From Watersipora subatra (Eukaryota > Bryozoa > Gymnolaemata > Cheilostomatida > Watersiporidae): a stretch of 64,000 nucleotides of DNA. The position numbers and the translations under genes were made by a program. The DNA lies in contig NC_088710.1 of assembly GCF_963576615.1 (NCBI RefSeq), positions 20,951,114-21,015,113 on the forward strand, given 5' to 3'. A model generated the notes under the pieces. It saw only the letters and a program-made list of their open reading frames with translations. It had not been told where the DNA came from and searched no databases. This document shows positions 1-64,000 of the stretch, piece by piece (position 1 is the stretch's first letter; the number at the start of each line of letters is the position of its first letter).

Positions 1-1175
1 TATGATTTTATGTTGAAATGGTTTTTTATTACATACGCACACTCGGTGATAATTATATCATATGCGATGTGGTGTAATTGTAGTTAAATCTGTATCAAAA
101 TCGGTAAGCTACATGCATCGACACTTGATAAAAGACAAGCATTTATTTATCTCGCAGGTAAAGTACAACTCTTTAGTTGAGTCAGGGGGAAACAACACCG
201 AATGATGCCTCAGCGATGGAGAATATCGAGACAAGCTTATGGCTCACCACCTCTAGCCCCTCTCATCATCAGAACAAGTAACAAGATCACATTTATTGGA
301 TATTTTACCAACCTTTGTGACAGAAAATTACCTAACAGAAAATTCTTAAGATATGTGAATATATACAAAGAAGATTTCATGACAACCGTTTGCATATTTC
401 ACTTCACTTATTTGTTTTGAATATTGGCAGTTAATGAGCAGCCAATATCAACCCATATTTGAAGCCTTCTGCTGTAATCTGTTCAATATAAACTTCTGAG
501 CATCTATAAATCTACAAAGATGAAATAATTCATAATATATTATGGGTGAAGTTTTTTGGTCAAAATGCCACTACTTACTGTTGTTACATTTAGATTATGA
601 TTTTTTTGTCAGTCATGGAGAGAAATAAATTGTAAAAAGGTTAAGCAAAGGTCTGTTTCATGACAAATACTTATATGTAGGCTATGTGCTTTCCTTATAC
701 CAAAATAATACAACAGCTCATAAAAATACAGAATTCTCTTACCACTATAATTTACAAATTGCTAGAGTTAACGCGAACCTAGGAAACATTCTCTGATGAT
801 ATTACATTACCTATAGCCTACAATATTGCATATTCAATATTTTGTATGACAATAACATTGCTCCACAATCTTCACCAGAGCTATTAAGGTTATATCTACT
901 CCCTTGGCAGAAAGCCGAAGGCAGAAGCTGTACCGAGTGCCTAATTTGTTACCGACTAGTATAGCATTCGGTGTGATAAAAAATCATTCGTGGATAAAAT
1001 AGGTAGCAGAATTTCATGGATAAACTTTACTATTAAGTGAGCTATGTCCGTTCCGTGATTGTGAACAAAGATTGCATCATACAGGATTTGAACTTCCAGC
1101 TTGGTAGACCGGCACTCTAACAACTGCACCAATCAACCACCCATCGGCATCCCAGAATATTTGTATGTATAGTTA
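1..1175. other. Intergenic left edge
   Basis: AT-rich sequence downstream of the small Tim gene. I see no exon with splice sites and a conserved reading frame. A tRNA-like SINE head lies near 1060-1150. The 72-codon open frame at 202-420 has no recognisable similarity and ordinary intergenic composition. Confidence 0.5.
1060..1150 (-). repeat. tRNA-derived SINE head
   Basis: Read on the minus strand, this has a pol III box A-like segment (TGGTGCAGTTGTTAGAGTGC) followed about 25 nt later by a box B-like segment (GTTCAAATCC). It cannot be a working tRNA gene because no cloverleaf stems close around it. Related heads in the same orientation lie at 54350-54450 and 36640-36745, which supports a dispersed SINE family. 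Confidence 0.55.
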
Positions 1176-2550
1176 TTACATCTGACAATCTCTCACAGCA
1201 TACTGGACAGCCAGGGTACTAGTATGACAGGCTTTTGACATGTCAACAAACATAAAGCCGCTGCCAACAGCACACCAATGGGTTATTTATGACTAATCGT
1301 GTGACCGACTCAAACGAAAAAAACTTAGTGACCGTGTAAACTTAGTGACCTTACCTTCCCACGCAGTTGGTAATGCAACCTTCTGTCCAGCTGTCCAAAG
1401 ATGATGATGGTTTTCCCGTGATGCATTTGTCATAGCACACATTATTCACCTTCATGATGCCTTCTTGCAGAGCCACCTAAGAAAATAGCAAAGCTAGTCA
1501 TTTCTCAAACTGATGTGATACTCCCATGAACAACCACGCCGAAGCAAGGTTGCTGAACAAATTCATTGTTAAAGTAATAATAATACCAAGGGAGAACAGG
1601 GTATTTTACATCTCTTACAGTTGAGCAAAGTCACTATGGCTAAACGAGGAGTTGTTCTTTCTCAATATGAGAACATTTCTAACCTGAATGCTAACTTTCT
1701 ACATGGGTACTTTACGATAATCATAGCCACAAACAATAGCATGTGAATCAATCAACATAAGAAACTGACAAACGCTAGTGCACTTTGAAGTGCACTTTTT
1801 AGCAGATACAGTAATGAGTGACATCGAAGTCTTTGCAATTGTAAGCATCACAATATGAAAGCAGCCAACTCCCTGCAATTTTGCTATTGCTGACTAACAC
1901 AAAAGATATTCGATGAGCATCAAAAAGTGCTTTATCTAAAACTTTTTGTTTTCAAGTATATGGTGGAAAATTCAAAAGTTTATGATCAGTTCGTGTGTTT
2001 ATAAGGAATTGTAGAGAATTTTAGTTTAGTTCAGTTGCCTAATCTTGAGTTGCACATTTATCGAGCTAGTAAAATTGTTACCATAGTCTGTTAAAATCCT
2101 ACTCTCGATTGTACTGATTGTAAGACTCTTGTATGGTATTGTAATACTCTTGGTTGGCAGACAGAATGAGCATTTGCAAAACAGCAAAATATGAAACTGG
2201 TTTGACTTTTAGGAGACTGTCTCTGTAAAAGCTTTACTATAGGCTAGGGCATTATGTACACGTCTATTAATCGCTCAGAGAGCAGGGCAACAAGCCATGG
2301 AAAACGAAGCAAATCATGTAAATCTTCATCAACTTTATCACTACAAACTCTGATGTTTCTTTATTAAATTTTTTAGTTGCTCGTGATGCTTATAAAAATA
2401 AACCATTAAGTGAAAAAATGATACCTGCGTGCAACAATGATACATCATCTTGCTACCATCTACGTGAATGCTCAATGAAAACTCTCTTACCCTTTGTTGC
2501 TGCATTTGGGCAAACTGTGTCATCTCGGAGTCCATTAGATCATCTGCCAT
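1176..2550 (-). CDS. TIMM8: Small Tim mitochondrial import chaperone, TIMM8-like
   Basis: Exons in order of translation are 2550-2491, 1476-1355 and 1260-1176, giving 88 aa, the usual small Tim size. Seen: a start MADDLMDSEMTQFAQ, then a twin CX3C motif, CYDKC and CITNC, 15 residues apart. The segment between (GKPSSSLDSWTEG) resembles the Tim8 pattern KPG..LDSR.E. Known of the family: small Tims form hexamers in the mitochondrial intermembrane space, held by disulfides between the CX3C motifs, and escort membrane proteins to TIM22. Exons 1 and 2 join in phase 0 with a good donor (GG|GTAAGA) and acceptor (TTCTTAG). Exon 3 is less sure: it is reached over a 94 bp intron, keeps the phase and supplies FVDMS, like the Tim8 FIDTS segment. 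Tim13 is the main alternative family. Family call 0.8, exon 3 about 0.5. Confidence 0.72.
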
Positions 2551-5500
2551 TTTTATGTTATAAAGCCACTGCTGTGCCTTGAAAAAATTAAAATACCTCA
2601 CATACTTACAGGAGTCTCAAATTGATGCAAAGTGTGAAAAAATGTTAAATGTGCACCTTGAGTACTCTACATTTGGTGCACTTGTACTGTGGTGTTAAAT
2701 TGATTGGTGACACAATGTACAATTCGATTCGCAAAAAAATTTGCATGGTTTTAACTTCAAGGATAATAATCGCATTAAGGTTAATTTAGCATCAAAATCT
2801 GTAGAATCTTCACAAATTTGGAAAATTGTAAAACTCAATATTCAAGGAAAGATCAATTTGACTGTCTAATTGTGAGGTGAAAACCTAAAAACTAATAAAA
2901 ATGTCAATCACATTACATTTAAAATTATTTAGTCAACATCGCATGGGGTATTACAATAATAAATGTAAAAGTCATGCATCTCATGAAAAAAATTCCAATA
3001 AAAAGGTTTTCAGGAGTAGTCACATTGTGGAAACAATTGTGCCGTACACCAACACTTCATAAAGAAACAATTCAACTTTCTCCATAAGTCAAACTCACAC
3101 TCGTGTAATCAATCAAGCTGACTATTTGAGTGTAATCAGCTCACAGCAAGAATCTGATGACTTGAAAAGTTTATTTCTAGACACAAGTATTTTATAGAAG
3201 TATGCTATAAGTTTAACATTATAGGTCAGTAAGTTTCTCAAGAATCTTACTGACTTATTAATTCAGTATTTGAAATAATAACATGTAGGATTGCTACGTA
3301 CTGACACTAACTCTCCGAATATGACGTTTTGAAAAGTTTAAGGCAAACATGTGATGAAGTTTGCATAAGGAGACACTTTTATGCATTATCCTGTAAATTA
3401 ATATTAGAATCACAAAGTGATTATAATTTTGTTTTTGTACGCATGATGATTTGGTTCTATCAATTAAGGCTCAGCAGTTCCGAAAACTTACCCTAATTGT
3501 AATTAGAGGCCTTAAAAGACCCCCAGAATTTAGATATGCAAAGCCACCAAGAATGCTATAGCAGAAGAATGCTTATGAATACTTATGACCTTCGTATTTT
3601 TAAAAATTAAGCAATTGTTTGCTACACATTTAACAGAATTAGGTAAGCCAGAGGCTTTGTGGGTACTAAGGTGTTTACTTTTAAACAGAACATGCTAGCA
3701 TGAACTATGGATGGGCATGCTTAATGCATATGAAAATATAATTTCAGTGTGCTACACAACTTGTTTAGCAGTACACAGCTCTGCACATTTTTCTCTTGTT
3801 TATATATAAAGCTTTGCCACCATAGCATTGTAAATAATCACTCGAGCAGTTGCAAGCTAGATATTAAGTATACATTTTACTGTACATCTCTTCGGTAGTA
3901 AGATGAGTGTACTACCCATTTGCCAGTCGCTGAATTCAAGTTAGTAGGTTGCCAAGATCTAAAGCTTATTAAGGCCAGATGCAGTCAAGGCCAATTTCTC
4001 ACACAACCTGGTAAATTAAACTATCCTTATAGCTATGATGTTAGCCTAAGCACAAGCTCTTAAGAAAACAAATATCTGTCTTGACATGGTCGCAAATAGC
4101 TGCAGTTATAGCCGATTATATTTGATCACTTGCAAAAATACGAGGCCCAGAATTGCGCCCTCTTTACGTAAAGGGCTAATAAGTGAGAAATATATTATCA
4201 CAGCTTTAGGTTCGATCACCCTTGCCACTAATTACCCAGAATTAGTATGATTACTACACTACCCTATTGAACTTTACTGAGGTAATCAGTAGAATAGGAA
4301 TTTTTTTCAGTGTTGCATTGCTTCATGAGCTACTATGACCTCAACAGACTGCTATAATAGTGTTCTTAGAATGGACTGGTGATGAAAATATTTACACAAA
4401 GGGATGTGTCCGAGAATGCACATAAGTGTGTTGTAATGAAATATGTCGAACTTGACCATGAGCACATTTGATAAAAAGTTAAACTACTACTTATATCTAC
4501 TTTAGCCTGTAAATCTTACAACATACAATGTAAAGGTCCAGCAGATATTTAACTCAAAACCTAAAGTAGTTTAAAAATAGGACATACAACTTTTATGATG
4601 CAATGCAAGTTTGTGAGCAAAATTGTAAACGAACAACCTGGGAAAAAAACCCAATAAAAACTATAAAGATAATAAAAGGAATAATGGGTAAGTTGGTTTA
4701 AACTTTATCTTGTCCATAATAGATAGAAGTTATGCTGCTCTATTATCAGCTACAAGCTAAAACTTGAACAGCATCAAGTCCAGACTTGTTATGCATCTTT
4801 TTAGTGAAGTACTGAAAAACAACATTTTCTATCAATTCTTATTTTAATAATTTAGTTTCTTCTATAATGCCTCATATAATACATATTTAATGCTACATGT
4901 ATGTGTAATTGTCTGTCAGGTCAGGTGATTATGCCTGCTACAACCTGTCACGTGGGTCGAGTGGTCAGCAACTAAACTGACCACCAGGCCTTCGAGCCTG
5001 ATGGTTGAGACTGGACATCCTGACATTCGTCACAGGTCTTTGGTGGGTCATGCCAGTCAGTGTGATGTGACACACGCAGCCACAAGAGCAGAGATTAACA
5101 AACTTTTTGTCTAGTCGGTCACTACAACAGGTGAGGGGTTCAGTCTGTCTTGGCATGTCCTTGCCAATGATAACTCTATCACTACCAAGTGTGAGTTACT
5201 TGTCTAGCAAAAGCTAGTAGCACCTTAAACCCTTTTGCAAGCAGTTCTCATGAAATGGTCTTACAGGAACGGTTGGCAAGAAAGAGCTAAGAATAAAGAT
5301 GGTTGGAGATATTTGATCAGACCAAAATGAGGATCGTCATTGTCGCATTGACAGACATTATTAAGGTGCTATCAAAGGTTTTTTGGCTGTGAAGCAGTTT
5401 AAATGAACTACAGGGTATTCTTATAAAAATATTTGCTACGACGTATGAATTTTCACACACAAAGCAGATTTCAGAACACGTTAACTTCATATGTATAAGT

Positions 5501-8139
5501 TTGAATGTATATCAATCAGTGAACATATATATAGTTGATGTTGACTTATCCAAATGCAACAATATTCATAAGGTGTTGTTTACGTACTCAAAATACCAAA
5601 ATCTCATAGATCTATTAATAATCTAGTCAAGTCCTCTGTCAAACTGTTATCCATAACATTTTGTACCCTAGCTACATGGTAAATATTTATGAGCCAAAAA
5701 CAATGTTAGTGACAAAAGCTAAATAATATCTATGTTCTTTTGTAGATAAAATAACTCCAGCATTTTCTTTTCTAGCCTCTTCCACTATGTAATCGTCTTG
5801 GGTAGCGAAATGCCTCATACAAAAATTGGAAGACAAATATTTTGCACTACGCTCTCTTTAGCAAACAGTTTTTCTTGACATTATTATAGATTAGTACATT
5901 TCAATTTGAGAATTTTTGGTTTTGAGATGGCTTGACTCTACCTCTTTCAATTAATCTCACTTTTTGCGTCGATTATTACAGTGACACTGCGAACTAGTGC
6001 TGAAATAGACGATTTCACAATTAACTTGTTTTATAAAAAAAACCTAGCAATGCATGAATCATCTTTTGATATGACTGCACAATACTTTATTTCAACAGTT
6101 TTTATTTCTATCAGTCTGACACGATACATGTTTTAGCCTATGTGGATTTCCACCCAACTTTCTTCAAATCGCCCCCTTTTGCAGCTTTCACCCTCTGTTC
6201 CAGGAGTCTTGCTATCTCCCATCCTTCTACACCTATCTTTATTTTTCCCAAGTCAACCAAAATAAGTCACATCATCATTCAGGAAGTAAATAAACACCCT
6301 TTCATTCAATTTTTAGATATTCTTTTGACTCGTGAGCAAAACCGGGCAAGACGCGAGGCTTTCACATTGGTTAATGACCTAGCTGTGATGATGCTTCAGT
6401 TGCGGCTGTACACAGGTCATTCCGACAATATTATACAAACACCGGTTATTGTTACGCAGTTGTCTGCTCCTTTGTAGTAAACTATACTCCAATGAAGCCT
6501 TCCTTATGACTCATCTGATTATTATTCCACAGCGCCAAGACGCCAACGCCAAACCATATCAAAAGATGGAAGCACGAAACAAATGAGAGATTAAATGCCT
6601 AATTAATTTTGACACTGTTTTTGTATCACTAGATTTTATTCCCTCGCCGTAGCCTTGGTCGTGTAATGAGAAATGTATGAGAACATAGCTCTAACACTCT
6701 AAGTGGTAGCATATATTTCATTACTCACTCTTATCAGGTGAGTTTAACTGTATAATACCACAATATAGCAAAGGCAAGCAACTTTATGAGATATACATGA
6801 ACAAGAAGAAGAACAGGAAGATTGATGAGAAATAACTATAAATAGAGATGACGATCTTTAGAAAGTGGCAACAAAAGTTTGCTATTCGAGACAATGAAAA
6901 GAAGATTTAACATTCCTTTAAGAAAAAAATTTAAGAGAACATCACGAGAAAGCCAAAAAGAATATATTTTATTTTTTGCCAATTCTTTTAAAAGTGGCCA
7001 AGGTAAATCCAGTCATGTAATACCACCACCAACAAGATGCCTATATTGAAAAATAAATACATTAGTTGCTTTCTATCGAATGAAAATAATAGTAAATATT
7101 GCAAAAACCTTCCATTATTCTTCAGAAAATCACCTATTGCAGTAATAGCTTTTAACAAGGTTTGTAACTTATACATATGGACCCTTATACATTCATAGAA
7201 GTTATACATATGGACAATCGTTTGAAGTGACTGTTGCATATAGCTAATACATGTATCAGACCATGAATTTTTATGCCCATATCATATTAAAATCATTGTG
7301 AAATCCCAGTCATATCGATAAAAACTATTTTTGTTTGATCATTTTAAAGACCAGACACATTTATGTTTGTGACAAGGCTTGAGAAATAAAGCCGTCGTAC
7401 AAGTAGCCTTTCAGGCTTTAATTGAATGTACCTCTATTCAATCACTGGTTGGGTGATACATGTAGAGCATATCTAATGTAAATAAATAACTTAAAACTTA
7501 TCAAAAATGCTTGCAACAGATCTTTTTGGCATATCTTTATTTGGTAAAAAAAAATTTGGAAGTTATGTTCACATCTTACAGAACTGAAGCTGATTAAGTG
7601 ATCAGAGTGTGTCATAGCATTGCACTCAGAAGCTGCTTATCTTAATCTTTTTTCAAACAAAAACTTGTTGATAGAAATAATGTAACAACTATGTAACAAA
7701 TATTTCCAAATTCCTAGTGTTGGCAACCTTTTCTTTAACTCAACCTAAGAAGCATGAGATCAAAACCGGAGTTGTCTTTTCCAGTGAGAGATAACTCTCA
7801 ACACATCACAAAAATGAATTCTCATCATGATTCAGCGATAATGATGGCTACTCGTTTATACAAGGTTATCTCACAGACTGAGAAATATTCCAAACAAAAG
7901 TATAGAAAATGACAAGACTTATTGTTTGACTATAAAATAATGCCAAACTTATAATGTGTGCAGAATATGCTATAAAATACTACAATTATAAAAAATACTT
8001 TAGTGCGAGTAGCAGTACAAACTAGATATGAAGGCTAGTGAAAGTAGAACTAGTTAAAAATGTTGGCAAAGAATACACAAGATTCAAATAAGGGACGGCA
8101 GTAGAAAAGGCTCGTACTTTCCTAACTCTATGAGATACT
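2551..8139. other. Intergenic, small Tim to Rab34 3' end
   Basis: No supportable exon was found on either strand in about 5.6 kb. The longest open frame (6142-6477, +) has no recognisable domain and no splice or start context that favours it. A weak SINE-like segment lies at 4940-5160. The rest is unremarkable AT-rich sequence. Confidence 0.45.
4940..5160 (+). repeat. Possible degenerate tRNA-like SINE
   Basis: A GC-richer island with a weak box A-like stretch (GTCGAGTGGTCAGCAACTAA) and a box B-like stretch (GATGGTTGAGACTGG) about 25 nt later. The match is poorer than at the other SINE heads and I found no second copy in the window. Confidence 0.3.
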
Positions 8140-8201
8140 TTATGCGCATAGACTTCTTTTCTTCTTTTTCTTCTCATAAAGGTCTTTTGTTTTGGTCACT
8201 T
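8140..8201 (-). CDS. RAB34: Rab34 exon 9, C-terminal tail
   Basis: Exon 8 ends in phase 1 with A|GTAAGT. This exon follows a clean acceptor (ATGTTTTAG) and completes the codon, giving [10 protein letters not shown], then KKKKKR, then SLCA and TAA. The layout parallels the human Rab34 tail: a short hydrophilic linker, an L-Y pair, a lysine run and a terminal cysteine. Only one cysteine is present, at the penultimate position. If intron 8 were retained, exon 8 would instead end within two codons (TLSK, stop at 9425-9427). Confidence 0.75.
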
Positions 8202-11200
8202 CTAAAACATACAGATTCACAAAAGTGAGTATAAATCCTAAAAGTCAGAACAATATTCAAAAGTTAAACACAAACGATGAAAACCAAAACAGCGCAGCAT
8301 ACCAGTAATTTCCTTTAAAATGGGATAAACAATCAATCAAATATCCCATAAACACTTGTCATCAAAAAGACATCTAGTAGAAACTAGATTAATAAAACCT
8401 ATCAATTGTATTTAGTGCATGGCGACATGATTGCTGGTTAATAAAAGATTTGATGTTCGTTACAATAAAGTTGGTTAAAACCACGATTAAAAAAATTTAT
8501 CGTACATTTGGTAAACTAGTGTGATTTACTCTTGCAATCATTTTGTTTTTAGTACTCTTGAATATTAAAAATAAATTCAAAAATTATACTAAATACAATG
8601 TGATACTGTAAATTGATACTATTGTAGTGATTTCCCTTTTTTTATTATAACTTCAACAGAATAGTATTGCAAAAATCCCTCAGTGTCCATGCGGCTACAG
8701 CTCTTCTATTCTATTGAGGTATGATGACCAACTAGTTGACCAATGTCTCATTGTTCTAATCTGTGAACAAAAAATCTTCAGAATAAAAAGGACAACAATT
8801 ATACTTATAACAATTCATTTAGTTTTTTGTGGAATACCGTGAGCCCTACATCACTTCCTTAAAACTAAAACACTTATGCCAAGGAATGCTGGTAAGTCAA
8901 TCAAAAATCATGCAAGAAAATTCAGTGCATCATTTGACTCAACATCTCATGAGCGTATCTCATATGTATGGTACATCTCATGAGTGTATCTCATATGTAT
9001 GGTACATCTCATGAGTGTATCTCATATGTATGGTACATCTCATGAGCGTATCTCATATGTATGGTACATCTCATGAGGGTATCTCATATGTATGGTACAT
9101 TTCATGAGCGTATCTCATATGTATGGTACATCTCATGAGCGTATCTCATATGTATGGTACATCTCATGAGCGTATCTCATATGTATGGTACATCTCATGA
9201 GCGTATCTCATGTGTATGGTACATTTCTGAGCGTATCTCATATGTATGGTACATCTCATGAGCGTATCTCATATGTATGGTCACCAACAAGATTCTCAGT
9301 ATATATCAGATGAACAGCCTCAAACCATTGTAGAAAAAAACCAGTTTAAAAAAAATTTAAATCGAACCAGTTTTTAAAGCTGCATTGTTTTCCTTTGCAC
9401 GATCAATTATTTTGAGGAGTTGTCTTACTTACTCAGAGTGCCAATAGATTTTGTCGTTTGAGCGTTCCTCTCTGACATTTCAAGCTTTACCATCTGGTTG
9501 AAGGTGAGGGCCACCAGACGGAACATTAATTGCTTTACAGACTCTCCTACAATAAATATGAAATGCAAACTTGAGGCAGTTGTTTTCCAGCGAGAAAACA
9601 ACTCCTACTCTAGCAAGTTTGCAAACGAAATTTGAATTTATTGATTTCATCAATAACAAAGTTTTTGTTCAGATCACCAATAAAGCAACCATATTGAGTA
9701 CCAACTTTAGGTTATTAGCTACACAGTATTTGCTTGGCAAATAGCAGCTTTATAACAGACTTGAAAATAACAACAATAAATTTTGTTTTCATAGCTTGAA
9801 AGCTTTAGCTTCCTATGAAAATAATAACTATGATATCTATATAATGGTAAGTCCAATGTTGTCATTGCGTGTGTGTGTTAGTCTGTGCAAACTCTATGCA
9901 GTTCCACATTTTATGGCTGATTTCATTCAAACTTCACCAGCATATGTTCCCCGCCTTCAGCTAAGTCACTAAAACATTTTGTGTCAAAACTCTGCCTGGT
10001 TCCAACCACATAACTCAAGCAACGCTAGTAATCACTAGGAACAAAAACTGTCTCGCTTTAACCATAAATTATATCCCCTCTGAACCTAAACTTGACACCA
10101 TATGTTATAACGCACTTTTGCATCTGTTAAGAGTGTGTAGAAGATGATTGCTATGATGACATCATCACTTAGAAAATTCAGTTTATGACATCATCACCGA
10201 GTTATCACAAGACAAACCACTTTCACTTTAAGTCAACAGAGTACAAGCAATTATTCTTGAGAGGATATGACTCCCAAGGTTTAAATTTGGTTTCTTTATC
10301 CATAAATAAAAAAGGTAGTTTGTTAGGCCAGAGCAATGCTATCAATACACATCCGTACGGATGAAAAACAAATCCAACAAACTAACCTGTCATGGAAGAT
10401 GTTGCCCAATACTCTGCTCCAATTTGCTCTGCCAAACGCAAGGCTTCAGCCTCTGTGCTTTTATATGCAGCAGGAGACTACAAAACAATAGTAGAGAGTC
10501 AGTACACACCATTGACCCACTTAGATGTTTACAAAATATTTCTGATTATAAATATTATTATATTTTGAGGTAAAATTGTAATCATGTTGATAATATTAGG
10601 AAGAGCATTCAACCAAGTTCTTTCCTGATCTTCAAGGCAGACCGGATTACATGCACTGTAATAGCAAATACTTATGTTATAAAGAGGATGATACACTTTA
10701 AACTAATATCATTTGCAAGGGAGATAACTATATATATTACATACAAAAACAAATTTGTGTAGAAATAATTAATAATAAATATAATTAATATAATAAATAA
10801 TATTAAATAATGGTAAATAGATTTTAATACGTAATTTATGCATGAGTGATAAGCACACACAGGTGTTCAAGGAAATAACTCACTATAAATGTTTTATGCA
10901 AGGGCAATCAACTTTAATAATAGCAGAAAGAGGAGATAAATCACCACAAGCATTTTAATGAAAGGAAGACAAGTCTTAATAAATATTATAACCAAGGAAG
11001 ATAACTAATAAATATTGTATGAGGTGAATAATTTTCAAACTTTCACATCCATTTTTCACGAATATTTCCAGTTTGTAGGTCCTTCATATGAATACCCGAA
11101 ATGTTTGGTTTAAAGTTTAAATAAATCCAACAGATTGAACATAAGAAAGACACAAATAAATAGCAAACACAAAAAGCATTCAGCTCAACTCACCAGCTTG

Positions 11201-14200
11201 TCCTTTTTCATCCCAACGAGAAAGACAATTGGCTGATCAGCAGCTTTGGCAGCATCCTCATACCAGGTGCGCGCTGTTTGCAGAGTGTTCACATCACACA
11301 AATCAAACCCGACTATTATTGCTATAATACAACAACATGAATCAGTTAACTACATAATGAATAGTCTTAATAGACACAAAATAAAAGTACTTCGTTGACA
11401 GCGGATAAGGTAATAATATCTCCGAGCTAAATGGTTTCTTTTGTATGACAGACACACAACTGAGCCTGAAGGAAACTAGAAAACGTTGAAGTATCTATAG
11501 ATTTTCTGGAGGTTAGTGGTAAATTAGTGATGCATAGAACTTTAACCATTACAGTAATTTTTAATACAGCGCACAGTCAGCTAAATGTGGATTTGCTTTC
11601 TCTTACATGCCATGTTCACAGAGCATAGATCAAAACAGTTATAATTCAAAAGCAACAGGTCAAACCGGTGAACTGTGCAGTCTTCAATATGCTTGTGATG
11701 TACTGTTGAAAAATGACATGCCAATGTACAAATAGTGAAACAAAGAGCTTTGTAAATGCAAAACCAACTTAGATAAAAGAGACTCACAGTTGAACCGCAA
11801 AAGTTACGACAAGACAGGATAAATAATTTAACTACATTCAACTTTTAATGATTATTATTTTTCTATATTAACATAAGCTTCGGCAGCAATCTATGATTCA
11901 TTCTTTTTCCTTTACAAAGGCCTTTGTAGGCTATCAATGTATGAATTAAGGGGCCTTCAGCCATTTGCAATTAAGGCAGTGAAGTAAAAAGATATCTAGC
12001 TAGATTCGCCTCTTCCCAGAGCCCTTCATAATTCACAGCACTAGACATCATAATTTGTCAATATTCAGGCCGTACACGAAGCATGTAGTGGCCGTATCAC
12101 AATCTGAATTTGATCAAAAAAACTCACAGAATAAACTGGTTTGGCAAATAAGACCAGTTACAGAAAACACTACTAGATTAATAAAGAAGTACCATACTAT
12201 ACTTTTACTTGAAATTGGAAGCCGTGGACCTTGTAATCAGACAGTTAATTTAATAATTACCGGTAATAATCTCAGCACCTTCATCGAAAAGAAATACCGC
12301 TTCATCTAGCCAGGCAAAGCTAGAACTCTATGACTGGCTCAGTAATATGCCAAAAACACCCTATTCATAAAGTGCAGAAAAAGAGAGTTGACGACTATTT
12401 GTTTTATCGCAGTTACCATAGCAACAAGACTCCAAAATTTTTGCTATTAGCAGTGTTTCAATTTGTTAGAATTAGATAAATAGGGCAAGATTTCACAGAC
12501 GAAGTAGTGGGGTACTAGTTACTAGTTAATAAATTCTCTAATGATGTTGGTCTATGCTTAAACTTGTGTAGACATTAAAAGTTGCCGGCTGACTGAGTTC
12601 TTCAGACAGTCCATGGGCAATAAATAAGACGATTAATGACATTTCCGTACTACCTACTGCTTAGGGCTCAAGTCTATATGCATTTTAATTAATGCATACC
12701 CACTACGTATAACTAAACTAAGTAACTAAGCTTTCACTAAAGGATAATACAAAGCTGTTTTAGTTTATGCGCCAGGCATTGACCACCCAAGGTTCAGTTT
12801 ACGTATCATGCCATGATCACCAAAGGTTCAGTTTATGCATCATGCCATGACTACCCAAGGTTCAGTTTAAGCATCATGCCATGACCACAACAGTTGTGTA
12901 GATGTTGATCAATTCTTTCATAGAGGACAGTTAGTATTATACCTAGTTACAAAGGACTTTAGTTGAAAAATTAAAGCTAGATGCTTTTTCTTACTGCATT
13001 CAAACTGGGCATTAAACTCGGGTTACTTGACCCAATCCTAGATACTGATGTGTAATTCAACTGACCAATGATAAAAGATACAGCGTAAAAACTAACGAAT
13101 TGGGTTAAGTTAGCAGAAAAATAAGTCATTTTGGAGTTGTGCTCTCTTTTGAAGTAAACATTTGCATAACTTCCAATGCAACTTCAAGCTTAAGTGTGAG
13201 GTTTTGCTTGTCTCCGTTAAATTTTCTAATTTGATAGTGCACTTCACAATCTAGACACCCTGTGTGATTCACTGCTTCTGCTTAGAATGAATGGCAGTCC
13301 ATCTGTTGATCTTGGGTGGTCTATGGGTCTTGTGTGGTCTGTCTGACTTACCAGTGTTATACATTTGATTAGGTGTGCTTGAAGTCATTGCTCTGTCAGC
13401 CTTTGAGCCAACAAAATGTAGTTTTTCAGCTCTATTTTTCAATGCTTTTTTATTTGCATTAAATTTCATCATTGCGCCAATGTCATATATCATCAAGAAT
13501 TAACCAGAAGGGAATCACATACTATTTAGCAATCTCCCACGTGTGTTATTAAGGTAAATGTTATATTCTTCATTTTATGTGTTTTATTTTATATGTTAAC
13601 AATGGCTTCACAGATGACCATCTGTATAATTAACATACTTTCAATAATCCTTTATCGACGATCAAGTTATTGTTTTATTGTAGTTTCACGGTGTTGACAA
13701 GCATAAATAACAAATTGAATAGGATATGCACTGTGCCTCATAACCCGTATGTGACAACATAACTATGAACCAGGGGATCCGCTAAATCAATGATCCATTC
13801 AGAAGCAGCAGACCATCCAATTACATTTATAATTTATCACAGTAGAAATGACTGGTTTTAGAAGTTGCCCCCTTTTTTTAATAACACATACCATTGGCTC
13901 CTCTGTAGTATGACGCTGCAATACATCTAAACCTCTCTTGGCCAGCGGTGTCCCAGCTGTAAATACCAACAGCAGACAATCACATTAGGTCAGCATACAC
14001 CAAATGACAATAAATAAGTGACTTGACATCCCCTTCTAGGATTTTACAAAGGAGCCAAACAGTTAAATTATCGCAAAAGGAACAGTACAATTTGATGCTA
14101 AGAAAATTTGGTAATTGTCTGGATATAGCACGGCCACACATCTGATACACTTTCTCCCAGGTGCATTGAGACAACATTTTGAGACGGTAATACAAGCTCA

Positions 14201-17200
14201 TTATTTTTTATCGAATAAATAACCTTTGTTCAGAATAAAAAAATTCAATGTTTTTATCCATTTCCCATTAAACTAGTAGGTGTTGGCCTTACCCAAAAAC
14301 ATCTTAATTTGAAATTGTATATTCAATTATGAATTTATGGGTGAATGTAACAAACTAAACAATGTATTCATCACTATGCTTATCCATTTGTATAAATGTC
14401 AACTGTCGCACTTATTTCAGAAGCATTTTAATCCATTCAGTTCAACATATGATGTCACCGGATGTGCTACAGCTTGGGATTTTATAATTTTTGTAAATCT
14501 AAAGATTTTGCGTTACTTTTAATAACCCCAACGTAAAATGAATAATGACTTATATGATTTACAATTGCTATAGTCGTCACACATTGTTAGATAAATAGAA
14601 TAATTGCATTACAGTGCATTACTACATTGCAGTAGGTTACAGTACATTGCATTACACCGTATTACATAGCAGCACATCGTATTACATAGCAGCACATTGC
14701 ATTACATTGCATTACATCATATTACATCGCATTACATAGCAACCCATTACATTACAGTACATTACAGGCTACAGCACATTAAAGTTATTGCTTAGTGAGT
14801 ATCGAACTCAAATGGAGGCAAAAATGTGACTCTTGCAGTGCATACTAAGTGATAAATAAATCACAGTCACATGTATCTGTTCATCTCATGCTTTCAGTTG
14901 AGCTAATTTTGCAGCTAACTATGAGAGAGGCAGCTAACATACCAAGAACTGGTACAATATCACAAAACTTGTCTGAAAGCAGAGCATCAGTCCTTGCAAT
15001 ACGACTCTATGGTCAATTAATTTTGTTGATATGCCTGTAATTACAAATTTATCAAGGGTCTTGTTGGTTAACTACAACATACTGTAAAATTTAGACCTAT
15101 ATACATCAAGTGACACGGAACTCAACTGACAATGAAAACTAGGATTTGTCAGCACATGTCACACTTTTAAAGAATTTCTAAACATGATATAACCATGATT
15201 CATCATCAAACATCGAAGCCATATTTAACTAAACAAAATTGACTGCACAATGAACCACTGCACCATTGTTACAATAGAGTACTTTGAACTTCAGTGCATG
15301 TAATCAGGCAAGAGGAGATAATAAGCGATGGCATGAATCACGGTGTTTAACTCACATTGACTACTTGCCAACATGTAGTATTTATGACCAGTTTAAGGAA
15401 ATGCTAAACGTTGATGAACAAGTCATAGATAATGAGTCAGACCAACTAGGCTTCTCATATTTGCTCGCAGGCACCTGTAGTGATTGAATCAGCTTGTCAT
15501 AGTAAACCAACTGATATCGCATTGTGAAGTGTTTCTCAGCTAATAGGCATTTCATGTACATATTATTAGTGTTATCATATGATGCACTAGAGGTGAATAT
15601 TGTGGTAGGAGCCAGCTGGCTCGTAGCAGGACCAGCTCGGATAGGCGACCTAGTCAGAAGACGAGCCGACTTCCCACGTACGGATCGGTACAAGGCTGAC
15701 TCTGCACCTTGTGAAGCCTAACCATCCCGAAGAATATATATATATAAAATATATATATATATTCTTTGAATATATATATATTTTATATATATATATTTCT
15801 TTGAATATATATATATATATATTCAAAGAATATATATATATTTTATATACAATGTATATATATTCTTCGGGATGGTTAGGCTTCACAGGGTGCAGAGTCA
15901 ACCTTGTACCGATCCGTACGTGGGGAGTCGGCTCGTTATCTGACTAGGTCGCCTATCCGAGCTGGCCCTGCTACGAGCCAGCTGGCTTCGACCACAATAT
16001 TTTATATATATCTTATATACGAGAGCGATCAGAGAAAAAAGACTTTGAAGTACCTGGTGACTTCTGTGTACATGTTTGTATTATGATAACTATTTATCTG
16101 CAAATTTATACTCATAAACTTCAACTACGGGTTATTCTGGAGATTGCTGTGGTGAAGTAAAGAGTCAGCTGACTTCCTTTACAATACTTTGCCTTATTTA
16201 TATTCAATTTTTTATTGTGTGAAAAATATTTAAATATCAAAAATGTTTAAAATTTTAATGATTCAAAACATGTTTTAAATGTTTATTCTAGTACTTGAAT
16301 AAATTTTAAGTGCTATTGACATTACTTAAATGTAAAAGAATATTCTGAGAATCAACAATCATTATTAATGAGGGTTTGAAAAATAACTGTATAGGTGAAC
16401 TTGAAAAATAAAACAAATTGAGCCTTAGCAAATGACTCATACCACTAAGTGAACCTCATAACAGGTTTCATAGCTGGCTTTTTAAAAAGATCTGACTACG
16501 AATCTTGTTTCTCAAAATTGACCAGTCAGCCAACCTTAACAACATGAGCATGAGTAACAAAGATCTAAGCAGCAAAAAATGCTCATTATTGCTTGAATCA
16601 TCCACAGAAACAAAAGCTAATGATTAAAAAAAATTTAAACAGACAATCTTTTAGTAGCACCGACTGCATCTATGATAATAAATAGTCAGCAACTGTATTG
16701 GCTAGACTGAGACAAATGACCAATAGTAGCCTGTGTTTGAAACGAATGGCCAATGACAGAGGTGTGTTGAAAACAAATGACCAATAACAGATTGTTTAAA
16801 GGTTGACTTGCAACAAAATTCACATTACAGTTATTTGATATGAAAAGATTCACCATGTCTTACTCTGCTGTGTTGTAGGTGCCAAATATGTGGAAATGTG
16901 ATTACAAGCTCTTAAAAGCTCAAAAACGAACAGTTAATCGCAGCCACACGAGACCGCCGTAGTTTGGATTCTCTTTCCAAAATGGCTCAAATGTGACGTA
17001 GCTGTGGTAGATGGTTTTTGTTTACACTTTGACCTTATTCGTCGAAATATTTTCACAAATATACTTCACGCATTCAATAAAACCATGTCTATTGTTCTTA
17101 CGCGTCTATTTTATCGTCATTGTAATGCTGTCACTTTTAGCACTGATATCTTATAACTTACCGTAAAAATTCGTTTAATTTTTTAGCCTTAGCTTGAAGG

Positions 17201-20200
17201 AGTACATATCATTGTCTGATAATCATGACAAGCCTGTTGGTCACCTGTGATAATCGAAAAGTGCTGCAAAAATTATTTGCGAAGTATTGGGTCACATGAT
17301 CGGATTACGACTTGCCGATTAGACCAAACTGAAGCAAAACTGTAAAGTAGCGAGCATCTATATTTGATACGGGGTCTTCGGTAAAACCCGAAGTGTTTGT
17401 CATAAACTAGTGCTATGATAAGTTTTATATTGAGCTTTTTATTGGCCTTTCAATTCACGTGAGAACATCACGTGACAACACAATAAATAAATTTCATGAC
17501 TAAGTCAGAGAAATAAAGAGATTCCAATCTACGGCGGCTTTTTGTTTTTGAGCTTTTCAGAGCTTGTAATCACATTTCCACATATTTGACACCTACAACA
17601 CAACAGAGTAAGACATGGTGAATCTTTTGATACCAAATAACTGTAATGTGAATTTTGTTGCAAGTCAACCTTTAAAACAAATGACTAATGGCAAACTGTG
17701 TTTGATTTTTTATTTAATCTATTACTGTAATAACAAGCGACTATTTTCAGTCGCTGGTATTTAGTCTGTACAACTAATTTCAACAGGAAATAGATAGCTA
17801 TTTCCTGTTAATGTAATGTTGGATTCTAGTGGTCAACAAACATTACTCAACAGTCTCAACATGATAAGCCATACATTATGACTTATCATGTTGAGACTTA
17901 AAAAGGTTCGAGTATGAAATATAACCCTACATATCAGCAATATAAAGCTGGCTGAGACTGATTAAGATTGAGCTATAAGATGGCGTCCAATGGCTGTCAC
18001 TCTAAGATCAATAAGACTGTTTAAAAGAACCGAAAAAACCATAAACTTCCATGCTTGAAGGTTGAGTCAAATGTGAGTTAATTGATTGCTCTATCTGTGG
18101 AGTTATCTTCTCTAAAAGTAATCGGTGAGGAAAATCACACATTATTTATTTTATATACACAAGTAGCCTTTTGATTTGCTAGACCATTCTATCCAACACT
18201 GCAGATATAACTATTTTAAAGCGTCTGTAATAAAAGGAAATGACATCATGTAAAGCTTCAAAGGTGGTTATATAGGCCAATATTTTACAGCGATGGTTCA
18301 GCTCACATTTCTGACAGAAAGTTACTGAAATACGATAGTCTGTCACTAATCGTTACTTATCATGACGATAAGTTGACCATCACGGAAATTTTATTAAACG
18401 ACTGCAAGTACACAATAACCAATAAAATTGTTTTCAACCCAGAGCTTCATGAGTCAACCCACAACTAGTGCTGGCTTTAATTGAAAGATAATGAGCCTGT
18501 ATGAAATGTCGACTAGCAAATATGAATAGCCTGTGTACCCGCTAACACAGATTCCCTTAAACATAGGCCTGCATTGTCACTTCTTTCAACAGAATAAACC
18601 AAATGCTATCTCTTCAATACAAGTACAAGTTAAGACCTCGTAAAATACTCACAGTTGTACAGTAAAATACTCACAGTTGTAAAGTAAAATACTCACAGTT
18701 GTAGGGTAAAATACTCACAGTTGTACGGTAAAATACTCACAGTTGTACGGTAAAATACTCACAGTTGTACGGTAAAATACTCACGGTTGTACGTTAAAAT
18801 ACTCACAGTTGTACAGTGAAATACTCACAGTTGTACAGTGAAATACTCACAGTTGTACAGTAAAATACTCACAGTTGTAAAGTGAAATACTCACAGTTGT
18901 ACAGTAAAATACTCACAGTTGCACAGTAAAATACTCACAGTTGTACAGTGAAATACTCACAGTTGTACAGTAAAATACTCAGCTGTACAGTAAAATACTC
19001 ACAGTTGTACAGTAAAATACTCACAATTGTGCGGTAAAATACTCACAGATGTACGGTAAAATACTCACAATTGTGCGGTAAAATACTCACAGTTGTACAG
19101 TAAAATACTCACAGTTGTACAGTAAAATACTCACGGTTGTACAGTAAAATACTCACAGTTGTACGGTGAAAGGCAGCGACATTACATTGAACTTTTCCAC
19201 TTCAAAATCAACTCCGATAGTTGCCTTGTAGTCCTTATCAAACAGATCGTGACAGAATCTATAAAACCAAGTGACCTCATTATTGGTCACTTCCTATAGC
19301 TACCTGGCTCTGGACACGAGCCAGAAGTAAACAGATTATAATCCTAATAGCACATGGTGTGTACCATTTGGTCACATGTTTCAATTTTTAAAGTAATCCA
19401 AAATTTAGTGGAGATATAATGTTTAGTGGTCGCCAACCATTATAATCAAAGTATTACTAAGCAGCGCCCAGGCAGTTTAACATGCCGTGAGAGATTGTCA
19501 GGAGTGCCAAAAAAGCGCAGAGAAAATGTGTTTGCATAATTATTCTGATATTCTGGAAGATGGGTGGTTGGTGCAGGTGTTAAAGTATCAGTCTACCAAA
19601 CTGAATGTCACGAATTCAAAGTTTATTCCAATCTCTAACCCTGGCTTCAGACATGCACGGCTCTTATTATAGTAAGTATAGTAATCTATTATATTATATA
19701 AAATTACTAAGGAAACAATAGTATTTATTTTTTAGTCTTTGATTTTATTTAGTTTCATGGCCTGTTGCTGCCTATATTCACATAAATAATTAATTATTCC
19801 AGTGAATTAAGAGCGTCTTATTTCTATTTTTCTAAATATTAGCCACATGATAGTATTTTATATACCTATTACTTTCATAATATGTATACTTTCATTTTAT
19901 ATATATATGTATTACTTTTATAATATGTATATTCCTGATCATAATATTCGCAAGAACTACGTAAAATCACTGATTTGTGATTCATTACGAGTAGCCACAG
20001 AACCATAACCATGTCTAGAGGTAAAAGCTCTGCTCCTCCACCTGTTAGGCAAAGCAGCGCCATGACAATAAAATTATCAATGAGCTAGTTACATGCTGAC
20101 TTATCAGAGGTGCTCAGGACAAATAGTGAGTAGACTGGAAACTTACCAATTAGGAGCCTTGACTAAACATACAAAAGAGCATGGTACAAAACATTGAACG

Positions 20201-23200
20201 AGACTCTATATTTTATAGTTGTTGTCAAACAAATGTTTGCTGTTGGGTGCCAAGATGATATTTGTTACGGCGTTGTCATGGAAATGTTTATGGTTATTCT
20301 ACAAACCTAAAATTTATCGTTTGGTTGTCAAGGTAAAGCTTGTTGTTAGTTTGCCAAGGTAACGTTTGTTGTTAAGTTGTGAAGGTAAAGTTTGTTGCGA
20401 GGTTGTCAAGGTAATGTTTGTTTTTAGGTTATCGAGGCATTGCTTGTTGCGAGGTTGTCAAGGTAATGTTTGTTCCTACATTGTGAAAGTAGTGTTAGTC
20501 GCTGTTGTGAAGGTAATGTGCGTCAATACATAGGGTTTGTTTATCGGTTGCTAAGGAAGACTATCCTGCCAAAATAAAATGATGCAGTCAAGTATTGCAG
20601 AGATAGAAAAGAGGCATAAATATAAAATAATACTTGATAAAGCATTTAAAACTTCAACATTGTAAGATGGCTGAAAATTTAACACTTTATGAATCACTGA
20701 CCTGTTCACAAAAGACGTTTTACCTATTGCTACATCCCCGACCACCACAGCTTTGCATAATTTGACTCTAAAATCAAACAATAATAGATGACTCAGTGCT
20801 TAGCCAGTAATCACAACAATGGTAAATGCAATAACCTGAGTTCTCTATTGAAAGCACACACTTTAAAACACAAATCGAACACATGCTAAGAGGAACTAGC
20901 AACGACTGTACTAACCCAATATTAGTTCTGTCTCTTTGACATGCAGACCTGACGATGGGGTCATAATCCATTGCTTTGTAGGGAGTTGTCTGTACATTGT
21001 ATGGCTGTAAGAACAGTGAGAGTGTAAAACAAGCCTTCAATGATGAAAATAGCTGCAGATGTTATACCTCGACACACACAGCCACATATCCACTTAAGAT
21101 CACCTCAACAGGTAAATGGACAACGTAGAATTTGAGAAAATCTATGTTTATTATATACATGCAGTAATTTCAAACATTTCAGAGCTTCTCAAATCACTCG
21201 AGTTTTGCAATTGAAAGTACATGTAAATAGGTTGGTGAAAATGTAATGTACATGTAATTCGTGAAGTTATGCCATGTATTGGCATCTCTATCTCCAAACC
21301 TACGTGTCACCGAACCTACATTTATATTCTTCTGTATCTAACGTACAGCAACAATAAAAATATTGTTTATAAATTAATTTAATAGATAATTAATAGACTT
21401 TATTAATTTAGATTCTTGGATATAATTTAATTATTCCAATTTGGTTTAACATAAATTTATGTTTAACATTTTTTAACTAATTCACAGTCGTACATAGACT
21501 ACACCCTACCTATTAGTGATTTACCATAGGCGACTACAGTCAAAATTTAATACAGATATACACCTCAACACCTCATACACCTCAACCAAATCTCCACTTA
21601 GGATCGTCTCACCATGCAAGCATACAACATGACGTATACATTGAGCAAATATATTACATTTTAAAAACTTCTCAAAAGACGTGAAAAAGAGAGTAAAGAG
21701 GCTGACGAGAAGTAAAATAGACCATAAACCAATATAAAACTAATAAAATACAACAGCTGAGTTACTTTCCAGTTTACTTAGTCTAAATTAGAGTAAGTTA
21801 CGCAACATATATCCATCCTCTAGTTCTGAACCTAGGCTATGCCAAGTTTACGCTTCTGTTTATGTGGGAGAGATCATAAGGTGGGCCCATCAAATGCAGA
21901 TCCGTAATGATTGTCCGCACAATTAGTGTGAAATGTTGGGAGGTGATTTAATTTAATAAAATAATGCTGGTGAAGACTTATAATCAAATTTAAATTTAAT
22001 TTAGAATAGATAATTGATTCGTTGGAAAAATATAAAGTATATTGCCTAATTAAGAAATATTGCATAATTGTGTTTTCCATTGACGTCTAATGGAGGCATG
22101 ATTTAATATTGACCTCTAATACTAAATAGACGCACGCAAATTGTAATCTCGGACATGAGCAAAATCTTACTTGACATTTACGTAAAATTTTAGATTTTTT
22201 GACAATTGCATGCTAGTGCCCAAGGGGATTTGACAATCATAAGTGCTCTGAATCGTTGAACATTGGTATGTAGGTCCTGACAACCTCTCAGCACCTGCTT
22301 TTCGCGTGCAAGGCTAACCGTCGCTTTAGTACTTGTGCATTTGCGTGTAAGTACTGAGGGCTTCTTTGCACCAGTATGCAAGTGCTGAAGCGTTCGTGAC
22401 ACCTATGTGCAAGGGCTAAGGCCCTTTTGACACCTATCTGCAAGTGTTGAAGCCTGCTTGACACCTATAGGCAAGTGTTGAGGTCCTTTTGACACCTGTA
22501 TGCAAGTACTGATGCTCTCTTGACACATGTATGCGAGTTCTGAGGCCCTATTGACATCTGAATGCAAGCGCTGAAGTCCTTATGACACCCGCATGTAAAT
22601 GCTGAAGCCCTTTTGACAACTGTATACAAGTGTGCCCGCCCTATTGACACATGTACATGTATACTAGTGCTTAAGAGTACTCTGTACATACACAATTGAT
22701 TTAGTCTTGACAATTATGCACAAAATATTGTGTGACATTTGCAACAAGTACTACAAGCTCCTTGACATTCATATCTGTGCTAGAGATGAACTATGTAGAT
22801 TGATACACGGCATACTCAAAGATGTTCATATGTGAACACTTCATTTTTGTGCTCAAAAGAGTGAAACAAACTAAGGCTACATTTATTCTAATTTCAGTTA
22901 ATGTAACTATACAGCATGTAATTGCATCCATTGCCTTAAAATTAATACGACATTATTTTAATTCCTACTAATTTACAACTAAGCCTAGAGCCAACTTAGA
23001 TCTAAACTAACATTAATGTAGATGGCTCATATAATGATCTAATACATTTACAGTGCTTTCAAATGAAGGCACAGAGACTAACCTTGATTGAATGGCTTAG
23101 CATTTCACTTAATCAAATTAAAGAACCAGGGTTTCCCTCAGTTGAAGGGTCACTCATTTTAAATATTTTATCAGAATGTTTAGATATTTTTCTATCATTG

Positions 23201-23796
23201 TAGATTTGGTTTGTTGTTTTAGGTGATCTGACTGCCAGGATGTTTCAAGATTAATATCGATACTGCAGGTAAAGCGCTCAGAAGAAAAAGACTTCTCCAA
23301 AAAGTGATGTCAATAGTTGCACTTCCTGTTTGTTCGTATTGTTATGACAACGGTTATTATGTTCGAGTTGCAGTGCTACGACTTTAGTGAAAAAGGATAT
23401 CTAACCATAACTTCCTGTGACTATCCACTAATTACATTATTATAATTACTAATATGTTATTACAGACTACTCCATTACCTTAATTAGAAAATCTTGTTAA
23501 AAACATCTACTAAGAATACCATATCATTATTGGTTTGAGCATGTGGCCTTTCATTTTGAAGATTGTTCATAAACATTAGCCCAAAGACTGCAAAAAATAT
23601 CTAAAATTATAAAACCAAGGCAAAAAATTAGACTCATCGCATTTACAACGACTTTTACCGAGTCAAAAAGCAAACCATGAAAGTATGTTTGAGTGTCACA
23701 GATGGAAACGGTCTAGAAACCAAAACATAATATAAAACTTACCCGTGGAAAGCTAGTTATGACCCTGTCCTTGGCAACAATAGGCTGTCCTGACAT
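8140..23796 (-). CDS. RAB34: Rab34/Rab36-type small GTPase
   Basis: Nine exons in translation order: 23796-23743, 21004-20916, 20767-20702, 19258-19157, 13956-13892, 11321-11194, 10477-10387, 9546-9433, 8201-8140. They total 771 nt, 256 aa plus stop, and every junction keeps phase. Seen: a ~48 aa N-terminal extension with [11 protein letters not shown], typical of Rab34/36; G1 GDVAIGKT at 58-65; switch [10 protein letters not shown] (T83); G3 WDTAGQE at 105-111; G4 MKKD at 163-166; G5 TSS at 194-196. Known: Rab34 acts at Golgi and lysosome positioning, macropinocytosis and early ciliogenesis. G4 has Met where most Rabs have Asn and human Rab34/36 have Ser/Thr. The tail is K-rich and ends SLCA. 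Separating Rab34 from Rab36 needs a tree. Five of the introns carry minisatellites. Confidence 0.92.
8942..9290. repeat. 31 bp minisatellite, about 11 copies
   Basis: Tandem units of 31 bp built from CATCTCATGAGCGTATCTCA plus TATGTATGGTA, with point differences such as GCG/GTG/GGG. It lies in Rab34 intron 8. The short open frame over its left edge (8829-9014) is a translation of the repeat. Confidence 0.92.
12763..12890. repeat. 34 bp tandem repeat, about 3.5 copies
   Basis: Units contain CCAAGGTTCAGTTTA followed by CATCATGCCATGA, with a partial unit on the left. It lies in Rab34 intron 5. Confidence 0.8.
13892..13956 (-). CDS. RAB34: Rab34 exon 5, G3 / switch II
   Basis: This exon encodes [19 protein letters not shown]. 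It is entered from exon 4 in phase 2 (CT|C) through the acceptor GTATTTACAG and leaves in phase 1 at AATG|GTATGT. Decoy donors in the array beside exon 4 would cut the protein off just before this exon. Confidence 0.93.
14590..14790. repeat. ATTACATTGC-type low-complexity tandem repeat
   Basis: A degenerate run of about 10 bp units (ACATTGCATT, ACATAGCAGC, ACATCGTATT) in Rab34 intron 4. No coding sense is visible. Confidence 0.75.
15107..15240. repeat. Dispersed repeat A, copy 1 (empty MITE site)
   Basis: Closely matches 25409-25533; shared blocks include GACAATGAAAACT and GATATAACCATGAT-type segments. In this copy the sequence runs on through GCCATATTTAACTAAAC. In the other copy the TTAA is occupied by the 872 bp MITE. 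This is therefore the undisturbed form of the insertion site. Confidence 0.75.
15596..16002. repeat. ~400 bp foldback palindrome with AT core
   Basis: The left arm (about 15596-15736) and right arm (about 15863-16002) are inverted copies with very few differences. Both begin AATATTGTGGT at the outer end, include AGCCAGCTGGCTCGTAGCAGG-type sequence, and end CATCCCGAAGAATATATA at the centre. The ~126 bp centre is itself an AT palindrome of ATATAT runs spaced by TTCTTTGAA. It has no coding capacity; open frames over it are translated repeat. It fits a foldback/MITE-like element, but no clear target duplication was seen. It lies in Rab34 intron 4. Confidence 0.85.
16705..16799. repeat. ~31 bp tandem repeat interrupted by MITE
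   Basis: Three degenerate units with the shared core ACAAATGACCAATAACAG. A fourth unit (ACAAATGACTAATGGCAAAC) resumes at 17676 on the far side of the MITE, so the element landed inside an existing array. Confidence 0.7.
16800..17671. mobile_element. 872 bp TTAA-flanked MITE, copy 1
   Basis: The terminal inverted repeats are about 140 bp, starting AGGTTGACTTGCAACAAAAT and reaching AAGCTC...GCTCAAAAAC inward. Both ends are flanked by TTAA (16796-16799 and 17672-17675). TTAA duplication is the rule for piggyBac-type transposases, so this is inferred to be a non-autonomous piggyBac-like element. It contains no long open frame. The interior includes GAAGTATTGGGTCACATGA and GATACGGGGTCTTCGGTAAA blocks shared with copy 2. 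Confidence 0.88.
17852..17898. repeat. 17 bp perfect hairpin
   Basis: AGTCTCAACATGATAAG is followed after a 13 nt loop by its exact complement. It lies in Rab34 intron 4, just right of the MITE. It could be a short foldback remnant; nothing indicates a transcribed RNA. Confidence 0.7.
18640..19165 (-). repeat. RAB34: 22 bp minisatellite copying the Rab34 exon 4 donor
   Basis: About 24 units. On the coding strand the unit is CAACTGTGAGTATTTTACTGTA. The first unit is the true junction: exon 4 ends GTACAACT and the intron starts GTGAGTATTT at 19156. Nearly every later unit repeats the same exon tail and donor; one unit is 20 bp and lacks CA. Splicing from any downstream copy would read CAA CTG TGA, an immediate stop before the G3 motif. 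Confidence 0.95.
19157..19258 (-). CDS. RAB34: Rab34 exon 4, switch I
   Basis: Encodes [19 protein letters not shown] and then [14 protein letters not shown], the Rab34/36 effector region. It enters in phase 2 (AG|A giving Arg70) and leaves in phase 2 (CT|C giving Leu104). Its last 8-10 nt are part of the 22 bp minisatellite. Confidence 0.93.
20320..20535. repeat. ~26 bp degenerate tandem repeat
   Basis: Around eight units resembling GGTTGTCAAGGTAATGTTTG plus TTGCGA, in Rab34 intron 3. The copies are imperfect and old-looking. Confidence 0.75.
20702..20767 (-). CDS. RAB34: Rab34 exon 3, P-loop
   Basis: Encodes [19 protein letters not shown] and VNR. The P-loop GDVAIGKT supplies the Lys and Thr that bind the nucleotide phosphates and magnesium. 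Donor ACAG|GTCAGT, acceptor GATTTTAG. Confidence 0.92.
20916..21004 (-). CDS. RAB34: Rab34 exon 2, N-terminal extension
   Basis: Encodes [20 protein letters not shown] followed by [10 protein letters not shown]. The ACQ...RT.T.G stretch just before the P-loop domain is characteristic of the Rab34/36 branch and drove the assignment. The 148 bp intron after it is the shortest in the gene. Confidence 0.88.
22195..22660. repeat. ~33 bp degenerate tandem repeat
   Basis: About a dozen imperfect units of the form TTGACACCTGTATGCAAGTG plus CTGAAGCCC, in Rab34 intron 1. The two open frames across it on the minus strand are translated repeat. Confidence 0.8.
23743..23796 (-). CDS. RAB34: Rab34 exon 1, start codon
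   Basis: Encodes [18 protein letters not shown] and ends in phase 0 at ACGG|GTAAGT. The AKDRV segment lines up with the RRDRV of the vertebrate Rab34 N-terminus. An acceptor-like GAAACTGTAG sits just before the ATG, so a 5' UTR intron is possible. Confidence 0.75.
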
Positions 23797-24039
23797 ATCT
23801 ACAGTTTCTTACTGTACGGTTAGGACAAACCAATTGATTGGAGATAAGTTAAGCACTCGAATGCCTTAGATAGTTGCCTGTATGTACGAACCTAAAAATA
23901 ACTTGAGTGATTTACACTGACATATCAGAGCAATAACTATATGTATTTATGGTGGTCAGAACAATAGGGTGCAGCTCATATCTAAAAAAACTCAGGTGGT
24001 GAAAAAAATAGCATGCAACGTCAAATGGCTCTCTTAATC

Positions 24040-24935
24040 AATATAACAAGGCAGATTAGTTATTAAATAACAATGTAGATTAATTATTATATAACAATGT
24101 AGACTAGTTATTATATAACAATGTGGATTAAATATTATAAAACGATGTAGACTAGTTATTATATAACAATGTGGATTAAATATTATAAAACAATGAAGAA
24201 TAATTATTATATAACAATACAACAACTTAGATTAATTATTATATAACAATGTAAATTAATTATTATATAACAATGGAGATTAATTATTATATAACAATGT
24301 AGACTAATTATTATATAAAAATATAGATTAACTATTATATAACAATGTCGACTAATTATTATATAAAAATATAGATTAACTATTATATAACAATGTCGAC
24401 TAATTATTATATAAAAATATAGATTAACTATTATATAACAATGTAGACTAATTATTATATAAAAATATAGATTAACTATTATATAACAATGTAGACTAAT
24501 TATTATATAAAAATATAGATTAACTATTATATAACAATGTAGACTAATTATTATATAAAAATATAGATTAACTATTATATAACAATGTAGACTAATTATC
24601 ATATAAAAATATAGATTAACTATTATATAACAATGTAGACTAATTATTATATAAAAATATAGATTAACTATTATATAACAATGTAGACTAATTATTATAT
24701 AAAAATATAGATTAACTATTATATAACAATGTAGACTAATTATCATATAAAAATATAGATTAACTATTATATAACAATGTAGACTAATTATTATATAAAA
24801 ATATAGATTAACTATTATATAACAATGTCGACTAATTATTATATAAAAATATAGATTAAATATTATATAACAATGTAGACTAATTATTATATAAAAATAT
24901 AGATTAAATATTATATAGCAATGTAGATTAAAGAT
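24040..24935. repeat. 48 bp (2 x 24) AT-rich satellite array
   Basis: About 890 bp of 24 bp half-units, mostly alternating two types (TATATAACAATGTAGACTAA and TATATAAAAATATAGATTAA with ATTAT/CTAT spacers), so the higher-order period is 48 bp. It lies 250 bp upstream of the Rab34 start codon. Since 48 is a multiple of 3 and the unit has no stop on the minus strand, it produces a spurious 179-codon open frame. Confidence 0.95.
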
Positions 24936-25408
24936 GCACTCAACATTTGTATTGTTAATTCTTCCTATCTTTTGTCAAAAGAGTTAAAATGTATACATAA
25001 GCTTAATAGATTCAAGTTTTCCTTGTATAAATTTTTGTTTTTGTGTTTATGACACCAGATGACAATACTTTTTTATTTATTGATTTTTTTGGTGGCACCA
25101 TATGTAAAACAGTTTTACTACAAAAATAATTATGAACTGCCCAATAAAAGTATGATATTAACATATATGGTATATATTAATGTTCGAAAAGTGTATGTTA
25201 AAAGATGGAACAAGTGTACGATAATCCAGACTTTGTATCATCATCATTAATCATTTCGGTAATTCTATTATAAAAACTGAACCAGTTTGTACACCAAGAT
25301 CCAACTATATCTCTGTTACATATACGCTGAACATAAGTAAGAAAACTCTTTAAATGTTGCTTGTATTATGTAAAAAGAGTTGCGTAAATTTAAAAATACC
25401 TAATAACA

Positions 25409-25533
25409 GCAAGTGACATGGAATGAGACTGACAATGAAAACTGGGATTTATCAGCCCATATCACATTTTTAAGGAAATCCTAAATGTAATATAACCATG
25501 ATATTTACTAGCAAACATTGGAGCCATACTTGA
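25409..25533. repeat. Dispersed repeat A, copy 2 (carries MITE)
   Basis: Homologous to 15107-15240. The match stops exactly at the TTGA/TTAA where the second MITE begins. Confidence 0.75.
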
Positions 25534-26405
25534 AGGTTGACTTGCAACAAAATTCACATTACAGTTATTTGGTATCAGAAGATTCACCATGTCTTACTCT
25601 GTTGTGTTGTAGGTGCCAAATATGTGGAAATGTGATTACAAGCTCTTAAAAATTCAAAAATGTTAATCGCAGCCACACGAGGCCGCCGTTGTTTGGATTC
25701 TCTTTCCAAAATGGCTCAAATGTGATGCAGTTGTGAGAGGTGGTTTCCATTTACGCTTTCATGCAACCTTATTCGTCGAAATATTTTCACAAATATATTT
25801 CACGCATTCAATAAAGCCATGTCTATTGTTCTTACGCGTCTGTTTTATCGGCATCGTAATGCTGCCACTTTGAGCACTGATATTTTAAAACCTACCATAA
25901 AAATCTGTTTAATTTTTTAATCTTAGCTTGAACAATTGCAAATCATCCTCTGATAATCATGACGAGCCTGTTGGTCACCTGTGATAATCGAAAAGCGCTG
26001 CAAAAATTATTTGCGAAGTATTGGGTCACATGAACAAATTACGACTTGCCGATTAGACCAAGCCGAAACAAAACTGTAAAGTAGCGAGCATCTATAATTG
26101 ATACGGGGTCTTCGGTAAAACCCAAAGTGTTTGTCATAAACTAGTGCAACGATAAGTTTGATATTGAGCTTTTTATTGGCCTTTCAATTCACGTGAGAAC
26201 ATCCCGTGACAAGACAATAACCAAATTTCATGACTACGTCAGAGAAATAAAGAGATTCCAATCTACGGCCGCTTTTCGTTTTTGAGCTTTTAAGAGCTTG
26301 TAATCACATTTCCACATATTTGGCACCTACAACACACCAGAGTAAGACATGGTGAATCTTTTGATACCAAATAACTGTAATGTGAATTTTATTGCAAGTC
26401 AACCT
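25534..26405. mobile_element. 872 bp TTAA-flanked MITE, copy 2
   Basis: Same length, terminal repeats and interior as the element at 16800-17671, with scattered substitutions. The left target is TTGA (25530-25533, a one-base change) and the right is TTAA (26406-26409). It was inserted into dispersed repeat A. Confidence 0.9.
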
Positions 26406-26519
26406 TTAAGTAAACCAAATATATTTCTAGTAAGACATTTAAAAACATGTGAAGTATGCATGTTTTTTTTTGAACAAGTTAACATGTCCTACTAGTGAAC
26501 TCTCTTCAAAGTGAACATG

Positions 26520-26850
26520 TTCTCATTGCATTGTCCACCCACCTACACATAGACACGTGAACTTAATCAATGCTTCATAAGTGTTGACAGTTTTGTGTTT
26601 ATTGACTAAACATAACCAACTATTATGCTAATGTGTAATGAACATTGTTTAAAAATTATGTTTTCAAGATAAAAACAAGTAAAGAATTAACATAAATAAA
26701 AAGAATGGGGTAATAGAAAGTAGTACAAATTTCTTTGATACAATCAAATTCTCAAAATTGGCAATATCACTAAGGTTGCAAATTTTTTTGTCTGTTGTTA
26801 TGTGTTCTTTGACCCGTTTCTAAGAGAGGTGTATTTAAAGTTTCTCAACG
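26520..26850. repeat. Dispersed repeat B, copy 1
   Basis: Matches 43898-44225 in the same orientation; shared blocks include CCACCTACACATAGACAC, ACTATTATGCTAATGTGTAA and ATTATGTTTTCAAGATAAA. The other copy overlaps the 3' splice site of an NR4A exon. No coding sense here. Confidence 0.8.
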
Positions 26851-28398
26851 TGTTAAGATTGGGAAAAACCTATATAGCACCACTTCGGTTGCTTAAAAAT
26901 TATTTTTTCACCTAACTGCAACCCAGGCACAACAGCCTACAGTCAAGTGCAAAAAGTATAGGTTAACCTACAATAATCTAGTATTGCTTAAATATATATA
27001 ATCAGCTGTAATTCGTCTTAAAAAACGACAATTTAGAAATTTGGTATAATTTTGATGCTCAGAAACTCCTCTATCTGTTTTCCTTATTTACTAGTTTTTA
27101 AAAATAATACTCTGGTTGTTATGTCGCTAGCAGTGTTAAATGTAAATTTTTTCACTAACGACAATTTTGGGAAACAAGTGCTTAAACTGTCAAAAATAAC
27201 TGAATCTATACTGTAAGGGTAGTAGAAATGTCAAACATTAGAGAAAACTTCAAAGAATGTAGTAAAATGGCTTGAAAGTAAAAAGTATCACCAATTAACT
27301 TTGGCTAATGTTTCATTAATACAGAGCAGATCTCATCGCAAAAAAATCTTATGTAATTCGAAGTAAAAGACTTTGACTCTTGGTCTTGGTCAATCGAACC
27401 CTAAGACCTCGATCCCCGAGGAAAAAAAGGGCCATCATGTACGTATCTAGATCTAGTTCAAATGTTTTCAATAAAAGTCAAGTAATATTCGAAGTAAGTA
27501 AAATCATGACTATAAAAAGTGCGTTAACAAACTCGCAAACAATACAATATCAACACAAAACATGTAGACTTTCAAGAACAGTAGACAACTTTCTTTTATT
27601 AACGTTGACTATAACATATTTAATTATTTCTATAATTCAAGTGTATACAAATTATAAAAGTTATTTAGCGGTCTTATACTTTTGCACATGACTGTATGAC
27701 AATATCTTGTCACAATATTTGTGCAGTTGAAATCGAGCAGTTGAGCTAAAACAATCTAATTCAAACGCAGATGACCAGCATAGCCGTCATCTGAATAAAT
27801 CAAAGTTAAACTGACACACATGCCATGATACAAAATTTACAAGCTACGAATTCAAGATGAATCTAGGAGATTAATTAAAAAACCAAGTACCGCTTCTCTT
27901 ATGATCTGCAAGCACAGATAATCTAGCAGAGATATGAAAAAGCTAGAAATAGGTTAGGCCTACTGACTATTCCACTTGTTTTAGAATGAACAGTGCAAAC
28001 TAGCATGATACTATTGAATACTGATGTATATACATTGTGAAACCGAGTAAAATGTAGCAACCGTAAAACCCTCGAAAATATTTGTTAATATACGAGTACG
28101 TGAGACTGATCCTGATTAGAAAGATATTTAAAATATTGGTGGTGTTAAGACCTACAGTAGCGAATATCAAGAAACAATCAACTCAATTACTCATAAAAGA
28201 AGCGAGTTTTGCTGAATGAGATTTAAACTAGCCAGTGAAAATTAACATTAGTATATATCGATTGTGAAGACAGCATGGATCCTCACGATAATGTTAAACA
28301 TCCATAGCAATTATTACAACTTCCGCGAATGAATGGCACATGCGTAAAGGTTAGAATTAATAAAACAATTTCCGGTAGTTATTTTCTTTCTTTGACGA
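26851..28398. other. Intergenic, upstream of RPL23A
   Basis: AT-rich sequence with no supportable exon. The open frame at 27380-27691 has no recognised domain. The last few hundred bases are presumed to hold the RPL23A promoter. Confidence 0.4.
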
Positions 28399-28416
28399 CC
28401 CCTTCTCTTCCTTTGA
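28399..28416 (+). promoter_or_regulatory. RPL23A: Candidate 5' TOP pyrimidine tract of RPL23A
   Basis: CCCCTTCTCTTCCTTT lies directly before GAAACATGG. Metazoan ribosomal protein mRNAs start at a C within such a tract and are translated under mTOR control. The transcription start is not mapped, so the role is inferred from position and composition. Confidence 0.5.
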
Positions 28417-28419
28417 AAC

Positions 28420-29798
<1,379 letters not shown>

Positions 29799-30825
29799 AT
29801 ATTTACTCTTTGGGTCCATAATATATTTGACCAACATTTGGTGTTAAAATAGTGCTTTCTTGATGTGGTTGCAGTTTGTACAAGTTAACTTTTAGAACAT
29901 TTTAATGATCTAATTTCTATCTAAGCGTTGAATCGGGTGAAGTGTAAAAGATTTGCTGTTGAAACATCAATTGAAGTTTTAAAAATTAAGCCCACTAAAA
30001 TCTGTTACTTTTACAGTTGCCCACTGTTACTAAAACCTTTTATTAATTTTGAAATACCACCGTGATATGTACGGCATCTTCTTAAATAAGGCAGCGGTGA
30101 TGTATGGGTTCATCAAATTTTCAATACTCACATGACTACAATTAACAGAGTTCCTGCAAAAACTGCTGAAAATCATTCACTTTCACTATCTTGGCAACGC
30201 TGACAGATGCAGGTAGGTTGAGGGGAAAACTATTTTCATAGTTTGGTTTAAAAATAAGTCATCTGCCATTGAGCCAACCTTTAGAATAAATGAATATTTA
30301 ACTAGTTATCCTGATTCAAACACTTCAAATTGAATTAGGTTTTTATGTTGACAAACACCACGATTTTAATATCTATTAGGTTTGCATCACCACAATTAGT
30401 CTTTTGATGGTTATTTTCACATCGGTTTACTTCAAAACAAAAGTTGGTAAAAAAAAATTTGATTTACTAATGAAGTTAATAAGCCATTATTCAAGGCCTT
30501 TACATGTTTGTAGTTTTTATAGTAAAACATCAAAACATTTGTTTTCACTACAGCATTGTTTTTATAAGCTGTCCACCAATGCCAACAATATATTCGATAT
30601 ATATTCCACAGATATTCGTTACAATGTGTCCATTCTGAAAGTTCTAAAAATAAAATACTTTATAACATCGATGGATATCCATGGTTTCCCAAGAGCTAAG
30701 CTTAGGCATTGGTAAAAATGTTAGTTAGCTTTTTGTGACATTTGAAGTATTCAAGTTTGACCCATACCTACCCGCAAAGATATACCACCGATTTCGCTCG
30801 GGAGAGAAACAATAGTGCTTACTTT
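29799..30825. other. RPL23A 3' flank
   Basis: Contains the presumed RPL23A 3' UTR, though no AATAAA lies close to the stop codon. The 103-codon open frame at 30404-30715 shows no domain. Confidence 0.35.
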
Positions 30826-31478
30826 CACTATGTTTCCATGATGCGCAGTGCTTCGGAGTTGCGCTATCTCCGAATCATGGAACCGGCGTCTTCGCACTGA
30901 TCAGTGCGAAGCCAGTGCAAATTCGCAGCAAGGAAACAGCGACTGCGCATAGCTCTCCTGTCGTGGAGACAGATTTTTCGATGGCCATAAACTAGTACAA
31001 AGGTTGTCCTGCTAATCTTGTTTTTTCACTATTCTTCCGATCTTCTTTCACATAAATTTAATTATAATCTGCATTCACGAGGATGATGAGGTGATTACTT
31101 TCCTGGACTTTGTTATCGATGCCAACACTTCGAAAAATAGGTGGCAAGTCCTAAATTAACGTTTAAATAATATATTACTTAAAAATACTTATTAAAAATA
31201 TATTACTATGTAAAAAGTGTGTTAAGGTTTGTAAAACCTTGTGAATGTGTATTGTAAATAAAAGTATAATGACGACAGAACAATAAAAAAGACTGTTTAT
31301 GACGTTCGGTATCCGTGATCGATTCTATTTCTCCATCAGGCGATTCGATTTATACAATTTCTCTTCTCTGGCTAATTTGCGGTATTTGCTGAAAACCACT
31401 GCGCAGCATGGAAACGTACAATCCCCTCGACTTCGGAGGGGGCTGCTTCGCAGTACTGCGCACCATGGAAACATAGTG
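30826..31478. mobile_element. 653 bp TIR element
   Basis: Starts CACTATGTTTCCATGATGCG and ends with the inverse (CGCACCATGGAAACATAGTG). Sub-terminal sequence on both sides is rich in GC and in GCGCAGT/CTTCG motifs, including a nested palindrome TTCGCACTGATCAGTGCGAA near 30891-30910. No transposase frame is present, so it is a non-autonomous DNA element. The flanks show no clear target duplication, so the superfamily is undetermined. Confidence 0.75.
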
Positions 31479-34400
31479 ATTAACTAATCTGCTTTAGGTG
31501 CGAATTCCTAATAAACCCTTATAATTTCAAAAAATGATTACGATTAACCAACACAATTGAATCAAACTAGATTTGTAAATCGTATAAATCCTGCTTCTGT
31601 TCCCAAGTTTTAATTTAGGCTCCACCGCAATAGTTGTGTTTATGACCTAATGAAGCAGTCTGGAACAAATTCAAAGTCAATTTTTAGTCAAATTGACATT
31701 TTTTGCAATATGAAGTTTCGATTAGTTAATAGTATTCTGCCATAGGCAGGTTCCTTGTATCGTGATCTTCTCCAATCGTTTCGATTAGAGGTGTCATGAG
31801 TTTTCTTGGAAGGGTATTGAAGTAGTTTCCCCATTGCCTGACTCAGCTTCATTGTCAGAGTTGTCTCCCTTAGTACAGGATCGATTTAAGACCAGATACC
31901 CGTCCTAGCATCTTGTATCGGGACTCAAAATTCTGACATGCTGAGTGACAGTCCATAATGCTAACTGCTACACCAAAAAGGCGTGACAAGTTTAGGTGCT
32001 TCGGCAGTATGGAAAGTTAATACTAAATTTTTATGATATTTGCTAGAAAATCTAGTGACAGAACTAGATGATTCACTACTAATCATTCTCTGCACATTCT
32101 TGTGCTATTTTGGCTCATTTTCAACCGTACTAACTTTCATGTGATTTACTTTAAATACTGGTCATTGCTCAGAAAATTGCTATAATTTAAGTTACTACTA
32201 CAAAAGACGGCGTCGAGATAAGTTACCCATTCAATTTTCACAATAATCAGCCAAGTATCCTCTTTTATGCGGTATCAAATTCAGATAGAGAACTCATATT
32301 ACTTACATGTTGACCTGTGTATCAAAGAAGGTAGTTTCAGCAAATTTTCAATTTTTGAAAACCTTCATTTGCTGAAACAAAGGCTTGCGCAAGAGAAATA
32401 GTAAAGTATAACCAGTTTAGCTAAAATAATGTCTTATTATGACTCAATACCTAGAAAGTGCATTTTTTATTAGATCATAACTCAAATCAGCATAATGAAA
32501 AGTTGATAATAGCTTTGAAACATTGAACTTTTTTATTTAATTTATGCCGACTTTTACTGTCTCACCACTTTTGACTCGGCGTATTCATTTCTAGAATTGA
32601 AAAAGTGGATCGTGATCGAGAAAAGTTCAAGTCTTCATGTTTTTCGGTTTAGTGTTTTGGTTATAACTATTGCCCAAGATATCATTGAGTCATAGTTGTA
32701 AGTTTTATTTTTATTTTACATAGCCAATCAAAAATCTTCTTTAACCTAGAAATAACTCTACATGGAATGGGTAAATACCAAGGTGAGATAACTCACGTTT
32801 GGAGCCTAGCAACGATGAAAATTAGCATGAGTATCCACTATGGTTGTGTATGAGTTTAAAAAACCTCATAAATTTCATGGCGACTGAATGTAGTGAAACA
32901 TGCATGGTAAATGACTATTTGTTTTCCTTTGACTAACCATTGTTGAAATAGTGCTCTAGCAGATGATAACTGTTCTAACAGATGTTTAATAACAAAGTTC
33001 CTTTTACAATACTTAGTGAGATGGTGTTTTTGTTAGGCATTTCTTTATAAGAATAATCAGGTTGTTTGTGTAGAATCCTGTCCTATCTCAAACCTTGAAA
33101 ACAATAGCGTATCATATTCTAGCTTGTCACTCAGTTTTGTTCCTAAATTAAACATTGGAGACTACTCACACTCTTTCTAACAACAACGTACGTTCCAACT
33201 GAATCATCACTTGAGCTATGCGTGCAATGTTTGCACTAGTATATGAAGTTGTCTTCTCGTTATTATTTACATGTCTGAAAAGATAGTCAGCATAACAATA
33301 AAAACAGTATCTGAACAGGACGTACTTGTCTGGTAACTGTTTTTATATTTTTGTACACATTTCATATGCGCATATTTGTAACAAAGATTGTTTTGTTTAT
33401 TGTTTACGCTTACCCTCAAGTCATTTGCTATGTCGTTATAGTTTCCATGTCATTGTTGACGTCATGAACCAGCCATACTAGACATTTTTGCATTATAGAA
33501 ACAACTTTGTATATTCTATGCTTCTGCGCTCGTATGATAATTATGGTAAGTAGATTTTCAGTCAGAAAACATCTAATTGGCATGGGCAATCCTGAAATCT
33601 GCATGTCAAGCGACACGTTAGCAATAAAGTTACTATTTATTCTTCTTATGATCATATCCAGCAAGCTTCGTTTTGTTTGCAGATTGGAATAATCTAAACA
33701 TCTAGGAGGCAGGAAGATTGGAAGATACTTGGTACCATCTTGTTGAGTCTTTGCTGATATATTTGGTGTCTATCATACTACCATCAATAAAGACATTTGG
33801 CGATCATTGTCTTCATTTATTTTTCTCCAAGTTATTATTACCTTATAGTAGTATCCAAATTGAGAAACATCATGTTTCCAGCTTTAGTGTCATGATGTTA
33901 CATGGCAAAGATCTTCATTATAGTACATTAGGGATTTTGTGCTGTGTGCTCTAGAGTTAACTTAGTTGTGTGCAAACAAATAAGATGTGTTTGGATTTTC
34001 TAAAGATATAAACAAACTATCGATGGTGCTTGTCAATAATAAGTAATCGGGTTCAAAAGAATGCTAAATCATGTGTAATATTTGTCTCTGTACCTTAGGA
34101 TGTGAACAATTTGTTGACGAGTAGTATATGGCATCAAAAAAATTACCAATTATTAACCAGTGAATGTATAACTTAGCTGTTCAGTTACGTTGCCTGGTTT
34201 CAGCCATGATGGATTTGGCAACTGATAATCCTAATGCTGTGCCCTAAGTTTGTTCTAGCTGATGGTAAAACTACTGAAGAAAGTGAAAAAAGATGTGATA
34301 TTCTATCATATTTCATTTAACACATTGGAGAATAGGAAGTCCCTTGATCAGCCATTCAATAACATGCCTATCCTATGAGCATAGATGCATTACATTTGTA

Positions 34401-35121
34401 GTTCAATAAAGCTTTGGGAAGGGCTACCTGCAATCTAAATAACTGGTACTGTAACTATCTAAATAACTGGTGCCATGGTATGTGCATTGAGACTACACCT
34501 TGATGTCTAACAATAGCATCATGTTAGAACTGTTTGTAACTGCTTAGAAACCAATGAGCTTGTATTAAAACTTTTTTCCTTTGCTTTCAGAAAGCACATC
34601 GCAAACCGAATGCTTTCTGAAATCCTGCTACCCATAGCTATTGGGATAAAGAATATTTCTCTAATAAGGAATGGCAAAAAAGCATCATTTATCCATTTTG
34701 ATTATGAAGATAGTTCGATATAGATAAAAAAGATATCAAAAGTTCTAGGTGATGCATGGTGCTAACAAAGAATTCATGGTGCCAGTTTTTATCAATCCTG
34801 TTTCCAATACTACGTTTTATATGCCCCAAGCACTGAATGATAACTTTCCGTAAATTCATGAAAGAGCTTGGATATTTCGTGTCATATGCCATTGACCTGT
34901 ATTATCTTGTCATAGCATAAAATGACAAGCATATAGGTTGTTATCAGTTGCGTAAGCCTATGGCATAAACGCGAAGGATTGTGGGTGAGCCACCCCTTGA
35001 TGATTCAAGCAAGAGCTGATTTATGGCAAGGGGGCGTACCAAAGGTTCAGTGCACTAGCATCTGTGTTCTTTGGTGAATAGGTCATTTTACACCCACCGT
35101 CTGACTTGTCACTACTCAATA
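31479..35121. other. Intergenic, RPL23A to coactosin
   Basis: No supportable exon. A weak tRNA-like segment lies near 31890-31975 on the minus strand. Open frames at 33428-33954 lack domains. A 25 bp motif, CACATCGCAAACCGAATGCT plus TTCTG, occurs at about 34598 and again at about 35562 inside coactosin intron 1. Confidence 0.4.
31890..31975 (-). repeat. Possible tRNA-like SINE head
   Basis: On the minus strand TGGTGTAGCAGTTAGCATTA resembles box A, and GAATTTTGAGTCCC, about 25 nt on, resembles box B weakly. It is more diverged than the heads at 1060 and 54350. Confidence 0.35.
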
Positions 35122-38100
35122 ATGGCAGTATTAGATAAAGATTCCATCGCAGCAGCTTATGAGGATGTGAGGAATGATCACAGTGACACCATGTGGTGAG
35201 TTTTACACTTGTATGTGGTTACACTTGTTTGCTGAACTGAAACATTGTCAGGGTACATTTTTACATTGAAGCTCCCAATCTCTTAGCCTTGAATTAGACC
35301 AGAGCTTTTTAATTTTTTTTGTCAAAACTCCACCCTCTTTCCAGGAAAAAAAAACATACAGCACCCTTTCCCCACCACGACTATAACTAGTGACATTTGT
35401 TTATAAAATTGTTATAAATGCACCTCTGGATAACTAAGTATCCTTAACGAAAAGATGAATAACGAGGAATATGGACCAACTTACAACAAAGAATAACTTT
35501 ATTCATTGTAACAGTAAAAACTTAGCACTTCATACTCCTGCTCAGTGCTAACAAAACTGTCACATCGCAAACCGAATGCTTTCTGCGCACGCACCAGCAA
35601 TGAGTGCGCTACTGCCCCTAAAGTAATGTATGTTCAATTGCATTTTAATCTAGGACAGTAAAAATCTAAATAAAATTGCGTGCTATCAGAGGTCAAACGC
35701 GCTCTTTGATAGAGCCTCGTGCCCCTTTGGTTAGCACATCCCACTATTTAAGCAGCACTGGATTAGACTAAGGCAGCCTTACGATGAAAGTATTAGTAAA
35801 CTGCAAAGTGAATTCAACTGGATGTAGTCTTGTGCAAATTGCTTTCCAGTCTTGGAATATATAAAAGCTGCAAAGAGATAGCCATGACTTTCACAACTTG
35901 CTTAATGTCTATACCCAATACCTCAAAAATCATTCGTGTGAATCCCTTCCCAAATAGAAGTATTTCAAAAGTACTGAGGCTAATAGTAGACTATTATTGC
36001 CCACTCGTGTTCATGTCTTATTTTATAGAATAGCCATTGATTGTGATAACGACCATTTTAAAATAAAGCAATTGCGGAAACTGCCACAGCATGAACATCT
36101 ACCTCTCAGCACTGTTTTGTTCTGCTCCTTAAACCAAGCAACTGCAATAAGTCCTAAAATCACAAATCTAACCATAAGTTTAGCAAAATTTGAGAGCAGC
36201 TGAGCATATCGAATCGATAGATGCTTAGCAACCCGGTGACATGGCAAGAGTGCTTCTCCAAAATGTGAAAAAACTGTCCAAATATTGGATATGAACGTGT
36301 TCAGAGATAGAACATGAATACTTCCTGTATGTTTCTAGGTCACATCAACTAGCTGATAGAGTTATCTTAACTTTATTAGCTAGTTAATGTGACCTAGATC
36401 AGCATATCAGCTATTCTATCTTAACTAAATGGGCTTCTCAAAAAGTTTTAGCATAAATCAATTTAATTACCTGAACCCCACTCACCATTACAGCACATAA
36501 GCACTAGGGCCATTGTGAAATAGAGATATTCTTCACGCCTCAAAGGCTCTGCCGAGTGATCATTATTTTAGACGCCAACACATGGTACAAGCTTGGCTAT
36601 AATAAGAGCGGTGTCTGTCTGTCTGTCCAAAGCCAGGCTAAGAGCATTAGAAAAACCTGACTCACCTGAGAATAGAACTGGGATACTTCTATTTACACAC
36701 CGGCGTGCTAACCACTGCAACCCTCAGCCACCTCACAAATTAATTATGAACATAGTAATTATGCATTACGATCTCTCACGGATACGCAGAATGGTCAAGC
36801 GTAGTAGTAGATATAGCTGCTCATTCTGATTGTGTTGTAATACTTAGTGACTCATTTTCAACCTCATAGAAGAAGATCCCGGATTTGACTTTAATGGGCA
36901 ACATCAATCATTTCCTCTACTTGAGTATGAAATATGTTTGTAGTAATAAAAATGATCACGTTTGTTTGTCATGGGATTCAAAAAGATGTCTGGCAGCATG
37001 GGAGTTGATGCCACGCCATAGTAGACCTATAAAACTTGACTCCTTTTCATCAGAACCGTAGTGTAGCTGATATGAAACATTTAATTCGTTTGTTATCATT
37101 CTTTTCGTGGGCAGGTCTACATTTGCATATGAAGGAAAGGAGCTGGTCCATGATGCATCCGGATCTGACTTTGAAACATTCCGCACAAAGTTCACTCGTA
37201 AGTAGTGTACCTTCACCGGGCTGTTTTTGACACGGTCTTTCAGATGTGACACTTGTGCGAATGACCTAAATGTTAACTTGATGCTGATTAGATCACGACA
37301 ATGCATATAATCTGTATTACGTCATTAATGCTCATCTACCAGCAGCTCATGCCAGCATGCATTGTGTGAATACTTTAGATTACTCATCTATGGGAGGGGG
37401 AAGTTATCACTGCTCTATGGTTGTGTCTTTGACTTACCAGTATTCCCAAAACTATGCTTCATGCATGTAACCTGCTTTTTGTGTACAGTTTCCTTCTTGG
37501 TAAAGCAAATTTAGAGAGTTATGCTTGTGATGCCCAAAACAGTAACTGAACTAGTCTCAATGTTTGTGTTGCATGTATGAGTGATGTTGTCATGTTGGGA
37601 GTATGGTACCTGCTACGTTACTTGCTGTGCAAACATTTGTTTTGCCATCGTAACTGGGCATGTCTGAGCCCAGTGATGAGAGAGCCTTAACAGCTGAAAA
37701 CATGCTAATAGGAGAAAGGAGTTTAAGTTCGCCTTTTTTAAACTTTTTGGGAGTTGAAACCTATTCATATTTTATGTGCTCTAGTCTACTAGGCAACGGC
37801 TGCTTTCAAAATCCTTACCATTTAAAAAAAGTTGTTTACTTATCTGAATCAACCCTATCTTGGTCTGCATTTAAACAACTCTCATTTAGCCATAATTACC
37901 AATAGACATGTAGGAGGAAGTAACACCAGCAGTGTTAAAAATAATTGTTGTGGTGCACGAATACGTTAAGACAGCTCAGTCAAAAATATAACTGTGCATT
38001 GGCATAATAGCTATAAAAATGTCATATGATCGGTTCAATATTCACTCAGATATTAAAAATGTTAGGGAGGCTTATACTAAAGTGAACAATATTGTTTGTT

Positions 38101-40352
38101 TTACTTAGACATGTCTTTGATGATAATATACAAACAATCAACCTTGTGGTTCAATAAAAGCTTCATAAACAAACACCGAGTTGCTCTTTTGTCTAGGACA
38201 AAGCTGTAGCTCAGATTGTGTTGTATTTTAAAATGTTCATATTTTAAAATATCGTAACCTGAAAAAGGTAACAATAAATTGGGTTAAAATCAATTAATTT
38301 GAACTTTTACATTTTCTATTTGATTTATTTTAACTAAACTCATTAAACATATTTAGAATGAACACAGTGAATAATTATAAACTTGAAAGATTTCTCACAT
38401 GCTTTCAGAGCCAGCCACGCTTTTTAGGACAGATGCCACTTTTGTTAGAAATTAAAAAAGATTTAAGCAATTGTGCATATTTGCAATAACAATTTTTTAC
38501 AACTACACCTTTTTGCTTAAGTAAAAGGTCATTTAATTTTCTATTCAACTACTAAATTCACTAACCTAATATTGTAGTTTGTTGAAAACTTAGAGTTATT
38601 TTTCCTCAATAGTAATGAAAAAGAAAGCACAACTCCGCATAAGAAACTAGTTAATATGCTTTGTTTATATCGCCATAGCATAGATAACATTTTACATGTG
38701 CTGTCAGATAAACTACTTATTACTATGGCAATTCATTCGTGAATAGAGACAAATCTAGAATATAATTTAGGAATATAATCTAGGAATATAATTTGTCTAC
38801 TCAGGGGATCGTATGTAAATGTTTGATTGTACTTCCATGCAGAGTGTAAGCAAAGACTGTGTTCATTGTAGCTGAAGATAGAGGGTTTGCTTACTTGCGA
38901 GTCATCACTGGAGATGAAATGTCAAAAAGGGTCAAATTTGTGCTAATCAGCTGGTGCGGCAGCGAGGTCGGAGGCCTCAAACGGGCTAAACTTGGCACAG
39001 ATAAAGCAACTCTCAAACAAGTAGTTAAGGTATATAAAATTGCACAGTTTGACCTTGACCTTAGCGTTTGTTCTACACTACATGGTGGTATATATGTATT
39101 ACTGAACAATAATGGCAAATAAATTGTTACAACTGAGTACAAAGGTTACAAAAGTCGGAAACTTAACTACCTATAAAAAAATTACATACCAACTGGAAAT
39201 CTCTATGCAACATCACATTGGCAGCAGACAGCACGAGCAAGATAAAATTTGTTGGCAAAGAGATAAGGCTGTACAAATTGCATTGGTCGTTAAAAGTATA
39301 AAGCTTTATAGGGTTGTCTTTTTATTGTACTCTAGCAATCATAGTTAAAGATGGAGTAATGTTAACACTCACTCAAATTGGTCTCGCTTCTTTGTTTCAC
39401 AATATAACACTATAACTACTGTGTTCTAAAAAGGAAAGACTCAAATAGGGTGCTAACTTGCTTTTTAAAATCATTATCAACTCACAAAAGCACTGGCCAG
39501 AGATTTGTGACAGTCATATGCACGATGCATGGTTTGGTTATTAATATTTAATATTATTAATATTTTACATTATTTTAGTTTAGTTATAAAGTTATAGAAA
39601 GTCAAAAATATTATATAAACTTGGCAAACTTTTTGTGAATATTGTACCCGACTTCAAAAAAGCACCAATAGCTTCAAGCATACACACCATCTCAAAAGAA
39701 GGAAAAGCCAAATTTGATTTAAAAAGTTGACTCTGCGGTTGTTGGCTGACATGGTCGATCAGCAATATGTGATAACTATATATATAGAATAACTAACAAA
39801 TACTAAATTTTCATAAAGCGATAGTGTAGCGACACATCTCATATAGCGCTGCAATGTCATCATGTAAATAGCTGAGTTGCTCTTATTCTGCCATGATTCA
39901 GTATGTTGAAAGTGAAACAACCGCGCGATGCGCTATCTTTGTGCCATGAAAATAGCCTCAGCGACCATCGCCGTCGTTCTTGCATAGATATTGCTTTGAC
40001 TTTGACATAAGGCATTGCATAGTCATGGCTCTATCATAGCGCCTTCTAAAACCTTGATCCGCTTGTCAGCCCAGCGTAGCACTTCAGCACTGACACATCC
40101 AGGTGTCACTACATTATCACTGTACAGCAACTTAGCAATGTGACATAAGATATCTGTATTGTGAGAAGAGTTTGTAAGAATAATAGCTGATTTCTATCAA
40201 AGGTCAAAAAGCGAGTGTAATCTTATTTACCTTTTTTGTAGAACTTCGCAATCGAGATGCTACTCTCTGAACCCTCAGAATTAGACTACGAATCCATTGC
40301 GACAGAAGCACGCAAAGCGGGTGGTGCTAACTATGGCACCGGACAACGATAA
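35122..40352 (+). CDS. COTL1: Coactosin-like actin-binding protein (ADF-H domain)
   Basis: Exons 35122-35195, 37115-37197, 38872-39029 and 40242-40352 total 426 nt, 141 aa (human 142), with all phases kept. Seen: MAVLDKDSIAAAYEDVRND, then STFAYEGKELVHDASGSDFE, DRGFAYLRVITGDEMSKRVK, FVLISWCGSEVGGLKRAK and LGTDKATLKQVVK, ending ARKAGGANYGTGQR. The GD.MSKR.KF.LI.W block and KAGGANY tail are diagnostic of coactosin. Known: a single ADF-homology domain that binds F-actin and does not sever it; in vertebrates it also binds 5-lipoxygenase. The usual residue between the Trp and Gly in TWIG is Cys here (SWCG). It acts in the cytosol. Confidence 0.96.
36335..36397. repeat. Imperfect ~22 bp inverted repeat
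   Basis: CTAGGTCACATCAACTAGCT is followed by AGCTAGTTAATGTGACCTAG after about 20 nt. A short foldback in coactosin intron 1. Confidence 0.6.
36600..36745 (-). repeat. tRNA-derived SINE head
   Basis: Read on the minus strand: GGGTTGCAGTGGTTAGCACG (box A-like), then CCCAGTTCTATTCTC (weak box B) about 35 nt later, with a GACAGACAGACAGAC run at the far end. It lies in coactosin intron 1. Confidence 0.5.
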
Positions 40353-42043
40353 TATGTGATGGGAACCTAGTTTATTAATATTATTTCTGTTTATATTTTG
40401 CCTAGAACTATTCTGTTTGTGCAACAAACTTATTCTATGTTAAGAATATTTAGAAAGCTCTGAAAAAATCTATCTTACGTTGTAGATGAATTTAGTAAGC
40501 AAGCATCTGATATTTATGATAGTTTATTCATTTATATAATAAAAGAGAAAAAGTAAAGAGAAACAGTGTATACTAACCATAGTCTCTGTTTTGTGTTGAT
40601 AATATGACAGATAGCTAAAAGATCCAGTAGAGTAAATTTAGAATAGTTTATACTGTGGTAGAGTTGTTCTCTCTTGTACAATTTAGCAGCCAACTACATA
40701 TGTTATGAAACAGTAAGCAGAACGGATTTAAATAATTACCAAATAAAATTACTATTCACTTACTTTCCTTTTAAATTTGTTGTATTTATTAATTTACCAG
40801 CACAAAAGTTAAACAACAAAAGCGTAACGGAACAGATTTTAGGTATTTTTACAGCATCTGCTAAAAATATTGAGGCTGTTGCGCTGGATCCAAAAAGTTT
40901 TTAATAACTAGGATCTCCTAGCAACAAGAGCAACTCTTTTTGTTCATTTTTTATTTGCTAAGGAATAATCTTCTAGATTGTGTATTTATTGCCTCTGAAA
41001 ATAAGTGTCAATACCTATTAGTAAGAGAAGAATACTTGCAAACAAGGCTTGTAAATATTTTTCATATCATAAAGTGATCCTACACGTCCTACTTCACCAG
41101 CAGATTTCTTTACTAAGTTTTCCAGTTTTCTCATAGACACTTTTTATGCTCATATAGCTGTCTTAGTTGCATTTTGACAAAGATTGCCTTATAAAATATA
41201 AGCAATGTTTTAGACATGTAAATTTCTGTTACCTTGCTGGAAGTGCTTAATGCACTTGTACTGATACTTCTGAGCTAAAATTTTTTGATGAAATATTAAC
41301 TTGGGCATGCCCCCAAATAGTGTTTGCATTTTATAACTCAATTTTTAATACAAAGCAAGCCTTAACCGGGACTCTTCAATTAACTGGATATAAACTGGTT
41401 TATGGAAGAAGGTAACACGGAAATAATTGTTACTTGTTCATAACTGTTCGACATAGATATTTTCAAAGCTACTGGATGTGCATGCTTGCACAATTTCAAT
41501 TTCACAGGTTCTTTGCATGCTTTAATTTTCTCTATTTTCATAGTCTCTGCATGTACATGTACATGTATTCTGTACTTCATATGCAACTCAGATTACATTG
41601 AAAAACAATTAAATTAATTTTAGAGTTATCTGATCACTAAACAAGAGAATACAATTTCTTATAGATGTATTCTGCATTACTATTGTTCACACAATAAATA
41701 TATTATAATAGTCTCTAATTGTAAAAATAAAATAATAATTTTAATAGACTGTACCACTATATCACAATGCAGCAAATTTAGCATTAACAATACATGGGAG
41801 TACACAGAATTTCATAGACCATTACTTGCTCATACTAGCAGATACCATAGGAGAGATCTTTTTTAAAATAAGATAATTAAATTCTAATTTTCGTAAAAAA
41901 ATTTTGACCAAAATTGTATATTTACTCATTTACAAGAAAAGATAACTTATTGGCCAGGTAACAGTAGAAAGAGATAAAACTGCCCTGTCATAGTGACTTA
42001 AACAACTAGATTATAGTGAGCTCAACAAAGAAAGCTACGGTCT
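40353..42043. other. Convergent 3' flanks of coactosin and NR4A
   Basis: The two genes face each other tail to tail across 1.7 kb. The sequence is AT-rich, presumed 3' UTRs and spacer, with no recognised exon. The open frames at 40674-40904 and 41380-41586 have no domain. Confidence 0.5.
40538..40543 (+). terminator. COTL1: Candidate coactosin poly(A) signal AATAAA
   Basis: The first canonical AATAAA after the coactosin stop codon, 186 nt downstream, in an AT-rich context. Confidence 0.5.
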
Positions 42044-53436
<11,393 letters not shown>

Positions 53437-54349
53437 ATCGTGGCAGCGTATGGCAGCGTATGGAATGCAGTCTTGATGCGCTTGATTCTCTTTATCAACT
53501 GGTCTAATGCCTGCAACACGCCAAGCCAGTAAAACCTGTGCTAATAGCTGGCTGCAGTGATAGGATCAGCGATAGCAGCAATTTGATTGGCCGATATATC
53601 ACATCCCTCACAGTGTGTATATTAACTGAGCTAGAGATGTAAACACTTGGAAATAATACCTCCCCCCCTACACACCGCTTAACAGCAGAAAAATAACCTG
53701 CAGATATGAAATAACAAAATTTTTTAAAAAGTTGGTAGACAGAAATATTTTAATTGCTAATTTGTTTGGTTATGAAATGCCTTTGCCTAATTTGAGTTCT
53801 GATTGGTTGTGCATTAAGGAGACGGAAAGAATGCTGGCCAAACAAAGAACTGACAAAGTGTGCCAGTGGATTTAAAAAATTGTGGTTTTCTTTCATCACA
53901 AAGTTTTATTGCGGCAGCACGACGGACTGATAAGGAGAAGCAATGACATTGAAATTCTACCAGAAAACGACTTTCGTCACAAAACTAAACCTTCAGATAT
54001 CAGTGTACTTACTTTGAATGGCGGTGTCTGCACAATTTATAGCACATTTTGTTTCTATCAAGTCTCTCTGCTGCCGGAAACTTATGAGATACAACAGAAC
54101 TAAGTTAGCACAACTGCAGGTTGGAGATTTTGCGAACTATGTCTACTACTTTGAAAACCCTTTTAGTTGATCTTGCTACCGAGTTAAAACATGACATCAA
54201 AAAACTAACCAAATAATTGTGTTTTTCAGAATTGTGTTTTTAATTGTGACAGATTTCATTTGATATTACTATTTTACTACAAATGTAATAATAGTTTGTT
54301 CATCAAGTAATTTTTACTATAAAGAAAACTGCATCCATCTGAAGCCATG

Positions 54350-54450
54350 ATCAGATGTTGAATAAAGTTTACATCATGCAGGATTTGAACAACGAACTAT
54401 CACGTAGGTAGAGTGACGCACTAACCGCTGCACCAATTAGTCACCTTCCA
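54350..54450 (-). repeat. tRNA-derived SINE head
   Basis: Minus strand: TTGGTGCAGCGGTTAGTGCG (box A-like), then TTGTTCAAATCCTGCATGAT (box B-like). The text is close to the head at 1060-1150, including the CAAATCCTG(C/T)ATGATG tail. Confidence 0.6.
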
Positions 54451-54774
54451 TGTTTTGAAAAATTCTACGTATGGCTATTACGCGTGCCGACCTCTCATAG
54501 CAGACTAACGCTAAAACTACTAATACTTGGTGATGGATGTGGTAAGAATTTTGATGACTTTAGGCTCAGAAAAAGTTGAAAACCTTCCTGTACACCCTGC
54601 TTAATATAACTTACTAAAGAGTTATGTGTGCAATCTCTCGAAGACAGAGTATGATGCCTGCTTAGCTTACTACAGACAGAGGATGTGCTTTGCGGCACAA
54701 ACAATGGCTCAGTGATCTTGGCTGAACCTGTCTGAGTTCAGTAGCAAGGGAACGTCGACAATTAGAGACATAAA

Positions 54775-54870
54775 CATGACCAGTTACAGAGAGAAGTTTA
54801 AGGTTGGATGTCATTCCTGTCACCACTAGTGGCCTTTTTTGGAGAATTCTACTCAAACCGGTCATTTGCA
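54775..54870 (-). repeat. SINE-like body segment
   Basis: The minus strand reads GAATTCTCC, then GGCCACTAGTGGTGACAGGA. This resembles the conserved portion shared by the inverted pair at 60264-60936 (TCTCAGAAAGGTCAC, GGTGGTGACAGAAAGGGCAT). Confidence 0.5.
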
Positions 54871-54999
54871 CGATTTAGACCACCAAACCATAGCAGTGTT
54901 AGGGAATTGTTAAACAATAGACAGCATTTTGACAGAGTATTTAGGGAGAAATTGAAAGGATTAGATTATTACTCAAAGAGGCAATGCGGCTGAGCAACA

Positions 55000-55290
55000 G
55001 GAAGCTGCCTGTTGGCTGAATCACTCGCGGAGAGAAGAGATCAAGGCCTTGTGCTTAGATTCTCCATAATAGATTAATAGCAATTACAGCGTGCCTAAAA
55101 ATCTAGAGTCGGAGGGACAGCTTGGCTCCTGCTGTGTGAGAGTCAGCTAAGCCCCAGTCAAGCAGGCTAATCACCCACACGCGTCTCAACCGCCGGCAGC
55201 CATCTCAACCGCCGGCAGCCATCTCAACCGCCGGCAGCCGCTAGCCGAGTTTCCCCGAAGGCCTCAGAGCGGAATCTCCAAAACATTGAG
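55000..55290. promoter_or_regulatory. GC-rich block with 19 bp triplicate
   Basis: A complex, GC-rich island upstream of the NR4A exons. It includes three exact tandem copies of ATCTCAACCGCCGGCAGCC-type sequence (about 55180-55240). No splice-bounded frame. It could be a promoter or enhancer; this is inference from composition and position. Confidence 0.3.
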
Positions 55291-56329
55291 ACCTTGTGAC
55301 TATGACAAGATGCAATACGTTTTCTTGTTATTTTGCGTCATCGCGAAGGAGACATTGAGAAGGAAAAGTTAAACAGCACCAAAGCAGTCAGAATGTTTTT
55401 ATATTGAATATAAAACAGTGAACCATATTTAATGTGTTTTGTACAAACTTGAGGAGGCAAAGTTGAACAACCCCAAAGCAGTTAGGTTGCTTTTACATTG
55501 GAATCTATTTAGCTAAATTTACATAGATAAATTAACTGCTTTCTAAAAGTTTTTCATTTTCATTTTTAAAAATTTTAACACATCGACACAAAAATTACAA
55601 ATATATGAAACAGATCTAATGAGTAAATCAGCCAGTCTATCAAAGTGAACCAGAAAAAGTCGCATTGTCTTGTTCGCGGCAGCATCAATGTAGCCAAAGG
55701 TCAGTACCTAAAGGCTATATCAGCCCTAGTCTAAACCAAGCTTAAAGAGCCATGAAACAACAAAATATTTCAACAGTTACATATTTTTAATCTCAGCTGT
55801 ATCTCATTTTTTAACGTGTTATTTTAATACATAGTATCAACAATCTTTTAATATTCTGGATAGTTTAATAAAAAGAAGAAATTATAATTTAATTAGAAAG
55901 TGGACAAAAAAACTTGGTCTGTAATGAAAATTTTTAATTAACACTCATCTCCTTAAAATTGTCTCATATGGCTGTATTTCAACTCAGATATCGATGACTA
56001 TGTAACTGTTATAGACTATAGCTGAAAAACATTGACTTGCCCCGCATATATCTTTTCTTTAATTGTTTTAAATTTCAAGCAAGTTCTTGTAATTTTTTAC
56101 TAGTTTGAAAAACTTATTGATGCTGACAATAGGCTGCCACAGTTCGGCAGCTTCCATGCAATTGCAAGAGTCTACATGTGGCATTTTGTTGATTTTTATC
56201 AAAGCTATTAGTAATGACAATCAAAGGCAGGTTTGCTGTTTGTTTCTCGGATCATAAGAAAAGACTAATGAACAAAAAAAAACTTTTGTAATAGTACAAT
56301 TATTTATTATTTTTAATATATGGATACTA

Positions 56330-56480
56330 ATATGTCTGAGGAGGAGGGAAAGAACTCTCGGACAGAAAGGCTGAAGGGACGCGTCAAAGCTAGCCCTGAG
56401 GTTGGCTTCTCCGCATGGAATTAGACTAATAATAACCCTAGTAACTGGCTCACTGGCTGCCCTTTCCGGTAGAGTCAGCG
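56330..56480. promoter_or_regulatory. GC-richer noncoding block upstream of NR4A
   Basis: A short high-complexity segment (GGAAAGAACTCTCGGACAGA, CATGGAATTAGACTAATAAT) in AT-rich surroundings, without an open frame. A weak candidate regulatory block. Confidence 0.2.
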
Positions 56481-57459
56481 TTGAAGCATCAAAAATAATT
56501 ATATATAGATGCTATCACCAGAATTGTCAACAAACGCTTTGGTGCTTTGTGTTATGAGTATGCAGTAAATTTTAATACATATATAACGTGTAGGCGGCTA
56601 TTAATGTATATATATAACTTGTGAAATGGCCATTTGCGATAGAAATGCTCTTCCTAGACATAGAAATAGTTGTCAGCAAAATTGGAAACACCCACTTTTT
56701 CGGAGCTCTTTGTTACATGCGCTGGCGTACTTACGTATTTGCGCACCTGTTGCAGAGAATTAGCAGATTCTAGACAGGTAATGTTGCAAATGTCATCAAC
56801 TGGTATGAGTGTACTTAATTTGATCTCAGTTTTATTGACTGTTTTATTAATAAGCGTACTTTAATGATGGTATTATAAAAATGACGTTATGTAATCGCAT
56901 AGCTAATGACGATGGCATTTGATCCTTGCTTCATATGAAACATGACCTGGAAAGGAGTAACGGCACTTTACTTCCTTACGTAGGGGGAAATTAATTGTTT
57001 CCATGACAACAGGACCAAATTAACTAGTCCTTAGAATTCTTTAAACCTTCTCTACCTGTGGACAAAATGTACACACGAATGCGACACCTTTGCCTATGTA
57101 GGTGACAAATATCACTTAACGTCTCTCATGCTCAAAACTAAACATAAGTGATTCATTAAATATTTAGACTCATTACTAATATCTCTGTTGTTTTTGAAAA
57201 CATAATAGTTTCCAGCATTTTAACATGGACTTTATACAAGAATGCCTTTTGAATGAAGCCAATTTAAATCATCTTATAACACATGAAAAAATGTGATATA
57301 ATAAATATAATAATATTAAAACGAACAAATGTCTTTATGCTGCTGCCTTGTTCTGTTGTTACTGTATTTAAATGGCGTGAAGCTCTCTTATAAAAGAGGT
57401 AACTGGTAATCAGAAATAGTGACTGGAATTTATTACTTACATGCATGTTAAAAATATGT

Positions 57460-57655
57460 CCAAGAAATAATAATAATAATAAAAATAATACAAAAATGTA
57501 ATATATAATAATACCAGCTTTAGCTGTGATAAAACTGATAATAAAAATAATAGTAATAATAATAATACTAATAATAACAATGATAATAATATTAATAATA
57601 ATACTAATAATAATAATAGTAATATTAATAATAATAATTATTATTATGCTAATAT
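57460..57655. repeat. AAT-rich microsatellite
   Basis: A compound run of AATAATAAT and ATAATACTAATAAT units, with an ATTATTATT turn at the right end. Confidence 0.85.
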
Positions 57656-60263
57656 ACCCATGAACTACCTCAGTTGCAGCCTTTTACACCACACTTGGTG
57701 ACCAGTTCTGTTGATCTGGTGAGTTTGGGAAATTGGTCTATACATAATTGCATGACCTTTTCATTTCTGCCTTATTCAAGAGTTCAACTTAGAATTCTGT
57801 CATTCCACCACTACCCACTTAACCATTAGAATAGTATGCAGTTATGAGCTTTTACATACATGTGTAGATGAAATGCACATTATTAGACATTGCAATAGAA
57901 GTAGGTCAAAATAATTATAGTTTGTTTTAAATTGTGTTAAATTTTTTAAATAGATTTGTAACACAAAATGAGAGGTAGATTTGTGAACAAGAGAGTTTGG
58001 TAAGATTTGTCCAGACCTACTTAGTGGAAACCGCTATCACATCTTACAGGGATAAACAGTGATAGAGAATTGCCCATAAGCTAGCGGATATATGTGTCTG
58101 CTATAGGAAGCCAGACCTGGCAGAAAGGGGAGACCTATTCATACCACAATTCAGAATACGAATGAGATTTTTAACACGTTCTAACACCGAGCACGCGCGC
58201 ATCTTCCCCATTAATCCTTCTGTTTACCTAAACAATTGACTCGACCAGCTCAGCTGTTTATATACAGCTTTGAAAATCTGGAATTATTAGCAAAAAATAT
58301 ACGCCGCACAGCTTACAAACAATAAAACTGCAGACTGATTCAAGGTAAATCATCCAAACACTTTCTCTGTCTATTCGAACGAATAACTTCTTTATTTGCA
58401 CAAAACCAGAAACTGTAAATATACGGGAGGATATGCGTTAGCAATATTGTATTCATTGACAGGATGGCCATTGTTGGGAGGGCCAAATTGAGCTTAACAA
58501 TGTCTGCATGGAAGTTCAGACATTTACGTGATCATGGTTTAGAAACACTTGGTTAGACAAGAGTAATATTTAAAGCCATTTTGGGGGGTATGTATTTATT
58601 TATTGTGATTGCCTAACAGTATAGTAAACTTTTTTGTTTTTATGCACTTGTCGTATCTTTAAAAATTGCTTTAATGATTAAAATCCAGTAACTTAAATAT
58701 TTAAACATTATGTAAGAATAAATAAATACAATAATATAAATAGATATAACCTTTACTACTAGTCAATGCAGTTCAAAGCAAATTATACCATGAGACAAAA
58801 ATACAGAATTGTAAAGAAAAAATATGTGTATTGGAAGAAAAAACCATTTTTGCATAACGTTGTTCTAATATGTGGATTGAAAAGGTGCTGACGTTTGGTA
58901 TAAGGTAGAAAAGTGTAAAAAGTATAAAGTGGAGCTTGTCTCGTTTTTGTAATAAAAAATCAATTTGTTGTTACCATTTGTCTCTCTGGTTAGTCTTTCC
59001 TTCTAATGAGCATATTCACTATAGTTGAAAATTAAACATGAATAGGTGATAAATTTTAGAATTTTTTCTGTCTGTCAATATTTGTGCTCCGTTGTCAGGA
59101 AGGAGACCTTTCCAATCTGTTGATGCGTTTATGACGAACAATGACTAAAAATACACTTCTGACTAAAACTGCTGCCCAGAAAATTTATTTGACAAGCGCA
59201 TTAGTTGGTTTTACAGCTAATTAACAAGTAAATGAACATGCACAATTATTAGAAAAATACTTTAATGATATGTTTGTTAAATTAGTTAACAAAGATGGTT
59301 GCACCTTTGAGAAGAAACACGAGTTTTCACTGATACCTAAGTACATATTGGCTGACATTGCCTGAGACCAGCTTTCATCAGAGAAAATGTTTTTGATACA
59401 AATACGACTATCTATTCGCATACACCTACTCAATCTAAACAAAAAGGGCATTGGCTACACCTGCCATGTAATATTCTCATACAAGTGACAACTGCCATGA
59501 CTAGCTCACCTGTGCGGTCCTCTCAACGCACCGTCACTCGTCACTCAACAAGATCGTAGCTGTCAATTCGCACAACACCCTCACTTTTATGGTTATCAAG
59601 GCTGCAGATATCAAAGCCAAAATAGCAATAGAAGAATGGGTGAAACAAATTACGGCAGCTACAATTGGCTATTATCTATTTACACATACTCCAGTATTTG
59701 TAAGTTTTAATTTCTGATAAGCTACTACCTACTCCACTATTGAATCCTATCAGGAGGCCTACAGAAAGGCTAGGTGCAACTACATTAACAAAATTTAATT
59801 ATACGACTCGCACGAGGCAAATAAACCAGTTATCGCCTGTCCTGACGGCAGCCGATAGACTTATCAAAAGAAGTCTTAAGCTCTCTGGTTACTTTCAAGA
59901 TTTAGCTGATCAACACTTTCTGAAATCTTTGTGTTTCACATTCCGGTTGCATTCTGAGCTCTTTCTCTTCAAAGCGTGAACAGTAATATTCACTGATAGG
60001 AGTTTGTATGTACATGTGGCTGACTAACGGCCATTGAACATGAGCTAATCTTAAACAGTTTGACTTCAACCCATCGACAGTAACTAACTTTAAGGATATA
60101 TTCGTGCTTACTAAATTAATCCAAGGATTCACTTTGAATATTCTTTCCCAGCTTTGACGCTCGGAAGTGGGATATTTTGAACATTTTGTAATTGCTACTA
60201 CACACTGATAATGGTAATGGTGATCATTGGAATAACCCAAATACTGCATTTATAGGGAGTAAT

Positions 60264-60936
60264 ATTCGACAATCCTGTTCAAAATATTATTTATGCTAAC
60301 CATATGAACTACAGGCTGGGGTTCAAATTCTCAGAAAGGTCACAGGTGGTGACAGAAAGGGCATTTGAATTGTTCTCTCTGCCTAATCGCCAAAGCAGAT
60401 TAGTTGGCAATCTCACTGGCGATTCGGCTAACTGAATCTTGGTAGAAAACATTATAGTAATAACAATAATATTAATGTTTAACAATACAATTTGCACTCC
60501 TCCTACATGTAATTGTAATTTTTGTAGTAGATGAAAAATGTTTTTTAAGACACAAAGCAAACAGCAAGCGGACTATATTAAAAAAATTGTTTTTCATCTG
60601 ATCTGAGCCGAACTAGATCAACAGCAGCATAATTACTTCCTTACCGCTGCCTCAGCTAGCGGAATAACTTAATATTAAAGATGCATTACTGACGACTATA
60701 TAAAGACCTCAAATATTGCTGATGGCCAAGGACTTTCACGATAGCGCAAATATTCTCAAAAAATTATTAATTTATCCAAATGAAAGAAAAGATTTTCCTC
60801 CTGGCGATCAGGCGGAGAGAAAGAGAGCAAGTCAAATGCCCTTTCTCTCACCACCAGTGACCTTTCTGAGGCTTTGAACCACAGCTCATAGTTCATATTG
60901 TTAGTATAACTAATATTTCAAACAAGATTATCGAAG
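60264..60936. repeat. Inverted pair of SINE-like repeats
   Basis: The left arm (about 60264-60402, +) and right arm (about 60795-60936, -) share TTCGA.AATC at the outer end, then TATGAACTA, a box B-like GGTTCAAA, TCAGAAAGGTCAC, GGTGGTGA.AGAAAGGGCA and TGCCTAATCGCC-type sequence. Either two oppositely inserted SINEs or one foldback element of about 670 bp. Each arm carries an AAAGGTCA octamer (60335-60342 and, inverted, 60858-60865). Confidence 0.75.
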
Positions 60937-61199
60937 ATTCCTCGTGTTCTTTATCAATACATTTAATTTATTCTGTTTAGTTCCAAAGGGGTCGACTTTC
61001 AACACCGGAGTCCTACGCCACACAACAAAGTTTCTGATCACGATAATACTGATTCTCACAATTACTGCATTTATTCAAAGGGTTCACTTTAACTAACAAA
61101 TTGTTCATTTGAATGTCATAGCAAGTCGCTCACAGTTTTCATGGTAAATAAGCATTTAGTTAAGCTATTATTAAAAGGATTGAAAGATAAAACGACTGC

Positions 61200-61390
61200 T
61201 GATCATGCGCTGCCGGAACCTCACGGGAGATGGCATTTACGAGACTGACATCAACAGCAATTGCGAGGCGATTGGGGAGAAAGAGAAATGTCAACTTCTG
61301 TTGAGACAATTCTGGCTGAGTAATTGGAGTCCCTCTGCTGAGCTGGCGTTGATTAGAAATTCTTATCACCAGGCGAGGGAGACGTAGCCC
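61200..61390. promoter_or_regulatory. GC-richer block near right end
   Basis: Complex sequence (CTCACGGGAGATGGCATTTA, GCTGAGCTGGCGTTGATTAG) crossed by a 60-codon open frame that resembles no known protein. It is listed as a possible regulatory block because it stands out in composition. Confidence 0.2.
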
Positions 61391-63453
61391 AGTTTCATAA
61401 GGCTAATATCAGTTCAGTTATCTTATTTTTCAAACTGTTAGCTAGTTACAAAAATAAAAGTTTATTATGTTTCAAATGTAAGTGAATTTTAGTAGAATTT
61501 CAAAGAACTCCACGCGCTTCTGTTTTTATTATATTTATCTTTTTTCTATTGTTACTTTTTTCAGTTCATTTGCTACTCTAAACTCACTACTAAAAACATA
61601 AACTAACAGTAGGCCCAGCGCTGCTGGATATTTGCTTTATTTTCAAAGCCAGTGGCTACACTGCTTTCTAATCATGTCTCCATTTTTACTAATAACCTCG
61701 AATGCGCTAGAAGAAGCGTGACAACTCCAGGCTTTACTGTTGCTATTATATTTAGATTTGTCCTTTTTTCTATTTTTACGTTTTTCATTTCATTTGCAAC
61801 TAAATTATCGCAACTACAAAAACATATTATACCATTAATTCTGGCGATGCGCGAAACTTCTTTCATTATCACCGCAAATCATTTCACGACAAGTTTTTAG
61901 ACTCTTTATGTAAATAACACTCAGTAACTGTTTAAAACCTACAAAAATTATTTTCTTTAAAATAAGGAAAGTTTAAGTGAGTTGTTTATTCGAAGCCGAT
62001 AAATTATTTTTACTGGGAAGAAAAGCGATGTTTGTGAATAAACTTATCCTTGACCCTTATCTATATTGCATTCTTAGTCGTAACTTTTATGGCTCTACTC
62101 ATCACCGCGTCTTTTAACATTTTACAGGCCAATAATCTATCTCCCACATTTACGGCTTAATTAATCTGTCCACCACACTCTTCCTTATAAAGCAAATAGT
62201 TACAGCATACGTACTAAAACTTATGAGTAACTACAAATTGATGACATCTGACAGGTGCTCTGGAGATGTCAACCTAATTTAGGCTCTTAAGCAAAATGAC
62301 AGGTAGCGCGAGAAAAGCGGCAAAGGAGGGCAGGTGATAAAAATGTGCATTGAACACAAGGAAACCTTGATAATTCATTTGACAACTAAAACAGTGCACA
62401 CAACTATGTTTCGTATTCAAGGCAGCTTCTGTTGTCTGGCTAGTCATGCATGCGATAAATAGTAGTTGTAGATTAAAACCGGGAGCAGGATTGTGTTTCG
62501 AAATTTGAGAATCATTGTTTACGACCATTTGGATAACACCGCAAAAATGTAATTATGCTGCATAATCATAAGAATAATATTATCATAATATGACAGCGTT
62601 ACAAGAAAGATTTGACAACGTGTCATGATAGCATGCATGAGATGTGGTGTACTTGTGTTACAAGCTGATGCACTGAGCTTACTGACACAAAACCTCAGAC
62701 GCAAATAGGGCCAGTACCACCACTCCTCCGCTCAAACAGCCTTATCATTAACTCTGGCTAAACATATCAAGGTATCAACTGATTTTAATGATTATCATAA
62801 TTTAAAAATTAATTTCATCAAACGGTAAAATAATTAAAAGATGTGCTAAAACTGACTCAATAAAATTAACTTCTATAGAATTGTGTTATTAAATGTGGTA
62901 AAGTTATGAAATTTCTTTTTATGGCGTAAAACTATTGCATAAAAATCAAAAATAGAAAAAAATCATGTTTTAGGAAATATGATGGCAAGAAACATTATTA
63001 TTGTGAACATTTATTAAGCTTTTATAAAAATCCTCCACACATTACATTGCAACATCAACATAGAAGGATGGAAAAGTTGTCAAAAATTTGCTATACACCC
63101 AGCTTAGTTTGCACCGTGTCCATCTCTAAGCATTCACTGCAGATAAGACATGGTTTTGAAAATGGGAATAAAATAAAGCTATTTTTAATGTATTAACTGA
63201 GCAAAATGTAACATCTAGTTTGGCTCAAAAAAATCACACAATATTGCAGCAGCACTTCCCAGCAAAATCAAATCTCTTAACAGTTGACCGACTGGAAAAA
63301 TGAAAGAAAATTTGAACCAATTAAAGAGAATTAGTTTTAAACCTTTCTAAATTGCACTAAATCATAATATCATAACTCACATTATACTCAAAATGTCTAA
63401 AAACAAATGTTTGTTTATGTAGCACACCATTTACAGCGCTATTACTACCATAC

Positions 63454-63559
63454 CTGCTCTTGCATTTGGAGTTGTCTTCCACTTAAGCATTCAATATAAT
63501 CCAACAGTGTAACACTGTCTAATATAGTTGTGATGTTTGACATGATGAAGTGAGACAGT
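63454..63559 (-). CDS. Unassigned exon, possible first coding exon
   Basis: Bounded by a strong acceptor (TTCTTCTCCTTAG) and donor (GAGCAG|GTATGG). An ATG at 63543 begins MSNITTILDSVTLLDYIECL and continues SGRQLQMQEQ to the donor in phase 0, and the frame is also open upstream of the ATG. It is Leu/Gln-rich and could form a helix. I do not recognise the family. It may belong to another gene, or be a far 5' exon of NR4A carrying an upstream open reading frame. Confidence 0.45.
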
Positions 63560-64000
63560 CTAAGGAGAAGAAAAGAGTTAGAACAACAGAGAACTAGCTA
63601 GCACAACCTCAACCCTCACTGACTTTTGCAAGACAACATTCAAAATGTTAGCTCGGCCTAACAGAGCATCTGTCCAAAGGTTGGATCTATCATTTTCATA
63701 TGAAATACCATAACTAATTTGAAAAGAGCATGCCCTATAAAAGTATATCCCAACAGGTCCGTGTGGCATATAGCTAGCCAGTCTTAACTCCATTATGCCA
63801 CACGAGTGTTAGCTAGAAGGGGTGGCGAATTAGCTTCTTGGCAAATGAAAATTTCATTGCAGTAAAGGAAAGGTCAGATGTTGCTGCTATTGCAATTCTG
63901 AAATAGGTTAAATTCGACAGCTTGAGAAACAAAAGAAACTGACAGACCTTCCCATCGCTTAAGTGCAATCTGCAACCTTGAACAATATATCATTGTATGA
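63560..64000. other. Right edge, no gene recognised
   Basis: Intronic or intergenic sequence beyond the last exon. No splice-bounded frame is evident. Confidence 0.4.

Follow-up and report, generated by a model that had tools for sequence, protein, structure and literature searches.

The human gene IFI6 contains a minisatellite that, going by the title of Turri et al. 1995 and by the papers citing it, is said to provide multiple splice donors. Two downstream units of this repeat are reportedly used as donors (PMC4526556). In lancelets, minisatellites that duplicate exon/intron boundaries have been named "mirages", and splicing is reportedly left undisturbed by them (PMC3087553, PMC3902484). 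They were described in Adh3, with units of 10-72 bp, and in the globins BflGb6 and BflGb9, where the two haplotypes of BflGb6 reportedly hold 6 and 3 units (PMC3087553). PGBD5 and TnC were added to the list (PMC3902484), and arrays at boundaries have been proposed as seeds of new introns (PMC3087553). In human genes located in segmental duplications, variable internal tandem repeats at exon-intron boundaries reportedly alter splicing (PMC2812944). The metallothionein repeats of earthworms were considered as a further parallel and set aside, as the available part of the report presents intronic minisatellites and describes no array at a boundary (PMC12783039).

A donor-spanning array in a Rab gene

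The window, i.e., the whole 64-kb stretch of DNA that was analysed, carries a Rab-GTPase gene on its minus strand. Five exons were placed by homology and GT/AG borders (Table 1), separated by introns of 1,443, 5,200, 2,570 and 716 bp in this order. Joined together, they give a single open frame with a conserved Rab core, running on to YWATSSMT. The product matches the Pfam family Ras (PF00071, E 1.4e-36) and the NCBIfam model small_GTP, so that a Ras/Rab G domain, as expected of a Rab GTPase, runs across the exons in one frame. In the PDB, Rab proteins are matched with a top E of 4.5e-28; among the best 60 of 806 matches, Rab23 comes first and Rab6 next, and no Rab34 or Rab36 is listed. The gene may belong to the Rab34/36 subfamily. 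Pattern searches of the window revealed no N- or C-terminal Rab exons. Ten proteins of the window were compared with Pfam: two exceed the curated cut-off (Ras and zf-C4) and one gives a weak match below it. Rfam and ARAGORN returned no matches and no genes, respectively, in the window, which has a G+C content of 34.7%.

Table 1. Positions of the Rab exons, the splice-site arrays and their landmarks in the window.
Feature	Position	Strand	Basis
Rab exon with P-loop (GDVAIGKT), upstream	20702..20767	-	joined open frame
Rab exon, 102 nt; final 13 bases are the start of repeat copy 1; ends CAACT	19157..19258	-	
Array-bearing Rab intron, 5,200 bp; array at its 5' end	13957..19156	-	
Minisatellite of 22 bp, 24 copies, straddling the exon/intron border into the intron	18640..19171	-	TRF and unit listing
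Donor 1 (GTGAGT), sole donor keeping the frame open	19151..19156	-	
Copy 9, 20 bp; GT of the donor removed by a 2-bp deletion	18974..18993	-	
Rab exon after the array intron; starts C TGG GAC ACC (WDTAGQER)	13892..13956	-	
Rab exon	11194..11321	-	joined open frame
Rab exon	10387..10477	-	joined open frame
Decayed donor-spanning array after NR4A exon 50672-50450, six copies recognised	50069..50449	-	
Array of 42 bp multiplying the acceptor of NR4A exon 48987-48906	48980..49182	-	TRF and copy alignment

The array sets in about 13 bases before the exon border, within the final bases of the exon, and extends 0.5 kb into the intron. TRF assigns it a period of 22, 24.3 copies and 91% matches. The spacing of the units is 22 in 22 of the 23 steps and 20 in the remaining one, at copy 9. 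When the 22-mer was searched with up to 3 mismatches, 23 matches were found in the window, every one inside the array, for an expectation of 0.01. An earlier note on this DNA had described a minisatellite amplifying a splice donor about 24-fold, with a unit that straddles the exon/intron junction. Both points are confirmed: 24 units are present, 23 of them with an intact GTGAGTATT donor, and copy 1 begins in the tail of the exon. The statement that every copy has CAACT was slightly overstated. The exact CAACTGTGAGTATTT occurs in 18 of the 24 copies; the exon tail reads CAACC in copies 2 and 18, CAATT in copies 5 and 7 and CATCT in copy 6, and copy 9 also deviates. Outside the array, one GTGAGTATT is found on the minus strand, at 30131 in unrelated sequence. 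The same Rab intron also contains a fold-back element (15596-16001) with 158-nt arms that are 92% complementary, 90 nt between them and an AT-repeat core, which looks like a MITE-type insertion.

After CAACT, the exon border continues as GTGAGTATTTT. Splicing from donor 1 leaves the frame open: the junction splits a Leu codon, CT being completed by the C of the downstream exon (C TGG), which is directly preceded by TTTACAG. Across this junction (19157/13956), the Rab product aligns without gaps in two PDB alignments. From each of the later intact donors (22/22), a stop follows immediately after FTVQL, ahead of WDTAGQE. The exon model holds, with an exon ending in CAACT, the next one at 13956 and five exons in one open Rab frame, and the earlier note is right that the later donors run into a stop. 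The mRNA made from later donors would presumably be removed by nonsense-mediated decay (NMD). Both alternatives offered in the note, pressure to use donor 1 or NMD-targeted isoforms in amounts that follow the repeat number, agree with the sequence.

It is most improbable that the exon ends elsewhere, that the gene is dead or that the array is an assembly error. The N- and C-terminal exons that escaped the pattern searches would fit a dead gene or a misplaced exon end, and 5 of the 353 other GT sites in the array intron reach at least the score of donor 1 with a position weight matrix (PWM). However, the five exons share one frame, are bordered by GT and AG and encode a conserved Rab core. The copies are also not identical, and a deletion is private to one of them, unlike what a simple expansion artefact would leave.

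What could single out the first donor

The donors were compared by the PWM, by the energy of the duplex with U1 and by RNAplfold accessibility in two window settings. None of these three measures gave donor 1 an intrinsic advantage. Its PWM score is 2.6, and the 9-mer that it carries is present, counting donor 1 itself, in 18 of the 23 donors. The scores are 2.81 for copies 5 and 7, 1.8 for copies 2 and 18 and 1.14 for copy 6. Pairing with U1 amounts to -7.4 kcal/mol for donor 1 and -7.7 kcal/mol for copies 2 and 18. Ranked from the lowest upwards, the predicted accessibility of donor 1 comes 7th and 10th among the 24 in the two settings. By the PWM, the array donor scores below the other four Rab donors that were placed, and only one of these pairs more weakly with U1.

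Since donor 1 shows no edge in these measures, position must decide if it is the one used. A preference for it would have to come from the shortest exon, from the nearest acceptor and enhancers and from being transcribed first, as we infer from exon definition, which would be the expected mode for a 102-nt exon beside a 5.2-kb intron. Some leakage to later donors of the array is plausible. The locus is a natural competition experiment, in which 23 nearly identical donors follow one another at intervals of about 22 bp and only the first is productive, and donor counts in RNA would show how position alone determines the choice of a donor.

The best explanation, to which we give a probability of about 75%, is a neutral array of the mirage type, in which the additional donors act for the most part as silent decoys, apart from some leakage to NMD-targeted mRNA. 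A segment covering the 3' end of the Rab exon and the start of the intron would have been tandemly duplicated into the intron, up to about 24 copies. Growth in this direction is suggested because the exonic part encodes Val-Gln-Leu, leading into the WDTAGQ of the Rab protein. The spliceosome would most likely use donor 1, the first to be transcribed and the closest to the acceptor and enhancers of the exon itself, and the other 22 intact donors would be mostly silent in the intron. The array would be tolerated, without being maintained for a function. Its copy number should differ between individuals, judging from minisatellites in general and from the lancelet mirages. This explanation is based on the array, its register, its donors and the immediate stops, all observed directly, and it is supported by the lancelet genes of like structure with reportedly undisturbed splicing. 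Against it stands the fact that no sequence feature favours donor 1, whose use is assumed from its position.

If donors 2-24 truly competed with donor 1, the share of NMD-targeted mRNA would rise with the number of copies, and the length of the repeat would tune the Rab output. Such a dosage device is unlikely, even though donor 1 is closely matched in strength by the 22 intact donors behind it (copy 6 being weaker, 1.14 versus 2.6), which all lead to the same immediate stop and have a counterpart in the two downstream IFI6 units reportedly serving as donors (PMC4526556). For DOK7, it is reported that the intron-proximal of two close donors is preferred, a preference that would here favour the stop-making donors (PMC5585400). 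In DOK7, however, this donor exceeds the other in strength as well, and when two copies of it were given, the upstream copy was used more, according to the same report (PMC5585400). The lancelet mirages, which reportedly leave splicing undisturbed (PMC3087553, PMC3902484), also speak against the device. Moreover, if the cost were strong, one would expect a shorter array or more than one broken donor among the 24.

Variation among the copies

Among the 23 full copies, 9 of the 22 columns of the unit vary, none of them in donor positions +1 to +9, so that 9 of the 13 columns outside this block are variable. When columns are permuted, the probability that all nine variable columns fall outside is 0.023 for +1 to +6 and 0.004 for +1 to +8. 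The longest invariant run of the unit has a length of 10 (P = 0.007). A test based on events gives P values from 0.011 to 0.00014 for +1 to +8, depending on how events are counted, and the signal persists after allowing faster change at CpG-type steps. These statistics concern one array with at least 10 events, or 19 counted as runs, and copies that share a history by duplication. Seven other arrays submitted to the same test gave P values of 0.02 to 0.93, with 3 to 11 usable copies each. The value of 0.02 was obtained from 4 copies of the NR4A acceptor array, and the array starting at 24041 contributed 3 of its approximately 18 copies, which makes these arrays weak controls.

Plain neutrality predicts that the donor block varies like the rest of the unit, whereas +1 to +9 are invariant. 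The invariance is a hint of something other than neutrality, and only a hint because the copies of one array share their history. The eight positions pairing with the 5' end of U1 (GUGAGUAU) are identical in all 23 full copies. Together with the permutation P values of 0.004-0.023, this would agree with repeated U1 snRNP sites kept by selection, for instance for recognition of the exon or for blocking premature polyadenylation within the long intron. Given the single array, its few independent events, the relatedness of its copies and control arrays with P values of 0.02 to 0.93 from few usable copies, a platform of this kind is extremely unlikely. Both ideas could be combined in a heritable rheostat, in which U1 snRNP sites kept by selection divert a copy-number-dependent share of the Rab pre-mRNA to the NMD-targeted form; we regard it as very unlikely. 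If it were true, the donor and acceptor arrays of the NR4A gene would be further cases of splice-site dosage in this lineage.

Boundary arrays in the window and known systems

The NR4A gene lies on the same (minus) strand, and its DNA-binding domain matches Nurr1 with an E of 1.9e-41. The exon preceding the decayed donor array ends in ATGGGCAGACACCACGGAGAGG, followed by GTGAGT, and four of the six decayed intronic copies cross the GT of the donor. This array, which is missing from the TRF list, reaches a sum score of 81. None of 500 shuffles (mean 9.1, maximum 48) and none of 488 other stretches attains this value. Its best single copy gives P = 0.077 against all random positions, the support coming from the copies jointly. 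All six candidate later donors lead to a stop. In the acceptor array, four acceptor copies are located upstream, three with TTTATCACAG and a fourth that has lost 2 bp. The former lead to a stop and the latter, with an exon start at 49029, to an in-frame insertion of 14 residues. Two NR4A acceptors are thus open, and either could be used as judged from the frame.

In all, 24 junctions were examined, i.e., 13 acceptors and 11 donors (five and five in Rab, eight and six in NR4A), all of them located through homology together with GT/AG borders; the set excludes the donor that follows NR4A exon 6 as well as undetected exons. Boundary arrays occur at three of them, on both donor and acceptor sides and in two genes: the Rab donor, the decayed NR4A donor and the NR4A acceptor. 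When the comparison is restricted to random positions outside the surroundings of TRF arrays, the P values of the array junctions are 0.0010, 0.0221 and 0.0019, the next best junction being the NR4A acceptor at 43402 (P = 0.0635). A score of at least 21 is reached at 2 of the 24 junctions versus 3.7% of random positions (P for at least two = 0.22), and a score of at least 14 at 3 of the 24 versus 7.7% (P = 0.28). Over these 24 junctions of one 64-kb window, no enrichment of arrays at splice junctions above the window background was found.

The TRF arrays of the window merge to 17 and cover 5.3% of its bases. Long minisatellites are located at 24041-24931 (48 bp x 18.4) and at 8942-9281 (31 bp x 11), and no exon was recognised at the ends of the latter. 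An array of three 38-bp copies (46216-46330, minus strand) stops about 50 bp short of the acceptor of the exon for the NR4A DNA-binding domain (46165), the acceptor being excluded. In a window so rich in repeats, some tandem repeats will hit exon borders by chance, and the sample is small. The arrays at the Rab donor and at two NR4A junctions, found without enrichment at junctions, favour the tolerated, mirage-type array and point to a general repeat process, not to a peculiarity of the Rab gene.

As in the lancelet mirages described in several genes, the units join the end of an exon to the end of an intron, carry splice signals and occur on the donor and acceptor sides (PMC3087553, PMC3902484). 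The units straddle the boundary and many copies keep their AG/GT signals, which is the anatomy of a mirage. The Rab unit of 22 bp falls inside the range of 10-72 bp reported for Adh3; unlike the BflGb6 mirage with its reported 6 and 3 units, the Rab array has 24 copies and 23 intact donors (PMC3087553). It is a real and unusually long example of a kind of structure already known. Three mirage-type arrays occur within 64 kb. One of them has decayed, and in another a deletion would allow a duplicated acceptor to be used in frame, which is relevant to the suggested role of such arrays as seeds of new introns (PMC3087553).

As in IFI6, the Rab repeat unit supplies a donor at the end of an exon. 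The alternative donors of IFI6 reportedly lead to isoforms, whereas the later Rab donors give no usable protein isoform, each running into a stop (22/22). The repeats of human segmental duplications lengthen exons or form new introns, and the available part of that report does not speak of the donor itself as what is amplified (PMC2812944). The remark of the earlier note that few cases of an amplified donor are known is fair, with the reservation that the phenomenon has a name in lancelets and a human precedent in the donor array of IFI6. The Rab array is a new and striking example of a phenomenon already described, and not a new kind.
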